This document shows, piece after piece, positions 1-64,000 of a stretch of DNA of 64,000 nt. The stretch covers positions 1,077,132 through 1,141,131 of the forward strand of contig NZ_SJPY01000001.1 of assembly GCF_007860185.1 (NCBI RefSeq), read 5' to 3'. The notes under the pieces are model-generated. The model saw only the letters and a program-made list of their open reading frames with translations, did not search any database and was not told the DNA's origin. Numbering within the stretch: position 1 is the first letter of the stretch; each line of letters begins with the position of its first letter. Both the position numbers and the translations under genes were made by a program. The DNA is from Novipirellula aureliae (GTDB taxonomy: Bacteria > Planctomycetota > Planctomycetia > Pirellulales > Pirellulaceae).

Positions 1-39
1 GCGGTTCATTTCTTCGGCATCTATCTTTATCTAATCTGA

Positions 40-1413
40 ATGATTGGCGGCAAATTGATGAACAAAAGCAAGGCGGACCGATCCGTCAAACGCAATCTCG
101 TTCGCTGGCTCATCGCAATGCTTTGCTTTTTGCTGCTGCTGCCTGATGCGGTCGAAACCCGCTCCGCTTGCGCCGACATTTTGACCGACATGCCTGCCGA
201 CGGCGGCTTGGCGGTCGATCAGGCATTCTTGAAGGAAGCTCAAATCTATGTCCGCGAAAACGAGATCGAAAAAGCTCGTGAATCGCTCAAACGGTACGCC
301 GAAAAGAAACCTGATTCGCCGCATCCTGAAATCATCTTAAGCCAATTGCTTGCGGGGGCCGGTCGCGGTGCGGAAGCGGGTGAGGTGATCGAGTCGTTAG
401 CAGCTGAAAATCCAGACCGGATGGATGTCCGGCTATTCTTTGCTCGAAATGCCATCGCTCAATCGCGGTGGTACGACGGTTGGACCCATTTGCAAATGGC
501 GGCGGCAGCCAAGAAATCAGAGCGATGGAGCGAGGAGTACAAGTCGCAATTAGACGACGACCGAATGCGGTTGCTGGCGGCCTATCACGAGGATCGCGGC
601 CAATTGGAAAAAGCGGATGCAATCTACGAATCGCTTGCTCGAAAACCTGACGTTTCCGCTGATGCGCTAACGGCATTCGGTCGCGTTCGTTTCCGCTTGG
701 ACGACAAGGTAATGGCAAGAAAAGCGTTCGATAGAGCATTCGAGCTCGACCCGACTCGCGAGGTCCCCGCCTTGTCGATGGCCCTGCTCTACGATCTAGA
801 AAAAAAGTCAAATGAAGCCGAAAGACAGTTTCGCTCCGCAATCAATCATCCCAATCAAAAAGGAGCCGAAAGAGCAAAAATCGGTTTCGCACGGTGGTTG
901 CTCTGGAACAACCGACCCGCTGATATTCTCGACGTGCTCGCCGGTCCGTTTGAGAGCGCCGAAGCCAACGGGGAGCGGCTCGTGCTACAAGCGATGGCGA
1001 AAAGAATGAATGGCGATTTTTCGGGAGCGATTGAAATCCTCTCGCCTATTCACCAGCAAAACCCGACACAACTCACGGTGGGCAACGAAATGGCGCTTGC
1101 GATGATTGAGTCGAAAGACGAACGGCTGCGAAGTCGAGCTCTTCAAATCGCCCAGCTCATGGTCCGAAACAACCCGAACCGTACCGATTGCTGGGCAACC
1201 CTTGGCTGGGTCCAATTTCGACTCGGCGACATCACGTCAGCCAAGGATAGCTTTTCACGAGCGGTTTCCGGCGGCGGGATCTCTCGTGATACCGCCTGGC
1301 ATTTGTCCCAGCTTCAAAGCCAGCTTGGAAACCAAGAACAAGCTGAACAACTACTCGAAAGTGCCAAGGTATCCAAGGGCCCCTTCTTTTCGGAGGCCCT
1401 CATCAAGGACTAG
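40..1413 (+). CDS. TPR-repeat secreted or membrane-anchored protein
   Basis: A 457-residue protein. The N-terminus has a basic stretch followed by a hydrophobic segment (residues about 20-36, LVRWLIAMLCFLLLLP), which looks like a signal peptide or membrane anchor. The remainder is helical with tetratricopeptide-type repeats: near 75-110 (EIEKARESLKRYAEKKPDSP), around 195-250, and 385-440 ending in the NPNRTDCWATLGWVQFRLGD motif. TPR proteins are protein-binding scaffolds; no partner can be named here. An alternative start at 58 gives 451 residues and keeps the hydrophobic segment. Neither start has a strong ribosome binding site. It lies alone on its strand segment, followed by 226 bp without a gene. 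Confidence 0.8.
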   Translation: MIGGKLMNKSKADRSVKRNLVRWLIAMLCFLLLLPDAVETRSACADILTDMPADGGLAVDQAFLKEAQIYVRENEIEKARESLKRYAEKKPDSPHPEIILSQLLAGAGRGAEAGEVIESLAAENPDRMDVRLFFARNAIAQSRWYDGWTHLQMAAAAKKSERWSEEYKSQLDDDRMRLLAAYHEDRGQLEKADAIYESLARKPDVSADALTAFGRVRFRLDDKVMARKAFDRAFELDPTREVPALSMALLYDLEKKSNEAERQFRSAINHPNQKGAERAKIGFARWLLWNNRPADILDVLAGPFESAEANGERLVLQAMAKRMNGDFSGAIEILSPIHQQNPTQLTVGNEMALAMIESKDERLRSRALQIAQLMVRNNPNRTDCWATLGWVQFRLGDITSAKDSFSRAVSGGGISRDTAWHLSQLQSQLGNQEQAEQLLESAKVSKGPFFSEALIKD

Positions 1414-1639
1414 CTTGCGGTTTCATTATGAAAGACATGTGACATCATAATGACGTCACCCTGGGTTTCCTTCTGGTTGCGTGATAGTGTCGGAAATACC
1501 GTGAAACACGTCGTAAAACAGAGGCGGCTTGCTGTCATTGCCGTATTGGCACACCCGATGCAATTACTGACGAGGTAGAGATGGCTCATTCTCAGAGCCC
1601 TCCAATCAACCTCCTCCTGCAGTAAAAAGAAGAGCAGCC
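1414..1639. other. Intergenic gap, no gene seen
   Basis: There is no convincing reading frame. It contains a short inverted repeat, TCATTATG and CATAATGA, about 20 bp behind the stop of the TPR gene. There is no T-run, so terminator function is uncertain. Confidence 0.4.
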
Positions 1640-2443
1640 ATGAAACGACGATTCACAAAGAGCCTTGCATTCGGATTCGCCACCATATTTGCTGGCGTGA
1701 TGTTCACGAGCACCGCGAGTGCAAGTTCTCGCGGCCCGCTCTACGAAGCATCAGACAATTATCGCGATGCGGTATGCGACTTTGAGGGGCACGTGCTTCG
1801 CCTGCGGTATATCGAGCGAGAAGACCGGCGATTGGTCGATCAATTAGAGGATGCAACGAGTCGATTGCGGTCGGATGCAAGGCGTGCGAGTGATTTGGAC
1901 CTGCGAGCTCTTGAGCGTTTGAACGGCACCTGGGCAGAAATCGAAAGTCTGCACCACACGGTCGAGATCGCATTGTTCGACCAGCCCAGCTATCCGTGCA
2001 ACCCAACGCTCGAAGCATGTTGGGCTCGCGTCGACATGGCCCACCGTCAATTCGGCTTGGTTCTCGGAAGGGCCAACGCGATTGCGGCGGAGCAGCAGGC
2101 ATCGATGCACAATCACGCCATTTCACGTTTATCGATTTCGCCGCCAGTCGCCGCTCCGATTCATTATGAAAGTTATCGTCAAAGAGTGGCTCCGATTCCC
2201 AGCTATCGTAGCCCATCGTCTCCAACGCCCACTGATCGTTTTCGTAGCACACCAATTCGTAGCACACCGAGCTCTGGGTTCGACCATTCACGCAACCAAG
2301 TGTCTCCCTATGGTGAAGCAAGTTTGGGCCAAGAACGCTACATTGGGCGGCAAACCTATCGCCAACCGGGTCTCCAGCGAATCGAATCGCGAGACGTGGG
2401 CGCGGCATTGGTTGGAGCGTTATTATCGCGAGTGTTGCAGTAG
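1640..2443 (+). CDS. Secreted protein of unknown function
   Basis: A 267-residue protein that I do not recognise. It starts with a good signal peptide (KRRF, then a hydrophobic core, then a STASAS cleavage-like site near residue 29). The middle (about 40-150) is charged and probably helical, with two cysteines (YPCNPTLEACW near 115). The C-terminal third (about 175-240) is rich in Ser, Pro, Arg and Tyr and looks disordered. The antisense strand is also open for long stretches, but the signal peptide favours this frame. It lies 250 bp upstream of rplA in the same direction, with no sign of co-transcription. Confidence 0.7.
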   Translation: MKRRFTKSLAFGFATIFAGVMFTSTASASSRGPLYEASDNYRDAVCDFEGHVLRLRYIEREDRRLVDQLEDATSRLRSDARRASDLDLRALERLNGTWAEIESLHHTVEIALFDQPSYPCNPTLEACWARVDMAHRQFGLVLGRANAIAAEQQASMHNHAISRLSISPPVAAPIHYESYRQRVAPIPSYRSPSSPTPTDRFRSTPIRSTPSSGFDHSRNQVSPYGEASLGQERYIGRQTYRQPGLQRIESRDVGAALVGALLSRVLQ

Positions 2444-2694
2444 TCCGAAAGAAATCTTGGAAAAAGTGGGGTGAAAAGGCGTGTTTGCCGTTGACGATTC
2501 GGGATCAATTCGCGACATTTCCGCTTCGCAATCGAATTGATTGCGACCAACAAGTGGGAGAGCTTGCCGCTGAACATCAGCAAAACGCCTATACTTCTTC
2601 ATTCGACGGTTGAATGGAAGAGAATTGGGTGTGATGTTTCGGGCCAGGTGAGTCTCGCCAAACCACCCGACAACACATTAAGTCGTGACAAAAA

Positions 2695-3372
2695 ATGGGA
2701 AAAAAATCTAAGCGCTATCGCGCCGCACTTGAGAAGCAACCATCGAAAGCATTGCCTTTGGGCGAAGCGGTCGAAGTCCTCAAGAAATACGATTCAACAA
2801 AATTTGACCAAACCGTCGAAGTTCACATGCGTTTGGGTGTCGATCCAAACCAGGCGGACCAGATCATTCGCGGTAGTTTGGTATTGCCAAACGGTATCGG
2901 CAAGACTCAGCGAGTCGTTGTTTTCGCTAAGGGCGATGCAGCCAAGGTTGCTGAGGAAGCGGGTGCGGACGAAGTTGGCCAAGAGGATCTGGCAAAAAAG
3001 ATCAAAGATGGTTGGACCGATTTCGATGTCTGTATTGCTGCCCCCGACATGATGGGCTTGGTCGGACCGCTCGGTCGCGTCCTCGGACCTCGCGGGTTGA
3101 TGCCTAGTCCTCGAGCCGGCACCGTCACGCCAGACGTTGGCAAAGTTGTCGGCGAGTACAAAGCGGGGAAGGTCGAATTCCGAAACGACAAGGGTGGTAA
3201 TGTCCACGCCATGGTCGGTAAGATGAGCTTCGATTCAACCAAGCTAACCGAGAACATCTCTGCATTCCTTGAGTTTGTCAACGGAATGAAACCACAATCG
3301 GTCAAGGGTACCTATGTTAAAGGCGTTGCGATTTGTGCAACGATGAGCCCCAGTGTGAGGATCGCGTTCTAA
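2695..3372 (+). CDS. rplA: 50S ribosomal protein L1
   Basis: A 225-residue protein matching L1 in length and motifs. It has MGKKSKRYR at the N-terminus, the [20 protein letters not shown] core with the [19 protein letters not shown] segment after it (about 118-170), and a TYVKG...ATMSPSVRI tail. L1 binds 23S rRNA at the L1 stalk and in many bacteria represses its own operon by binding the mRNA. It is followed by rplJ after a 98-bp gap. The usual upstream neighbour rplK is not here; a secreted-protein gene precedes it. The 250-bp upstream gap would have to hold the promoter and any leader. Confidence 0.96.
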
Positions 3373-3470
3373 GTCGGCTTGCGGATGACGCAAGTTGTTT
3401 GTTTTCACCGCATGTCTACAAGTTAGAATGCTCACAATCGCAATCGACCGCACCAAAGTGAACCAAAACG

Positions 3471-3995
3471 ATGAGTAAATTTGTAAAAGAGTTGGTAACT
3501 CGCGATATCAAACGTCAACTCGACGGTGTCGAAGACGCTGTGGTTGTCAGTTATGTCGGGATGGATGCCAACACCACCAACGAACTTCGTGGCGAGCTTG
3601 ATGCGAAGAACATTCGCATGATGATTGTCAAAAATTCGCTCGCACGTCGAGCAACTGAAGGATCTTCACTGCATCCGGCTTTCGAAGGGTCATCGGGTCA
3701 AACGGCTGTTTGCTGGGGAGCAAGTGACTTTGTTTCCCTCGTCAAAGAGTTGGTTCGACTTGACAAGGACAGTGAGAAGTATGAAAAATTCATCGCCGCT
3801 GGCGGTGTCATGGATGGCGAACGGCTAGACGCTGACAAGTTGAAGGAAGTCAGCAAGTGGCCAAGCCGTGAAGAGCAAATCTCGATGCTTGTGGGTCAAA
3901 TCCTGGCACCGGGAGCCAACTTGTCGGCTGCACTACTTGGGCCTGGTAAGAAGCTTAACAGTCAAATTAAGAAAATTTCAGAAGGCGACGAGTAG
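3471..3995 (+). CDS. rplJ: 50S ribosomal protein L10
   Basis: A 174-residue L10 protein: N-terminal helix with VTRDIKRQLDG, then VVVSYVGMDANTTNELRGELDAKN and MMIVKNSLARRA (residues about 22-63), which form the rRNA-binding domain. The C-terminal helix that binds L7/L12 dimers covers about 135-174. The 98-bp gap between rplA and rplJ is the usual place for the L10 autoregulatory mRNA leader. I could not fold it by hand, so that is expectation only. rplL follows after 57 bp. Confidence 0.95.
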   Translation: MSKFVKELVTRDIKRQLDGVEDAVVVSYVGMDANTTNELRGELDAKNIRMMIVKNSLARRATEGSSLHPAFEGSSGQTAVCWGASDFVSLVKELVRLDKDSEKYEKFIAAGGVMDGERLDADKLKEVSKWPSREEQISMLVGQILAPGANLSAALLGPGKKLNSQIKKISEGDE

Positions 3996-4052
3996 TTGCT
4001 CTTTTGTTAGTCGTTCCGTAACAAATCACCAACTGTTTTTGAGGTATTAGAA

Positions 4053-4466
4053 ATGTCCGAAGAAGGCACTGCAGTCGCAGAATTTAGCGCCGAAGCGAAA
4101 GAAATGGGCGATAAGATCGCCGAAATGACCCTAAAGCAAGCCAAAGAGCTTAGCGATTACTTGAAGGACGTGCACGGCATCGAGCCTGCCGCAGGCGGGG
4201 GCGTGATGGTCGCTGCTGCTGGTGGTGATGGTGGCGCAGCAGCAGTCGAAGAGCAAACCGAATTCGATGTCGTTTTGACTGGCTTCGGCGACAAGAAGCT
4301 GAACGTCGTCAAGGTCGTCAAGAATTTGACCGGTGCTTCACTGATGGAAGCCAAGAAGATGGTCGAAAGCTGCCCAGCTACCTTGAAGGAAGGCGTTTCC
4401 AAAGAAGATGCCGAAAAGGTCAAGGCCGAAGTCGAAGAAGCCGGCGGTTCGGTAGAACTCAAGTAG
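4053..4466 (+). CDS. rplL: 50S ribosomal protein L7/L12
   Basis: A 137-residue acidic protein with the two-domain L7/L12 layout. The N-terminal dimerisation helix is about 10-50 ([20 protein letters not shown]), an Ala/Gly-rich hinge is about 50-68 ([19 protein letters not shown]), and the C-terminal factor-binding domain follows ([20 protein letters not shown] and [10 protein letters not shown]). A GAGG ribosome binding site lies ahead of the ATG. A strong intrinsic terminator follows 38 bp after the stop codon, so the rplA-rplJ-rplL transcript probably ends here and not in rpoB. Confidence 0.96.
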
Positions 4467-4504
4467 TTCCGCTTTCAAGCTTATTGATATATCAATCGAA
4501 AAAA

Positions 4505-4533
4505 CCTTGCTACCGTTGTAGCAAGGTTTTTTT
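4505..4533 (+). terminator. Intrinsic terminator after rplL
   Basis: A perfect 9-bp stem, CCTTGCTAC (4505-4513) and GTAGCAAGG (4518-4526), with a 4-base loop, followed by seven T (4527-4533) and preceded by six A. A textbook Rho-independent terminator, also usable in the reverse direction. Confidence 0.95.
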
Positions 4534-4630
4534 GTGGGCGCAGGATAGGTTTGTAGCGACGAAACGTCGAGTCGCCTCACGCCCGGCGGCATGCGGCTTT
4601 TTAACTCCTGCTAAGTCAATAACTTAACAA

Positions 4631-4815
4631 CCTCTCCCAAACGCAGAGGTCGTGCCGCTTTTCAGTGCAACATGGCTAACAACATACAACCTCCCTCGCG
4701 AACGCCTGAAGGGCGTCCCTTGACCTCCCCCGGCTGTGCCGGGAGAGGTATAACTAGCATAAACACTTGTGAAACAAACACTTCATTGCCGCACGACCTC
4801 TTCGCCGGGAGAGGT
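4631..4815. repeat. Multi-hairpin dispersed repeat, family 1, copy a (shortened)
   Basis: This region is homologous to 20641-20859 and 28201-28412. It shares the lead-in 'catggctaacaacatacaac' with the second copy, the hairpin ACGCC (4702-4706)/GGCGT (4712-4716), and the CCCCCGG...CCGGGAGAGG hairpin ending near 4748. The middle hairpins of the longer copies are missing. A further small hairpin lies at 4797-4815 (CCTCT...AGAGG). No coding frame is credible here; it fills most of the rplL-rimO gap. Confidence 0.85.
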
Positions 4816-4949
4816 AAACCAATGAAAATGCTCCTTTAACACTAGCTGCAATTCGCTTTGTCCGCTTAAATCTGAGTACAAGTCACTCGTTTATTTCGCA
4901 TTTTTTCCTGTTTCACGAATCCTCTTTTCTCACAGCATCACCCAACCTT

Positions 4950-6365
4950 ATGCAGCTTCCCATTATCTCGGACACTCCGACCCGTTCGCCTTCGCATTCG
5001 ATTGGTAATGATCCGAACGCTCGAGGCCGGTACGCCGTCATTAGCCTTGGATGCCCAAAAAACCTGGTCGATACCGAGCAAATGCTTGGACGACTTGACG
5101 AGGATGGCTACAACATGGTCGGTTCAGTCGACGATGCTGACTTTGTCGTCATCAATACTTGCGGGTTCATTGATTCGGCTCGCGAGGAATCGCTTGGGGC
5201 GATCGACGAGATGTTGGACCTTAAGCGTCAGGGCAAGATTCGCAACGTGATTGTCACTGGATGTTTGGCCGAGCGCCAGCAGGGCAAGCTACTTGAAGCC
5301 CGTCCCGAAATCGACGCAATGATCGGCGTGTTTGGACGCAACGAGATCGTCTCGGTCATCGATCGATTGCAATCGGGTATCGAAGAACAGCAGAAAGTGT
5401 TCCGCCCCGCCCCGATCAAGCCGCTCAGTGATGCCGTCCGCAGTGCCGTTACGCCTCGACACTTTGCTTACTTAAAAATCAGTGAGGGCTGCGATCGGTT
5501 GTGCACCTTTTGTGCGATCCCCAAGATGCGAGGCAAGCACTACAGCAAACCGATCGAGCAGGTCATCGACGAAGCAAAGCGGCTAGGCGACAGTGGTGTG
5601 AAAGAGATTGTCGTCGTTGCTCAAGACACGACCTATTATGGAAAAGATCTCTATGGCGAACCTCGCTTGACGCAGTTGCTTACCGAACTCGATAAGATCG
5701 ATTCGGTGGGTTGGATTCGTTTGATGTACTTTTATCCGATGTATATCGACGATGCCTTGGTCGACACCTTGGCAGGCGCCGAGCGGATATTGCCCTATAT
5801 CGACATGCCACTGCAGCACGCCAGCGATAAGATGCTCAAGCGGATGGCCCGCAAGACGACTCGTTCGTTACAGGAGGATATCCTTGGTCAATTCCGATCG
5901 CGGATCAAGAACGCTGTCATGCGAACGACCATGATTGCCGGTTTCCCTGGAGAAACGGAAGAGGATTTTGCCGAACTGATGGACTTTGCTGAGCAACAGC
6001 GGTTTGAACACTTGGGCGTCTTTACTTATTCGATTGAAGAGGACACCCCGGCGGCGAAGTTACCCGATCGCGTCCCCAAGGAGGTTGCCGATCGCCGGCA
6101 AGGTGAATTAATGGCCTTGCAACAAGGGATTGCCTTTGAGTGGAACCAAAGCCGTGTGGGGACAATAGAAGATGTGATCATCGATTCGCCGTTGCCGGAT
6201 GAGCCAGGTGTATGGATCGGACGCACCCGAGCCGAGGCTCCCGATATCGATGGTATTGTCTACGTGACCGCATCGGATGAAGAGCAATCGATCAAAGTTG
6301 GCGATATGTTGAAGTCGGAAATCGTTGCTGCCGAAGGGTATGACTTGGTTGCCGTGGCGCTATAG
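4950..6365 (+). CDS. rimO: Ribosomal protein S12 methylthiotransferase
   Basis: A 471-residue radical-SAM enzyme of the MiaB/RimO family. The N-terminal UPF0004 domain has its three [4Fe-4S] cysteines in [17 protein letters not shown] and TGCLAER. The radical-SAM cysteines are in [21 protein letters not shown] (near residue 180). A C-terminal TRAM-like domain spans about 400-471. [12 protein letters not shown] is typical of RimO rather than MiaB. RimO adds a methylthio group to an aspartate of ribosomal protein S12. The first 25 residues are variable, so the start could lie a little downstream. It is separated from rplL by a terminator and a repeat element. Confidence 0.93.
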
Positions 6366-6596
6366 TTCCGTTCCCAGGGTTGGCGGCGTGGTCTGACGGC
6401 TGACGCCACGCCCATGGCGAAGACACCTTGCGGAAAAAAAAGCATGATTTCGACGAAGCTCCCTATCCTTTCTTGACCAGAGAGCGGTTGTGGTCGATGT
6501 AGGAAGTCCCGATCGCTATACAGCGGTGGCGTCACGACAGGTCGTGTGGAAGATGCGTTATGAGCCGCACAGGGCAATCTTGATGGCGACGGCGGG

Positions 6597-6800
6597 CTAG
6601 CGTTGTTCGCGATAAGTCTTCCAGCTCATATAGACCATGATCCCACCTACGATTGCGAAGGTAATGTCCATCAGTAGACTGGCAGCGCCAAGTGGAGCGA
6701 AGTCCTGCATCCCCAAAATGCCCATCGCGGCATCGGCTAAAAACAGGACTAGGACCAAAATCGACGCAACAAGGCTGGTCAAACAGAGAGCCTTGGGCAT
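6597..6800 (-). CDS. Small membrane protein, two transmembrane segments
   Basis: A 67-residue protein with hydrophobic segments at about 4-28 and 37-60, a short linker (GMQDFAPLGA) and a basic C-terminus (WKTYREQR). A GAGG motif stands 7 bases before its ATG. I do not recognise a family. It converges on rimO with 231 bp between and diverges from the class V aminotransferase gene. Confidence 0.65.
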   Translation of the reverse strand: MPKALCLTSLVASILVLVLFLADAAMGILGMQDFAPLGAASLLMDITFAIVGGIMVYMSWKTYREQR

Positions 6801-7004
6801 CGAAAACCTCGCGTTTTAGAATAAGAAGTGAAAGTCAACGGTGTAAATCTAACGTGAAGAACTTGAGAGTATAGTTGCTAGGCGTCTCGTTCCCCAGACC
6901 CAGCCGTGATAGCTTTTGACAACTTTTCGTAACAAATTCCGGTTGTAGGGGTCGGGACGAAGCAATAGTCTATTCGGATTGAGTCGCAAGAGCAAAACGA
7001 GCTT

Positions 7005-8210
7005 ATGGAAAATATCAAAAATTGGCAAAATGGTGTTGAAAACGATCCTTGGCAGTGGTGGCGAGGACTGATGCCGATCACCGAATCGTTCGCCTATTTC
7101 GACCATGGTGCGGTCGGAGCGTTGAGTTTTCCAGCGGTTTTGGCAATCGAAAACTACGCTCGGCAAGCGTCGACGCTTGGCGATACCGTGTGGCCCGAGT
7201 GGGCTGCAGCAAATGAGGGGCTGCGAAAAAATACCGCATCTTTAATGAATTGTCACGAAGATGCGGTCTGTTTGATCCCCAATACGTCGACCGGTATCAA
7301 CTATGTCGCCGAGGGTTGGGATTGGAAACCGGGAGACAACGTGGTCATCCCCGAAGGCGAATTCCCCAGCAACCTGTTCCCCTGGAAAAACCAAGAAGCA
7401 AAAGGGGTTGAACTTCGCATCGTTCCGCGGCGAAAATTGCCCAGTGGCGAAGCGGGGGAAGTGCGGATTGCCGACTTGGTCGAGGCGATGGATGAATCAA
7501 CAAAGATGGTGGCCGCGAGCTGGGTGGGTTATGCGACCGGTTACCGATTGGATATCGACGAGTTGGTTCGTGCAGCCCACAATCGCGGTGTATTGGTGTT
7601 CCTCGATGCAATTCAAGGATTAGGAGTCTACCCGCTCGATTTAGCAAAAACGCCCGTCGATTTCCTCGCGGCTGATGGCCATAAGTGGCTGCTCGGCCCC
7701 GAGGGCGCAGGCGTCGCGATGATTCGCACGGAGCATTTGCCGAAGCTTCGCCTTCGCAATATTGGATGGGGAAGCGTTCGGAATTCGTGCGATTTTTCCG
7801 CCCCTACGATGGACTTGAAAGACGAAGCCGCACGCTACGAATCCGGGTCTGCCAACATGGTCGGGCTCGCCGCGCTTTCGGCAAGCATGCAGATCTTCTT
7901 GCTAGTCCAAAAGCATCACGGACGTGACGCAATCGAAAAGCGTGTCGTTTCGCTTACCGATGAGTTAGACCAAATGCTAAAGGCGTTGGGAGTGACCACA
8001 TCGATTGCCGATCAACGATCCAACCGAAGCGGTATATTGAATTTCAGCTTGGCGGGGGTCGAGCCGACCACGATTCGCAGTCGCGGTCTCGAGCGAAACG
8101 TGGTCCTGAGTTGCCGAGGCACGGGAGTGAGGGCAAGCGTCCATGCGTACAATAACCGAGACGATATGAACCGTCTCGTCGATCTGGTCAAGGCATGCCT
8201 GCCTAGGTAG
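7005..8210 (+). CDS. Class V aminotransferase family protein (PLP enzyme)
   Basis: A 401-residue fold-type I PLP enzyme of the cysteine desulfurase / isopenicillin-N epimerase group. Visible motifs are the N-terminal FDHGAVGALS, the LIPNTSTGINYVAEG segment, VFLDAIQGLGVYPLDL with the PLP-contacting Asp, and AADGHKWLLGPEGAGV near residue 225 with the Schiff-base lysine. The small C-terminal domain ends at HAYNNRDDMNRLV, as in many family members. Substrate is not readable from sequence. The ATG at 7005 is used; an in-frame ATG at 7071 with GAGGA before it is an alternative but would remove conserved N-terminal sequence. It appears monocistronic. Confidence 0.85.
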   Translation: MENIKNWQNGVENDPWQWWRGLMPITESFAYFDHGAVGALSFPAVLAIENYARQASTLGDTVWPEWAAANEGLRKNTASLMNCHEDAVCLIPNTSTGINYVAEGWDWKPGDNVVIPEGEFPSNLFPWKNQEAKGVELRIVPRRKLPSGEAGEVRIADLVEAMDESTKMVAASWVGYATGYRLDIDELVRAAHNRGVLVFLDAIQGLGVYPLDLAKTPVDFLAADGHKWLLGPEGAGVAMIRTEHLPKLRLRNIGWGSVRNSCDFSAPTMDLKDEAARYESGSANMVGLAALSASMQIFLLVQKHHGRDAIEKRVVSLTDELDQMLKALGVTTSIADQRSNRSGILNFSLAGVEPTTIRSRGLERNVVLSCRGTGVRASVHAYNNRDDMNRLVDLVKACLPR

Positions 8211-8312
8211 CGGAAAAGTGTGATAGGTTCATTGCAGAAGATTGGGGGGAGGCTGAATCGATTTCCCCAACGAGAAATTGTCATCTGCCGCTTGCCGAAG
8301 AATCTTGGCTAA

Positions 8313-8430
8313 CGGCCTGCTGATTTAATCGGTTTGACTCGACTTATCGTTTAACGCCAAGCCGTAGGCGACCGCTTATGGAAAAGCTGACGCCTTCGGC
8401 TAAGCGTTAAACGATTAAATCAGCAGGCCG
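8313..8430. mobile_element. 118-bp MITE-like element, copy 1
   Basis: The ends are a perfect 19-bp inverted repeat, CGGCCTGCTGATTTAATCG and its complement, and the inner part continues the palindrome with a 16-base bulge. It is flanked by a direct repeat CTAA (8309-8312 and 8431-8434). The same 118 bp occurs at 60225-60342 with two differences and a different 4-bp flank. There is no coding capacity, so it must have been moved by an enzyme encoded elsewhere. Confidence 0.88.
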
Positions 8431-8521
8431 CTAACGGCCAAACGGCCAACAGGAGACTATTTGTTATGCGGGCGTTCTCATAGTAGAATCAACGCTCCTC
8501 CGTTCTTTCGCTCTCCCTGCC

Positions 8522-9400
8522 ATGCAATCAAAACCAATGAACACCCTTCTTCGCTTCGCTATATTGCCCGTCGGCCTCATCGTGTTTGGGTTGACGGCGT
8601 TTGCTCAATCGCCTGACCGAAGCCAATCTGTTGCCGCATCGCAGCCGACTGGAGAGTGGATATCGTTATTCAATGGCAAAGACCTCAGCGGTTGGATTCC
8701 GAAAATTCGCTTTTTCAAACTTGGCGAGAATCATGCGAATACTTTCCGCGTCGAAGATGGGCTGCTAAAAGTTCGCTATGACGGCTACGAAGCGTTCGAC
8801 CAAAAGTTCGGGCATCTCTTTTATGAAAAACCCTTTTCGAACTATCGGTTTCGAGTCGAATATCGGTTTGTCGGAGACCAATGCAAAGATGGCCCAGGCT
8901 GGGCGACTCGCAACAGCGGGGTAATGATTCATGGCGAAGCACCTGAAAAGATGGAGATCGATCAACGTTTTCCTGTTTCGATCGAAGTCCAGCTGCTTGG
9001 CGGCAACGGAACCGATGATCGAACGACCGCGAACCTTTGCACTCCTGGAACCAACGTTGTCAAAGATGGGAAGCTTTATAAACCCCATATATTTAATTCG
9101 ACTTCAAAAACCTACCATGGCGAGCAATGGGTGACGGTTGAAATCGAAGTTCATGGAAACCGTTTGATTAAACACCTCATCGATGGTGAGACCGTTCTCG
9201 AGTACACTCAGCCTCAACTCGATCCCAGCGATCCGATGTTCGAACACTTGAAAAACGATCCGCAAACTCCGAAAGACTTGATGCTTCATGGTGGCTCCAT
9301 CTCGCTGCAATCCGAAAGCCATCCCATTGACTTTCGCAAAGTCGAAATCATGATTCTCGACGAAGTTGATTCGGCTGCTGACAGTACGGTCGCTGAATGA
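8522..9400 (+). CDS. Secreted DUF1080 (3-keto-disaccharide hydrolase-like) protein
   Basis: A 292-residue secreted protein. The signal peptide (about 1-29) ends near TAFAQS. The DUF1080 concanavalin-like fold begins with EWISLFNGKDLSGWIPK and continues with FRVEDGLLKVRYDGYEAF, NYRFRVEYRFVGDQCKDGPG, SGVMIHGEAPE and FPVSIEVQLLGG; HGGSISLQSESHPIDFRKVEI ends the domain. Planctomycetes carry many DUF1080 proteins, which are linked to polysaccharide or glycoside breakdown; the exact substrate here is unknown. A second ATG at 8540 is possible. It overlaps the following lipoprotein gene by ATGA, so the pair is probably translationally coupled. Confidence 0.9.
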   Translation: MQSKPMNTLLRFAILPVGLIVFGLTAFAQSPDRSQSVAASQPTGEWISLFNGKDLSGWIPKIRFFKLGENHANTFRVEDGLLKVRYDGYEAFDQKFGHLFYEKPFSNYRFRVEYRFVGDQCKDGPGWATRNSGVMIHGEAPEKMEIDQRFPVSIEVQLLGGNGTDDRTTANLCTPGTNVVKDGKLYKPHIFNSTSKTYHGEQWVTVEIEVHGNRLIKHLIDGETVLEYTQPQLDPSDPMFEHLKNDPQTPKDLMLHGGSISLQSESHPIDFRKVEIMILDEVDSAADSTVAE

Positions 9401-9819
9401 GCTTATTCAAATCGTTTGTCCTGATTTGGCTTGCCATTCTGAGCAGCTTCTGTCTCGGATGCTCAGGTGCAAGCTCTGACAAAACACTTGTTCCTGTTTC
9501 GGGGGTTGTCCATGTCGACGATGAACCGGCAAGCGGGGTCACGGTAACGGTGCATCCCCTGTCCGGCAGCGGTGCGGTGTCATCGGCAACGACACTCGAT
9601 GACGGCAGCTTTCAAATCTCCACTTACGAACTGAATGACGGGGTACCACCGGGCGTCTACAAGGCGACGTTTGCATGGGGGCAATTTGACCTCATGTCCC
9701 GAACGCAAGTGGGGGATCGACTGGACGGTCGCTACGCTTCTGCAGACGATTCCACCATTGAGTGGACGATCGATGGAGGGTCCCCTGTCGATGTCGGTAT
9801 CATCAAATTAAGGAAATAG
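9397..9819 (+). CDS. Small lipoprotein with transthyretin/carboxypeptidase-regulatory-like fold
   Basis: A 140-residue protein. It has a lipoprotein signal peptide with the lipobox near LSSFCLGCSG (lipidated Cys near 23), followed by one beta-sandwich domain starting VPVSGVVHVDDEPASGVTVTVHP and ending DVGIIKLRK. This layout (lipobox, V.GVV..D, GVYKATFAWG) is common in planctomycete surface lipoproteins of unknown role. The start codon overlaps the stop of the DUF1080 gene (ATGA, 9397-9400). The next gene starts 2 bases after its stop, so all three likely form one transcript. Confidence 0.8.
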   Translation: MSLFKSFVLIWLAILSSFCLGCSGASSDKTLVPVSGVVHVDDEPASGVTVTVHPLSGSGAVSSATTLDDGSFQISTYELNDGVPPGVYKATFAWGQFDLMSRTQVGDRLDGRYASADDSTIEWTIDGGSPVDVGIIKLRK

Positions 9820-9821
9820 AG

Positions 9822-10265
9822 TTGGCAAAGAAACATTCGAAAGCGAAGAAGGAAACGGACAAGTGGTACCAAGACGGACTGCGATTCGAATGCACTCAGT
9901 GCGGCGATTGTTGCAGCGGAGCACCTGGTTTCGTTTGGGTCGAGGAAGACGAGATCGATGCGATGGCCGATTCGATGGATCTCGACATCGATTCGTTTGA
10001 GTATCGGTTTGTCCGCCAAGTTGGCCGCAACAAAAGCCTGAAAGAGTACCCTGATGGCGATTGCATTCTGCTCGATCCCGATACCCGAAAATGCAGTGTC
10101 TATGACGCTCGCCCCACTCAATGTCGAACGTGGCCGTTTTGGGATAGCAACCTAGCGACTAAGCAGGAGTGGAAAGAGACCTGCAAGGTGTGCCCGGGAT
10201 CAGGAACAGGCAAATTGATTTCGTTCGAGGAAATTGAGATCCAAAGGAAAAAGAAATCCGTGTGA
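9822..10265 (+). CDS. YkgJ-family cysteine cluster protein
   Basis: A 147-residue protein of the YkgJ (UPF0153) type. The cysteines are FECTQCGDCCSG at the N-terminus, CILLDPDTRKCSVYDARPTQCRTWPFW in the middle, and CKVCPG near 130. They are thought to bind iron, zinc or an Fe-S cluster; the molecular role is not established. I place the start at TTG 9822 because AAGGA precedes it at the right distance and it follows the lipoprotein stop by 2 bases. An upstream in-frame ATG at 9762 would overlap the lipoprotein by 58 bases and add non-conserved residues. Confidence 0.85.
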   Translation: MAKKHSKAKKETDKWYQDGLRFECTQCGDCCSGAPGFVWVEEDEIDAMADSMDLDIDSFEYRFVRQVGRNKSLKEYPDGDCILLDPDTRKCSVYDARPTQCRTWPFWDSNLATKQEWKETCKVCPGSGTGKLISFEEIEIQRKKKSV

Positions 10266-10522
10266 TTTTGGAACCGTTGGAGAGATTGGTTCGGCGTCGC
10301 AATGCTGGCGTGGGCTGGGACAAGTAAGAGTCCAGCAAAGGCACTTAAAACGACAATCCACATCCGTCCATCATCAACCTTTGGCCCCGCCGAGGCAACA
10401 CAGATGCTACCACCAGCAAACACGAGGGTTGCAAGCAAAAGCAAGCGTCTCGATCGCTGGAGTCGCATCCGTTTGCCGCTGTTGATCATGGTTGCTCGTT
10501 GGGTGCCGAGTCTTCGCTGCAC
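10118..10522 (-). pseudogene. Possible small two-TM membrane protein or its remnant
   Basis: An open frame of 134 codons on the minus strand. The first 80 residues look like a protein: a basic start (KRMRLQRSRR), one hydrophobic segment (LLLLATLVFAGGSICVASA), then WIVVLSAFAGLLLVPAHAS. The last 49 residues lie antisense to the cysteine cluster gene and look unlike protein. Either the true gene is decayed at its 3' end or the frame is chance. It occupies most of the 432-bp gap between the cysteine cluster gene and the YbhN-type gene. Confidence 0.25.
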
Positions 10523-10618
10523 CCTAATGAATTTAACGAGGATTATGCTAAACGTCAGGGGCTTGCCGAACGATGCGAAGACGGGACAATTGGCCTTGAG
10601 AAAGATCCTCTTCCACCT

Positions 10619-10642
10619 GGATCTTTAACAAGATCCACTACC
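10619..10642. repeat. Small hairpin repeat GGATCTT/AAGATCC, copy 1
   Basis: The palindrome GGATCTTTAACAAGATCC (7-bp stem, TAAC loop) is followed by ACTACC. The identical 24 bases occur at 29828-29851, also in a gap just ahead of a gene. Confidence 0.8.
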
Positions 10643-10697
10643 AAGGCAGACTTTCTCGCTCCTTCCTCCGTAACCATACTGACCCGCTAAATCCACC

Positions 10698-11654
10698 TTG
10701 TCAAAGTCGAAACTCCGCAGAATCGCCGGCCCCACTTTGGCAGTGGTACTATTCGCTTTGGCGATGAAGTTGTTGTGGCGGGAGGCACAAGAGGTTACTT
10801 GGGATCAATTTGTTTCCGGCTTCACGGGTGTGCCCGCGGTTTATTTAGCAATTGCCGCTTTTCTGATTGCCCTCAATTACGGGTTGTTGATCACCTATGA
10901 CTTGTTGGCACTTCGTTACGTGTGTCGTTCGTTGCCGCTCAGGCGAGTCGCGTTGGTGTCGTTTCTTGGTTTTACGCTAGGCAATAATCTAGGGACCTTT
11001 ATGGCGGGTGCTCCGATCCGGTTTCGCTTCTACACCCGTTGGGGGCTGACACCGCGACAAATCGTGGTATTGATTTCGATTTGTGGGCTGACGTTTTGGA
11101 GCGGTTTATGGATTTTGGGCGGCACCGTGCTAGCGTTTGTTCCGATCGAATTGCCCGTCGAATTGGCTGAGAAGTTGCCTTTGGGCACGAGGACGTTAGG
11201 CGTTGTGTTGCTAATGTTGGCGTTTGGTTATGCGGCCGTTTGCGGATTGTGGCGAAAACCTTGGCCGATTGGTGAACTTCATCTTCGGCCCCCTGAACTT
11301 GGTTTGATGTCAGTGCAAACTTCGGTCGCGGCAGTCGATCTGCTGATTTCGGCAACCGCACTTTACTTGGTGTTACCGGTGGATGCGAACGTTCCGTTTG
11401 CCCAGGTCTTGGCAGCCTACTTGTGCGCCATTGCGGTCTCTTTGTTGACGCAGGTCCCCGGCGGATTGGGGGTCTTGGAGGTGATCCTCGTCAAGCTACT
11501 CAAGGGGACCGTCGGCGATTCCGTGCTGGCGTCCGTCTTGATCTTTCGCATTCTTTATTACGTTTTGCCGCTGCTGATTGGCATGATCGCGTTGGTTGCC
11601 CACGAAATCTACGGTGGTGCTGTCGAAGCCCGCGAAGCGAAGAAGGAACCTTAG
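10698..11654 (+). CDS. YbhN-type (UPF0104, lysylphosphatidylglycerol synthase TM-region family) membrane protein
   Basis: A 318-residue integral membrane protein with about eight hydrophobic segments. It shows family landmarks: LNYGLLITYDLLALRYVCRSLPLRRV near 55-80, GFTLGNNLGTFMAGAPIRFRFY near 95-115, and VPGGLGVLEVILVKLLKG near 250, which resembles the flippase/LPG synthase core signature. The family contains the membrane half of MprF and stand-alone proteins of unknown transport role. The start is TTG at 10698 without a clear ribosome binding site, so the first residues are uncertain. It is followed by repeats and the convergent purL. Confidence 0.82.
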   Translation: MSKSKLRRIAGPTLAVVLFALAMKLLWREAQEVTWDQFVSGFTGVPAVYLAIAAFLIALNYGLLITYDLLALRYVCRSLPLRRVALVSFLGFTLGNNLGTFMAGAPIRFRFYTRWGLTPRQIVVLISICGLTFWSGLWILGGTVLAFVPIELPVELAEKLPLGTRTLGVVLLMLAFGYAAVCGLWRKPWPIGELHLRPPELGLMSVQTSVAAVDLLISATALYLVLPVDANVPFAQVLAAYLCAIAVSLLTQVPGGLGVLEVILVKLLKGTVGDSVLASVLIFRILYYVLPLLIGMIALVAHEIYGGAVEAREAKKEP

Positions 11655-11782
11655 GGCGGCTTTGCCACCTTCACCCCCCACAAACTTCGGAGGTCGTGCC
11701 GTTTTCAAATGCTCCCTCGCTCCGTTTGAAGCTGCTGAAGTAGTCGCATTGTTTTCAGGTCGGAGGCGGTTCATAGAACGGT

Positions 11783-11797
11783 CGAAAGTCTTGACGA
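11783..11797 (+). repeat. Hairpin-associated motif CGAAAGTCTTGACGA, copy 1
   Basis: The 15-mer CGAAAGTCTTGACGA recurs at 28488-28502 and, on the minus strand, at 52727-52741. Just upstream (about 11690-11750) is a degenerate piece of repeat family 1, with 'ggtcgtgccgttttca' as in the copy near 4650. The purL 3' end lies 19 bp downstream. Confidence 0.65.
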
Positions 11798-11815
11798 CCG
11801 CTACCTTGAGCTTGC

Positions 11816-14758
11816 TTACCAATTCAGTGGCGTCAGCCATGCTTGCTTGGCTTCGGCTAAATCAGCATCGAGGATGGCCTGTCCTTCCGATTGAACGACT
11901 AACCGCTCGGATTGGTCGATGGTGCCCAAGCGAGCGACGTGGACGGAGGCGTCGGCAAAGGCCGTTTCAAACTTCTCCGCAAACTCGGCGGGGACTTCGC
12001 AGAGGAATCGGGTATTCGATTCGCTAAACAGCGCTTCGGTCGCCGACAATCCCGTTTGAATCAGCGTCTCAATATTCAAGTTCATTCCCAAACCGCCCGC
12101 CATGGCCATCTCGGTCGCAGCGACCGCTAAGCCGCCTTCACTTAGATCGTGACACGATCGGACGAGTCGTTGTTTGATCACATCGTGCATCGTCTCAAAC
12201 GTTTTCTTCGCTAGCGGTTGATCGACGGTGGGAACTTGGCCGCCACGAATACCGAGTGTCATCAATAGGTGCGAACCGCCTAGTTCCGACTTCGTTTCGC
12301 CCACTAAGAACACAATATTTCCTGCCGCCTTGGCGTCCATCGTAACGGCCGTCGAAACGTCCTCCATTTGCCCCATGGCGCTGATCAGCAAACTGGGCGG
12401 AATGGCAATCGTTTGACGGTTTCCATCGGCATCGTTGAAGCTAAATTCGTTATTCAAACTATCTTTCCCGCTGACGAATGGTGTCCCTAAAACGGTCGCC
12501 ATGTCTTGGCAAGCGATGGCAGCGCGGACGAGTGAACCGAGTGTTTCGCTGCGGTCGGTGTAGCCCCAGCAGAAATTATCGAGAATCGCGATCTTGCGAG
12601 GATCGGCACCGACGGCAACCGCGTTTCGCATCGCTTCATCGATCGCCGACGTTGCCATATGGTAAGTATCGAAATCGCCGTAGTGCGGATTCATACCGCA
12701 TGACATGACCAATCCACGGCGACTTTCGTGCCTTGGCTTCACAACGGCTGCATCGCTCGGGCCGTCACAAAGAGGGCCGACGAGCGGTTTGACGACGCTG
12801 CCGCCTTGGACCTCATGATCGTATTGGCGGATGATCCAATGCTTGCTCGCAACGTTCCACTCGGCCATGATCTTTAGCAGCACCTCGCCGTGGCCTTGCG
12901 CATCCAAATCCGGCAAAGTCACTGGCTCGGTCGCGGCCGGATGATAGACCGCATCGCGGATGATGGGCGGACGGCCGTCATGCATGAACTCCATCGACAA
13001 ATCGCCAACGACGTTGCCATGGTAGGTTAATTGCAAACGTCCGGTTGGTGTAAAGCGACCTAAAACCGCCGCTTCCACTCCTTCGCTTTCGCATAGCTGA
13101 CGCAGTTCATCCCACGATTCGGGTGGCACTGAAAAGACCATTCGCTCTTGAGCTTCGGAGATCCAAATTTCGGTATAGGACAAACCTTCGTACTTCAGCG
13201 GTGCCTTATCGAGCCAAACTTCGGCACCAATCTTTTCACCCATCTCGCCAACCGCACTCGAAAAACCGCCTGCTCCACAATCCGTAACCGCCGTAAACAA
13301 TCCTCGGTCGCGAGCTTGGATGAGAACGTCGAGCACCATCTTCTCGGTGATCGCGTTGCCGATCTGCACGGCACCGCCAGACAGCGATTCGGATTCGCTC
13401 GTTAATTCGGCGCTACTAAACGTTGCACCATGAATTCCATCCCGGCCCGTTCGTCCGCCAATCGTGACAATCAAATCGTTTGGCATTACCTCTTTCTCTT
13501 CCATGCCGACCGGAATCATTCCGACGTTGCCGCAGTAGACCAGGGGGTTGCCGAGATAGCGAGGATCGAAATAGACCGCTCCGTTTACCGTTGGAATCCC
13601 CATTCGGTTTCCGTAATCACGAACACCCGACACGACTCCCTTCATCACGCGACGAGGATGCAGAACTCCGGGTGGTAGCGTGGTGGGATCGGTATCGGGT
13701 GGTGCGAAGCAAAACACATCCGTGTTGCAAACGGGCTTGGCCCCCATTCCTGTTCCCATCGGGTCACGAATCACGCCACCGAGACCCGTGTTCGCTCCGC
13801 CGTAAGGCTCCAGTGCAGACGGATGATTATGCGTTTCGACTTTGAAGCAAACATGGTAGTCCTCGTCGAAGGTGACCACACCCGCGTTATCTTTAAAAAC
13901 ACTGACGCACCAATCATCGCCGCCGAGCGTTTTACGGATCGTTTGCGTTGCGGCAAAGATCGTTTCCTTTAGCATGTTGTCGTATTGCCGCTCGTCCGCT
14001 TCCGGTGTGCCGTCGGTACCAGGGCCTCGGTAGTGAATGCGGCCAGCCAACGTTTTGTGGCTACAATGTTCGGACCAGGTCTGGGCAATCGTCTCAAGTT
14101 CGATGTCGGTGGGATCGCGACCGATCGAAACAAAGTGATCGCGAATCGTTTCCATTTCGACTAGCGTTAGGTAGAGTTGCCCTTCACGCGAAAGCCGCTC
14201 AAGCTCGTCACCCATGAGCTCTCGAATGGGAACGGTAATGAGATCGAAATCGTGCGTTTGACCAACATCCAATTGGTCCATTTCGAGGGGGCCGACGACG
14301 ACTTGCTCGATCGAGTCGTTTGACAATGCGCGGCGACAAATGGAATCGAGTACCGGTTCGTCGACATCGCTGAGCCAGTACTTTCGCAGGGTTCGGACGG
14401 CATGAACGTTGAAGCCGATATCCTTTGCAGCCGCAATCGTACTCTCGGCAACCGGGTCCATCACGCCTGGCTTTGGCAGGACATTGACAAGCGTCATGTT
14501 TTCGCCAGGTGGTTCACAAAGCGTGTCTTCGCCAGCGATTGCGACGACCGACCGCTCGGTCACATCATCGGCCAACAAGCTTGTCGCCAATTCGACCGCT
14601 TGTTCGTAATCAAGATCGCCTTGCACCAGAAAACCACGTGCGAAGTCGATCTTCAACGTATCGTGTAAACCAAGCTCGTGAATCTCTTCTTGCGTTCGCA
14701 ACGCTTCGCGATCGAGTTGTCCGTCAGCGGGGTATATATCAATTTGCCAGAGGGGCAT
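11816..14758 (-). CDS. purL: Phosphoribosylformylglycinamidine synthase, PurS-PurS-PurL fusion without PurQ
   Basis: About 980 residues. It catalyses the ATP-dependent amidation of FGAR to FGAM in purine synthesis. The first 165 residues hold two PurS-like repeats: WQIDIYPADGQLDREA..., and NVLPKPGVMDPVAESTIAAA with VRTLRKYWL. The PurL core follows: TWSEHCSHKTL, VCFKVETHNHPSALEPYGGA, GGVIRDPMGTGMGAKPV, VTDCGAGGFSSAVGEMGE and DLSEGGLAVAATEMA. It ends at about 980 with no glutaminase (PurQ) domain, so ammonia must come from a separate PurQ. I use the ATG at 14758 because AGGA sits 9 bases upstream; an ATG at 14767 adds three residues. It lies 20 bp downstream of tyrA. Confidence 0.93.
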   Translation of the reverse strand: MPLWQIDIYPADGQLDREALRTQEEIHELGLHDTLKIDFARGFLVQGDLDYEQAVELATSLLADDVTERSVVAIAGEDTLCEPPGENMTLVNVLPKPGVMDPVAESTIAAAKDIGFNVHAVRTLRKYWLSDVDEPVLDSICRRALSNDSIEQVVVGPLEMDQLDVGQTHDFDLITVPIRELMGDELERLSREGQLYLTLVEMETIRDHFVSIGRDPTDIELETIAQTWSEHCSHKTLAGRIHYRGPGTDGTPEADERQYDNMLKETIFAATQTIRKTLGGDDWCVSVFKDNAGVVTFDEDYHVCFKVETHNHPSALEPYGGANTGLGGVIRDPMGTGMGAKPVCNTDVFCFAPPDTDPTTLPPGVLHPRRVMKGVVSGVRDYGNRMGIPTVNGAVYFDPRYLGNPLVYCGNVGMIPVGMEEKEVMPNDLIVTIGGRTGRDGIHGATFSSAELTSESESLSGGAVQIGNAITEKMVLDVLIQARDRGLFTAVTDCGAGGFSSAVGEMGEKIGAEVWLDKAPLKYEGLSYTEIWISEAQERMVFSVPPESWDELRQLCESEGVEAAVLGRFTPTGRLQLTYHGNVVGDLSMEFMHDGRPPIIRDAVYHPAATEPVTLPDLDAQGHGEVLLKIMAEWNVASKHWIIRQYDHEVQGGSVVKPLVGPLCDGPSDAAVVKPRHESRRGLVMSCGMNPHYGDFDTYHMATSAIDEAMRNAVAVGADPRKIAILDNFCWGYTDRSETLGSLVRAAIACQDMATVLGTPFVSGKDSLNNEFSFNDADGNRQTIAIPPSLLISAMGQMEDVSTAVTMDAKAAGNIVFLVGETKSELGGSHLLMTLGIRGGQVPTVDQPLAKKTFETMHDVIKQRLVRSCHDLSEGGLAVAATEMAMAGGLGMNLNIETLIQTGLSATEALFSESNTRFLCEVPAEFAEKFETAFADASVHVARLGTIDQSERLVVQSEGQAILDADLAEAKQAWLTPLNW

Positions 14759-14778
14759 CGTTGTCATTCCTAGAAGAG

Positions 14779-15621
14779 TTAAATGTTATCGCGAATCGTT
14801 TTTGCTTCATCGAGCCAACGCAGGAGCGCTGCGTCATCATTTTCAATCAGCATTCGTCTGCAATCGTTGATTGAGTCCACCAATTTCGCAAGCTGTTGTT
14901 CGATCGCCGAGCGATTCTCTTTGCAAATGGCCAACCACATACCGGGGTCACCCGCAGCAACACGTGTGATGTCGCACCAACCGCTGCCGATGAAGTCGGC
15001 TGAATCCTGATTCACCAACCTCGCAACCGCAGACGAAGCCAAGTGGGGCACATGACTGACTGCCGCCATGACGAGGTCATGTTCGTCAGGTCGAAGCAGC
15101 GAGGTGCGGCTACCGGTGAGCTGCCAGAACGTTTCGGCTTTTTTGACAAATTCAGCTGGAGTTTTTTCGCTCGGTGTCAGAATGGTGACCTTGCCATCAA
15201 ACAGTGTCTCGATGGCATGATCGGCCCCCGTTTTTTCGCTGCCCGCGACCGGGTGGGCGGCGACAAACTTACCGGTTGCCAAAGCATTATTGATGACCGC
15301 ATCGACAATCCCCTGCTTGGTACTGCCGACATCGGTAATCAAGCACTCGGGGGGCGAGTCGGCGGCTGCACCCTGAACGAAGTCAGCAATGCGGTCGACC
15401 GGGGTCGCTACGACGACCACATCGGCATCGCGGCAACCTTCCGAGAGCGAATCGGTGGCCGAGTCGAGAATGCCGGAATCGACCAGCCAATGCCGTTTTT
15501 CGGGGTTGCGAACGACGCCAACGACATGCATGTCTGCAACACGACGGCGAATCGATTTTGCCACGCTCGCCCCCAGCAGACCGACGCCCACGATCGCGAT
15601 TCGAGATGGCCAAACTTGCAT
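14779..15621 (-). CDS. tyrA: Prephenate dehydrogenase
   Basis: A 280-residue NAD(P)-dependent dehydrogenase of tyrosine synthesis. The N-terminal Rossmann motif is IAIVGVGLLGASVAKSIRRR, followed by VVVVATPVDRI, ITDVGSTKQGIVDAV and the family signature AAHPVAGSEKTG with the catalytic-site His. The C-terminal half is helical (DEHDLVMAAVSHVPHLASSAVA). No ACT domain is present. I start at ATG 15621 because the 41 in-frame codons upstream add sequence without similarity to the family and would precede the Rossmann fold. It lies between a small acidic protein gene and purL on the same strand. Confidence 0.92.
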   Translation of the reverse strand: MQVWPSRIAIVGVGLLGASVAKSIRRRVADMHVVGVVRNPEKRHWLVDSGILDSATDSLSEGCRDADVVVVATPVDRIADFVQGAAADSPPECLITDVGSTKQGIVDAVINNALATGKFVAAHPVAGSEKTGADHAIETLFDGKVTILTPSEKTPAEFVKKAETFWQLTGSRTSLLRPDEHDLVMAAVSHVPHLASSAVARLVNQDSADFIGSGWCDITRVAAGDPGMWLAICKENRSAIEQQLAKLVDSINDCRRMLIENDDAALLRWLDEAKTIRDNI

Positions 15622-15774
15622 GGCGGAATTAGTCGTCAAGGAAAATGGAAATCGGTTGTTTATAGAGCGAGAGTGTAGCCTTTGTACCGCTTTTAGGAAA
15701 CGTGGTGAGAGTCCAGGCTTTAGCCGATTCAAGCGGCACAGCAAATCGCCTCAAGGTTGGGCGGCAACGATACC

Positions 15775-16020
15775 CTACCACCCAGGCTCTTCGCCGCGTT
15801 CCTCGCCGCGAGGATCGCTGCACCAGCGGGTCAAGGCTTGGACGACTTCGTCGCGTTCGATCGCGTTGGTCCACAAGGAATCGTCAACATCGAGCCGGAT
15901 TTCATAATCGCCTTCGTGCATGCAATCGGGCTCACCGCAGAAATGTGGTACATCACTGGCCCAAACAATGCGGTAAAGGGGCACGTATTTGTCGTCTACT
16001 TTAACGATAGGTGAATCCAT
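15775..16020 (-). CDS. Small acidic protein of unknown function
   Basis: An 81-residue protein, strongly acidic, with sequence that looks like real protein: PIVKVDDKYVPLYRIVWASD, then HFCGEPDCMHEGDYEIRLD with two closely spaced cysteines and a histidine, and an E-rich tail. I do not recognise it. It sits between proC and tyrA on the same strand with short gaps, suggesting one transcript. The plus strand is also open across this region (15757-16014), but the minus frame has the better composition and context. Confidence 0.55.
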   Translation of the reverse strand: MDSPIVKVDDKYVPLYRIVWASDVPHFCGEPDCMHEGDYEIRLDVDDSLWTNAIERDEVVQALTRWCSDPRGEERGEEPGW

Positions 16021-16057
16021 CAATTTATCGGGATTAGAGTAAAAAAGTCGCCACGGA

Positions 16058-16084
16058 CCACAGGCTGGGAAGCCTACGCCACGC
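16058..16084. repeat. Degenerate copy of repeat family 3 behind proC
   Basis: CCACAGGCTGGGAAGCCTACGCCAC-like sequence matching the right end of the elements at 17876-17985 and 45718-45947 with a few changes. It lies 2 bp beyond the proC stop codon. Confidence 0.55.
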
Positions 16085-16086
16085 CC

Positions 16087-16914
16087 CTAATGTAGCTCTT
16101 TGCTGCGGCGTGCGGCAGTAGCGACGGCATCGATCAAGGCGGCCCTTAGTCCATTTTGTTCAAGGACTTGCAAAGCGGCAATGGTTGTCCCCGCAGGACT
16201 GGCCACTGCGTCTTTCAGCTCGGCCGGGTGACGTCCCGTTTCCGCGATCATTTTCGCGGTGCCCAATACCGTTTGGGTTGCTAATTTCAAGGCCAAATCG
16301 CGAGGCAGCCCGGCCAAAACGCCTCCGTCTGCCATCGCTTCGACGATCAAGCAAACGTACGCCGGGCCGGAGCCACTCACCGCCGTTAACGCATCCATTT
16401 GCGAATCCTCGATCTCGACCGCTAAACCGACGCTGCCAAGCGCGGTCTCGATCCACTGTTTATCGCTGGGTAAAACGTCTTTTGCGGCGCAAAAACCAGC
16501 GGCACCCGCACCGACGAGACTCGGCGTATTGGGCATGACGCGTACAACTCTTTGATGCCCAACCAATCCACAGAGCTTTTCAAGCGTAATCCCGGCGGCA
16601 ATTGAAACGACCAATTTGCCGTCCCAAAAGCCGGCTGGCTGCTTAGCGACCTTTGCCACCAAGTACGGTTTGACGGCAAATAGCACGATGTCGCTGTCGA
16701 CCGACGCTGCTTCCAAAGTATCGCGAACGGCAACCGCAGGCCGGTTTTCTTGCCACCACGCTTGGCTCGCCTGCCCAGGATCAATGACTCGAATGTCATT
16801 TTCCTGGATGACGTCCCTGTCGAGCATCCCACCGATCAGCGCTCGGCCCATTTGTCCGCCGCCGATGAGTGTCAAAGTCGACAACGACTGATTACGGGTT
16901 GGTTTTTCTTGCAT
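16087..16914 (-). CDS. proC: Pyrroline-5-carboxylate reductase
   Basis: A 275-residue enzyme for the last step of proline synthesis. The N-terminal dinucleotide fold has LIGGGQMGRALIGGMLDR; VLFAVKPYLVAKV and VVSIAAGITLEKL follow, then VRVMPNTPSLVGAGAAGFCA. The C-terminal signature is ALTAVSGSGPAYVCLIVEAMADGGVLAGLPRDLA split over about 170-205. CAGGA stands 7 bases before the ATG. It diverges from argB; the 96-bp gap between them should hold both promoters. Confidence 0.95.
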   Translation of the reverse strand: MQEKPTRNQSLSTLTLIGGGQMGRALIGGMLDRDVIQENDIRVIDPGQASQAWWQENRPAVAVRDTLEAASVDSDIVLFAVKPYLVAKVAKQPAGFWDGKLVVSIAAGITLEKLCGLVGHQRVVRVMPNTPSLVGAGAAGFCAAKDVLPSDKQWIETALGSVGLAVEIEDSQMDALTAVSGSGPAYVCLIVEAMADGGVLAGLPRDLALKLATQTVLGTAKMIAETGRHPAELKDAVASPAGTTIAALQVLEQNGLRAALIDAVATAARRSKELH

Positions 16915-17010
16915 TAGTTTTCCTGATAGTAGCGTGATGTCAATTGACCCTCTAGCGTACCGCCTCTAAATTGATCGGTTTTTCCGTTCCCCATTTCTGG
17001 AGATTTTCGC

Positions 17011-17874
17011 ATGGAAGAAGCGATTGCCAAGGCGAATACCCTCATCGAAGCGATGGGGTGGATCCGTCAATTCCGAGGCACGACAACGGTCATCAAGATC
17101 GGTGGCAGTGTTTTGGACGACGAACTAGCGCTCATGCACATTCTACTCGACGTCATCTTCATGGAGTCAGTAGGGATGCGTCCCGTGTTGTTACACGGTG
17201 GCGGCAAAGCGATCAACCGTGCTTTGGCAGAATCAGGGATCGAGCCAAACTTCAAACGAGGGCGCCGCGTCACCGACGAACCAACCCTCCAAGTCGTCGA
17301 GAAGGTACTGGCGGGCGATTTGAACATCGCGATCACCAAAGAAATTGAACGTCTCGGTGGCCGAGCGATCAACTTGTCGTTCCTCACCACCAATGTCCTG
17401 TTTGGCCAGAAATTGCCAACGCCCGAAGACGAAGACCTCGGCTATGTCGGCGAAGTCACTCGCGTCGACCGCAATGTGATTGAAGGCTTGACGTACACGG
17501 ACCAGGTCCCCGTCATGCCCTCGATGTGCGAAGGGGAGGATGGCCAGCACTACAATGTCAACGCGGATACCGCGGCGATGGCTGTCGCTCAAGCACTCGG
17601 AGCCGAGAAACTTATCTTTTTGTCAGACGTCAATGGGGTTCGCCGCGATAAAGAGGATCCCGATACCATCATCCATTCGCTGTCCTCGGACGAGGCCAGG
17701 AACTTAATCAAGACGGGCGTGATCGATTCAGGAATGATTCCCAAAGTCGAAGCCTGCTTAGAGACACTCGGTCGTGGTGTCAAAAAAGTGCATATCATCG
17801 ACGGGCGTCTACGCCATTCCTTGCTTTTGGAAATTTATACCACGAGTGGAGTGGGCACCGAGATCCACCAATAG
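17011..17874 (+). CDS. argB: Acetylglutamate kinase
   Basis: A 287-residue amino acid kinase that phosphorylates N-acetylglutamate in arginine synthesis. Motifs are [11 protein letters not shown] (phosphate binding), [36 protein letters not shown] with [12 protein letters not shown], and [26 protein letters not shown] at the C-terminus. The N-terminal helix preceding the first strand is of the arginine-sensitive type ([19 protein letters not shown]), so feedback inhibition by arginine is plausible. TGGAG stands 9 bases before the ATG. It leads the cluster argB - argD-like - argF. Confidence 0.95.
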
Positions 17875-17875
17875 C

Positions 17876-17985
17876 GTGGCACAGGCTTCTTGCCTGTGCT
17901 GCCGGAAAAGACACAAACTAGAAGTTTTCCTGAAACCCACAGGCTAGAAGGTTGCCAGAACCACAGGCTAAGAAGCCTGTGCCAC
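17876..17985. repeat. Repeat family 3 element between argB and the argD-like gene
   Basis: A 110-bp element with perfect 15-bp terminal inverted repeats, GTGGCACAGGCTTCT (17876-17890) and its complement (17971-17985). Inside are further imperfect 'cacaggct' hairpins. It starts 1 bp after the argB stop and ends 8 bp before the next ATG, so it fills the gap completely. Confidence 0.85.
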
Positions 17986-17993
17986 TGTTCAAG

Positions 17994-19199
17994 ATGCCCT
18001 CAACCAGAAAGTATGTCATGCAAGAATTACCGAAGGGTCTACATCGAACCTTGCGGGACGGTTCGCGGATCACCGACGCCGTCGCGGGTCGCGCTTCGGT
18101 GCTTGGCTTTGGCAACGAAACAATCAGCGAAGCAATTCGTCAAACGGCGTCGGGGTACCTCGGCGATGCATGCGATCTTTCGTTGCTCGAAGGCGTCCAC
18201 CGAGAGATCGACGGTGAAGATCTGCGTTTGCTCGAATCCGTTCAATCGCTGCTCGAAACAAGCGGCGAATCGTCTGCCTTCCAGCCCGAGTCGGTTTCGC
18301 TATATCCATCTGCCGACGAAGGGGTCGAATCGATGATCACGATCGCCCGAACCCAATCGGACGATTCACGCTATCGCACGATCACGCTGGCTCGAAGCGA
18401 TCATGGCCGTACGGGGATGTGTCGATCGGCCAGCGGTCGCCCTGAACTGCAAGCGAAGTTTGGCCCGATGATGGCAGGCTTTGACCATGTCGAACCTGGC
18501 GACGTGGCGGGCTTGAAATCAGTGATCGACGAATCCACAGCCGCAATCATGTTGTCACCAATCGATTTCACGGATGCTGCGAAACCAATCGATGCGGATT
18601 ATTTGCTCGAAGTTCGCCAATTGTGTGACGAGTATGATTTGATGCTATTATTCGACGAATCAAGATTATGCATCGGAGCGAGCGGTTGGCTGTTAACTTT
18701 CCAATCGATCGCCAACATTGCTGCCGATGCCGTTGCCCTCTCCGCTGGCCTGTTCGGGGGGTTGCCAGGTGGGATGCTATTGGCGTCGCCTCGTTTTACA
18801 ATGGAACGTCTGAACGGTGTAAACCGATATCCGCTGCAAGCCAATGTCGCCGCCGCCACGCTGTCAGCATTGAACGAGCATTTGTCGGCCGTCTCAACGA
18901 AGGAAGAAGCCGCCGCCTTGGCTGTAGCGATTGCCGAAAAGGTGGCTCCGTACGAGTTCATTCGTGACATCAACGCATCAGGGATGACGATTGGAATCGA
19001 AACCGATTTGCCTGCCGAATCGCTCGTCGATGCCGCTGCAAAGAACCAATTGCGGTTCGTGGCTGCGGGTGAAACTTCGGTGATGCTACAATTACCTTTA
19101 CGAATCGAGCCGAGTGAGCGCGACGCCCTGCTCGATCGACTTGCTGAAACCATGAACACAATGGAGCAAAGCCATGCAACATCTACTGACTCTGTTTGA
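17994..19199 (+). CDS. Class III aminotransferase-like protein lacking the PLP lysine (ArgD-like pseudoenzyme)
   Basis: A 401-residue protein co-linear with acetylornithine aminotransferase (ArgD). Shared landmarks are [24 protein letters not shown] (about 137-140), [23 protein letters not shown] and FDES (about 220-223). Key catalytic positions are altered. The segment that is normally TLAKGLGGG, with the Schiff-base lysine, reads ALSAGLFGG, with Ala at 18744-18746. The usual GSEANE motif reads SADEGVE, the EPIQGE motif reads SPIDFTD, and DEVQ reads DESR. It therefore should not form the internal aldimine. The frame is intact and codon use is normal, so it is not a simple pseudogene. It lies between argB and argF, where argD is expected. 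A start at 18018 is also possible. Confidence 0.82.
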
Positions 19200-20109
19200 A
19201 CTCGAACCGCACGACTTGGTTCGCATTCTCGACACATCGCTCTCGTTGAAAAACCGTCTACAAGTTGGCGACCGACCACCGATCTTGGAACGGCGTGTTC
19301 TTGCTTTGCTGTTTCAGAAACCAAGTTTGCGAACAAGGGTTAGCTTCGAAACGGGCATGGCTCAGCTCGGCGGTTCAAGTTTGTTCCTAGGTGAAGAAGT
19401 TGGCTGGGGGAAACGGGAATCAACCTCCGATTTTACTCAAGTGCTCGGCCAATTCGTCGATGCAGTGGTCTGTCGAGCTAAGCGACATGAGCACGTTGAA
19501 GCTCTCGCGAAGTTCAACGCGATGCCGATCATCAATGGCTTGACCGATCTTTGTCATCCTTGCCAAGCAATGGCCGACGTGCTGACCATGAAAGAAGCCT
19601 TTGGTGAGACCAAGGGAAGGCACTTGGTCTTCGTGGGTGATGGCAACAATGTGGCCCAGTCGTTGGCGCTGATTTCCGCAATGCTGGAAATGCGATTCAC
19701 ATTGGCATGTCCGGAGGGCTACGAAATGGATTCGGATTGGCTCGGTCAAGTAGCCAAGCGTTATCCAAATGCGCAAATCGAAACGGTCAACGATCCGAAC
19801 AAGGCGGTTGCCGATGCCGATGCAATCTACACCGACGTTTGGACGAGTATGGGCCAGGAGGCCGAGATGGCAGCACGCCGAGAAGCGTTTGCGCCCTATC
19901 AAGTCAACAAGTCATTAATGGCCGACGCACCGTCGCACACGCGAGTGCTACACTGTTTGCCAGCGGTCCGAGGCGAAGAGATTACCAACGACGTGATTGA
20001 TTCGGAGCAAAGCGTCGTCATCAACCAAGCCGGCAATCGCATGCACGCCCAAAAGGGTTTGTTGGTATGGCTATTGAATCGCGAATGGATCGACCTCAAC
20101 GTCGGCTAA
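19174..20109 (+). CDS. argF: Ornithine carbamoyltransferase
   Basis: A 311-residue carbamoyltransferase that makes citrulline from ornithine and carbamoyl phosphate. Carbamoyl-phosphate motif: [21 protein letters not shown] (about 50-70). Other motifs: [18 protein letters not shown] (HPCQ), [22 protein letters not shown], and the ornithine-site [11 protein letters not shown]. The proline and leucine in KPSLRTR (rather than STRTR) give a slightly unusual P-loop, also seen in acetylornithine-type enzymes. HCLPAVRG supports the ornithine enzyme, so the acetyl form is the main alternative. The gene overlaps the argD-like gene by 26 bp and has GGAG 8 bases before its ATG. Confidence 0.93.
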
Positions 20110-20130
20110 GATGTCGGTTCGTTTCACTTC

Positions 20131-20508
20131 GTGCCCAGCGGGATTCACACAAACAAACGCAACAATCGGAGATCGGAAATTGCAAAACACAAAGTAGCTC
20201 CGTTATCCGTAATCGCCGCTACAGCCGTTTTTGCTTTTGCCGCCGGATGGTTTGCACGAGGAGCATACTTCGAGTCCGCAGTTGACGCCGAAGCACGTAA
20301 GATTGTTCGCGAAGTCGAGGGGACTTTCGTTCCTGAACTTGACGCAATTGTTGGCGGAGCCGATGCCAAGGCGAGATAGGACGAAATCGAAGGTGAAAGC
20401 GAGCATGACACCCAGCGCCGAATTGACTTCTTTCGCCGCTTGCGTGATGATCCAAATAGTGCAAATCGATGGCCGGCGGACGACAACGCTAGAAGCAAAA
20501 TGGAATAG
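20131..20508 (+). pseudogene. Single-TM small protein gene with an in-frame amber codon
   Basis: From GTG 20131 there are 82 codons: basic start, one hydrophobic segment (LSVIAATAVFAFAAGWFARG), then a charged region (DAEARKIVREVEGTFVPELD). A TAG at 20377-20379 stops it. The same frame then stays open for 42 more codons (20380-20505) with similar acidic/basic, protein-like composition (DEIEGESEHDTQRRIDFFRRL), to a TAG at 20506. This suggests a roughly 125-codon gene with one nonsense mutation, though the upstream part alone may still be made. I do not recognise the family. Confidence 0.4.
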
Positions 20509-20700
20509 TCATTGACATTGGCTGGGGTGCTCAGAATTCGGTTTTGTTACTGTCGCCGTGAGCATTCGTTTTGTTCCACAGTTGCCTCTCTCCCTATTTA
20601 GAATTCGTGCAACTATTACGTTTAGCTGAACAACTTCACCACCGCTCCCAAGCGAAGAGATCGTACCGCTTTTAAGTCCAACATGGCTAACAACATACAA

Positions 20701-20859
20701 CCTCCCTCAAGCGAAGCTTGGGGGAGGTCGAACGGGCGTATGCCTCGTTCGGGAGGGGGGGGTACGCGATCTGCTTCGTGCAAGTGCCGCACCGGCCCCC
20801 TCCCTCGCGAACGCCTTAAGGGCGTCGCTCGACCTCCCCCGGGCTGCGCCGGGGGAGGT
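20701..20859. repeat. Multi-hairpin dispersed repeat, family 1, copy b
   Basis: The full-length form contains a hairpin at 20701-20727 (CCTCCC-CAAGC/GCTTG-GGGAGG), a second at 20729-20751 (CGAACG/CGTTCG), a long GC-rich pairing between about 20751-20762 and 20793-20804, a hairpin ACGCC/GGCGT at 20811-20825, and a final CCTCCCCCGG/CCGGGGGAGG hairpin ending at 20858. Flanking sequence 20641-20700 also matches copy a. The whole 20509-21060 stretch has no credible gene. Confidence 0.85.
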
Positions 20860-21060
20860 GTAAAACCGCCCAAGCTATGATCGCCTCAACACCAAGCTTT
20901 TGAGCACCCTAGGCTGGATCGACGGACGGAAGACCCGGCATCCGCAGTTCAGCCAATCGCAAACATCTTTACGGTTTCTTGCCGGGTCGGCGACGCTTCT
21001 GCGACTTGAAGACAGCCTACCACTAACCTGCTAAAATGTTTTTCTACGGAGGCTGCTGAA

Positions 21061-22206
21061 GTGAAGAAACGTTTTGCTTTAACTCGGGTCGAACTGCTCG
21101 TCCTGCTTGGCTCGGGTATCATCATCTTGGGGTTGTTGATTCCAGCGGTGTCTACTGACCACCACGGTACTCACAGGCGCAACCAATGCAGCACCCAACT
21201 CAAGAACTTTGCGTTGGCTGCGATTCAGTATGAGAATACGAAAGGGCAGCTTCCTGGCTACTTGGAAGATTTTGGTACGTTCACTGGTTCGACCGATCCA
21301 GTGTATCCAGACGTTGCACCCGAGTCACTTCACCCCCATCGAAAGATTGGCACGGTGTTTGTTGCCTTACTACCTTGGCTTGATGCCCAACCAACTTACG
21401 AACGTTGGACCGAAGATCGATATCCGGTCGTGCATTATGGCGATGGTTCGTGGTTGAGTACCCCGAGTGGTTTTGTAGCTGAAGCGGCTCCCAATCTTGC
21501 GATTCTCCAATGCCCAAGCGATCCACTTAATGACGAAGATTACGGTCGCAACAGTTACATTTCCAACAATGGAATGCATCACCGATCAAAGGATGGAGCA
21601 GACCAATGGACGCTGCGACGCAGTGATGGTAGCGAAGTGACAATCGACTTTGCTCGCTCGATGTCAATTGCCAATGGCGTTTTCAATAACAAATTCGCTG
21701 GCTTAGATGCGGACGGCAAGCCAGTCGCGATTGGACCAGCGGTCCGGCTTGATGACTTTAAGGATGGTATGAGCAACACGATCCTGTTTAGTGAAAGCTT
21801 GCAAGCAGGGCCTTGGCATCAAGCAGGGTTTGCAACTGCGGATGATTTGCGAGTCGAGGTCCCTGAGTCAGAAGTCCGCTATCCACCCGAGGCCCGATTT
21901 ACCCAGGGCATGGTGTGGCATTATGAAGACGACGAAAAAATTGACGGGGCTAGTGCTCTTCTGCCAATTCACCGAATCGATGGCGGCGATCCGTTCACGA
22001 CCACAATGAATCGCCAAAACGCAGGCGACTTGGCCCGCCCCTCATCCGCTCATGTGGACGGAGTCAATGCCTCAATGGCCGATGGTGGCACACGATTCAT
22101 TTCAAACTCGATCGACTACCGAGTCTACCAAGCCTTGCTGACGCCACGAGGAATCAAGAGCGACGTACCCAAGCAAGATTATGTTTTGGATGGGGAAGAT
22201 ATGTAG
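21061..22206 (+). CDS. DUF1559 pilin-like secreted protein
   Basis: A 381-residue protein of the planctomycete DUF1559 family. The N-terminus is a type IV pilin-like sequence (FALTRVELLVLLGSGIIILGLLIPA), with the conserved Glu after a short leader. NQCSTQLKNFALAAIQYENTKGQLPGY follows, typical of the family. The C-terminal signature is HVDGVNASMADGGTRFIS, the His-to-DG motif. The leader reads ALTRVE where a Gly before Thr is more usual, so processing may be atypical. Start is GTG 21061 with GGAGG 8 bases upstream. Function is unknown; these genes occur in dozens of copies per genome. Confidence 0.92.
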   Translation: MKKRFALTRVELLVLLGSGIIILGLLIPAVSTDHHGTHRRNQCSTQLKNFALAAIQYENTKGQLPGYLEDFGTFTGSTDPVYPDVAPESLHPHRKIGTVFVALLPWLDAQPTYERWTEDRYPVVHYGDGSWLSTPSGFVAEAAPNLAILQCPSDPLNDEDYGRNSYISNNGMHHRSKDGADQWTLRRSDGSEVTIDFARSMSIANGVFNNKFAGLDADGKPVAIGPAVRLDDFKDGMSNTILFSESLQAGPWHQAGFATADDLRVEVPESEVRYPPEARFTQGMVWHYEDDEKIDGASALLPIHRIDGGDPFTTTMNRQNAGDLARPSSAHVDGVNASMADGGTRFISNSIDYRVYQALLTPRGIKSDVPKQDYVLDGEDM

Positions 22207-22313
22207 AGGTCTATTCGTTGCCAATGGATCGGATTAGCCTATGATGGAGGTGCGTCGAAGACCGCATATTGGACGCGTGAGCGTGGTGTCAAACGATAAT
22301 GCCGGAGAAATGC

Positions 22314-22556
22314 ATGAGTATTCAATTACCGCCAAGTGAGCAGAGTGCCGCAGAGCAATTAGTGGCCCTTGGAAAATTCGCGTCGGTTGAAGAAGTGGTT
22401 GTTGAAGGCGTTCGTCGATTGGTCAGCAGCGAACAGTTGCGAGAGCAGGTGCAAGCAGGAATTGAACAAGCGAACCAGGGGGACTTGGTCGACCACGACA
22501 CGTTATTCGCAAAACTACGCGACCTAGCGACTGCAAGTAATGCTGATGCCGAATGA
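22314..22556 (+). CDS. ParD-like antitoxin
   Basis: An 80-residue protein with ParD/CopG-like features: short N-terminal strand (MSIQLPPSEQ), then helices (SAAEQLVALGKFASVEEVVVEGVRRLVSSEQ) and an acidic C-terminal toxin-binding tail ending in GDLVDHDTLFAKLRDLA. Start at 22314 has GGAG 6 bases upstream; an ATG at 22299 would place the binding site inside the gene. Its stop overlaps the ATG of a ParE-like frame (ATGA, 22553-22556), the standard parDE arrangement. Confidence 0.75.
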   Translation: MSIQLPPSEQSAAEQLVALGKFASVEEVVVEGVRRLVSSEQLREQVQAGIEQANQGDLVDHDTLFAKLRDLATASNADAE

Positions 22557-22696
22557 GAAAGCCGTTCTATACCACGTCTGCATCGGAAGACTTGGCAGGA
22601 ATTCTTGCATTCATCGCCCGTGACAAGCCGCAGGCAGCGGTTGATTGGGTTGCTAAAATTGAGGCAAAGTGTAGAGCGATTGCGAATGCTCCCTGA
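22553..22696 (+). pseudogene. ParE-like toxin, truncated to 47 residues
   Basis: The translation shows the first half of a ParE/RelE-superfamily toxin: RKPFYTTSASEDLAGILAFI, then ARDKPQAAVDWVAKIEAKC and AIANAP. Family members are usually about 95-100 residues and continue with a G/P-rich strand after that point. Here a TGA follows and the next 20 bp run into the 3' end of the opposite gene. The catalytic C-terminal strands are missing, so the toxin is presumably dead. Confidence 0.7.
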
Positions 22697-22716
22697 CCCA
22701 ACCTACGACTGCGACC

Positions 22717-25680
22717 CTACGACTTCAATTTTTCGACGAAGGCTTCTACTTCTTCTTCTGTCATCCGTTGGCGTGTTTCATTTATCATCTTGAAAAAGTG
22801 TTTTTGACCTGATTCGCTTGATGGGTAGCCAACGTTGTCGCCAGATTCGGACTCATTGGACGTGATCAATTTTTCGCCCTCGGTGTCAAGAATCGCAAGC
22901 CAGGGGATACCGCCCTCGGCACCGTCACGAATCTCTTTCATCAATTCACGTGCTCCCCCCAAGCGATGGTCCATTTTGACCAAGATGTAGTCTTTCTCCC
23001 ACTCTCGGTTGGCATTCAAAAACCGGGTCAGCAATTGACAAGGTCCACACCATGTCGCGGTTTCTTGGACAATCAATCGCTTGTCCTCTTCGCCCGCTTT
23101 CCGCAGCGCATCCTTTAAAACCGTACGAGCATCTGGCATTTCGGGTTTGTGATTGCGAAGTGATTCGAGCAACTTTTCTTTGGATAACTCACCGTCGATG
23201 CACAGAGCATGTGAGTCCAGAACGTCGACCTTCTTGCCATCTGCATCCAAGACCACCAACAAAAAGTTAGCTCGCTCGTCATCGATTGATTCTTCAATTT
23301 CTTCGGCCAATGCGTTTGCCGACTCTTTTCGTTCTTCGTCCGTTGGAATTGCCATGACTCGGAACTCGTCGCGAAGATCGCGAAAATCGCTATCTTCAAA
23401 ACGGATTTCCATCAAACGATTGATCCTCGGATCTTCAGGTTTACCGAAGACGATTAACAGGTGTTGATTCACCAGCTTGATCGATTTTTCAGACCGCTGA
23501 AGTCGTTCGATCGGTGTGCCTTTGACCTCAAACGCTTGAGTCGTCCGCTGCTCGAGCGTTAATGGGACGTAAGGCTTCGGTGCGGGTGGCGTTTGTACGT
23601 CACCGAGGTCTTTCGACTCGCCCGCCTCCACCGAGAAATCGGGCAACGCCCAATAATAGCCGTCGTCCGTTCGGCCGAGGTTGACCGAATAATCGCGTCC
23701 ACCGACGAGGCCATCGATTTCGAAATTGCCATCGACATCCGTTATCACCCTGCCACCGAATCGAGTGCTCCAAGTATTTCCTTTCACACTCGGCACATCG
23801 ATGCCGTAGTTGATTTCCTGGTTCGGCCAAGGCTCCTTCGTCTCATCAGTGAACAATTGGCCTGTCACCGATCCGGTGGGTTTCAATTGGACATCAAGCT
23901 GCATTTGGTCGGGTGTGACAATGCTGATCGCCCCAAGATCCTGATCGCGATTGGTCACATGGACGTAGGTTGAGTCGCTGGAGCGCAGAACGCGGAACTT
24001 GCCTTCGTCGTTCGTCGTCGCAGTCCAATCTTTACCGCTGAAATTCTGTGACACACCCGCCAGCTTTGCATTCGCGATTGGTTCGCCAGTTTCCTCCTCG
24101 GTCACCATCCCTGTCAATTCGACCGTTTTCTGAATGACTGTCGTTATGTTGATTTTCAATTCAGACTGACCCGCGATTTCAAAAGTTTTGCTTTCCCCTC
24201 TGTGTGGCGGACGAATGTCGAATTGGCCATCGCCGAGCGAAACTTCGAATTGGCCATCCGCATTCGTCATTTCACTAAACACGGTCATCGGCCTAACCCA
24301 ACGTCGTGAATTCTCGGGATTGGCGAGTTCGACACCATCAAGTGAATGTAAGTCCGTGCCATATTGGTAGACGACTACTCTTTCGTTCGGAAGCAACTCG
24401 CCACTCTGTTCTTCGGTTAACGTTCCGAAAACTCTGGTCGCATCACGCAGCACGAAATCCTTGTTCTCGATCGATTCATTAGCACGAACGGCGAAACCGG
24501 TATGCGGAGCGGAAGCGAATTGGTCATCTTTCGCAACGACCAAATAGACCTGCTCGGGAGCAACCTTTAGTTCGTAGCTGCCCTCCTCGTCGGTTGATGT
24601 CGTTGCACGACAGTCGTCCATCGTGTACCCAGCTCCTGTTGCGACGATGTTGATACCCTTGACAGGATTGCCGTCGGTATCGGTAACTTGGCCACGAATG
24701 GGCACGAGACGCTCGAGTTTGATTGTTGTTGTTCCATCGCCGGCCGACGGATCGTAAGTGCCTCGCGAACGAACAAAGTCATCGGTATTCGGCCAGATTT
24801 GCAGGATTGATTCTTGCCACGATGGAATCCAGTTGAAAACGACCTCACCATCATCGTCGGTATCTTGGGCAAAGTTTTCGGTGAAATAGCTAAGGTTCAA
24901 GTAATTCGCTTCGCTCTTTTTTTGTAGCAGCCAAACGTAAGTCGAAACGTTAGCGATCGGCTCCCCACTGTCATCGACCACTCGAACTTTCAGAGGCGAC
25001 GTTCCTTCGAGCGTGAGTGTTTCGCTAGCGTCACTCGGAAACTCTGGAATTTCTGCCAAAGCATCCGCTTGCTGCAATCGCGAAAGCGAATAGACGCGGT
25101 AGTCCAGGCCAACATTATCTTTCCAAGCGACAATGGATTCGATTCGCTCGGTCTCGGGATAGCGAAACTCGGCGACGCCCGATTCGTCGCTACGGATGTC
25201 CGACAATGTACTGGGCCAATTCAATTGGACTGCGACCGATGCGTCCTCGATCGGTTTGCCGCTGGCGTCAACTACCTGAACGCGTCCTGTTCTCGCTTGG
25301 ATAAGTTGTATTTCGATGCCTTCCGTCTTTACCGTTTCTTCGGCACCGCTGAAGCGATCGACCGATAGTTGTTCACCGTCAGCACTTTGGCTGCGGATGA
25401 CAACTGCTGGCAGAGCCGCTTTGATCACTTCGATCGACGTGCTGAAGTTGCCATCGTCTTCCGTACTGACCTTTGTATCCAGTTTCCCAAACGGCAAGCC
25501 AAAATGAACGTTGGCATTGGCTGCGGGTGTCCCGTCGACGGAAACGACCGTCCCTGAAACGGGAACTAAGATCGTTGCAGGCTGTTTCGCAGACGAGTCA
25601 GCCGTGACGTTGGATGCGACAATGAAGCTGAGGGAAATGTTCGCGACCAGAATTGCCAGCGTTTGAATTGGCGTTTTCAT
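22717..25680 (-). CDS. Large secreted protein: carboxypeptidase-regulatory-like domains plus C-terminal thioredoxin fold
   Basis: About 987 residues. The signal peptide (about 1-27) is followed by a chain of carboxypeptidase-regulatory-like or TTR-like beta domains: VPVSGTVVSVDGTPAANANVHFG, RVQVVDASGKPIEDASVAV, IRGQVTDTDGNPVKGINIVATG, ELTGMVTEEETGEPIANAKLAG and VTGQLFTDETKEPWP. The last 250 residues hold thioredoxin-like sequence with an intact active site ATWCGPCQLLTRFL near 875 and the cis-proline motif GGIPWLAI. Probably an extracytoplasmic adhesive or redox protein. ATG 25680 is preferred because it begins the signal peptide; 34 in-frame codons upstream look non-coding. It converges on the truncated parE. 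Confidence 0.82.
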   Translation of the reverse strand: MKTPIQTLAILVANISLSFIVASNVTADSSAKQPATILVPVSGTVVSVDGTPAANANVHFGLPFGKLDTKVSTEDDGNFSTSIEVIKAALPAVVIRSQSADGEQLSVDRFSGAEETVKTEGIEIQLIQARTGRVQVVDASGKPIEDASVAVQLNWPSTLSDIRSDESGVAEFRYPETERIESIVAWKDNVGLDYRVYSLSRLQQADALAEIPEFPSDASETLTLEGTSPLKVRVVDDSGEPIANVSTYVWLLQKKSEANYLNLSYFTENFAQDTDDDGEVVFNWIPSWQESILQIWPNTDDFVRSRGTYDPSAGDGTTTIKLERLVPIRGQVTDTDGNPVKGINIVATGAGYTMDDCRATTSTDEEGSYELKVAPEQVYLVVAKDDQFASAPHTGFAVRANESIENKDFVLRDATRVFGTLTEEQSGELLPNERVVVYQYGTDLHSLDGVELANPENSRRWVRPMTVFSEMTNADGQFEVSLGDGQFDIRPPHRGESKTFEIAGQSELKINITTVIQKTVELTGMVTEEETGEPIANAKLAGVSQNFSGKDWTATTNDEGKFRVLRSSDSTYVHVTNRDQDLGAISIVTPDQMQLDVQLKPTGSVTGQLFTDETKEPWPNQEINYGIDVPSVKGNTWSTRFGGRVITDVDGNFEIDGLVGGRDYSVNLGRTDDGYYWALPDFSVEAGESKDLGDVQTPPAPKPYVPLTLEQRTTQAFEVKGTPIERLQRSEKSIKLVNQHLLIVFGKPEDPRINRLMEIRFEDSDFRDLRDEFRVMAIPTDEERKESANALAEEIEESIDDERANFLLVVLDADGKKVDVLDSHALCIDGELSKEKLLESLRNHKPEMPDARTVLKDALRKAGEEDKRLIVQETATWCGPCQLLTRFLNANREWEKDYILVKMDHRLGGARELMKEIRDGAEGGIPWLAILDTEGEKLITSNESESGDNVGYPSSESGQKHFFKMINETRQRMTEEEVEAFVEKLKS

Positions 25681-26146
25681 GTTCTTGACCAAGTAACGAT
25701 GTTGGGATGGTATCGAGCCCGTAAGTGTAACACTCGACTTATTGTAACGCAGGGTCGGGGTCGGTAGGCAACCCGCGTACAATGTCTTTCAGCAGCAGAA
25801 TTTGATAGACTGACGGGCTGTCCAAAGAAGAGAACGATGAGTGAAACGATCTCCAGCTCCAGCGAAGGAGATCTGGTCTTGTACGGAGTTAGAGCGCAGT
25901 TTTCGTCCCGATAGCGACGACAGGAAAACACCGATATCCCTGAAGCATGCCGGAAACCGCGATGACAACCGGTCCTCCTGCCATCCCTTCAGGACTTCAA
26001 TGGCAACGGATTTCTCGCCCCCCGGACTTGCGTCCGGGGCTTGACCCTAGCCTGGCTTCGCCACTGCCCGACTTGACCGCTACTACGTTAGCGTTTACAC
26101 CAACGAGGTTGATTTTGTGCCTTTGCCTGAGACCTCATTGATGCTG
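25681..26146. other. Gap with decayed sequence and a GC-rich hairpin
   Basis: No gene is convincing. A perfect 8-bp hairpin CCCCGGAC/GTCCGGGG with loop TTGC lies at 26020-26039. A 26-codon frame beginning at 25836 (MSETISSSSEGDLVLYGV) is too short to judge. The stretch leads into the oxidoreductase fragment and is probably remnant DNA. Confidence 0.4.
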
Positions 26147-26447
26147 AACGATTCTTCCACGAACAACTCTTTCATGGGCGATGTTGACATCACAATTGGT
26201 TTCTTGGTTTGGCGACGAGGTTATCGATTGGCGGCGTCTAAACGTTTATCATGTTCCTTCTGGGTTACCGAAGTTATCGCTTGATCCGGTTGAGCAAGAG
26301 AAGCGGAAAGCCGCAAGCTGGAAGCTAACGCTGCATCCGAATGTTTGGGTGTGTGGGGACCATTGTGAAACGGCTAGCACCCAAGGGGCGATGCATAGCG
26401 GTTTGAGGGTGGCCGAGAAAATTCAAGAATCAGTATCTCGTACTTAG
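26147..26447 (+). pseudogene. C-terminal fragment of an FAD-dependent oxidoreductase (amine oxidase / phytoene desaturase type)
   Basis: About 100 codons encode only the end of the family: SWFGDEVIDWRRLNVYHVP, GLPKLSL, then the FAD-binding C-terminal signature NVWVCGDHCETASTQGAMHSG followed by RVAEKI. Intact family members have about 400 residues before this. A stop codon lies just upstream of 26147 in frame and the N-terminal FAD motif (GxGxxG) is nowhere nearby. It is best read as a 5'-deleted pseudogene; an ATG at 26181 could still permit an 88-residue product. Confidence 0.75.
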
Positions 26448-26456
26448 AGTAAATAG

Positions 26457-28118
26457 ATGAACGGAATCCGAACTCAGTTAAGATCGTGGTCCAGGCGTTA
26501 TTGGAACTCCTTTTCATTCGTCGGCCTCGTTTTTGCAACGTTGTTTTTCGCTGGCTCGGTGACCCCTTCGCTGTTGCCACGCCCGTACGTGGTGCAAGGC
26601 ATCCTGTCAGGGTTTTCGCTAGCGATTGGCTATGGGGTCGGCGTTTTCTTTGTCTGGCTTTGGCAATTTCTAGAGCTTCGTCAACCTACGAACAAGTTGA
26701 ATACATGGTCGAAGCGAGTGACGACGGTGATCGTGTCGATCGTGTTTGTCTTGTTCATTCGCCAGAGCACTGCGTGGCAGAACTCGATCCGCGAGTTGAT
26801 GGAGATGCCGCCCGTGGAAACGGCGGATCCCTATCGGTTCTTTGTCATTGCACTTGTTGTTGCTGTTTTGCTCGTCGCCGTTGCGAGATCGTTGATACTG
26901 GCTGGCCAGGTGTTGTCTCGACGTCTCGGGCGTTACATCCCACGTCGAATCTCGATCGCGCTCAGCACACTGGTGGTTTTGACGATCGCCATTCTGGTCT
27001 CGAACGGTTTAATTGCGAAAGGTTTACTAAGGTCCGCCGATCAATTCTTTTCGAAGCTTGACGAGGTGACCGATGACGGGATCGAACAACCGTCGGATTC
27101 GCTGATCTGCGGTAGTCCCGATTCTTTGGTTTCTTGGGATATCATTGGTCGTCGCGGAAAGGAATTCATTGTCGCTGGACCGACCCAGGAATCGATCTCC
27201 GAATTCACGGGGAAAGACGCCAAACGTCCCGTTCGAGTTTATGTCGGCATGAGCACGGGCTTAGAGGATGCGGACAAAGCGAAAATGGCATTGGCCGAGT
27301 TGAAACGTGTTGGCGGTTTTGATCGCCAGGTGTTAATCATTGCGACGCCAACCGGTACGGGGTGGCTCGATGAAGGTGCGGTTGATCCGATTGAGTATTT
27401 GCATAATGGGGATACCGCGATCGTCGCGACTCAGTATTCTTACCTGCCGAGTTGGATGACGATTTTGGTCGAACCGATGCGGGCACGCCGTTCAGCAACG
27501 CTGTTGTTTAACGAGATCTATGACTATTGGACAACGCTCCCCGCAGAGGAACGACCTGAATTGTACCTGTTCGGTTTGTCGCTGGGGTCGTTCGGTAGCG
27601 AAGGATCGGCTGAGTTAATCTCAACGTTCGAGGACCCGATACAGGGTGCGGTCCGCAGTGGTCCACCGTTCCCGAGCGGTGAATGGGCATCGATTGTTGC
27701 AGCACGCCAAGAAGGCACGCCGATTTGGATGCCGAAGTATCGCGATTCCTCGATGATTCGCTTTACGGCACAACAGAATCATTTGGAAACCGACGATCGT
27801 TGGGGGCCGATTCGAGACGTCTATATCCAATATGCAAGTGATCCGATGGTCTGGTTCTCGCCCCGCTTGGCTTGGCAACGCCCGGAATGGTTAGATCATC
27901 CGCGCGGTCCCGATGTGTCCCCAGACCTACGTTGGTATCCGATCGTCACTTTTTTGCAGGTAGGTTTTGACCTACCGATGGCGACGAGTGTGCCGATTGG
28001 CTATGGCCATAACTACAGCCCATCAAATTACATTGATGCTTGGTTCGCTGTGACGCAGCCCGATGATTGGACCGATCAAGAACTAATGCGTCTGAAAAAG
28101 CATTTCATGCCTGAATAA
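26457..28118 (+). CDS. Membrane-bound alpha/beta-hydrolase (Abhydrolase_9 / DUF2319 type)
   Basis: A 553-residue protein. The N-terminal third has about four transmembrane segments (FVGLVFATLFFAGSVTPSLLPRP near 20-43, then three more to about 190). PSLLPRP is typical of this family's N-terminal domain. The C-terminal catalytic domain has the nucleophile elbow LYLFGLSLGSFGSEG near 380 and conserved blocks VYVGMSTGLEDADKAK, IIATPTGTGWLDEG and FLQVGFDLPMATSVPIGYGHNY, with a likely catalytic His at the last. Physiological substrate unknown. It has no operon partner. Confidence 0.85.
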   Translation: MNGIRTQLRSWSRRYWNSFSFVGLVFATLFFAGSVTPSLLPRPYVVQGILSGFSLAIGYGVGVFFVWLWQFLELRQPTNKLNTWSKRVTTVIVSIVFVLFIRQSTAWQNSIRELMEMPPVETADPYRFFVIALVVAVLLVAVARSLILAGQVLSRRLGRYIPRRISIALSTLVVLTIAILVSNGLIAKGLLRSADQFFSKLDEVTDDGIEQPSDSLICGSPDSLVSWDIIGRRGKEFIVAGPTQESISEFTGKDAKRPVRVYVGMSTGLEDADKAKMALAELKRVGGFDRQVLIIATPTGTGWLDEGAVDPIEYLHNGDTAIVATQYSYLPSWMTILVEPMRARRSATLLFNEIYDYWTTLPAEERPELYLFGLSLGSFGSEGSAELISTFEDPIQGAVRSGPPFPSGEWASIVAARQEGTPIWMPKYRDSSMIRFTAQQNHLETDDRWGPIRDVYIQYASDPMVWFSPRLAWQRPEWLDHPRGPDVSPDLRWYPIVTFLQVGFDLPMATSVPIGYGHNYSPSNYIDAWFAVTQPDDWTDQELMRLKKHFMPE

Positions 28119-28262
28119 GCCGTCTTTGTTAGCCACGGTTCGCATGGAAAATTACAGAACCTTGGCGAGTTCCAGAAACCTTAAGTTCCGTCCCTTTTTC
28201 TTCACCCTCCCAAACGCAGTGGTCGTGCGGTTGTTTGTTCAGCCAAGTCAATAGCTCAATCA

Positions 28263-28412
28263 CCTCCCCCCAAACGGAGTTTGAGGGAGGTCGAACGCGG
28301 CCTAAAGCCGCCGTTCGCGAGGGGGCCTACCCGATATGAATCCTGCAGGCCCCCTCCCTCGCGAATGCCTAAATGGCATCGCTCGACCTCCCCCGGCTGC
28401 GCCGGGAGAGGT
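28263..28412. repeat. Multi-hairpin dispersed repeat, family 1, copy c
   Basis: Contains the same hairpins as copy b in order: 28263-28290 (CCTCCC...CAAAC/GTTTG...GGGAGG), 28292-28317 (CGAACG/CGTTCG), a long GAGGGGGCC/GGCCCCCTC pairing (about 28318-28360), ATGCC/GGCAT at 28365-28379, and CCCCCGG/CCGGGAGAGG to 28411. Compared with copies a and b, stem bases change in pairs. The leader 'ctcccaaacgcagtggtcgtg' and trailer 'gaaacaa' also match copy a. The surrounding 28119-28567 gap holds no credible gene. Confidence 0.85.
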
Positions 28413-28487
28413 ACAACATACGGAGACACTTTTGAAACAAGCACCTCTTTCAACCGGACGCAACAATGGCTTGAAGTCGCGAAAACC

Positions 28488-28502
28488 CGAAAGTCTTGAC
28501 GA
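28488..28502 (+). repeat. Motif CGAAAGTCTTGACGA, copy 2
   Basis: Identical to 11783-11797 and to the complement of 52727-52741. It lies 66 bp ahead of the DUF2786 fusion gene. Confidence 0.65.
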
Positions 28503-28567
28503 TTCCCCCTATGGCAATAAACTGGGGCAAGAAGGGATGAACCGTAACTCGATTCAAAGCAGGGCAG

Positions 28568-29749
28568 ATGGAATTTATTTGGAACGATGGAGGCCGCTCG
28601 AGTTCGGGGTATGTCGGGTTGGCGGGCGATTGTGTCACGCGATCGATCGCCATCGCGACGGGACTTAGCTATCGGGATGTTTATCGCGATCTTGGAGTCG
28701 TTTCCAATAAAACGCCTCGCAATGGAGTCGTCACCGTTCACTCGTCGGAGTACTTGGCAAAGCTGGGATGGAATTACACGCCGGCTGACGGACGAGAGTT
28801 TTCGAGTTCTTGGTTGCCCAAGGGGGTGGTTATCGTTCATTTAGCAATGCCGAAGCAGCGAGCGTCGGGTCACTTTTGCACAATGGTCGATCACATCATT
28901 TACGATACGTGGAACCCCAGCGAAGAGGAGGAGTATTGCGTGGTCGGCTATTGGATGCACCCGAGCCACGATCGCGAGACAACGGCGCCGATACGGTCAT
29001 CGAATCGGAAGCCTGACGCCGAACAAGAGATGACGCAAAAAGAGTTCGATAAAGTTCTTCACCGTTTGCGAGCTCTCGACAATACCGCCAACAACAATGC
29101 AAGCACCGACGGCGAAAAGCGCAACGCGTTGCGAATGATGCAAAACTTGATGCTTCGACACAACTTGTCGCGTGAAGATATCACAGACGAGGATAATATC
29201 GATAGCGTTTGCTTTACTCGGATGGCATGTCCAGTAAACGGGCGGCGTGCTTGCCAATGGGAAAAAAGTTTGGCTTGTTATCTGACGCGCGAGATCTTTC
29301 CGATGGCGATGTGCTACTACGGGACAAAAGGCCATCGGACGATGCTGTGGTTCTACGGGCCTCGCGATGACGTCCAAAACTGCATCGCGTTATACCGTGA
29401 ATTGCTGTTGACGATTGCGACGTCAGCCAGACTGCGATACGGCGGGCATTCTCGTGGGAGCGGAGCGTCGTATGCGGAAGGCTATGTACATGGTTTACCA
29501 GGCTATGAGTCACCATCGGACCCCGCCGAGGAACAAGTGGTTAGCGAAACGGCACTCATTCATGCCCGTACGTTAGCGGTTCACAAAGCGGCTCGCGATT
29601 GGTTGAAACTTGAATGCGGCGTCTCCCTAGCGAGTGGTCGTGGCTACGGCCGCAGCCAACACGATCCCGCTGCCGCCAGTGTCGGGAAGCAACACGGCTC
29701 GAAACATGATATTACAGCAAACGGCACGAGAAAGCGAATTGCGAATTAA
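28568..29749 (+). CDS. Fusion of a papain-like Cys-His domain with a DUF2786-type domain
   Basis: A 393-residue protein. Residues 1-128 look like a small papain-like fold: GDCVTRSIAIATGLSYRDVYRDL with Cys22, and ASGHFCTMVDHIIYDTWNP with His102 and Asp113, the expected Cys-His-Asp order of phage and bacterial cysteine peptidase-like proteins. Residues about 154-200 resemble DUF2786 (FDKVLHRLRALDNTA...LMLRHNLSREDITD), followed by the companion domain seen in many DUF2786 proteins (WEKSLACYLTREIF, FYGPRDDVQNC, GASYAEGYVHGL). Both halves are common on phages and mobile elements; their fusion is unusual. The gene is flanked by dispersed repeats on both sides. The biochemical role is unknown. Confidence 0.75.
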   Translation: MEFIWNDGGRSSSGYVGLAGDCVTRSIAIATGLSYRDVYRDLGVVSNKTPRNGVVTVHSSEYLAKLGWNYTPADGREFSSSWLPKGVVIVHLAMPKQRASGHFCTMVDHIIYDTWNPSEEEEYCVVGYWMHPSHDRETTAPIRSSNRKPDAEQEMTQKEFDKVLHRLRALDNTANNNASTDGEKRNALRMMQNLMLRHNLSREDITDEDNIDSVCFTRMACPVNGRRACQWEKSLACYLTREIFPMAMCYYGTKGHRTMLWFYGPRDDVQNCIALYRELLLTIATSARLRYGGHSRGSGASYAEGYVHGLPGYESPSDPAEEQVVSETALIHARTLAVHKAARDWLKLECGVSLASGRGYGRSQHDPAAASVGKQHGSKHDITANGTRKRIAN

Positions 29750-29827
29750 AATCGGTTTCGTTGTGAAGATTGACTCTATCCGAAAAACGCAGGTATCGTA
29801 GGGGATCGCGCAGAACCCCTTGCGTTA

Positions 29828-29851
29828 GGATCTTTAACAAGATCCACTACC
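29828..29851. repeat. Small hairpin repeat GGATCTT/AAGATCC, copy 2
   Basis: Identical over 24 bases to 10619-10642, including the trailing ACTACC. It sits in the gap between the DUF2786 fusion and the RimK cassette. Confidence 0.8.
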
Positions 29852-29929
29852 CGATACGTTAAACCACGTTGAGCCACGAGTGTTTCATCTTTAGACCTGC
29901 CTTTGCTTGAGAATAGGGAGTTAATTGAC

Positions 29930-30415
29930 GTGCATCATTCGACGAATCCAGCTGATCCGTCGCACCTAGGGCAATCGGTAATCGGTTGGAGGGAGTGGGT
30001 TTCACTACCTGATTTGGCGATTCGACACGTGAAAGCAAAGATTGACACGGGCGCCAGGTCGTCATGTTTGCACGCATTCAATATCGAGGCATTTACTCGT
30101 GGTGGGATTTCGATGGTCCGTTTCGAAGTTCATCCGAACCAGCGATCGGAATTGCCTGTTATCGCTTGTGAAGCCCCCATTCACGATATCCGCCGGGTAC
30201 GCAGCAGTAGCGGGATTGCGACGAAACGATTTGTCATTTTAACGAAAGTTCATTGGCTTGACGCGACTTGGGAAGTCGACTTGACTTTGGCCGATCGATC
30301 ATTAATGGGATTCCGCATGTTGATTGGACGTGAAGCGGTTCGCGGACGCGTGTTGGTAGACCCCAGCCAATCGTATATTGGCGGACGACCTCGAAAGAAA
30401 AAAAAGAAAAACTGA
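29930..30415 (+). CDS. RimK-associated retropepsin-like protease (DUF785, 'ATP-dependent zinc protease')
   Basis: A 161-residue protein. It has GWREWVSLPDLAIRHVKAKIDTGARSSCLHA with the DTGA aspartyl-protease-like active motif near residue 40, then ATKRFVILTKVHWLDATWEVDLTLADR and MGFRMLIGREAVRGRVLVDP, all family signatures. The C-terminus is a lysine tail (RPRKKKKKN). Such proteins are encoded beside rimK and are thought to process glutamate-tailed substrates. GTG 29930 is preferred because GGGAG stands 9 bases upstream; TTG 29903 is an alternative. The stop overlaps the rimK ATG. Confidence 0.85.
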   Translation: MHHSTNPADPSHLGQSVIGWREWVSLPDLAIRHVKAKIDTGARSSCLHAFNIEAFTRGGISMVRFEVHPNQRSELPVIACEAPIHDIRRVRSSSGIATKRFVILTKVHWLDATWEVDLTLADRSLMGFRMLIGREAVRGRVLVDPSQSYIGGRPRKKKKKN

Positions 30416-31620
30416 TGAAGCTTGGAATCCTCTCCTGCAGCCCCAATTGCTATAGCACACGCCGTTTGAGAGAGGCGGCCGAAGGACGGGGGCATGATGT
30501 CAAGGTGCTCAACACGTTGCGTTTTTCGATCGATCTGAAACAAGGCGAACCCGATCTCTATTTTCGATCCAAACTGCTGAGCGATTACGATGCGGTAATT
30601 CCCCGGATCGGTGCGTCGATTACCTATTATGGCACCGCAGTGGTCCGCCAATTCGAGCAAATGGACGTGTTTACGACCAATTCGTCTGCTGGAATTACCA
30701 ATTCACGAGACAAACTTCGTTGTTTGCAAATATTGAGTCGGCATCATATCGGGATTCCTCAAACGGCCTTCGTTCGCGAAAAACGTGACGTGCTGCCAGC
30801 GATTGAGCGAGTTGGCGGGACGCCGATCATCATCAAATTGCTCGAAGGCACGCAAGGCGTTGGCGTCATTTTGGCTGAATCGGTAAAGACCGCCGAAGCG
30901 ATTATCGAAACCTTGCAAAGCACACGGCAAAACGTACTGGTGCAAAAATTTGTTGCCGAAAGTCGTGGCCGCGATATTCGTGCCTTTGTCGTCGGTGATC
31001 GTGTGATCGCGGCGATGAGGCGTGTTGCCGAAGGTGGCGAATTTCGCAGTAACGTGCACCGTGGTGGACGAACCGAATCCGTGATTCTCGACGAAGAATA
31101 CTGCGAGACCGCCGTTCGCTCCGCGCAAATCATGGGACTACGCGTTGCTGGCGTCGATATGCTCGAGGGCAAAGATGGACCGCAGGTGATGGAGGTCAAT
31201 TCCTCGCCCGGACTTGAGGGCATTGAGAACTGTACCCAGCTCGATATCGCGGGAGCGATCGTGGATTATATTGCTGCTCAAGTTGATTTTTCGGAAATCG
31301 ACGTGAGACAACGGTTGACGGTTAGCCGCGGTTATGGAGTGACCGAAATCCATATTCCCGAAGGCTCCGAAATTATCGGTAAAACGATTGATGAATCAGG
31401 ATTGCACGAACGCGACATCAATGTGTTGACACTTTACCGTGGCACCACCGTGATCCCCAATCCACGCTTGAAACGGACGCTCGAACCAGGTGACCGACTG
31501 CTTTGCTTTGGAAAACTCGAGGCAATGCGGGGCATGATTCCCGAAAAAACACGACGCAAACGACGTCCAAAAGTCAAACAACTCGATACCGAAATTGGTG
31601 CGGAAGGAGTCGATCTTTGA
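30415..31620 (+). CDS. rimK: RimK-type ATP-grasp glutamate ligase with C-terminal RCK_C domain
   Basis: A 401-residue protein. The first 300 residues are RimK: LGILSCSPNCYSTRRLREAA, YDAVIPRIGASITYYG, SRDKLRCLQILSRHHIGIPQTA, then the ATP-grasp core IIIKLLEGTQGVGVILAES, VLVQKFVAESRGRDIRAFVVGDRVIAAM and the Mg site VMEVNSSPGLEGIE. RimK adds glutamates to ribosomal protein S6 or forms poly-glutamate. Residues about 305-385 form an extra domain of TrkA-C/RCK_C type (GVTEIHIPEGSEIIGKTI...DRLLCFGKLEAMRGM), which usually binds small ligands. ATG overlaps the protease stop (TGATG), implying coupled translation. Confidence 0.92.
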   Translation: MKLGILSCSPNCYSTRRLREAAEGRGHDVKVLNTLRFSIDLKQGEPDLYFRSKLLSDYDAVIPRIGASITYYGTAVVRQFEQMDVFTTNSSAGITNSRDKLRCLQILSRHHIGIPQTAFVREKRDVLPAIERVGGTPIIIKLLEGTQGVGVILAESVKTAEAIIETLQSTRQNVLVQKFVAESRGRDIRAFVVGDRVIAAMRRVAEGGEFRSNVHRGGRTESVILDEEYCETAVRSAQIMGLRVAGVDMLEGKDGPQVMEVNSSPGLEGIENCTQLDIAGAIVDYIAAQVDFSEIDVRQRLTVSRGYGVTEIHIPEGSEIIGKTIDESGLHERDINVLTLYRGTTVIPNPRLKRTLEPGDRLLCFGKLEAMRGMIPEKTRRKRRPKVKQLDTEIGAEGVDL

Positions 31621-31651
31621 TCGGCCTCTCCCCCCCCCAGGATGACAACGA

Positions 31652-32752
31652 ATGGCCAAACGTGAAAAAGCAACGATCGATCATTGGCAAGGACAAGAGG
31701 TTCCGATTGGGCAAAGTACCGATGTGAAGTTGGCCGTCAGCGAGAGCTATACCGGTATTTCACTGAAAATCCCAATCCGAATCATTCGCTCGCAAAACGA
31801 AGGACCGACCGTCTTTATCACCGCGGCATTGCATGGTGACGAACTAAACGGCACCGGCGCGATCCGGCAATTGCTTTGCGACGAAACGTTGTCGCTAAAG
31901 TGTGGCAATCTGATCCTGGTCCCCATTTTGAACCTATTGGCATTTGATCGCCATAGCCGCTATCTGCCCGATCGACGTGATTTGAATCGCTGCTTCCCCG
32001 GCTCTGAGTCAGGTTCGTTGGCATCTCGAATTGCTAGCCAGATATTTTCCGAGATCATTGGTCGTTCCGATTACGGCATCGATCTTCATACCGCGTCGGT
32101 ACGACGGACCAACTATCCGAACGTGCGCGCCGACTTGAGAAACCCTGAAGCGAAACGGTTGGCGTTCAGCTTTGGCACCGAGGTGATCCTCGATGCTTCG
32201 GGACCGCTCGGCTCACTGCGCCGTGAAGCCTGTCATGTCGGTTGCCCGACAATCGTGCTCGAGGGTGGCGAAGTCTGGAAGGTCGAACCACGAATCGTCG
32301 AAACCGCCGTTCGAGGAATCAAGAACGTGCTGGTGAAACTGGAAATGATCGACGGCGAAATGGATCGACCCGAACGACAAGTTGTCATCACTCGGTCTCA
32401 ATGGATTCGCGCCGATCGAGGTGGCTTTCTACAATTCCATGTGCACCCGGGGCAAATCGTCGAAACCAACCAACCGCTCGCAACCAATACCGATCTACTT
32501 GGACGCGAACAAAGTGTCTTGCTGGCACCCTATGAAGGGGTTGTGATAGGAATGACCACGCTGCCCGCGATTAGCCCCGGGGAACCGGTTTGTCACATCG
32601 GGAAATTCCAAAAATCGACCGCTGGAGAAGAATTGTTGGAATCACGTTCCGATTCCGACAATAGTCTCGAAGAACGATTGGTGGAACACTTGGCCTCCAA
32701 CGTGATGGTTACCGAGCGAGAGCCGGAAGGCGACTCCCCCGCACAACCGTAG
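31652..32752 (+). CDS. Succinylglutamate desuccinylase/aspartoacylase-like M14 deacylase
   Basis: A 366-residue zinc-dependent amidohydrolase-like protein of the AstE/AspA group. Zinc ligands: VFITAALHGDELNGTGAIRQ (HxxE) and YGIDLHTASVRRTNYPNVRAD (later His). DRRDLNRCFPGS is the substrate-binding motif. The C-terminal part (QFHVHPGQIVETNQPLATN...YEGVVIGMTTLPAISPGEPV) is a barrel-like domain typical of the family. AGGA precedes the ATG by 10 bases. It is third in the cassette with the RimK-associated protease and RimK, 31 bp after rimK, suggesting it removes or trims acyl/glutamyl groups added by RimK. Confidence 0.87.
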   Translation: MAKREKATIDHWQGQEVPIGQSTDVKLAVSESYTGISLKIPIRIIRSQNEGPTVFITAALHGDELNGTGAIRQLLCDETLSLKCGNLILVPILNLLAFDRHSRYLPDRRDLNRCFPGSESGSLASRIASQIFSEIIGRSDYGIDLHTASVRRTNYPNVRADLRNPEAKRLAFSFGTEVILDASGPLGSLRREACHVGCPTIVLEGGEVWKVEPRIVETAVRGIKNVLVKLEMIDGEMDRPERQVVITRSQWIRADRGGFLQFHVHPGQIVETNQPLATNTDLLGREQSVLLAPYEGVVIGMTTLPAISPGEPVCHIGKFQKSTAGEELLESRSDSDNSLEERLVEHLASNVMVTEREPEGDSPAQP

Positions 32753-32858
32753 GACAGCGGGTTGTCGCTTCGCTCGACAAGCGAATAGCGCCTTCAGCCG
32801 GAAAACGCCTTCCGTCTGAGCAGGGGGGGGGAAATTGCTCCAAGCCAATCGATGGACG

Positions 32859-32881
32859 CGCTCAGCTCCGAGAGCTGAGCG
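32859..32881. terminator. Palindromic hairpin between convergent genes
   Basis: A perfect 10-bp stem CGCTCAGCTC/GAGCTGAGCG with loop CGA between the convergent M14 and SOD genes. There is no T-run, so it may act as a structural barrier rather than a classic terminator. Confidence 0.5.
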
Positions 32882-32901
32882 ACATCGCGGCGTTCACAAC
32901 G

Positions 32902-33630
32902 TTAAGCCTTATTCATGTACGCTGCGACTTGGTCCCAATTGACCAACTTCCAAAACGCTTCGATGTATTCAGTGCGACGGTTTTGGTACTTCAAATAGTA
33001 AGCATGCTCCCACACATCCAATCCCAAAAGGGGAGTCATGCCCATCGAGAGGGGGCTATCTTGGTTGGGAGTGCTAAGCACTTTCAATCCCTCGCCGTCT
33101 TTGGCCAACCAAGCCCAACCGCTACCGAACTGAGTTGCCCCGGCGGTGCTAAACGCTGTCTTGAAGTTATCGAACGAGCCGAACGCCGAATCGATTGCTT
33201 CCGCTAATGCACCACTCGGCTTTGATTCGTCCGCGGATGGTTTCATGATCGTCCAAAATAGAGAGTGGTTTGCATGCCCACCGCCGTTGTTCCGGACCGA
33301 TGTACGAGCCGATTCGGGTAATTGGTCCAAATTGGATAAAAGCTGATCAAGGGTCATCTTCGACAAAGTCGGGTCCGATTCGACGGCTGCATTCAATTTG
33401 TTAACGTAACCTTGATGATGCTTGGTATGGTGAATCGTCATCGTTTCGGTGTCGATGACCGGATTGAGAGCATCGTAAGCATACGGCAATGGGGGGAGCG
33501 AAAACGGAGCACTCGTGCCAAGCGCTTCCTGACCTACCGCTGTTTTCTCGGTCGATAATCCGAACGAAGCACTGGCGGCGATCGCCGACGAGGTCGCCAA
33601 AAAACCGCGGCGAGTAAAGAAGTTGTTCAT
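32902..33630 (-). CDS. sodA: Superoxide dismutase, Mn type, with Tat signal
   Basis: A 242-residue Fe/Mn superoxide dismutase. The N-terminus [16 protein letters not shown] is a twin-arginine signal, so the folded, metal-loaded enzyme is probably exported. Metal ligands: [13 protein letters not shown] (His), [11 protein letters not shown] (His), [19 protein letters not shown] (Asp, His). The NQDSPL glutamine and GGG at the outer sphere fit the manganese rather than the iron type. I start at ATG 33630; an in-frame ATG at 33669 adds 13 residues before the Tat motif. It converges on the M14 gene. Confidence 0.93.
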
Positions 33631-34069
33631 CGTTGCCTTATCTTGTGTGAAAATGTCTTTTTTGGACATGGTTAAGCCTTAATCAGGTTGGTAATGGAAG
33701 CATACGAACTGTTGACATTGTAGCAAATCGTCAATCCGGCTGTAGGGCTATTCGCATTGTAAGACAATGGGTGTGATCAATAGGATGACACTCTGTGTGG
33801 TGTCGGGAGCGATGTTCCCCTCTACCAAACGGCGTCCCCAATTTCCTGTTTTTCGCGTAAGTTGTTTTCAGGAAAGACTTTAAGGTGATATATGTGCCGC
33901 GATTCTTGTTGGGGGCGAGCCCAAAGTTTCATGCGTTGTTTCATGGTATGGACTTAGCAACTTAGAACACCTGTCGCCAGCAAAGGCGACCTTCTGATCG
34001 GCAAGCATGCTGGTCGGAATGCACGTTTTCGCTTTCCAAGCACACACTCTACTCGAAGGACAATTCACG
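33631..34069. other. Gap between sodA and a Gly/Tyr-rich protein gene
   Basis: About 400 bp without a gene. It must contain divergent promoters. A hairpin GTCGCC/GGCGAC (33973-33990) lies upstream of the Gly/Tyr-rich gene. Nothing else stands out. Confidence 0.4.
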
Positions 34070-34435
34070 ATGTTTAAGCTAGTAAAATGGGTCGCTGCTC
34101 CGGCGGTCGTTGCTGCCATGACGTTTGTATCCGATGCGCCAACCGCTGAAGCGGGTTACGGTAGCTTTGGTCGCGGCGGTGGCATCTCGATCAGCGTTGG
34201 GGGAGTCAGGGGAGTCAGCAGTTACCGCGGCGGCTACGGTTATGGCAGTGGTTACAGCAGCCCGTACAACCGATACCGAGCGGGACTTCATAGCGGGCAG
34301 GGGTATCACGGAGGGGGACACTATGGTGGTGGACAATTCCGCTATCACCCAACCGAGGTGATTCGGCACCGCAACCACTTCCATGTGCAACCGGGGCACT
34401 ACGATTATTACCGCAGCCCAGGTTGTCGGTACTAG
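34070..34435 (+). CDS. Secreted Gly/Tyr/His-rich small protein
   Basis: A 121-residue protein. A signal peptide (FKLVKWVAAPAVVAAMTFVSD) ends near APTAEAG. The rest is low complexity, rich in Gly, Tyr, Ser and His (GGYGYGSGYSS, GYHGGGHYGGGQ), closing with HPTEVIRHRNHFHVQPGHYDYYRSPG. GAAGGA stands 9 bases before ATG 34070; an upstream in-frame start at 34007 would add 21 unrelated residues. Similar small histidine/tyrosine-rich secreted proteins are common in planctomycetes; the role is unknown, perhaps cell envelope or metal binding. Confidence 0.7.
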   Translation: MFKLVKWVAAPAVVAAMTFVSDAPTAEAGYGSFGRGGGISISVGGVRGVSSYRGGYGYGSGYSSPYNRYRAGLHSGQGYHGGGHYGGGQFRYHPTEVIRHRNHFHVQPGHYDYYRSPGCRY

Positions 34436-34487
34436 CACGTGCCCGCTCCGGTGGCGACTTGCACTCTAAAACACGGGTATGAAGAAG

Positions 34488-35069
34488 TCAGGCATGAAGT
34501 TGCTCGCGGAGCGACTTCATGCCACGGTGTAGCAATCCGGCGACCGCACCGGTTGATTTGTCAAGCGAAGCGGCAACTTCGCTGAGTTTCAAACCTTCGA
34601 GATAGTGCATTCGAACAGCATCGCGCTGTGTCTCGGGCAGCCGCTCGATCGCGGCTGCGATTTGCAGAAGATTTTCACCGAGTGCGACATTTTGACTCGG
34701 CGTTGGAACATCCCCAGCCAGAATCCCTTCGAGACGCATCGATGACTTCGCCAATCGCTGCTCGATCGACTGTTCTCTGCGAACGTCTCGTTTGTCGCGA
34801 TGCATATCGCGATCAAGATGGGAAAGACATCTGGCCAATATCTGTCTCAGCCAGCCTCGGAATTCCGCATCACTTGATCCGCGAAACTGGTCAATGGCTT
34901 GGACCGCCTGCATCATGGTTTGCTGGACAATATCGGAAGCCCCGACTTTGGCTTGCAAGGCTCGTCGCATTTGAACGCGAGCCAACATTCGTAGATAGGG
35001 TTCATATTTGGCAATGATTGCGGGATCGCTAACGTCAATTGGATCGTTGTTGGAAATTGAATCGCTCAT
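34488..35069 (-). CDS. ECF-type sigma-70 family RNA polymerase sigma factor
   Basis: A 193-residue sigma factor with the two-domain ECF layout. Region 2 (about 25-95) has ALQAKVGASDIVQQTMMQAVQAIDQFRGSSDAEFRGWLRQILARCL. Region 4 (about 135-190) has LPETQRDAVRMHYLEGLKLSEVAASLDKSTGAVAGLLHRGMKSLREQL. It belongs to the planctomycete type in which no anti-sigma gene is adjacent. It lies downstream of bioA on the same strand, with 66 bp between, in which a GGGGG-CTG-CCCCC hairpin (35106-35118) may terminate the bioA transcript. Confidence 0.88.
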   Translation of the reverse strand: MSDSISNNDPIDVSDPAIIAKYEPYLRMLARVQMRRALQAKVGASDIVQQTMMQAVQAIDQFRGSSDAEFRGWLRQILARCLSHLDRDMHRDKRDVRREQSIEQRLAKSSMRLEGILAGDVPTPSQNVALGENLLQIAAAIERLPETQRDAVRMHYLEGLKLSEVAASLDKSTGAVAGLLHRGMKSLREQLHA

Positions 35070-35135
35070 TTCGTCTCGTCACCTTGCTCCGAGTTTATTC
35101 CGAAAGGGGGCTGCCCCCCTGGACCACTACCCCTC

Positions 35136-36512
35136 TTATCCCTTTTCCGTCACGTCGGCAATCGCTTGACAAACGATCTTTCCCACATGCTCTAATTCTT
35201 CGTCGGTTGCAGCCAACGGCGGCATCACGATCACCACATCACCGAGCGGCCGAATCCAAACGCCCAAGTCGGTTGCCCGTTTGCACACTCTAGCTCCGAC
35301 TAATTCCGCGGCGTCAAACGGCGTTTTCTTATCGCGGTCTTGGACGAGTTCGATGCCGACCATCATTCCGCGTCCGCGAATATCACCGACGTGTTGATTC
35401 TGATGGAGATTCGTAAACTCGCCACGAAGTTGCTGCGTCTTTGCTGCTAGAGCATGGATCAGATTGGTTTCTTCGAACAAGTCGATCGATGCAATTGCGG
35501 CGGCGGCGGCTAAGGGGTTGCCACCAAAGGTGTGGCCATGAAAAAACTGCTTCGATTCAGAAGTCTTTGCCAAGAAGGCTTCAAAAAGATGAGGGCGGGC
35601 AACCGTCGCTGCCATCGGCAGATAGCCGCCCGTTAAACCCTTCCCTAAGCACAAGATATCAGGCGTTACCGATTCATGCTCACAAGCAAATAATTTTCCC
35701 GTACGTCCAAACCCAGTCGCAACCTCGTCACAAATCAAAAGCACGTCGTAATCGTCGCAGAGCTTTCTCACTCGAGACAAGAAGCCGTGCGGATGCGTGA
35801 TCATTCCCGCCGCACCTTGGACGAGCGGCTCCATGACAACGGCGGCGATTGTTTCGTGATGCCGTTTCAACAGCTGCTCGACTTCATCCGCATAGGCATC
35901 GCAAGCGGTTTCGGGTGTCACGCCGGGGGGCAAGCGATAACTGCATGGCAACGGCCCTCGAATCGGACGAAACACAATCGGAGCGAACAGTTGATGAAAA
36001 TACTTAATGCCTCCGAGCGAAACCGCACCGGTTGTATCTCCATGATAGGCGAGTGACAGCGCCAAGTACTGAGTTTTATTCGGCCTCGGATGCTGTCGCT
36101 GATGCCAGTACTGGAGTGCCATTTTCAAGGCCGCTTCGACCGACGACGATCCATCACTACTAAAAAAGACGTGCCCCAGATCGCCGGGCGTGATCTCGAC
36201 AATTTTCTCGGCCAATTTTTCGGTCACATCGGCGGACATGCCCAACGTGGTGATATGAGCGACGCGGTGCAACTGTTCTTCAATCGCAGCATTGATTTTG
36301 GGATGGCGGTGCCCGTGGACGTTGCACCACAAACTCGACACGCCATCAAATACTCGGTCGCCTGACGTCGTCGTTAACCAACACCCTTCCGCTTCGGCAA
36401 TCACCAATTTTTCGTACTCCGACATTTGGGTGAAGCCCTGCCAATGAGCTGAACCGGTCAGTGTGTCGAATCGTGAGACATTCTTTTCGGGGTAGGCGGT
36501 TTGCGGAGACAT
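35136..36512 (-). CDS. bioA: Adenosylmethionine--8-amino-7-oxononanoate aminotransferase
   Basis: A 458-residue class III aminotransferase that makes 7,8-diaminopelargonate in biotin synthesis, using SAM as amino donor. Motifs: FDGVSSLWCNVHGHRHPKI, VFFSSDGSSSVEAALKMALQYW, YHGDTTGAVSLGG, LICDEVATGFGRTGKLFACE and LCLGKGLTGGYLPMAATV with the PLP lysine. WCNVHGH is diagnostic of BioA. Start ATG 36512 is chosen; the frame also extends to a TTG at 36545. No other bio gene is adjacent. Confidence 0.94.
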   Translation of the reverse strand: MSPQTAYPEKNVSRFDTLTGSAHWQGFTQMSEYEKLVIAEAEGCWLTTTSGDRVFDGVSSLWCNVHGHRHPKINAAIEEQLHRVAHITTLGMSADVTEKLAEKIVEITPGDLGHVFFSSDGSSSVEAALKMALQYWHQRQHPRPNKTQYLALSLAYHGDTTGAVSLGGIKYFHQLFAPIVFRPIRGPLPCSYRLPPGVTPETACDAYADEVEQLLKRHHETIAAVVMEPLVQGAAGMITHPHGFLSRVRKLCDDYDVLLICDEVATGFGRTGKLFACEHESVTPDILCLGKGLTGGYLPMAATVARPHLFEAFLAKTSESKQFFHGHTFGGNPLAAAAAIASIDLFEETNLIHALAAKTQQLRGEFTNLHQNQHVGDIRGRGMMVGIELVQDRDKKTPFDAAELVGARVCKRATDLGVWIRPLGDVVIVMPPLAATDEELEHVGKIVCQAIADVTEKG

Positions 36513-36779
36513 AGTCCTAAGTGGGGTTTGCAGTGAAAGTCGCAATTTAGACGGTCGCTAGTACGTGCTTAGCCAGTTAGCTTATAAACGATTGCTGAAT
36601 TTTCTTCTAGTGCTTTGTCACCGTATGATTTTAGGCTTGGCCGAATCGTGGCCGGGGCATCATGCCCCAGTATGCGGCGGCTGGAAGCCACAGCCACGAA
36701 AGATTCTTACCCTGATTCTTCGTTGAGACAAAGCTCGTCGGCGTCCCTTGAAAGAAACGCTTTGGCTCATTTACATTTC
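36513..36779. other. Intergenic gap with hairpins and a dispersed motif
   Basis: Contains a GGGGCAT/ATGCCCC palindrome (36655-36669) and, on the minus strand at 36681-36697, GTGGCTGTGGCTTCCAG, which recurs on the plus strand at 60090-60106. No gene is seen. Confidence 0.5.
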
Positions 36780-39700
36780 CTACTTTGACGCTCGCTTGGC
36801 CCACTGTTCGACGGTTCCTCTTAGCGAATTGCCATGGTTCTTCGCATCAAGGGCGGCACCGTTGGCGAAATATCTTTGTTGCAGCGCATCAATATCGGCG
36901 CGCAGTTTCGACAGATCGCTGGCGGGCCATTCAGAGGCTTGCGATTGTTCGATCCGCCGCAGCATCCACGCCGCTCCGGTCGGAGTCAATGTCTCTGGGA
37001 TTGAGAATCCATTTGTTTCAGACGAAATCTGCGAGCCATCGCGTCGCGACCACCATGCAACCATTGCTGCAAGCAGCAGCAGCGTCAAGAAACCAACGCC
37101 CCACGCGAAACCCGATACGCCAGACGACTGGAAGCTCAGAGTCCGTTCGTCGACGGAAACAAGATCGTAATCGTCATAGGTGAAACGCGTGATGGAGGCT
37201 GGCTTGATCGATGCCGTTTCACCCTCTGGGACTGCCGAGGAAACCAACGTTGGAGCTGCGTTCTCTTGGAGGATGGGAAAGTCGAAGCGATCAGGTTTCG
37301 GGGTCGCAACGGAATTCTCTGGCTCAAAGGTCACCACCCATTTTCGCATTGTGCCGAGCCGAAACAAACCATCGGAATCAGGGTCCAAATTGGGCATCGA
37401 TTCCTGATTGAATGCGTAACGGCTCTTTGCCGAGGCTGTTTTCTGCTCGGGTTGAGAACGGTAGGACTGATTGACAAGCATGGGTTCCGCAACCAATTGG
37501 GCAGCATCTGGTTTATAGCCAGGCAACGCGGTTTCTAATCCATCCAGTAACCGATCGACATCAGGCAACACGCCAGTTGCTCGAGCGACAATCTCGAGTT
37601 GGACCGGCTTCTCTTTGTTGCCTTCGGCAATCGCTCTAGCATCAAGTGTTTGCTCGATCACCAGATCGGCAACCGGACGTGCGACGGGCTCACTCGACGC
37701 ATCGACCAGGACCGTATTCGATAAAATTGGCAACACAATCGGTCCGGTGGAATCGTTGAAGTGCATATCCATTTGGATCGCTGGCAAGCGGTCGACACTG
37801 GGGTCGGTGGCCCGCAAAACGATGTAGGCCATCGGTTTTTCCTGCCATCCTGTTTCGCCTTCCATTCGGATCGGCACCGCTGGATTCATCGGTTGAAAAA
37901 AGCCGATACCGAGCAGTTCGACTTTGCCGCCAAACGATTCTTCGATGCTTTTGCGCAATCGTTCTTGATAGTTGATTCTCTTGTATTGACCGGCACTGAA
38001 CTCGGCAAAGCTGTCCATCAAATAGCGTGCAAAACCGCCTGACGAACGATCGATCGATGCCGTGTGTTGCAAGGTTAGAATGGCCCCAAATGGCTCGGTC
38101 CCGACACAGTCGCTACCATCGATCGCCAGCCGAAGATGAATCTCATCTTTGACCAATTCGTTGTATAGATTGAGCGTCCGTTGGATGGGGGCACCCGCTG
38201 GGTGATCGCCAACGACACGAGCTGCTGCTTGCAGGAGTCGCGGCTTAACCTCGGGTTTGGTTTGCGGCAATCCGGCCATGACGTTGCGAGCGAACTCGCC
38301 GATGTGATAATTCGATTGCTGAGGTGACATTTTCAAAAAGTCAGCACGAATACGATCGATTTGGTCAGCATTCTCAAGTCCCTCGGTCATCAAGTCTTCA
38401 AGGGTTAAGGCTCCCAAATCACTCGCTCCGAGGGCCAGGCTGAACCAGACGTTGTAGATTTGCATATTGGGACGAACGCGGCCATCGGCAAGCGCATTTC
38501 GGTAGCGTGACGTGGCATCGGCAAATGACCCAAAAACCAATTTCCGTGCTGCATGATACGCCGCCGCATCTTGTTCTCGCTCACCACGGAATTGCATCCG
38601 GTCAAAGCGAAGGGCCGCCTTCAGAATTGCAGATTGCCAAGCGTCCTGTTCATTTTCGCTGTTGGCGACCGCGGTATCGGCTAACGCCGTGGCGAGGTCG
38701 TATCCATCTTCGACAATCTTTCTTAATTCGGACTCCGTGCGTTCGAAACCTGCGTCTTCCTGAGCTTTGCGACTCCGCCAATCGCCGCTGAGTCCTTGCT
38801 GCATCGTCGACGCAAGCCGTACAGCAACGGGGGCGCTGATTTGGTCAATTGGCCCAAGGATCTTTTGGATGGTTTCACGTTCATAGGCTTGTGTGGGTCC
38901 ATAGCAAGCCGTCAGCGCCGTCACGACACCTGGAAGTCGCCGACCATCGATACCGATGGAAGCAAGCACATCAAGCAGCTCTGACAAGCGGTCCAAGTTG
39001 CGTTGTTGCCAACCGCGAGTGACTGGCGTCGAAGGTCGTACCGAGCGACTGTAGGAATAGAAGAACGCATTGTTCGTTGGCCGTCGGCTCATCCTAGCTT
39101 GCATCCGCTTGACCCACAGATCCAAAAAGCTATTGGCCAACTCTTCACTCATCGCTGGCTGACGTTTAACGCCTTGTTCTAACAGTTCGATCGCAAGATC
39201 GGTTTCGTCTGCAATCAATGCGACTCCGATGAATGCGTTGTAGGCGCGTCCAACCAAACTAGGCTCAATTTTTTGCCGCCACGCTTCATTGGGCATCGAC
39301 CGCAGGAGTAGCGCCGCCACTTCGGAAACACCATTCTTTTGGGCATCTGTCTTGATCGCGTCTTCGGCGCGAGAAAGCAGACCGATTGTTAGCATCCGTA
39401 ACGGAATGGTAAGCTGATCTAGTTGTAGATTGCGTTGTTCGAGCAACGTATCGACGGCTTCTTTCATTGTTAAAATTGCTTGAGCACGTACCGCTTCCGA
39501 CAACTTTTCGTCTTCCAGTTTTAGGGCTTTCAGCGCAACCGCTTGCAACCCGGCAGGAGCGAGCGATGGGTTGGCAAACAAACTGCGCAGCCAGGTTAGT
39601 CCAGGTCCCGGAGGCACACGTGGTAACAGGTCGACCGCTTGATTGAGGCACTCGCTTCGAACGGACGATTCGGCTTCCTCGAGCAGTGCGATTTCGCCCA

Positions 39701-40787
39701 ATAACGACCAAGCGGTTTCGACCATCCGGTCACTTTCGGCACCAGTTGTTTCGCTTGAGCGGGCCATTTGGTATTCGGCGTGGCCAAGCATCACGGCTGC
39801 GTTCTTTTCATTTCGGGCGGTTTCCAGCGATGGCATAAATTCGAATGCCTCGATCGGCAATCCCGCCGCCAACAACAACCGCACGGTACGATCACGCTGA
39901 GCATCCGTTTTTGTTCCAAACCAAGTCGTTCCTTCGCGAAATCGCTCGACCAATGGACGGGTGCTCGTCTTTTTTGCCGACGCCTTCAAGAGACCAGCCA
40001 ACGCATCAACCTGCCAATCGGTTGGCTCGGCGGGCGCGGCTTCGGACAGCCCCAAAACGTCTTCGGGGATCAGTTCTGACTCAAGGTGATTTGTGCCTTG
40101 GATCAGAGCCGAATACATGCCTTCGGCCTCGCTGCCAGCGCGCAAAATCAAGAGGGCTTTGACGGCATCCCACTCGCCCGCCATCGCGTGCCGGTGAAAC
40201 CAATTGACGATTTCCGCGTCATCCGCATCCTCCGCAGGTAATGATGCCATCTCCAAGCCAATCTCCGCGCGAGCACGAAGGACCGCTTCGGGGCGTCTGA
40301 CAAAATTGAACCCTCGCATCGCTCGGACAAGTTGTCGGCGACGGGTGCTTGACGACTGCGGTTTGACACCGTCCAGCATCCAAGGGTTCAAGTCAATGCC
40401 GAGATCTTTGTAGTAGGCGACCATCGCACGTCGTTCATTTTCCGGAAGCGTTTTAAGCGTGTCAATGATCTGCTGCGTGTCGGCATCCGGTTTGGAAACG
40501 GGCTTACTTCCAGCGGGACTCGATGTCGCTGGATTCGTTTGTACCGTCTCCGTCTCCGCCTCCTTGGACTCCTCGGACGACGCAGCCATTCCCGCCTCCT
40601 TCACGACGATTTGTTCCGCCTTGATCGTCTGCGTCGCCCCATTTTGCACAACGACACGAATGCCTTTGGGCATTGGTGGGTTTTGAGCGGTGGCCGCAGA
40701 TTGAGACACAATGCACATCGACAAACATGCCGCCGCCAATAGCGTAGCGGTGCGGTTGGTAGTCACTGAATGGATAGATTGATTCAT
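36780..40787 (-). CDS. Large membrane-anchored protein of unknown function at the end of the MoxR/VWA operon
   Basis: A 1335-residue protein. A signal peptide (NRTATLLAAACLSMCIVSQSAATA) spans about 10-34, and a single transmembrane segment (WGVGFLTLLLLAAMVAWW) lies near 1255, followed by a cytoplasmic tail of about 75 residues. Between them is a long, mostly helical region with Ala-rich repeats resembling TPR/HEAT units, then a beta-rich part (about 900-1240). The topology (large periplasmic part, one TM, short tail) recalls BatD, but I see no BatD sequence motif. It lies last in the minus-strand series moxR - DUF58 - 292aa - VWA - VWA - 336aa. The start at 40787 begins the signal peptide. 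Confidence 0.75.
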   Translation of the reverse strand: MNQSIHSVTTNRTATLLAAACLSMCIVSQSAATAQNPPMPKGIRVVVQNGATQTIKAEQIVVKEAGMAASSEESKEAETETVQTNPATSSPAGSKPVSKPDADTQQIIDTLKTLPENERRAMVAYYKDLGIDLNPWMLDGVKPQSSSTRRRQLVRAMRGFNFVRRPEAVLRARAEIGLEMASLPAEDADDAEIVNWFHRHAMAGEWDAVKALLILRAGSEAEGMYSALIQGTNHLESELIPEDVLGLSEAAPAEPTDWQVDALAGLLKASAKKTSTRPLVERFREGTTWFGTKTDAQRDRTVRLLLAAGLPIEAFEFMPSLETARNEKNAAVMLGHAEYQMARSSETTGAESDRMVETAWSLLGEIALLEEAESSVRSECLNQAVDLLPRVPPGPGLTWLRSLFANPSLAPAGLQAVALKALKLEDEKLSEAVRAQAILTMKEAVDTLLEQRNLQLDQLTIPLRMLTIGLLSRAEDAIKTDAQKNGVSEVAALLLRSMPNEAWRQKIEPSLVGRAYNAFIGVALIADETDLAIELLEQGVKRQPAMSEELANSFLDLWVKRMQARMSRRPTNNAFFYSYSRSVRPSTPVTRGWQQRNLDRLSELLDVLASIGIDGRRLPGVVTALTACYGPTQAYERETIQKILGPIDQISAPVAVRLASTMQQGLSGDWRSRKAQEDAGFERTESELRKIVEDGYDLATALADTAVANSENEQDAWQSAILKAALRFDRMQFRGEREQDAAAYHAARKLVFGSFADATSRYRNALADGRVRPNMQIYNVWFSLALGASDLGALTLEDLMTEGLENADQIDRIRADFLKMSPQQSNYHIGEFARNVMAGLPQTKPEVKPRLLQAAARVVGDHPAGAPIQRTLNLYNELVKDEIHLRLAIDGSDCVGTEPFGAILTLQHTASIDRSSGGFARYLMDSFAEFSAGQYKRINYQERLRKSIEESFGGKVELLGIGFFQPMNPAVPIRMEGETGWQEKPMAYIVLRATDPSVDRLPAIQMDMHFNDSTGPIVLPILSNTVLVDASSEPVARPVADLVIEQTLDARAIAEGNKEKPVQLEIVARATGVLPDVDRLLDGLETALPGYKPDAAQLVAEPMLVNQSYRSQPEQKTASAKSRYAFNQESMPNLDPDSDGLFRLGTMRKWVVTFEPENSVATPKPDRFDFPILQENAAPTLVSSAVPEGETASIKPASITRFTYDDYDLVSVDERTLSFQSSGVSGFAWGVGFLTLLLLAAMVAWWSRRDGSQISSETNGFSIPETLTPTGAAWMLRRIEQSQASEWPASDLSKLRADIDALQQRYFANGAALDAKNHGNSLRGTVEQWAKRASK

Positions 40788-40858
40788 AATTAAGCGGTTG
40801 GTGGCAATTGGGTTTTGACTGCGAACGTTCCTGACGAATGAATGGAATGGAATGGGCG

Positions 40859-41869
40859 TCACCATCCGGATCCCATAGGGCCAGCCATTCCGGCTCCATT
40901 CATGGGGGGGCCTTCTGTATTGGGTGGACCTTTTCCAGGGTTGTTTCCTGGCTTGCCCTCCCCGGGGGCACCGTCACCGGGACGACGAGCAAGCGGTGCG
41001 GTTCGAGGCAGCGGGACTCCTTCGAGTTGATCAGAAACACTTTGTTCAAGGTTAAGGACCTGTTCGAGATTGCGTTGCATTTGCGAACCGCGATCGAGCG
41101 AAGGCAATGCGACCAAATTCGCATCCGACGGCGAGGCTTCGGATGACGCCAGGTATCGGTAGTGCTGGCGTGCCGCATCGGAAACCGGCCGCCATACCTC
41201 GGGCGGCCGACCTTCTTCACGAAGCAATCTTGCGCCGACGTACTGAGCTGCCGCCAACTCCTCGCGAATTGCATCGGTCGGCAACGTATGCCCAGTCGGG
41301 GACGTATGCCCAGTCGGCTTCGTTCGACCGTTCATCGTCCGTTCCACCATGCGAAGCTCTAGCAGTGCTTGGAGTTGCTCGATACCGTTAAACACTTGGC
41401 CCGCACGAACCATCGCCCGCGCTTCGGCCCAACGAAGTGACTCCAGTAGCTGTCGGTCCGTCGCGGGTATTTCGATTCCACGACTGCTCGTTGAGGAGGC
41501 TTCTTTCAAAAGCGTTTCGGTTGCCTGTCCATATAGGTCGGCTGCTTGTTGCCAAAGATCGCCCGCTCGGTCGTAGGCCGCATCTTGCCGAGCGGTCGCA
41601 TCCACCACGGATCGAGCCAGTGGATGGTCGCTCTGGGTCTGCCAATCGATACCTGCGGCAAACGACGCACGCCGAGCATCAAGCAAATCCAAGTGCAGCT
41701 CATAGGCCGCTTCTTGAGCAGCGGTCGCCGATGCCGATTGCGCTTGCGCCTTTCGGATCAACGTAGCTGCTTTGTCTCGAGCCAACCAGGTTTGGCCAGG
41801 ACCATAATGGTAGGCCAACACAAACACCGGCAGAACAAGCCATAGTAACCAAAGTAGCGAGCGACGCAT
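40859..41869 (-). CDS. Membrane-anchored helical protein in the VWA operon
   Basis: A 336-residue protein. The N-terminal hydrophobic segment (RRSLLWLLWLVLPVFVLAYHYG) is a signal anchor. The body is helical (AQSASATAAQEAAYELHLDLLDARRA, ELAAAQYVGARLLREEGRPPEVW), perhaps TPR-like, and the C-terminus is Pro/Gly-rich (GEGKPGNNPGKGPPNTEGPP). The position equals that of BatC, a TPR protein, in other Bat operons. Its ATG overlaps the stop of the upstream VWA gene by one base (TAATG at 41869), so I reject the longer frame to 41986. Confidence 0.75.
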   Translation of the reverse strand: MRRSLLWLLWLVLPVFVLAYHYGPGQTWLARDKAATLIRKAQAQSASATAAQEAAYELHLDLLDARRASFAAGIDWQTQSDHPLARSVVDATARQDAAYDRAGDLWQQAADLYGQATETLLKEASSTSSRGIEIPATDRQLLESLRWAEARAMVRAGQVFNGIEQLQALLELRMVERTMNGRTKPTGHTSPTGHTLPTDAIREELAAAQYVGARLLREEGRPPEVWRPVSDAARQHYRYLASSEASPSDANLVALPSLDRGSQMQRNLEQVLNLEQSVSDQLEGVPLPRTAPLARRPGDGAPGEGKPGNNPGKGPPNTEGPPMNGAGMAGPMGSGW

Positions 41870-42888
41870 TAAATTGCCTCTCCTGGAAATTCGACTCGTC
41901 CATGACTCGGATGGCGACTGGATTTTGACAAACCCCACAAAGAGAGTGCTGGCAACAACATCGCTAACAACAGAGCTCCGAAACAAAACGCGACAACCGC
42001 CGCTTCACGGAGCCCCACACGATCGGACACTCGTGGTTGGATGATCGACAACCGACTCAATAATTCACTTGGCAAATGTCGAGTATTGGCATCAAAGTAG
42101 GTTCCTCTCAGTTGGCTGGCCAACTCCCGCAGCGACTGCGAATCCTGTCGTGACGGATGCCCCGCAATCGTTATGGCCTGGGCGGTTTGACCAAGACCAA
42201 TCACCAAGCAATCGGAAATGGATGGTGGGATCGCACGAATGGGGGTCTTATCGGTACTGTCGCCATCGCTAAGCACGACCAACAACGTCGAGCCGGCAGG
42301 CCATTGGCGGGCATAGTCGATCGCCTCGGCAATACTCGTCGATAGCTGGGTAGGCCCCGGTTCAAAAGCGCTAAACACCGGCAAACCATCAAACAAATTC
42401 TGCACGACCGCTTTGTCGAAGGTCTGCTCGACAATTGGAACGGCTCTTGTGTAGACGCCGAATACCGTAATGCGTGTGTTTTCGGCGTCCAAACGATCCA
42501 GTACCGCTTGCATGACTTCACCACCGCGCACAATACGCTGCTGCTGTTGATTCGAATCGATTTTTCGCACCCCCGCATCCTTTAGAAACATGCTCGGTGA
42601 GGAGTCCAGGCAAACCAATACATGTTTGGAGGCCTCCGGTGCTGGTTCGAGATCCGCAAAGCTTGAAGGCAGCAGCAACAGAATCATCGATCCCCAAGCC
42701 ATCATTCCCATCGACAGGACTCGCAAGAGTGGCACAACACGAGCCCAGGCAGCAGGACGCCGTGTTGGCCCGAATGCCAATCGTGCCACACGTTCGATCC
42801 GCCGCAACTGCAACCATTCAGCCATCGAGACGACAGCGACAACGACCAATGCGGCTACCGCTGCGGTCGTTAAGGGATTGTCTACCAT
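41869..42888 (-). CDS. VWA-domain membrane protein (BatB-like)
   Basis: A 339-residue protein. Two TM segments near the N-terminus (TTAAVAALVVVAVVSMAEW and VLSMGMMAWGSMILLLLP) and one near the C-terminus (VAFCFGALLLAMLLPAL) flank a von Willebrand A domain. MIDAS residues: VLVCLDSSPSMFLKD, the GPTQLSTSIAEAI threonine motif and VVLSDGDSTDKTP. Metal-dependent ligand binding in the periplasm is expected. GGAGGT stands 7 bases before the ATG, inside the preceding gene, and the genes overlap by 7 bp. Confidence 0.85.
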   Translation of the reverse strand: MVDNPLTTAAVAALVVVAVVSMAEWLQLRRIERVARLAFGPTRRPAAWARVVPLLRVLSMGMMAWGSMILLLLPSSFADLEPAPEASKHVLVCLDSSPSMFLKDAGVRKIDSNQQQQRIVRGGEVMQAVLDRLDAENTRITVFGVYTRAVPIVEQTFDKAVVQNLFDGLPVFSAFEPGPTQLSTSIAEAIDYARQWPAGSTLLVVLSDGDSTDKTPIRAIPPSISDCLVIGLGQTAQAITIAGHPSRQDSQSLRELASQLRGTYFDANTRHLPSELLSRLSIIQPRVSDRVGLREAAVVAFCFGALLLAMLLPALSLWGLSKSSRHPSHGRVEFPGEAI

Positions 42889-43931
42889 GGTGTGTACCTC
42901 CACTTCAACAAGCTTATGGCATAAAGCAACAACCCGATTGCGGCGATGAAAACGAACGGTTCAAAGTAGTCGACCGGCACCGATGCGGTCGGTTGAAAAC
43001 GTGCTGGCTGCATTTGGTCAATGTGGCTGAAGATCATCCGCAAACCATCCGAATTCGTCGCCAAAAAAGCGTCGCCGCCCGTTTCGCGGGCAATGGTAGA
43101 CACTGCCGATGGGATCGCGTCGTTACCGATATGAATGTGATACATCGTGATCCCAACGTCATTCAATTGCCGAGAAACGTCGTCAATCTGCTCTTGGCCA
43201 TTTAAGTCGCTACTCATTCCGTCCGACACCAAGATCAACAGCCGATCGGTCGGCGCGGGCTTGGCAAAACCAGTCGTGGCTCCACTGCTTTTCATCGAAG
43301 CTGGTCGAAACAATTGCTCTGCCGCTTGTTGTTGCTTCCATTGGTCAGCGTTTTGTGGGCCTTCATTGACGCCGTCGAGACGCATCCCCTCGCGTTGCAT
43401 ATTTCCCGCGCAGTACTGAAGTGCCGAGCCGATCATCGTTCCTCCCATCCCTGTTGGTTGGTTCCTAGGATTGGCAAAGGATAGTGCATTGCGAATCGCC
43501 TGAAGATCTTTTGTCAAAGGAACCCATCGCATTGGCCATGACCCAAAAAGTGTCAAGCCCATTGCGTCACCTTCTCGGGCATGGGTAAACGACTCGATCG
43601 CATCGGCTGCGACCTCGTACCGACTCTGACCTTCGAGGCTGATCCCCATGCTACCCGAAACATCCATGCAAACGGTGATGTGGGTTGCCACTCGATCTTG
43701 CTCCGGTACTCGCAGCACTTGTGGTCGCGCAATCAACACCACCGCAACCGCCATCAACAATGCCGGAAACAACTCGGATCCACGAAGTAGCATCGCCAAC
43801 CAAGGACGTGAGGTATGCGTTTGATGATCAAACGGCATCCGCAATCCTAAGCTTTGACGACGGATCGACCAAAAGCCGAGTGCAAGCGGGATGGCCAAGA
43901 GCATCAAATAATTTGGATGGGCAAACGTCAA
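42882..43931 (-). CDS. VWA-domain membrane protein (BatA-like)
   Basis: A 349-residue protein. Two N-terminal TM segments (LMLLAIPLALGFWSIRRQSL and ALLMAVAVVLIARPQVL) are followed by a VWA domain with the MIDAS motif CMDVSGSMGISLEGQSRYE, then MGGTMIGSALQYCAG and ILVSDGMSSDLNG. One TM lies at the C-terminus (FVFIAAIGLLLYAISLL). I place the start at TTG 43931, which overlaps the upstream stop (TTGA) and has GGAGG 7 bases upstream; the frame is open further but that part is antisense-like and overlaps the previous gene. Confidence 0.85.
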   Translation of the reverse strand: MTFAHPNYLMLLAIPLALGFWSIRRQSLGLRMPFDHQTHTSRPWLAMLLRGSELFPALLMAVAVVLIARPQVLRVPEQDRVATHITVCMDVSGSMGISLEGQSRYEVAADAIESFTHAREGDAMGLTLFGSWPMRWVPLTKDLQAIRNALSFANPRNQPTGMGGTMIGSALQYCAGNMQREGMRLDGVNEGPQNADQWKQQQAAEQLFRPASMKSSGATTGFAKPAPTDRLLILVSDGMSSDLNGQEQIDDVSRQLNDVGITMYHIHIGNDAIPSAVSTIARETGGDAFLATNSDGLRMIFSHIDQMQPARFQPTASVPVDYFEPFVFIAAIGLLLYAISLLKWRYTPW

Positions 43932-44806
43932 ACCGCACCTCCAAGAGCTTCGCTCTCTTGATAAGGAGCTAACAAACTTTCGATCGCATCCGCATCCAAA
44001 TCGATACGAGCCGATTCGTCCGCATGGAGCCATCCCTCTAAGGTTCTCAGCAAGTGCCCCGCTTCGTGGTGACGACGCAGTACGGGCAAAGCACCGACAA
44101 CCGAATCAGAAAGTCCCAACCGCTGCCGCCAATACGCATACAACAATAGTTCCAACTGACCTTGCTGCTGAACGGTCAATTCACCTCGGCTAGCCTGTTG
44201 GATAAGCGGGCGAAGTCGATCGGAGAGGGTCGGTTTGTATTGCACGATCGATGGCGACTCCGGTCGACGTGACCACCATCGGGAAAGAACCCATACGACA
44301 GGAACGCAAGCCCACAAGAGAGCGAACGTCAGCAAGATCGCGCGGTAGCCACGGGGTGCCCGCAAAATAGGATCGTCGATCTCATACAGACTCGTCCCAC
44401 GATCAGGCGGCAAATCAGATACCACCTTCACCGGCATCGTGGGCAAAGCGTCGGCGTCAGTCAGTGGCGAGCCGTCGTGTTTTACGACCAAGCGTGACAA
44501 ATCGTAGTCGCCTGCCACAGTCCCGAAAAACCAAAGTGTGTAATCATGTGGTTGATCAGGTTGACGATCGCGATTGAGTGGATCCACTCGTTCAACGCGA
44601 ACGAGGACTTCCGCGTCCATTTTTTGATTCGGCATCGCTTGCAACGTGCCACTAGGATGCGAAAACGCCAGTCGTCCTGTTAGCCCACGCTTGACGGTCA
44701 GGAGTGCATCGTCAGCCGCGATTGCATCCGCAGGGGGAATCGTCAATAGAATCGCCAACAGGATGTGCAATCGAACGAACCAACGAATTAGCAAACGGCA
44801 TCTCAT
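43928..44806 (-). CDS. Membrane protein of the MoxR/VWA operon
   Basis: A 292-residue protein with a signal peptide (LHILLAILLTIPPADAIA), a periplasmic beta-rich region (about 35-160), one TM segment (RAILLTFALLWACVPVVWVL near 170) and a cytoplasmic helical tail (LSDRLRPLIQQASRGELTVQQQ...LYAYWRQRLGL). The position and topology match the DUF4381-type or BatD-tail proteins found between DUF58 and VWA genes. Its ATG overlaps the DUF58 stop (ATGA, 44803-44806) and its stop overlaps the BatA start, so the set is tightly coupled. Confidence 0.75.
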   Translation of the reverse strand: MRCRLLIRWFVRLHILLAILLTIPPADAIAADDALLTVKRGLTGRLAFSHPSGTLQAMPNQKMDAEVLVRVERVDPLNRDRQPDQPHDYTLWFFGTVAGDYDLSRLVVKHDGSPLTDADALPTMPVKVVSDLPPDRGTSLYEIDDPILRAPRGYRAILLTFALLWACVPVVWVLSRWWSRRPESPSIVQYKPTLSDRLRPLIQQASRGELTVQQQGQLELLLYAYWRQRLGLSDSVVGALPVLRRHHEAGHLLRTLEGWLHADESARIDLDADAIESLLAPYQESEALGGAV

Positions 44807-45693
44807 CGTTGGCCTCGCATTCGCGTCGCGCGAGTCGATAAGAATTGTCTAAGTGGCGAGATCATCGGTCGGTTTGTCAGCAGTTTTAGATAGCTAACAT
44901 CTGCACCTGCTAAGTCTCGTTCGATCGTGCAATCTTGACGCCATCGTTGTCGCCCGTCACCCAAGAAACCTTGTCCCGATTCCGCTTCGCCGCCACGGAA
45001 GTATCCGCCGTCCAGGCCGCCACGTTCTGCGGGATCTTCCAAATGCAGTACCACAACGTCATGTTGATGGCCCAGTTGCCGCAGCGCAAAAATCGCATCG
45101 GGATCATGCAAATCACTAAACACAAACAACAAACTGCGCCGGCTCAATTGGGCTGACAAGGCATTCAAACGCTCGCCAAGTTCGGTGGATTCATGGATGT
45201 CGTGGGCTCGCAGTGGTTCGAGATCTCGCCACAACTTGTCAGGAGATAAACTAGGGGAACGATCTTGTTGGGAACGGCCGTGACGTGCTCCCGCGCTCAG
45301 CACGCAAACAGGACTCAAACGCCGCACGGCGACCAATCCAATCGCTGCTGCCGCCCAAACCGCCAAAGCGTGTTTGCTCAAAGAGGTAGAAGAAACGCTC
45401 ATCGAACCTGACGTATCGACGATCAAATAGATGGCGACTCGCTTGAGTGTCTCGTGTTGTTTGATGTATGCCACGGGCATTCGGGCGCTTAGCTTCCAAT
45501 CAATTTGGCGAACCGGGTCACCCGGTTCATACGGTCGCGATTGAGCATACTCTAACCCCGACCCAACAAACAGCGAATCGTCTGTCCCAAACGCAATGTC
45601 ATCCGCGATTCGACGCACCACCAACTCGAAGTTAGCTCGCGACAAAATGTCAGGGTTAGGAAGCGATTGGTTCAAGTAATTCGATGAATTCAT
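44803..45693 (-). CDS. DUF58 domain protein
   Basis: A 296-residue protein of the DUF58 family, which is a VWA-related fold found next to MoxR ATPases. The family signature GSGLEYAQSRPYEPGDPVRQIDWKLSARM is split across about 45-75, with EYxxGDxxRxIDW visible. AIYLIVDTSGSMSVSS carries a DTSGS metal motif. SLLFVFSDLHDPDAIFALRQLGHQHDVVVLHLEDP closes the domain. It has no TM segment, so it is cytoplasmic. It is separated from moxR by a 230-bp tandem repeat element, which is unusual because these two genes normally abut. Confidence 0.9.
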   Translation of the reverse strand: MNSSNYLNQSLPNPDILSRANFELVVRRIADDIAFGTDDSLFVGSGLEYAQSRPYEPGDPVRQIDWKLSARMPVAYIKQHETLKRVAIYLIVDTSGSMSVSSTSLSKHALAVWAAAAIGLVAVRRLSPVCVLSAGARHGRSQQDRSPSLSPDKLWRDLEPLRAHDIHESTELGERLNALSAQLSRRSLLFVFSDLHDPDAIFALRQLGHQHDVVVLHLEDPAERGGLDGGYFRGGEAESGQGFLGDGRQRWRQDCTIERDLAGADVSYLKLLTNRPMISPLRQFLSTRATRMRGQR

Positions 45694-45717
45694 GCAATTG
45701 GCATTCGAGTATTATCC

Positions 45718-45947
45718 GTGGCACAGGCTTCTAGCCTGTGATTTTCTCCTTCCAGGCTTCAAGCCTATGATTTTCTCCATCCAGGCTTCAATCCTATGAT
45801 TTTCTCCATCCAGGCTTCAAACCTGTGATTTTCTCCATCCAGGCTTCAAGCCTATGATTTTCTCCATCCAGGCTTCAAGCCTATGATTTTCTCCATCCAG
45901 GCTTTAAGCCTATGATTTTCTCTTCACAGGCTAGAAGCCTGTGCCAC
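45718..45947. repeat. Repeat family 3 element with exact 29-bp tandem array, between moxR and DUF58
   Basis: Terminal inverted repeats are perfect over 23 bp, beginning GTGGCACAGGCTTCT at 45718 and ending with the complement at 45947. Inside, CAGGCT cores start at 45724, 45753, 45782, 45811, 45840, 45869, 45898 and 45927, an exact period of 29. Each core is a small hairpin (CAGGCTT...AAGCCTATG) and the linkers (ATTTTCTCCATC) are the same. The element ends 6 bp from the moxR stop codon and begins 24 bp upstream of the DUF58 ATG. Identical linkers rule out a CRISPR array. Confidence 0.92.
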
Positions 45948-45953
45948 GTGTTT

Positions 45954-47009
45954 CTACAGCATCTCGCCGAGTAATTGATCGAGCACGGATTGTGGCGTTC
46001 GCCCGTCGGCGATTGCTTCATAGCTAAGTCTTACCCGGTGTAAAATCACATCTTCCGCTAACGTGAACAGATCCTCTGGAATCACATAGCTGCGACCGTA
46101 GATAAACGCTCGTGCTCTGGAAGCGTTCACGAGACTCAGTGCGGCCCTCGGGCTACAGCCGAGCACAATGTCTTTGTGAGACCGCGTTGCGCCCACTAAC
46201 TTGATGCAATCGTCAACAAAAACGTCGCTGACGTGAACCGTTTGAACCTCGGTCATCGCTTCGGTCAAATCCCTGACACTTAGCGTATGCTCGTCTCCAA
46301 TCGCATCAAACATTGACTGCGGAACCGCACCGTCACCTTGCCGCTCGAGCTTTAGTTTTAACGCCCGCTTGACCACTTCGGTTTCTTCGCTCGGCGTTGG
46401 ATATCGCAAGCGGTGGCACATCATGAATCGATCCAATTGTGCTTCAGGTAACTCAAACGTCCCTGCCTGCTCGACCGGATTTTGGGTAGCGATGACTAAA
46501 AAGGGCGCAGGCAATGCGTGCGTCTCATCCCCGATTGACACTCGACGTTCCTGCATCGCTTCGAGCAAAGCGGACTGTACTTTTGGTGAGGCACGGTTGA
46601 TTTCATCGGCCAATAACAAGTTGGTAAAAACCGGTCCCTTATGGATATGGAACTGGCCCGATTTCTGGTCCAAAATCTCGGAACCCAAAATGTCGGATGG
46701 CAACAAGTCGATCGTGAATTGAACGCGTTTAAACTGTAAATCGATCGCTTTGCCGACCGCTTGCACCAACAAGGTCTTGGCAATTCCCGGAACGCCTTCG
46801 AGCAACAGGTGGCCACCTGTTAATAACGCAATCAAAACGCGTTCAACCACTTCACTTTGTCCGACCACCGTATGGCCCACTTGCTCGATCACTGAGCGTG
46901 CGAACGGCGCACTCGCGGGCGATTCGTCTGGTGCCCATTCACTTGATACACGTTCGTTCGATAGAGCAGGGCTAGAATTAGGTGCTGGCTTGGCGGAGGT
47001 GTCTGTCAT
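45954..47009 (-). CDS. MoxR-family AAA+ ATPase
   Basis: A 351-residue AAA+ protein. Walker A: LLLEGVPGIAKTLLVQAVGK (GVPGIAKT). Walker B: FTNLLLADEINRASPKVQSALLEAMQERRVS. Sensor 1: FLVIATQNPVEQAGTFELPEAQLDRFM. The C-terminal lid has RAALSLVNASRARAFIYGRSYVIPEDL. MoxR ATPases are thought to act as chaperones that assemble VWA-protein complexes, which fits the DUF58/VWA genes downstream. The first 35 residues are Pro/Ser-rich and variable. The tandem repeat element begins 6 bp after its stop. Confidence 0.94.
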   Translation of the reverse strand: MTDTSAKPAPNSSPALSNERVSSEWAPDESPASAPFARSVIEQVGHTVVGQSEVVERVLIALLTGGHLLLEGVPGIAKTLLVQAVGKAIDLQFKRVQFTIDLLPSDILGSEILDQKSGQFHIHKGPVFTNLLLADEINRASPKVQSALLEAMQERRVSIGDETHALPAPFLVIATQNPVEQAGTFELPEAQLDRFMMCHRLRYPTPSEETEVVKRALKLKLERQGDGAVPQSMFDAIGDEHTLSVRDLTEAMTEVQTVHVSDVFVDDCIKLVGATRSHKDIVLGCSPRAALSLVNASRARAFIYGRSYVIPEDLFTLAEDVILHRVRLSYEAIADGRTPQSVLDQLLGEML

Positions 47010-47065
47010 GTTGGAAACTGTTATTAGGAATAGAAGGCGATGCTAGATTGCTGTCTTTGTGAGTG

Positions 47066-48235
47066 CTACTGTGATCTTTCCGCCAACAATCGATCCAATG
47101 CGTTGCTGAGTTTTTCTATCTTCAAACCTGTCGCTCGGATGCGACCATCGCGATCGATCACCAAGGTTACCGGTGCAACTCGGACGTGGTAACTCTGTGC
47201 CGTTTTACCAGCTTCGCGTGGTTTCGTGATCGACTCTGGCTTCGCCTGATCAAGAACGGAAGCCTCATCGCCCCCCGCTTCCTCTATTGGTTGATCGAGC
47301 ACCAACGGGACGGACAAGTCAATCTCCGCGGCAAACGCTCTCACTGAATCCCAATCGCTTTCTTGGTCACAAACAACGGCAAAGTCGACTCCTTGCGGAG
47401 CATACTTGCCTGCTGTGTCGTTTAGTGATTTCAATTGTGCATCTGTGATCGCCAATCCAGGCCGGGTAAAGTGCAAGACTCGAACAACTCCCGTCGGCCG
47501 TTCTTCTTCAAACGCCTCCAACTCGTCCGATTGCTCGACATCGTCGGGATTCCACCATGAACGTCCTCGAATGGGTTTGGCAGGTTGCCCGAGTTGATCT
47601 TGCCAAGTCGGCATCCGCAGCGACCCGTTGTAAAACCAATCGCTGTCCAAACCAGGCAGCGATGTTGCCCAAGAAGTCGGCCCCGACTCTTCCACCAACT
47701 TCGAGACGATCGATTTGACGTGGGACGGTTGAACCCCTGCGGCACGAACGGTGCCACTGCGGTCAATGATCACATAGGTGGGGTAGGCATTGACCCCATA
47801 GGCATCGGTGGTTTCGCCACTATCTAAGGCCACGGCGTAATTGATCTGGCGATCCTTGACCATTTGATCCGCTTTGTTCCAACCCGATGCTGCCGAATGC
47901 ATTCCGATAAAGACAAGCTCGTCTGGATAGGATTCAACCAATTCAATGTTTTTGGGAATCGATGCCACGCAAGGGCCGCACCAAGTCGCCCAGAAATCGA
48001 TGACGACCACCTTGCCGCGGCAATCACTTAGCGTCGTTTCGTCACCAATCCAGGTATCGGTCGACCACTCAATCGCCGCAGAACCTTCCAAGTTGGATCG
48101 CAAGGTTTCTTGACCACTAAAATACCAATCGTCAGGAAACTCCGCTTCCGCCGCTTTGCCTGGCGTGGTATTCGCGATGAATAAAAACGAAAGCAACAAG
48201 CAAAGACCAGCAGGTATTCGACATTGGATCAGCAT
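47066..48235 (-). CDS. TlpA-like secreted protein with two thioredoxin folds
   Basis: A 389-residue protein. After a signal peptide (LCLLLSFLFIANTTPGKAA) comes a TlpA/ResA-like domain: TLSDCRGKVVVIDFWATWCGPCVASIP with the CGPC active site (near 90) and VNAYPTYVIIDRSG with the cis-proline. A second, weaker thioredoxin-like region (about 240-385) has the VAPVTLVIDRDGRI motif but no CxxC where expected, so it is probably not redox-active. Periplasmic disulfide reduction is the likely role. I start at ATG 48235 because it begins the signal peptide; the frame continues upstream without protein-like sequence. Confidence 0.85.
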   Translation of the reverse strand: MLIQCRIPAGLCLLLSFLFIANTTPGKAAEAEFPDDWYFSGQETLRSNLEGSAAIEWSTDTWIGDETTLSDCRGKVVVIDFWATWCGPCVASIPKNIELVESYPDELVFIGMHSAASGWNKADQMVKDRQINYAVALDSGETTDAYGVNAYPTYVIIDRSGTVRAAGVQPSHVKSIVSKLVEESGPTSWATSLPGLDSDWFYNGSLRMPTWQDQLGQPAKPIRGRSWWNPDDVEQSDELEAFEEERPTGVVRVLHFTRPGLAITDAQLKSLNDTAGKYAPQGVDFAVVCDQESDWDSVRAFAAEIDLSVPLVLDQPIEEAGGDEASVLDQAKPESITKPREAGKTAQSYHVRVAPVTLVIDRDGRIRATGLKIEKLSNALDRLLAERSQ

Positions 48236-48475
48236 TATAAGAACCGCGAGTTGTGGGCAGAGAGGAACAGAATGGAAATACAGGCAGGCCAACCGCGTCA
48301 ACCTGCCCATCGTAATAGTAGGCTCGACAGCAAACAAGGCTTTTAAAATTTCGTTTGCCAAAGGAGGCAGGGACGACCAACGGTAGTCCCGGAATCCACC
48401 CCTTACCAAATTGTAAACGGCGTCTTGGCTTCTTGCCGGGGCTACGTCGCCAAAGGACAGCCCACTCCATCGATA

Positions 48476-49429
48476 TCAAGCTTTCTGCACGAGCTCTTCG
48501 ACATGTTGGCCGACGCACTCCGCAAGGACAAGTGGATTGTAGCCACCTTCGAGAACACTGACGACTCGACCTTCCGCGTACTTTTGTGCAATCCGTATGA
48601 CCTCATCGGTGATCGTGGCGAAATCCTCGCTTTCGAGCCCCAGCGACCCAACGGGATCGAGTCGGTGGCTGTCAAACCCAGCGCTGACCAGAACCAGTTG
48701 TGGCGACATGCGTTTCGCAAATCCGCCGAGTGACAAAGCAAACGTTTCCAATTGCTCCTTTCGCGAGGTCCCGAACTCGATCGGCACATTCCGGGTCGCC
48801 CCCCCACCTGCACCTGCGCCGATTTCGTCCTTCAAGCCTGTATGCGGGTAGAATGGGGAACGATGAATCGAAAAGAAGCCGACGCGGGGGTCTTCCCAAA
48901 AAATGGCTTGTGTGCCGTTTCCATGATGGACGTCAAAATCAACGATCAAAACGCGTTCAAGCCCCAAAATCTCGGTCGCCACTTTGGCAGCGACGGCAAC
49001 ATGGTTGAACAAACAAAAACCCATGCCTTTGTCAGCTAACGCGTGATGTCCGGGTGGTCGCGACAGGCAAAACGCGCTCGTATCTTCGCCTCGAACGACC
49101 CGCTCCACCGCATCGACGACCGCCCCGGTCGCTTGCAACGCCACGTCATAGGAGCGACTCGAAACGATGGTGTCGGGATCGACTTGTCCACCACCCGCAA
49201 GAGCCAGTTGGCGTATCGATTCGATATATTCGACGTGGTGAACCCGTTCCAGACGCTCCGATGTCACCGGCTGCCAAGAGGGACGTTTACAGAGTTGGTC
49301 GAGTGAAACGAAGTGCAGGTAGCGAATGACCGGCATCAACCGTGCCGCACATTCAGGGTGATCGCCGGTTTCATGTTCTTGGAAAACCGGATCCGAATAG
49401 AGGAGTGTCACGAGCGGATTCCTGTTCAA
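48476..49429 (-). CDS. Histone-deacetylase-family deacetylase
   Basis: A 317-residue protein of the class II HDAC / acetylpolyamine amidohydrolase superfamily. Motifs: HPECAARLMPV, LSRPPGHHALADKGMGFCLFNHV (catalytic His pair), VLIVDFDVHHGNGTQAIFW (zinc Asp and His), LVLVSAGFDSHRLDPVGSL (second zinc Asp) and SVLEGGYNPLVLA (catalytic Tyr replaced by the EGGY motif region). It removes acyl groups from amines or lysines; the substrate is unknown. Its ATG overlaps the thiD stop (49426-49429), so both are translated together. Confidence 0.9.
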   Translation of the reverse strand: MNRNPLVTLLYSDPVFQEHETGDHPECAARLMPVIRYLHFVSLDQLCKRPSWQPVTSERLERVHHVEYIESIRQLALAGGGQVDPDTIVSSRSYDVALQATGAVVDAVERVVRGEDTSAFCLSRPPGHHALADKGMGFCLFNHVAVAAKVATEILGLERVLIVDFDVHHGNGTQAIFWEDPRVGFFSIHRSPFYPHTGLKDEIGAGAGGGATRNVPIEFGTSRKEQLETFALSLGGFAKRMSPQLVLVSAGFDSHRLDPVGSLGLESEDFATITDEVIRIAQKYAEGRVVSVLEGGYNPLVLAECVGQHVEELVQKA

Positions 49430-50202
49430 ATTGGCGAATGAAAGTCGACAGGACGAATGCCGTTTCCAACGCCGGAACCACTTTGAATCGCGGTGCTAAT
49501 GAAACGTTTTGCGGATTCAATGGCTTTGGTAAGCGTCAACCCGTTGGCCAGGTTTGCGGTAATGGCGGCCGATAGGACACAGCCGGTTCCATGCGTATGT
49601 ACCGTGTCGATCCGCTCAGCTTCAAAAAGTGAAAAACGCTTGCCATCATACAACACATCCACCGCCTGGTCATTCATTCCGCCTCCCTTGACGAGAACAT
49701 TTCTTGCTCCCATTGCGAAAATCGTCGAGGCAGCTTGCATCATTTGGTCAATCGTCACAACGTTTTGATCGGTTAATCGAGCCGCTTCCAACCGATTCGG
49801 CGTTAGCAAAAAAGCTTTGGGAATGAGCTGGTCTCGAAGGGAGGAGATTGCCTTTTTATCGATCAAGGATGCGCCGTGCTTACTAATCATGACGGGATCG
49901 ACGACCAGCGGAAACACAAAGTCAGCAGCCCGAGCGGCGACCGCATCAATGATTGCCGCACTGCCAAGAGCCCCTGTTTTCGCCGCGGTTGGCGGCAGAT
50001 CCGAGACGACCGCATCGAGCTGTGCGGTTACGAAATCGATGTCGATCGTTTGCACTGCGGAAACCGCGTGCGTGTTCTGCACCGTCAACAGCGTAACAAT
50101 GCTGGTTCCATAGACACCGTGCTGATGAAACGTCTTCAGGTCGGCTTGTAATCCCGCACCGCCGGATGGATCCGATCCGGCGATCGTCATAGCGATTGGC
50201 AA
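49426..50202 (-). CDS. thiD: Hydroxymethylpyrimidine/phosphomethylpyrimidine kinase
   Basis: A 258-residue ribokinase-fold enzyme that phosphorylates HMP and HMP-P in thiamine synthesis. Motifs: TIAGSDPSGGAGLQADLKTFHQHGVYGTS, TAKTGALGSAAII, VVDPVMISKHGASL, LLTPNRLEAARL, and the catalytic VHTHGTGCVLSAAITANLANGL. TTG 50202 is taken as start because GAGG stands 7 bases upstream; an ATG at 50190 would remove four residues. No other thiamine gene is nearby. Confidence 0.93.
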   Translation of the reverse strand: MPIAMTIAGSDPSGGAGLQADLKTFHQHGVYGTSIVTLLTVQNTHAVSAVQTIDIDFVTAQLDAVVSDLPPTAAKTGALGSAAIIDAVAARAADFVFPLVVDPVMISKHGASLIDKKAISSLRDQLIPKAFLLTPNRLEAARLTDQNVVTIDQMMQAASTIFAMGARNVLVKGGGMNDQAVDVLYDGKRFSLFEAERIDTVHTHGTGCVLSAAITANLANGLTLTKAIESAKRFISTAIQSGSGVGNGIRPVDFHSPI

Positions 50203-50232
50203 AACTTGGCCTCAGACGTTTCGTGTTGTAAA

Positions 50233-50778
50233 CTAAGAAACCAGCAAATGATTCCCGCTGTCACCCTCTTCCCATTCGCGGCGGACCTCTCGAAGACCGT
50301 AGGCACACAATTCAAATTGCTCACTCAATCGCATCAGTAAATCGGACGAAGGGCGATCATCGCCTCCTTCGATCTGCGCTGCGATTTGATAAGCGCGTTT
50401 GCCTTGTTTGCAGTAGTCAACAAAACCGTCACGCGACTGGTCGGGTTTTATCCGCCGCAGACTTTCAGGGTACATACCGGACCAGAACAATGTAAAGTCC
50501 CCGATATGACGATGGACTTCACGGCGAGCGAGTCCAACACGACGATCCGCTTCGACAACCATTTGGAAGACTTCGGTTGCGGGTGTGCCGTTCGGTTTGC
50601 GAACGCGGTGCAAAGCTTCCGTTCGTACAAAGCGAAGCATTAGCTCGCTCAGATAGTCGACGAGCTGGACGTCGGCAACGCCCAACTTGGACAAGAAAAT
50701 ACACTCGTTCAAACCGGCCAAGAAACGCTCGATCGTCGAGCGTTCCTGAGGCGATCTCTCGTTTGAATCTTGCTTCAT
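50233..50778 (-). CDS. Conserved-looking helical protein of unknown function
   Basis: A 181-residue protein, mostly charged and helical (RSTIERFLAGLNECIFLSKLG, EVFQMVVEADRRVGLARREVHRHIGDF, LRRIKPDQSRDGFVDYCKQGKRAY). I do not recognise it; it resembles planctomycete-restricted proteins. ATG 50778 is preferred because GGAGG stands 6 bases upstream; the upstream GTG at 50790 would overlap that site. It precedes thiD by 31 bp on the same strand. Confidence 0.7.
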   Translation of the reverse strand: MKQDSNERSPQERSTIERFLAGLNECIFLSKLGVADVQLVDYLSELMLRFVRTEALHRVRKPNGTPATEVFQMVVEADRRVGLARREVHRHIGDFTLFWSGMYPESLRRIKPDQSRDGFVDYCKQGKRAYQIAAQIEGGDDRPSSDLLMRLSEQFELCAYGLREVRREWEEGDSGNHLLVS

Positions 50779-50857
50779 CACTGCCTCCACAACAAAGGGT
50801 TACTATCCACAACTACTGTGAATCGACGGCAGAGTCAATAGAAATTTTTAACAAACG

Positions 50858-52435
50858 TTATTTTTGCCGAAGCAGTGTCATCGCAGCCCGTTCATGTTTT
50901 AACGGTCGGTCGGCGATGTTCCGGCGAATGGCCGCCAGCGGATTTGTGTCGCCCATCGTCATGCTCGTCCGTAGCGAATCCCCCAGCAACGATTGCGTTG
51001 CACCGTCCAATAGCATGCCGCGATTGACGCACAGCAATGTTTCCGAAGGTAGTACCGAAAAACGACCACACATTGGATGCGCATCGATCGATGTCCCCAG
51101 CGGTTCGCTCGATCCATCAACGAGCGGACGGTATCCATACCGGCTACTAATCATCGCGGTGAGGTTGCCCGCCGACGCATAGCTACCGTCCCCTGATTCT
51201 GGGTCGAAGTGAAAGTAGATCATCGACATCAATTGATCACCGCTATTGGTCTGCCAAAGCGTATCGGCGATTCGGCTGAGCATTTGCTTTGGATTGTGAC
51301 GATAGTTGCTATGGGCCGTTAGTGCGGAACGAGCAACGACGCTGCCGATCGAACCACGTAAATCCGACTCGATGGCTTCCGCCATCGCCAACATGATCGT
51401 ACCATCGGGTAAAATGTCCCAAGAGTGCCAACCCGTTGCAACGGAGTTTGGTGATTCCAGCATCCCGTCGACCTTCCAACCGTCGGCGATTCGATTCCCT
51501 ACTGGCAAACTGAGGTGCTGCCACTCGGCCAGATCTTGAATCGAGTTCGTTGCCAACTGGGCCGCTTTGGGACTGGCAAATTCGCTTGCTGCAGCGGTCG
51601 AGATTTCGGTTGCGATTGCCTTGGCAGCCAATCGTGCGACCGCGGATTCCGCCGCTGTGAAGGTCACGCCTTCTTCACTGAACAACCAAAGCGTGCCGAT
51701 CGGAACGGAGTCATTGAGGATGGCTGCACAGATACCACCAACAAAGCTCTCCGGACGATTCCATGTGTCGATGTCACCAGCCAAAAAGTCGTCGACTGTG
51801 ACAACGCCCTGCACCATCGCTTCCAAATCGCCGCGGCTCCCTTGCAAAGGTCTTGCCAGCTGCTCTAAACGCTCGAGCGTGATTCCGCAACTGGCTCGAG
51901 CGGTCAGGCGTTCCGTGTTGTCGTCGAGCAGATAGATGACGGCGACATCGCAGCGTGTCGCTGCGATAGCGTCAAGCAGAATCCCTTCCATCCGATCGGC
52001 CAACGCACCACGTCCTGCGACAGTCGGTAGAATCGCAGCGCGGGCAGCCAACTCCATCTCTTGGTTGCGAAGCGTTTCCCGAAGACGGATGAGCTCCTCC
52101 GACATTCGCATGGCAGCTTCGGCTAAACGTTTTGCATCCGGTTTTGCGATCGAAGCGGTTCGATCGTTGGGATAGGTGAGGCAGTCGGAATTGACGCTGG
52201 GCAACAAGCTAATGGTAGCGTCAATTTTTCGCTTTGACCTATCGATTCGCCAACCGGTCGAGTCGCCGAAGACCTGCCAAAACCTCTCGATCGGTTCCGA
52301 CCGATTGGCATGCTCGGCGAGCCGAGTTTTCGCAGGGTTGCCGCCCCGCTGCTTGACAGCCTGATCGGATTGGCCAGTACGCGTCGTCGCTGGCCCATGA
52401 TGAATACGCAGATAGCTTGGGTTGTTTTTAGTCAC
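50858..52435 (-). CDS. GAF plus SpoIIE/PP2C-like protein with altered metal-binding residues
   Basis: A 525-residue protein starting at GTG 52435. Residues 1-95 are low-complexity and basic. A helix (AKRLAEAAMRMSEELIRLRETLRNQEMELAARA, about 100-135) leads into a GAF domain (140-285: CDVAVIYLLDDNTERLTARAS, IGTLWLFSEEGVTFTAAE). A SpoIIE-type PP2C fold follows (about 310-520). The usual GGDxxD motif reads TGWHSWDI, the GDVSGHG motif reads AMAEAIESD, and the final TDGxxE segment reads NRGMLLDG. Two of the three metal-binding acidic positions are therefore lost. Probably a catalytically weak or dead regulator, sensing a ligand through GAF. Confidence 0.8.
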   Translation of the reverse strand: MTKNNPSYLRIHHGPATTRTGQSDQAVKQRGGNPAKTRLAEHANRSEPIERFWQVFGDSTGWRIDRSKRKIDATISLLPSVNSDCLTYPNDRTASIAKPDAKRLAEAAMRMSEELIRLRETLRNQEMELAARAAILPTVAGRGALADRMEGILLDAIAATRCDVAVIYLLDDNTERLTARASCGITLERLEQLARPLQGSRGDLEAMVQGVVTVDDFLAGDIDTWNRPESFVGGICAAILNDSVPIGTLWLFSEEGVTFTAAESAVARLAAKAIATEISTAAASEFASPKAAQLATNSIQDLAEWQHLSLPVGNRIADGWKVDGMLESPNSVATGWHSWDILPDGTIMLAMAEAIESDLRGSIGSVVARSALTAHSNYRHNPKQMLSRIADTLWQTNSGDQLMSMIYFHFDPESGDGSYASAGNLTAMISSRYGYRPLVDGSSEPLGTSIDAHPMCGRFSVLPSETLLCVNRGMLLDGATQSLLGDSLRTSMTMGDTNPLAAIRRNIADRPLKHERAAMTLLRQK

Positions 52436-52806
52436 GCTCGTTCAATGCTCGTGTTTCAAGGAAAGGATCGCTAGTTCGCTTTTTGCCTAAAGCCGGGAGG
52501 GGGGGAGAGGCGATCCGTGCCAGAGCAAGCGGTCGTGGGCGGACCAAGCGGGCTATTGCATCCGAATCCATCGTCGATGCTAAGAACGTCATCGGCGGCT
52601 CCGTACGCTTTCGCTAACAGGAATGAGCGACAAAGTCACGGAATTTTACCACGGTGCTAGAATGTCGATTACAATCGGTGCTGTCCGCACGACCACACCA
52701 TTTGCCAGTCTCGACTGCAGCGAAAGTCGTCAAGACTTTCGGTCTTCAACCGACGGAGCTCTTGACGTGTCTTCGCGACGGGGAAGTCACTTTTTTGAGT
52801 AACAAA
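52436..52806. other. Gap with the GAAAGTC hairpin; no convincing gene
   Basis: Contains GAAAGTC-gtcaa-GACTTTC (52722-52740), with the complement of CGAAAGTCTTGACGA at 52727-52741. A 59-codon frame (52623-52802) runs across the hairpin and looks like noise. Divergent promoters for the flanking genes should lie here. Confidence 0.45.
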
Positions 52807-52983
52807 ATGAAAGACAAAAAAAAGAAGAAAGAGATCTGCAAATGGGATCGCGATGAAATTGAATCCTCGATCGATTTCCTGCTCGAGCAAGCTCGAAATG
52901 CGAACTATGCGTGCAAGAAATGCGGCCGCGTCGCCGAGACAAAGGCGCTGCTCTGCAAACCTCTTAGCGAAAACAAGGCATAG
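52807..52983 (+). CDS. Small cysteine-containing protein
   Basis: A 58-residue lysine-rich protein starting at ATG 52807 (KDKKKKKEICKWDRDEIESS). A CxxC pair and a third Cys (CKKCGRVAETKALLCKPL) suggest a small metal-binding protein. The frame is open upstream to 52654, but that part reads through a dispersed hairpin repeat and is probably not translated. It lies 73 bp upstream of the SET-domain gene in the same direction. I do not recognise a family. Confidence 0.55.
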   Translation: MKDKKKKKEICKWDRDEIESSIDFLLEQARNANYACKKCGRVAETKALLCKPLSENKA

Positions 52984-53056
52984 CGATTTTTTACGAGCAA
53001 GGTATAAATAGTTATTCAACAAGCCCATTCTACTTTCTCCAACTTGACTTACACCC

Positions 53057-53584
53057 ATGTCATTGATCATTCCCCTTTCAGCCCGGCGCCGTAAAAAACT
53101 GCAAGCCAAACTCGACCAGGATTACGACTACCGGAATTATGAAGATGACGACATCATCGTCAAAAGCGGCGGTCCCGCTGGCCGCGGCGTGTTTGCTCAG
53201 AGGCAATTCACGCCAGGCGAGTTGATCGTCGAAATCAAGGGCCAAGTGCATCGAAAGTCCGCTTATGAAGGCTCCACCTATGTGATGGACCTCAGCGAAA
53301 AATGGCTTTTGGAACCGGCGATTCCGGGTGCGTTCGTCAACCATTCCTGCAACCCGAATGCCGAGCTGATCGTCGCGACGAAGAAGTCGATGGCTCTGAT
53401 CGCGATTTGCAACATTGAAGAAGGTTCGCAAATCACGTTTGATTATGGATGGATGGCCGCCGATTGGATCCCAAAATGCCATTGCGGTGCCCCCAATTGC
53501 CGTGGCTGGGTCGTCGATCAAGATGAGGTCGAGAAAATGAAAAAGTTCGAGAAGAAAAAAAAGAAGAAAAAGAAATCTCGCTAG
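53057..53584 (+). CDS. SET-domain lysine methyltransferase
   Basis: A 175-residue protein with a complete small SET domain: VKSGGPAGRGVFAQRQFTPGELIVEI at the N-terminus, GAFVNHSCNPNAEL (the NHSCxPN SAM-binding knot, near 95), ITFDYGWMAADW (the catalytic Tyr motif) and a post-SET cysteine cluster CHCGAPNCRG. SET proteins methylate lysines. The protein ends in a striking lysine tract (about 163-174, KKFEKKKKKKKKS). The target is unknown. It follows the small cysteine protein gene and may be co-transcribed. Confidence 0.88.
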   Translation: MSLIIPLSARRRKKLQAKLDQDYDYRNYEDDDIIVKSGGPAGRGVFAQRQFTPGELIVEIKGQVHRKSAYEGSTYVMDLSEKWLLEPAIPGAFVNHSCNPNAELIVATKKSMALIAICNIEEGSQITFDYGWMAADWIPKCHCGAPNCRGWVVDQDEVEKMKKFEKKKKKKKKSR

Positions 53585-53706
53585 TCGTTGCCGATCCCAC
53601 CCTCCCGGCAATGCTGGGGAGGCTAAAGTGCCGGTGCGATCAGCCAAACGTGCCAGCAAATTAACAGCAAATAAACTCTTGCTAGATCGAAAGAAGAAGA
53701 GGGACA

Positions 53707-54468
53707 ATGAATTCGAAGGATCTTCCCGAACCACTCGATTTGATAGCGGTCGGCGCTCATCCCGATGATGTCGAAATCGCTTGCGGTGGCACGCTGGCGA
53801 AATTGGTCAGCAAAGGCTACCGGGTCGGAATCATCGACTTGACCGATGGTGAACCAACCCCAAATTCCCCTGGCCCGGATGTGCGGTTGCGCGAAGCGGA
53901 TGAGGCGGCTAAAACGCTAGGTGTTCACAAACGAATCCAGCTCGATTTGCCCAATCGCCGGCTATTTGATTGCTTTGAAACTCGCGTTGCATTGGCGGCC
54001 GAGTTCCGTCGCTATCGACCAAAGTTAGTGATCGGTTTCGGTGAAAAAACACCGATGGCATCGCCTGATCATTGGCAAGCGATGCAGATTACCGATGCCG
54101 CCGTCTTCTATAGCCGCTTGTCGAAATGGGATGACCACTTCCCAAACTTGCCCGTGCATTTGATTCGACGCCAATTGTACTATCGACTCGCCGTCGATCC
54201 GGACACGATTACAGGCAACCCGTATCACCAAATTGTTGACATTAGCGATACGATCGAACAAAAGATTGAATCCATATTGTGCTACAAAACCCAATTCGAG
54301 CACAAACCGAATATCGTCACGCGGGTACGTGCTGCTGCGACGGTAACAGGTGCCGCAGCTGGCGTGACAGCTGGCGAATCGTTCGCAGCTGCGAAACCGT
54401 TCGCCGTTGACGATTTGATGATCACACTGGCGATCGGCAAAGCGGGCATCAACCAAGGCATTTGCTGA
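53707..54468 (+). CDS. LmbE/PIG-L family deacetylase (BshB1-like)
   Basis: A 253-residue zinc-dependent deacetylase. Zinc motif: [22 protein letters not shown] (AHPDD). Further motifs are [38 protein letters not shown] and [20 protein letters not shown] with the third ligand His. The DGEPTP...[10 protein letters not shown] layout is typical of BshB1, which removes acetyl from GlcNAc-malate in bacillithiol synthesis. Without bshA or bshC nearby the substrate stays uncertain. An AG-rich tract containing GAGGG stands before the ATG. It overlaps the end of the convergent aminotransferase gene by 20 bp. Confidence 0.88.
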
Positions 54469-55711
54469 TCTGCCGAACCGCTTGCCGAAGTCGTTGTTCG
54501 TTTTCTACCAAGGACATTCGCAGAAAACCCTCGCCACCTTGCCCAAAGCCGCTACCGGGACTGACCGCGACGTTACCTTCTTCGAGTAGTTTTAAGGCAA
54601 AATCCATCGTGCTCATTGAACTGGCCCACGGTTCAGGGACTTTGGCCCAAACGAACATGCCTGCTTTGGGCGGTGTCACATCCCAGCCCAATCGCCTTAG
54701 GCCACTGACCAAAACGTCTCGACGCCCTTGGTAAATCCTCGATTGTTTTTCAACGTTCGTATCGGTTTCTCGAAGCGCCACGATCGCTGCAATTTGAACC
54801 GCTGCGAACATTCCGTAATCGTAGTAGCCTTTGACCGTCCCAAGACCTCGAATCATTTCGGAATTGCCAGCACAGAAACCGACTCGCCAACCGGCCATAT
54901 TGTACCCTTTGCTCATCGTCGTAAATTCGACACCGACATCCTTCGCCCCTTTGGCTGCTAAGAAACTCGGTGGACGATAGCCATCAAACGCAACGTCCGC
55001 GTACGCGAAGTCGTGAATCACCATGAACCCGTACTTCTTTGCCAGCCGGACGACCTCGACAAAAAACTCAGGTTCAATCACCGCCGAAGATGGGTTGTGG
55101 GGATAATTGACAATCAACACCTTGGGGGTCGGCGCCATGTGTTCACACGTGTAGGCCACATTGCGCAAGAACATTTCAGAATCGGCGACATCGAGCGCAA
55201 CGACGTTACCAGCGGCCAGAATGACGCCGTACATATGAACGGGAAAGTAGGGCGACGGGATGATTGCCGTATCGCCTGGCCCCATCAAAGCCAAACACAT
55301 GTGCGAAAACCCCTCCTTACTGCCCAAGCATGACATCACTTCGGTATCGGGGTCGAGCCGCACTCCATACAACCGGTAATATTTGCTAGCAACCTCTCGT
55401 CGCAGATTTGAAATGCCATTCGATTTGCTGTAGCCATGGTTACCAGGATCAGCAGCTGCGTCAGCCAATTTTTGAATGACGGAAGGATCAGGTGGATCGG
55501 ACGGGTTGCCCATGCCCAAATCGATCACATCATCCCCGGCTCGTCGTTTTTGATAAAGCGAATTGTTGATTCGACCAAACATATAGGGAGGCAAACGATC
55601 GACCCGCGTTGCAAATTTGACTTCAAAAGGCTGCGGGACAGGGTCCGTTGTCGGCGGCCCGATCGCAGGAGCATCAATATTGGGAAGATCGGAATCAAAA
55701 GGTTGATTCAT
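54449..55711 (-). CDS. Class I/II aminotransferase (AlaC / LL-DAP aminotransferase-like)
   Basis: A 420-residue fold-type I PLP enzyme. Motifs: [90 protein letters not shown] and [20 protein letters not shown] with the PLP lysine. The [10 protein letters not shown] pattern is characteristic of the AlaC group (glutamate-pyruvate aminotransferase), with LL-diaminopimelate aminotransferase as the alternative. ATG 55711. It converges with the LmbE gene, overlapping at the 3' ends. Confidence 0.87.
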
Positions 55712-55827
55712 GGCAAAACCGCAAGAGAAAGGATAGAAAGGTCTTTAGTTTTCGTTTTCGAATGTGTGACCATTGTCGACCAGAGACCGACAATCGCCCA
55801 GGGGGTTATCCGAGACAATTCTTCTGC

Positions 55828-57315
55828 CTACGTGAACAAATCTTTGGGTGGATTTTTGGCGAATCGCTTTAAATACTCGTCCATTCGTAATTTGCGTTTA
55901 GCACTTTTGCTCGTCATGTAGCGGACGTTTCCGAAAACCGGTCTCTCTGGTCCCCAGGCTCGGTCAAAGCGGCCCAGGACCCAGAAAATGCCGTTGTAGG
56001 AATTTGGGTCGCGTCCGTCGAGTCCATACTTATTGTTTATCTCGATCATGATTCGCAATGCATCGCTCGGTGATTCCGACCAGTGCAGAATTTTTTTGCC
56101 CCACAGCATTCGCATGTAATTGTGCATCACCCCAGTGCGAACGATCTCACGCTGAGCGGCATTCCAAATGGGATCGTCCGTCTCGGCACGCTCAAATTGT
56201 TCGAGACGGTAGATCACAGGCCGCTTATCGGGTTTGTGTTTCATTAACGAATTGAATGCCCACTCCGGTAGCGTTTCCAACCTGTCGTATCCGTCTGGAT
56301 CACGAAAGGTTCGATTGAACCCCATTTCACGCCAAGTCAACACTTGATCCAAGAACGCTTCCGCCGGTTCACTGGTGTTCCAAAACCCGTGGTTTTTGCC
56401 ATTTGCGGCCGATGCTTTGTCGGGGGTCCAGTCTTGATTCTCTAACGTTTCGAGAACGATCTCATGGGCCGAGATGTGCCCAAAATGCAAGTGGGGACTG
56501 AGGCCGCTCGTCACATTTTCATTAGGATGGTTTCGATCGACGTCGTAGCGTTGCATATCGTGTTTGATAAAGTGCGTTAACCGTTTGGCGGCTGCTTTCG
56601 AGCCGCCTTCGATTTTATCGCATGGTGATACCGAATGATCGATCGGTATCGAATCAAGTCCGCCCACGCTGAGCAGCTTTTCGAGATCGGCAGCGGGCCA
56701 ACGTTTCAAAATCGATGCTGGCAGCGATTGGAGAACGGGAAGCTTGCTCCGAAGCAGCGGATCGGTTTTCGGTATTTCCAGCAGCGCGTCAAAGATGTTT
56801 TTTTGCATCCAGCGGCGGTAGCTGTGAGCGACGGTGAACGTACGGTCGGGTCGGCGAAGCGGCATGACGCAGTTGCCGTCGATCAGTTCCAACCTGGCAG
56901 GAATCTGGTCTTTGACGGCATCGATCATTGTCGGCAGGAAAAAGCAGGGGTACTCATCTGCAATGACGCTACACGCCTTTTTGGCCAACTGGTGTAGCAG
57001 CGGAGTCCCTGCACCTGGCTTGGGCTCGACATAGGGATAGTAGGTCACCGGTTTGTCCGCCAGTGCTTCGGCATTGGCTCGCATCCCTGCAATGGCGAAA
57101 TGATGCATTCGATCATTCGCCCATTTGTAGCGCACACGAAGCGGTTCGAAAATCAATAGTGGCTTATTGAGTTGTTTTGCGAGGTCCACCGCGTGCTGGA
57201 GTGCAAAATTGTATCGCGTTCGCCTGGCAGCGATCATCCAATACAAGACGTAATCACCCTCGATGCGAACTGGATGTTGGTTTGCAAGGGAATGGCGAAT
57301 TGGAGGAATAAACAT
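55828..57315 (-). CDS. Deoxyribodipyrimidine photolyase, class II
   Basis: A 495-residue flavoprotein that repairs cyclobutane pyrimidine dimers using light. The N-terminal part reads VLYWMIAARRTRYNFALQHAVDLAKQL, typical of class II enzymes. The C-terminal FAD region has FLDQVLTWREMGFN, NAAQREIVRTGVMHNYMRMLWGKKILHW, EINNKYGLDGRDPNSYNGIFWVLGRFDRAWG and FGNVRYMTSKSAKRKL, all diagnostic of class II. ATG 57315 is chosen; the frame extends to 57498 but into the upstream gene's 5' region. It diverges from the secreted-protein gene at 57438, so promoters for both lie in 122 bp. Confidence 0.92.
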   Translation of the reverse strand: MFIPPIRHSLANQHPVRIEGDYVLYWMIAARRTRYNFALQHAVDLAKQLNKPLLIFEPLRVRYKWANDRMHHFAIAGMRANAEALADKPVTYYPYVEPKPGAGTPLLHQLAKKACSVIADEYPCFFLPTMIDAVKDQIPARLELIDGNCVMPLRRPDRTFTVAHSYRRWMQKNIFDALLEIPKTDPLLRSKLPVLQSLPASILKRWPAADLEKLLSVGGLDSIPIDHSVSPCDKIEGGSKAAAKRLTHFIKHDMQRYDVDRNHPNENVTSGLSPHLHFGHISAHEIVLETLENQDWTPDKASAANGKNHGFWNTSEPAEAFLDQVLTWREMGFNRTFRDPDGYDRLETLPEWAFNSLMKHKPDKRPVIYRLEQFERAETDDPIWNAAQREIVRTGVMHNYMRMLWGKKILHWSESPSDALRIMIEINNKYGLDGRDPNSYNGIFWVLGRFDRAWGPERPVFGNVRYMTSKSAKRKLRMDEYLKRFAKNPPKDLFT

Positions 57316-57437
57316 GCGACGGTGAAATTTGGAGGTTTGCCAGAAATATCGGATCTTGTGGTACAATGAGTGCGTTCGATCGAATCTCCATCTTCGACTT
57401 CCTTTTCTGGAAGACCCATTACCTAAAGGTATGCGAA

Positions 57438-58709
57438 ATGATGATGACAGCAACGCGGCATTGGCTACTTGGTCCCTTGCTTTGTACGGGACTGGCAAGC
57501 GCTGGCTGGACTCAGACGTTTGAAGCGGTGATGCCCGACGGAAATGTCACCGCGAAGATGGAGGTTCACGAGGGGAGATTGTTGATTCGACAGCAAAACG
57601 GCCCATCGTTTCTCTACGAGCGGGAACCGCAGTTCGATTCGGTTGACGGAAGTTTCATCGGCTACTTCCATCCAAAACTCAATCGAGTGCTGCGAATGCC
57701 GAGGTCCGGCAACGGTTCGATGATGATGGCAGACTTGGACGACGTGCATCCACGTTACCAAGCATCCAACTTTGTGACGAGGCCGGTTGCAGTCGCAAGT
57801 CCGCCCGATCGTCTACGCGAAGAGGGGGCCGCACATCTCGGGCAAGCTCTCCAGCGTCGACCAAATCAAGGTTTCCGCCCCGGTGCCGGGAATCGGCCCA
57901 ACAATCAGCCTAGGCAAGGTGACGGAAAATGGCACGCCCAACCTCCCCACTTTGCACGCGGACAGGGTCGAGCGTATCGACATCAAAACGGGTACGGTCA
58001 TCACGGCTTTGTTCCGATTTACACACCCAATGTCTATTGGCTGAATCCGTTACCAGGGTTTTGGCCCGGCGGTAGTTTTTACAGCAGCAACGTTTACGGT
58101 CATGGGTACTACGGTGGCTTCTTTTCAGGAACCGTGCTGAATGTTGGCAATGTGTACGCCAATCCGTCCCCGATGTTCTCACCACGATTCGCCCCTCAGT
58201 CGGTTGTCGTGGACACTCGCGTTGTTCCTGGGACGCCACTTCCGCCAGTCAAGCTGGGGCTTCGCAACGGCAGTGACCGTGAGTTGATCGTCACCATTCT
58301 CGACACCAAAGCAGGGGGGCAGCCGCATCAAATCCGCATCCCTGCGGGGGGAGTCTCGGAGCAAACCTTTGAAAGAGATTCCACCGATAAGCGGATTCAA
58401 ACCTATGAAACGATTTTGCCAAATGGTGAGTACGACGAGCATCAAGTGACGACTCTCTTGCCGCCCGCCGTTCGCTATGAACTCGTCGTCCACACTCGCC
58501 AAATCCAATCGATCGCCATCGATCGAACTGGCAAGAGTCCAAACGTGATCGAGGACGTTAACTACCAAGGCAAAGGGGTCGGGCGATTCACGTTGCCGCC
58601 CGGCGATCAGTTACGATCCGCAACGATTGACGTTTATCGAGTGGCTCGAAGCCGCAACCAACCACCGGGAATGATCGAACCGCTTCTCGACCCAACCATG
58701 TTTGACTAG
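57438..58709 (+). CDS. Secreted protein of unknown function, Pro/His/Tyr-rich
   Basis: A 423-residue protein. A signal peptide (RHWLLGPLLCTGLASAGWTQT) is followed by a small beta-rich region (VMPDGNVTAKMEVHEGRLLI), then an Arg/Asn/Gln-rich stretch (about 125-180, GHHGFVPIYTPNVYWL and similar Gly/Tyr-rich text around 190-250). The C-terminal 150 residues look folded (PVKLGLRNGSDRELIVTILDTK, IPAGGVSEQTFERDS). I do not recognise it. ATG 57438 has AAAGGT 7 bases upstream; the frame is also open from 57366. It converges on the membrane protein at 58706 with a 4-bp overlap. Confidence 0.72.
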   Translation: MMMTATRHWLLGPLLCTGLASAGWTQTFEAVMPDGNVTAKMEVHEGRLLIRQQNGPSFLYEREPQFDSVDGSFIGYFHPKLNRVLRMPRSGNGSMMMADLDDVHPRYQASNFVTRPVAVASPPDRLREEGAAHLGQALQRRPNQGFRPGAGNRPNNQPRQGDGKWHAQPPHFARGQGRAYRHQNGYGHHGFVPIYTPNVYWLNPLPGFWPGGSFYSSNVYGHGYYGGFFSGTVLNVGNVYANPSPMFSPRFAPQSVVVDTRVVPGTPLPPVKLGLRNGSDRELIVTILDTKAGGQPHQIRIPAGGVSEQTFERDSTDKRIQTYETILPNGEYDEHQVTTLLPPAVRYELVVHTRQIQSIAIDRTGKSPNVIEDVNYQGKGVGRFTLPPGDQLRSATIDVYRVARSRNQPPGMIEPLLDPTMFD

Positions 58710-59362
58710 CCATCGATATACTCCACCACGATTGGCTTTCTCAAATAACGGTAAGCCCAAGTGATTAATCCAACCTTGACCAAAGCCCATGCCAAGAAGA
58801 AAACGATCCCAACCACGGCGGCGATGGAAGTAAATTGGGCCACCATTTCGCCACCGCCTTGTTTTTCTGCAAGCTTTCGCATGTAGGCTTCGTTGATCGG
58901 AGCGATCTGTAATTGCATCAACCCATAGACGGCGTTTCGCAAACACTCAAACACGATCGCGAAGAGCAATGTTCGTCTCATCAACACACGGCTCCATCGC
59001 TTCCGCAAAATCAGCCCCACGCCACCCGAAAGGTACAGAACTGCGAGCAAGAGTCCTGTCACACCTATTAGCACGCTGGGAATCAAGAACCTTGCCATCA
59101 CCGCGTTGATGTCTTGCTGCATTTCAGCCTGCGCTTCTTCGAATGGCCCACCTTGATTCATCATCGTCATCAGCTTGTCACCGACTAAAAGCTGTATGCC
59201 GATCATCAACGAACCGAACAAGCCAACGACTCCGGCCAAGATTGCCAATACCGAAATGACGGTCACACCCGTTGGGCGGACGACTGCGGTGTCAGGTGAT
59301 CCAGCCATCCGTGCTTGAACGTAAGGATTGCCCGAGGGTGATGCGTTTGCAGGATCGTTCAT
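58706..59362 (-). CDS. Membrane protein with Pro/Asn-rich N-terminus
   Basis: A 218-residue protein. The short polar N-terminus (DPANASPSGNPYVQAR) is followed by four hydrophobic segments: VTVISVLAILAGVVGLFGSLMIGIQLLVG, VLIGVTGLLLAVLYLSGGVGLIL, LLFAIVFECLRNAVYG and AAVVGIVFFLAWALVKVGLITW. It resembles the neighbouring 195-residue protein in layout and may be a distant paralogue. Function unknown; planctomycetes have many such proteins with NPYxxP-like N-termini. Confidence 0.75.
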   Translation of the reverse strand: MNDPANASPSGNPYVQARMAGSPDTAVVRPTGVTVISVLAILAGVVGLFGSLMIGIQLLVGDKLMTMMNQGGPFEEAQAEMQQDINAVMARFLIPSVLIGVTGLLLAVLYLSGGVGLILRKRWSRVLMRRTLLFAIVFECLRNAVYGLMQLQIAPINEAYMRKLAEKQGGGEMVAQFTSIAAVVGIVFFLAWALVKVGLITWAYRYLRKPIVVEYIDG

Positions 59363-59392
59363 GGTACGATTTCACTTGGTGGATCGTTCGAT

Positions 59393-59980
59393 TTAGGGTA
59401 TCGAATAAAAGGCTCGTTGAATCTCATGTGGCGAATGGCCTTCTTCGGCAAAGCCGAATGCAATCACCACGGGGCGATTGAATAGGACAATCATACCGTA
59501 AATCGAAAGTGCGATTTGCGTTGGTAGACAATAACAAGTCAACATCGTCACCATTCCGACGCAAAGCATCACGATACTCATCACTCGACCGCGAAAACGC
59601 AAGGTCCGCACTCCGCAGATGATCGTGAAAACCGCGATTGCGATCATCACCAAACCAGCGATCACGCCAAGTACCAGGAACCAAGTATCCGCTTCAGGTG
59701 GCATCGCATTCGCGTTTCCACTCTGTGCCGCGTCGGCTCGTATTTCACGAAACACCATTGGCATTAGCGATGCATAAAACGTGATCGCCCCGCCCATTAG
59801 CAGAATAAAAACCCCTTGAACGATCATGAGCACGCCGAGGATTTGGACTTGCCCCACCAGTCCCCGCGAATGCAAATTCGCTATATCGATCGTCCCATCG
59901 CCAGGGATTCTCGGTGGTTGCACCGTCGGCGAGTACGGATTCGTAGGCATGGAATCTGAAAAAGGATTATCCGATGACAT
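59393..59980 (-). CDS. Membrane protein with NPYSP-type N-terminus
   Basis: A 195-residue protein. The polar leader (SSDNPFSDSMPTNPYSPTVQPP) is followed by four hydrophobic segments: ILGVLMIVQGVFILLMGGAITFYASLMP, FLVLGVIAGLVMIAIAVFTIICG, VMSIVMLCVGMVTMLTCYCLP and ALSIYGMIVLFNRPVVIAF. It lies 30 bp upstream of the similar 218-residue protein and the two are probably co-transcribed. No family or function can be assigned. Confidence 0.75.
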   Translation of the reverse strand: MSSDNPFSDSMPTNPYSPTVQPPRIPGDGTIDIANLHSRGLVGQVQILGVLMIVQGVFILLMGGAITFYASLMPMVFREIRADAAQSGNANAMPPEADTWFLVLGVIAGLVMIAIAVFTIICGVRTLRFRGRVMSIVMLCVGMVTMLTCYCLPTQIALSIYGMIVLFNRPVVIAFGFAEEGHSPHEIQRAFYSIP

Positions 59981-60064
59981 GTTGGTGACTCGCGGTTTAG
60001 TCGACGTATTGCTAAAGTTTGTGACGAGTGCTTCGTCAAAATATAACTTTAGCGTTGCTTTTTT

Positions 60065-60100
60065 TGTGGCTGTGGCTGTGGCTGTGGCTGTGGCTGTGGC
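60065..60100 (+). repeat. TGTGGC hexamer tandem repeat (six units)
   Basis: Six perfect TGTGGC units run directly into TTCCAG. The end, GTGGCTGTGGCTTCCAG (60090-60106), is the same motif as on the minus strand at 36681-36697, so the array appears to be an expansion inside a dispersed repeat. Confidence 0.9.
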
Positions 60101-60224
60101 TTCCAGTCGCAGAATGGGGGCTGGAGGCCCCCGTCACGTTGTACCGCACCCTAAAGTTAAATCTGGACAAAGGACGAGTCGTTTTGTGTTTTTTTGTTAA
60201 ACCGTGTGCCCATCGTGCCGCACG

Positions 60225-60342
60225 CGGCCTGCTGATTTAATCGGTTTGACTCGACTTATTGTTTAACGCCAAGCCATAGGCGACCGCTTATGGAAAAGCT
60301 GACGCCTTCGGCTAAGCGTTAAACGATTAAATCAGCAGGCCG
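60225..60342. mobile_element. 118-bp MITE-like element, copy 2
   Basis: Identical to 8313-8430 except for two bases. The same perfect 19-bp terminal inverted repeats (CGGCCTGCTGATTTAATCG) are present. It is flanked by the direct repeat CACG (60221-60224 and 60343-60346), different from copy 1, which argues for independent insertion events. It lies in the 462-bp gap before uvrA, which otherwise holds only the hexamer array and a hairpin. Confidence 0.88.
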
Positions 60343-60361
60343 CACGCGGAGTATTGCAAAA

Positions 60362-60382
60362 CGTGTGGGCGTTGCCCACACG
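60362..60382. repeat. Hairpin CGTGTGGGC/GCCCACACG
   Basis: A perfect 9-bp stem with a GTT loop, 60 bp upstream of the uvrA start. There is no T-run. It could be a dispersed repeat or a terminator-like barrier ahead of uvrA. Confidence 0.5.
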
Positions 60383-60442
60383 ACTCAATGGCTAATCCTA
60401 CCGTAAAGATCTATCACCTACCATCAACAGGACACCCCATCT

Positions 60443-63130
60443 TTGTCTAAGGTCGCCAGCAACCGGAAACAGCGAAAGTCGGCGAGAGCGAAAACTCGCT
60501 CTGCCGCTAACACGATCCAAATTCGCGGCGCACGTGAGCATAACCTGCAAAATGTTGATGTCGACATCGCTCACGACAAGTTGACCGTTATCACTGGCGT
60601 TTCAGGGAGCGGCAAAAGCTCATTGGCTTTTGACACGCTCTTTGCTGAGGGACAACGGCAATACATCGACAGTTTATCCGCTTACGCTCGGCAATTTCTC
60701 GATCAGATCCCACGTCCTGATGTCGATTCGATTAGCGGTTTGGCTCCGACTTTGGCGATTGATCAAAAACCCGGCTCCTCACACGGACGCAGCACCGTCG
60801 CCACGATCAGTGAAATCTACGACTTTCTACGTCTCCTTTACGCTCGTGTCGGCACACCGCATTGTAGCCATTGTCAATCGACCATTGCTCGGCAATCCCC
60901 CGACGCCGTCGTCGAATCATTGGCATCGCTGCCCGATGGAACCAAAGTCGTCATGATGGCACCGATGGTACGCGGGCGCCGTGGAGTTCACCGCGAAGTG
61001 TTCGATTCGATACGCCAAGCGGGTCTACTAAGAGTGCGAACCGACGGAGAGACCTACTTGCTCGATGATGTCCCCGATCTCGCACCTCGCAAAAATCATA
61101 CAATCGAAGCGGTCGTCGATCGGTTGGTGATCCGCCACCCCCAATCGATCCGTTCCTCTGAAACGACGACTGCCGAGTCCAAGCAACTTGACTCCAAACG
61201 CATTGACTCCAAACGCATTGACTCCAAACGCATTGACCCACGACTGCGTGAAAGTGTCCTCTTGGCTCTGCGACTCGGCAACGGATTGGCCTCTTCCTTA
61301 ATCCAAAAGCCCGCAAGCACAGGCGAACCGAGCGAGTGGACCGAATCCATTTTCAGCACGGCGATGGCGTGTATTGAATGCGGGGCAAGCTTTGAGGAAA
61401 TCGAACCGCGAACCTTCAGTTTTAACAGCCCCTACGGAGCTTGTCCAACGTGCGACGGACTCGGGCGAATCGATCAATCCGACCAGACGATTGTTTGTCC
61501 TGATTGTCATGGTGGACGCCTGCGTAAAGAAGCCTTGAGCGTCACCATTGACGGCGTCCCGATCAACGAACTCGCCTCGATGCCCCTACACGACGCAGCC
61601 GATTGGTTCGCAAAAATCGGTGACTCACTCAGCGAAGTTCAATCCGCAATCGCAGCTCCGATCACCAGGGAAGTTCTCAAGCGTTTGTCATTTTTGAGCC
61701 GCGTCGGTGTCGATTATCTAACGCTCGATCGGTCCGCCAGTTCACTCAGTGGTGGTGAGTTGCAGCGGGTTCGCTTGGCGACCAGTATCGGCAGCGGATT
61801 GGTTGGCGTGTGTTATGTATTGGACGAACCATCGATTGGCCTTCACCCCGCCGACCACGATCGGCTAATCGATTGCATCCTCGATTTGCGAGATCAGGGC
61901 AACACGGTGATTGTCGTCGAGCACGATGAAGCGACCATGCGGGCGGCGGACGACTTGATCGACATGGGAGAAGGAGCGGGAAAGAACGGCGGTAAGATTA
62001 TCAGTCATGGAAAACCAAAGCGGGTTGAAAAAGACCCGAATAGTTTAACCGGACACTATCTCGCCGGACGGAAACGCATTCCGATCCCAGCTGAACGACG
62101 CAAGCCAAAACGATCGCAATGGCTGACGCTATCCGATGTGCAAACCCATAATCTAAAAAAAGTGACCGCAAGATTTCCGCTCGGGTTATTGGTCGGTATT
62201 AGCGGTGTATCGGGCAGTGGTAAAAGTTCGCTCGTCAACGATACACTCGCTCCTGCCCTGGCAGCTCATCTTGGTTTGCAAGCGGATGCACCGGGGCCGT
62301 TTACGAAAATGACAGGCGCCGAACAGATCGATAAGATGATCGTGATCGATCAGTCACCTATCGGCCGAAGCCCACGAAGTTGTCCCGCAACCTACAGTGG
62401 CGTTCTCGACGAAATCCGCAAGGTTTTCGCAAAGACTCGCGAGGCAAAAACTCGCGGGTTTACCACCAGCCGGTTCTCGTTCAATGCGGCGGCAGGTCGC
62501 TGCGAGCTTTGTAAAGGCCTGGGGGTCGAACGAATCGAAATGAACTTTTTGAGTGACTTGTTTGTTACTTGCACACGCTGTGGTGGCAAACGATTCAATC
62601 GACAAACGCTGCAAGTCCGCTTTAAGGGAGCTTCGATTGCAGACGTGTTGGCGATGAGCATTGACGATGCCGCATCGTTCTTTGAGAACGTGCCACGAAT
62701 CGAGCGGCAACTTCACTCGCTACAATCGGTTGGACTTGGCTACGTCCATCTGGGACAATCGAGCACAACGCTTAGTGGTGGCGAAGCCCAGCGGATCAAA
62801 CTGGGGACCGAACTCGCGCGAGTATCCACGGGGCGAACATTGTACTTGCTCGATGAACCAACGACGGGACTTCATTTTCAAGACATCGAGCGATTGGTAA
62901 ATGTACTCAATCAACTCGTCGATGCGGGCAACACGGTCCTCGTTATCGAGCACCAATTCGACTTGCTGGCAGCCTGTGATTGGATCATCGACCTGGGACC
63001 TACCGGTGGAGTGGAAGGAGGCCAGATTGTTGGCACGGGATCGCCGGAGCAACTCGCCAATGATCCGACCACGGCCACTGGCAAATACCTCCAACAAACG
63101 CTTGGTCGATTTTCTCACACTTCGTCCTGA
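60443..63130 (+). CDS. uvrA: UvrABC excinuclease subunit A
   Basis: An 895-residue ABC ATPase that finds DNA damage in nucleotide excision repair. First nucleotide domain: ITGVSGSGKSSLAFDTLFAEGQRQYIDSLSAYARQFL; UvrB-binding region about 115-235; zinc fingers CIECGASFEE / CPTCDG / CPDCHG and CELCKGLG / CTRCGGKRF. Second domain: ISGVSGSGKSSLVND. ABC signatures LSGGELQRVRLAT and LSGGEAQRIKLGTEL; Walker B YVLDEPSIGLHP and YLLDEPTTGLHF. It is somewhat shorter than typical UvrA (about 940). Start is TTG 60443 with AGGA upstream. A (DSKRI) tandem repeat occurs at residues about 250-264. Confidence 0.95.
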   Translation: MSKVASNRKQRKSARAKTRSAANTIQIRGAREHNLQNVDVDIAHDKLTVITGVSGSGKSSLAFDTLFAEGQRQYIDSLSAYARQFLDQIPRPDVDSISGLAPTLAIDQKPGSSHGRSTVATISEIYDFLRLLYARVGTPHCSHCQSTIARQSPDAVVESLASLPDGTKVVMMAPMVRGRRGVHREVFDSIRQAGLLRVRTDGETYLLDDVPDLAPRKNHTIEAVVDRLVIRHPQSIRSSETTTAESKQLDSKRIDSKRIDSKRIDPRLRESVLLALRLGNGLASSLIQKPASTGEPSEWTESIFSTAMACIECGASFEEIEPRTFSFNSPYGACPTCDGLGRIDQSDQTIVCPDCHGGRLRKEALSVTIDGVPINELASMPLHDAADWFAKIGDSLSEVQSAIAAPITREVLKRLSFLSRVGVDYLTLDRSASSLSGGELQRVRLATSIGSGLVGVCYVLDEPSIGLHPADHDRLIDCILDLRDQGNTVIVVEHDEATMRAADDLIDMGEGAGKNGGKIISHGKPKRVEKDPNSLTGHYLAGRKRIPIPAERRKPKRSQWLTLSDVQTHNLKKVTARFPLGLLVGISGVSGSGKSSLVNDTLAPALAAHLGLQADAPGPFTKMTGAEQIDKMIVIDQSPIGRSPRSCPATYSGVLDEIRKVFAKTREAKTRGFTTSRFSFNAAAGRCELCKGLGVERIEMNFLSDLFVTCTRCGGKRFNRQTLQVRFKGASIADVLAMSIDDAASFFENVPRIERQLHSLQSVGLGYVHLGQSSTTLSGGEAQRIKLGTELARVSTGRTLYLLDEPTTGLHFQDIERLVNVLNQLVDAGNTVLVIEHQFDLLAACDWIIDLGPTGGVEGGQIVGTGSPEQLANDPTTATGKYLQQTLGRFSHTSS
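61190..61234 (+). repeat. 15-bp in-frame tandem repeat inside uvrA
   Basis: Three perfect GACTCCAAACGCATT units encode (DSKRI)3, preceded by a degenerate unit at 61175-61189 (ESKQL). Because the period is a multiple of three, copy-number changes keep the frame. Confidence 0.92.
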
Positions 63131-63348
63131 TCGTCCGCTGGTCGACTTCCGATCGACTCGGACTCACTGTCAATCTTGGGCGGATCAATGACGGATTCGA
63201 TGCCTTGAGAGAAGCCTTGATAGATTTCGCGGACAAATCCAATGTCCGTATGCGGATACGCCGGCGCGGATACGTCGGCGCGGATACGCGGGCGCGGATA
63301 CCAAGGTGGCTTATCTTCGTAGCATGGAGATGCTAGATTGCAATTCAT
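63115..63348 (-). CDS. Possible small protein downstream of uvrA
   Basis: A 77-codon frame on the minus strand with a good GGAGG 6 bases before its ATG at 63348. The C-terminal half looks protein-like (DIGFVREIYQGFSQGIESVIDPPK, acidic tail), while the middle is generated by a 14-bp tandem repeat. It overlaps the uvrA end by 16 bp and shares its start (CATG) with the divergent gene at 63338. No family recognised. Confidence 0.4.
   Translation of the reverse strand: MNCNLASPCYEDKPPWYPRPRIRADVSAPAYPHTDIGFVREIYQGFSQGIESVIDPPKIDSESESIGSRPADDQDEV
63252..63302 (+). repeat. 14-bp tandem repeat
   Basis: GCGGATACG cores start at 63252, 63266, 63280 and 63294, an exact period of 14 with single-base variants in the linkers (CCGGC, TCGGC, CGGGC). 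It lies just downstream of uvrA. Confidence 0.85.
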
Positions 63349-64000
63349 GAGTGCCTCCAATCTCGAACCGAAACCCGAACGCGCTCTGATCGAGATTGGG
63401 GTCATCGTTGCCGGGCCCCTCGACTTCGTCGATTCACGAGCAATCAAGTTGGCGGTGGAACAAGCCGACGATCGGCTGAGCGAACTGTTTCCCGAATTTC
63501 ACTTTGATTTCTTTGAAAACCGACGTCCTGAATTGATGGGAGCTGGACGAGTCGAACCGAGCTTGCTGCTACGTCAAGCGGTGGAGGAGCGTGATGCCAA
63601 GCATTGGGATTTTGCGTTTGTATTGACAGCCGCCGAGTTGATCGGCAACTACTCACCCTATTGTTTCGCCGCCCTCAGTCGTCCACTTGATGCGGCGGTG
63701 ATCTCGATGTCGTTGATTGATCCACAAGCCTTGGGGGTCGAAGTCAATTCGACGGAACGAATTGAGCGAATTGCCCGCCGCTTGAGCCGGCTGATGCTAC
63801 ATAGCCTTGGCCATTTATCAGGGCTTCCCAAAAGCGATCATCCAAATGATTTACTATACCACCCGCCCAATGCAGCCGCTCTCGATTTGATGGCGGGTCT
63901 CGATTCAGAGAACTTGGAGCGGCAACGCAGCGCATTGGCTGAAATCGCTGACCAGCGTCTCGAAGAACGTTTTGGCAAACGGAAGCTAGGTGCGGTCAAC
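63338..64000 (+). CDS. Metzincin-like protein with HSLGH motif, cut by the window end
   Basis: An uninterrupted frame of 221 codons runs to the last base, so the gene continues beyond the window. The sequence resembles archaemetzincin-like proteins: a beta-alpha N-terminus (ALIEIGVIVAGPLDFVDSRAI), FAFVLTAAELIGNYSPYCF, then RLMLHSLGHLSGLPKSDHPNDLLY. The last has the spacing HxxxHxxGL of zinc metalloproteases, but the catalytic Glu is Ser (HSLGH). Either the protein is inactive or it belongs to a related non-peptidase group. TTG 63338 with GGAG 8 bases upstream is my preferred start; ATG 63347 is the alternative. Confidence 0.65.
   Translation, partial: MQFMSASNLEPKPERALIEIGVIVAGPLDFVDSRAIKLAVEQADDRLSELFPEFHFDFFENRRPELMGAGRVEPSLLLRQAVEERDAKHWDFAFVLTAAELIGNYSPYCFAALSRPLDAAVISMSLIDPQALGVEVNSTERIERIARRLSRLMLHSLGHLSGLPKSDHPNDLLYHPPNAAALDLMAGLDSENLERQRSALAEIADQRLEERFGKRKLGAVN

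Follow-up and report, generated by a model that had tools for sequence, protein, structure and literature searches.

A maintained, lysine-less relative of acetylornithine aminotransferase encoded between argB and argF in Novipirellula aureliae and other Pirellulaceae

In trypanosomatids, a catalytically dead paralogue of deoxyhypusine synthase reportedly forms a heterotetramer with the live enzyme, which is activated in this way. Another inactive relative of a metabolic enzyme is LCB1 of serine palmitoyltransferase, a protein of PLP fold-type I that belongs to the alpha-oxoamine synthase family, which is different from the class III aminotransferases. The PLP lysine is missing from LCB1, which functions as part of a heterodimer (PMC3794620), and subunits with a PLP fold that lack the lysine are to that extent already known. 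No published account of a lysine-less pseudoenzyme derived from the class III enzyme ArgD was present among the open-access literature matches listed, and the terms PLP, pyridoxal, aminotransferase and transaminase are absent, by term search, from a review on pseudoenzymes (PMC10211241). Here we describe such a protein, predicted from a 64,000-nucleotide stretch of the genome of N. aureliae, the whole of which is referred to as the window.

The gene, designated pseudo-argD, is an open reading frame of 401 codons plus a stop (Table 1). A first-pass annotation of the window had noted that its product is ArgD-like along its length, which agrees with the match of residues 14-386 to the aminotransferase class III model PF00202 (95 bits, E 5e-27; gathering score 30.5), by which the protein belongs to this class, and with the best PDB matches, the acetylornithine aminotransferases 2e54 (5e-31) and 2ord (6e-31). 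These scores are far beyond what chance would produce and establish the homology to ArgD. The ArgD model TIGR00707 gave 122.6 bits vs a cut-off of 410.05 bits, so the protein falls outside ArgD as defined by that model. An AlphaFold model based on a three-row alignment reached a pLDDT of 50.5 and was too poor for use. As annotated, the frame is intact; since argF starts at 19174 and pseudo-argD ends at 19199, the two genes overlap by 26 bp, a feature that turned out to be peculiar to this genome.

Relatives were searched for at E<=1e-32 in 241 genomes of the same family, the own genome included; members that are more diverged may have escaped this search. Fifty-four genomes matched, of which 51 carry relatives of the window gene and three (G008, G071 and G148) a canonical ArgD. 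Together with L007, from a Rubripirellula MAG (Pirellulaceae), this gives 52 sequences. None of the 51 matched stretches contains an in-frame stop. The argD position between argB and argF, recognized earlier for the window gene, is general: among the 51 loci fetched, argB lies upstream in 48/48 and argF downstream in 50/50 of those that hold them. Three stretches that were shorter than asked for (G217, G206 and G215) have no argB, which was located on other contigs. In the window, a near-palindromic repeat of the CACAGGCTTCTAGCCTGTG type occurs at 17880-17898, 45722-45740 and 45925-45943, with one copy in the gap between argB and pseudo-argD; these three places (six matches, counting both strands) compare with a mean of 0 in 100 shuffles.

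Table 1 Features of the pseudo-argD locus and related genes (window positions unless stated; residue columns from the alignment of 52 family sequences and 22 canonical ArgD)
Feature	Position	Strand	Remarks
argB (N-acetylglutamate kinase)	17011..17874	+	Upstream neighbour
Predicted lysine-less, ArgD-derived pseudoenzyme (401 aa)	17994..19199	+	Open reading frame, homology, orthologues
Ser106-Ala107-Asp108	18309..18317	+	SAD vs canonical SG(A/T); column 108 D32/E6/A2/S1/X1, 10 gaps
Asp136	18399..18401	+	Replaces Phe of FHGRT; D42/E3/Y2 of 47 rows with a letter, 5 gaps; F in 22/22 canonical ArgD
SPIDFT	18555..18572	+	Replaces EPIQGE; first column S36 Q6 A4 C3, 3 gaps, n=52
DESR	18654..18665	+	Replaces DEVQ, Asp and Glu of DE retained; Asp221 in 52/52
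Ala251 codon GCT	18744..18746	+	Schiff-base lysine position; A40 G6 S4 Q1 E1 in 52 members; K in 22/22 canonical ArgD
argF (ornithine carbamoyltransferase)	19174..20109	+	Downstream neighbour; 26 bp shared with pseudo-argD
BioA	35136-36545	-	Above NCBIfam cut-off
AT-X, class III aminotransferase	Own genome C1:462607-464025, outside window		PF00202 165 bits

The residues involved in cofactor binding and catalysis were read in an alignment of the 51 family members and L007 with 22 canonical ArgD sequences. The Schiff-base lysine is present in 0/52 family sequences vs 22/22 canonical ones, and the alanine that had been reported at this position in the window protein is thus borne out in the family alignment. 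The nearest lysines in the window protein are residues 197 and 303, and because there is none between them, a shifted alignment cannot supply one. A lysine within residues 238-264 was found in one of the 52 members (G203), upstream of position 251, with Ala at the position itself. The motif changes reported earlier were likewise confirmed: the canonical NSG(A/T)E reads PSADE in the window protein, and EPIQGE and DEVQ are altered as listed in Table 1. Residues 106-108 are presumably the former PLP-phosphate loop, and we take the Phe of FHGRT (position 136) to be the PLP-stacking residue; of the 42 sequences in which column 108 is not a gap, 36 have an acidic residue there as well as at 136. In class III enzymes, each subunit provides the Thr of TFGGNP to the phosphate site of its partner. 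This Thr is replaced by a gap in 31/52 family members and retained in four.

Other parts of the old active site are still recognizable. Asp221, presumably the partner of PLP-N1 in active relatives, is invariant, His137 is retained in 44/47 rows with a letter, and the old substrate residues are kept in part (Arg139 in 36/47, the carboxylate Arg in 28/52). These retained residues could be taken to mean that the protein is still an enzyme, with a lysine-independent PLP/PMP or a metal-dependent activity, possibly on an intermediate of the arginine pathway. We consider this very unlikely, in view of the loss of the phosphate loop, the stacking Phe, EPIQGE and mostly TFGGNP; moreover, Arg139 and the carboxylate Arg are not retained throughout, and no single new catalytic residue stands in place of the lysine. 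As far as can be judged from the alignment, pseudo-ArgD cannot work by the usual PLP mechanism and is predicted not to transaminate acetylornithine, and the earlier description of a catalytically dead aminotransferase agrees with the family sequences.

The gene is under purifying selection across the family. In 11 partly overlapping pairs the dN/dS ratio was below 1 throughout, with values of 0.07-0.29 (NG86) or 0.07-0.42 (YN00); L007 was left out of this calculation and of the trees. By NG86, the eight pairs outside genus g83 gave 0.07-0.14, and constraint was weakest in the three g83 pairs (0.17, 0.17 and 0.29), for which YN00 values reached 0.42. The closest pair (G102/G013) shows 18 differences in amino-acid-changing codons, where the synonymous rate would predict about 185. 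The neighbouring genes have ratios of 0.01-0.06 (argB, seven pairs) and 0.03-0.11 (argF, ten pairs), and when compared pair by pair, the ratio for pseudo-argD exceeds theirs by a factor of 1.3-17. Canonical ArgD has 136 columns with a conservation of 95% or more, and in only 32 of these is the residue shared by 75% or more of the pseudo-ArgD family (the list of conserved columns was confined to those with 40 or more family letters). D136, H165 and Q366 replace residues that are invariant in the 22 canonical sequences, and D338 (51/52) and C211 (48/52) are fixed at positions that vary in canonical ArgD. Constraint has thus changed and not simply been lost. A homologue of an enzyme that lacks the conserved catalytic residues yet is maintained is what is called a pseudoenzyme, and pseudo-ArgD fits this description.

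In a tree of ArgD sequences, from which 8/51 family members and 3/22 canonical ArgD were left out, the 43 pseudo-ArgD members form a single clade with support 100/100. A topology that joins the canonical ArgD of G008 to the pseudo-ArgD of genus g29 was rejected on this tree (p 0.003). In a tree of argB plus argF (7/103 rows left out), g29 was first placed beside ArgD-bearing genera with support 92; uniting the pseudo-ArgD genomes and seven g88 genomes that lack the gene in one clade gave a likelihood that was 1.87 higher (p-AU 0.54). Separate losses of the lysine in g29 and in the remaining genera are rejected on the ArgD tree at the p value given above, with the argB plus argF data being compatible with a single origin. 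A single origin of pseudo-ArgD is thus supported by the trees, in which long branches call for caution. Strain-specific decay, a sequencing error or a misalignment would be the simplest ways to explain a missing lysine, and nothing was found in favour of any of these. They can be rejected as having a negligible probability, given the presence of the gene in 51 genomes, the absence of internal stops, the clade of 43 members, and the absence of lysine between residues 197 and 303. Because the lysine is found in none of the 52 sequences, the position between argB and argF is fixed across many genera, dN/dS is low and the members form a single clade, pseudo-argD is, on sequence criteria, an old and maintained pseudoenzyme, and neither a case of strain decay nor an alignment shift. 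The proposal in the first-pass annotation that the gene is maintained thus stands, and its alternative of decay in one strain fails with the orthologues.

That annotation also considered a true ArgD encoded elsewhere in the genome. None was found in the own genome: the best match to a canonical query (E 1.7e-35) is BioA, and a second, intact canonical ArgD is rejected on this basis. The six class III proteins of the genome are BioA, HemL, a HemL-like protein, a carrier-aminotransferase-thioesterase fusion, pseudo-ArgD and a distant member designated AT-X. HemL (L002) scores above the NCBIfam cut-offs; the second, HemL-like protein (L003, own genome C13:65299-66504) scores below the HemL cut-offs. 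The fusion (L004:700-3684; own genome C1, around 545384-546358) combines phosphopantetheine carrier, class III aminotransferase and thioesterase domains. Since the genome holds ArgJ and ArgC, the acetylornithine aminotransferase step should be needed. Where the two can be aligned, AT-X and canonical ArgD have about 26% identity, and AT-X reaches the cut-off of none of the NCBIfam models among the 25 matches listed; it appears to be the most plausible replacement of ArgD in this genome.

The occurrence of the two enzymes in the 241 genomes points in the same direction. With thresholds of E<=1e-100 for canonical ArgD and E<=1e-60 for AT-X, ArgD was detected in 88 genomes, AT-X in 165, both in 29 and neither in 17, a complementarity with a Fisher p of 3e-19, uncorrected for kinship. 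The genomes are related, so that these counts are not independent, and errors occur at contig ends, as in G069, which is counted as ArgD-less (also among the 100 high-quality genomes mentioned below) and has a canonical ArgD that is cut at a contig end. Canonical ArgD was detected in 0/51 pseudo-ArgD genomes, and AT-X was found in 50/51, the exception being G197, which is 82% complete. Among 159 high-quality genomes, AT-X is present in 97/100 counted without canonical ArgD vs 24/59 with it. A class-wide sample of 397 genomes contained AT-X (E<=1e-80) in 45, all but four of which are in the family of N. aureliae. Of 20 AT-X loci counted without either form of ArgD, 16 have argB directly adjoining argF, with 18-165 nt between the aligned ends. 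The remaining loci are G069, G207, which ends at a contig edge, and G111 and G014 (contig end), which have no argF in the stretch. In two genomes with AT-X and without detected ArgD, no normal ArgB was found either, the best match being 30-33% identical within a frame of about 470 aa (G031:C152:76204-77007 and G097:C2:21908-22714).

All ten catalytic or cofactor residues that were checked in AT-X, as well as its own Thr at the TFGGNP position, are retained in 38/38 loci examined, out of 165 AT-X genomes. One AT-X gene, in an 89%-complete pseudo-ArgD genome (L197; G209 C98:6400-8900), has an in-frame TAA in its first third, due to either an error or decay, and a stop reported for the AT-X of G232 falls outside the aligned residues 13-465. 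Because no conserved neighbours were present among the seven AT-X loci compared, and no arg-linked neighbourhood was seen, the role of AT-X rests on its occurrence, from which we infer that it is probably the working acetylornithine aminotransferase. In the 29 genomes that also possess canonical ArgD, AT-X must presumably have another function or be redundant.

The presence of AT-X in almost all pseudo-ArgD genomes also brings up the idea of a heterodimer in which pseudo-ArgD would be the inactive partner and AT-X, or some other class III enzyme, the active one; the lysine-less LCB1 (PMC3794620) would be a precedent. Such an association is in our opinion quite unlikely. By search, 86 AT-X genomes have no pseudo-ArgD, and this absence was confirmed between argB and argF in the 16 of 20 loci mentioned above. 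Because AT-X occurs without pseudo-ArgD, and because TFGGNP is gone in most members (AT-X having its own Thr), a subunit role with AT-X is disfavoured.

It could further be argued that after displacement by AT-X the reading frame was kept only as an operon relic, whose translation feeds ribosomes to argF and whose protein product does little. The gene order in genus g83 is in agreement with this, as the stop codon of pseudo-argD overlaps the start of argF by 1 or 4 nt in 13/13 loci (L125, L126, L128, L130, L132-L134, L136, L138, L139, L141, L142 and L144), which suggests translational coupling with argF, and the g83 pairs are the least constrained. Furthermore, argB lies directly beside argF in other lineages from which the gene is missing. 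These include close relatives in genus g88, so pseudo-argD is not essential throughout. On the other hand, the other genera have distances to argF that range from -26 nt (in N. aureliae) to +183 nt, and these values are also the extremes for all 50 loci that include argF. There is therefore no general coupling. The purifying selection found in all 11 pairs, with the low ratios of the eight non-g83 pairs, and the new residues that became fixed across genera also argue against a protein without a role. Thus, a pure relic is possible for g83 and less so for the rest, and for the family as a whole we regard it as unlikely.

The course of events that we consider probable is that argD lost its aminotransferase function in situ after takeover by AT-X, and that it was then kept as a PLP-free pseudoenzyme. 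AT-X would have been gained and have taken over the formation of N-acetylornithine, by which ArgD was displaced. The argD gene may then have been lost in several lineages (g88; the g11/g76 group; the g62/g82/g81/g28 group) and converted to a pseudoenzyme in one, with loss of function most likely occurring once, in the ancestor of part of the family. In that case the genomes would represent a series of displacement states, with ArgD alone, ArgD plus AT-X, AT-X plus lysine-less ArgD, and finally AT-X without any argD, argB and argF being adjacent; in this series a core pathway gene has turned into a maintained pseudoenzyme within its own operon. It is predicted that the label acetylornithine aminotransferase, when attached to pseudo-argD, would be wrong in its clade, and AT-X is a testable candidate for the real enzyme.

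Concerning its present role, pseudo-ArgD may be a binding protein that regulates, or serves as a scaffold for, a protein of the arginine pathway; this role is favoured over other ones, with less confidence than the role proposed for AT-X. A partnership with ArgB or ArgF, as proposed earlier, is possible. The vacated cofactor pocket could be closed or re-used by the newly conserved acids Asp108 and Asp136, beside the old Asp221. These acids would repel the phosphate of PLP, and they may replace it structurally or bind a cation. A more specific variant, in which pseudo-ArgD became a PLP-free ligand sensor whose acidic pocket mimics phosphate, or binds arginine, ornithine or a metal, and which reports to ArgB or ArgF, is doubtful but conceivable. 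Nineteen members have more than 60 residues before the last 400, if the first Met of each open frame is taken as the predicted start; the extension is acidic in 14 (114-328 residues, 39-54% D+E) and not in five. Acidic N-terminal extensions occur in genera g14 and g84, in one member of g29, and in L007 (L007:4206-5000), where the sequence is visibly repetitive. They would suit an interaction protein.

In comparison with known systems, pseudo-ArgD resembles ArgD (TIGR00707; 2e54/2ord) in ancestry and length, in its place between argB and argF, in the class III match of residues 14-386, and in having Asp221 and the HG motif. It differs in lacking the PLP lysine, in its altered phosphate loop, EPIQGE and TFGGNP, in scoring far under the ArgD cut-off, in its faster evolution and in having conserved residues of its own. 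AT-X is a member of the same superfamily (PF00202), but its catalytic residues are intact, its occurrence is complementary to that of canonical ArgD, and it has no arg-linked neighbourhood that was seen in the loci compared. The dead paralogue of deoxyhypusine synthase and pseudo-ArgD both derive from metabolic enzymes and have been retained by selection in a form that is catalytically dead, for pseudo-ArgD as judged from sequence, whereas in that system the live paralogue is present and canonical ArgD was not found alongside pseudo-ArgD. LCB1 also lacks the lysine (PMC3794620). Like pseudo-ArgD it is a descendant of a PLP-fold enzyme that is kept by selection, but LCB1 has an active partner, whereas the only candidate partner of this type for pseudo-ArgD is AT-X, which also occurs without it.
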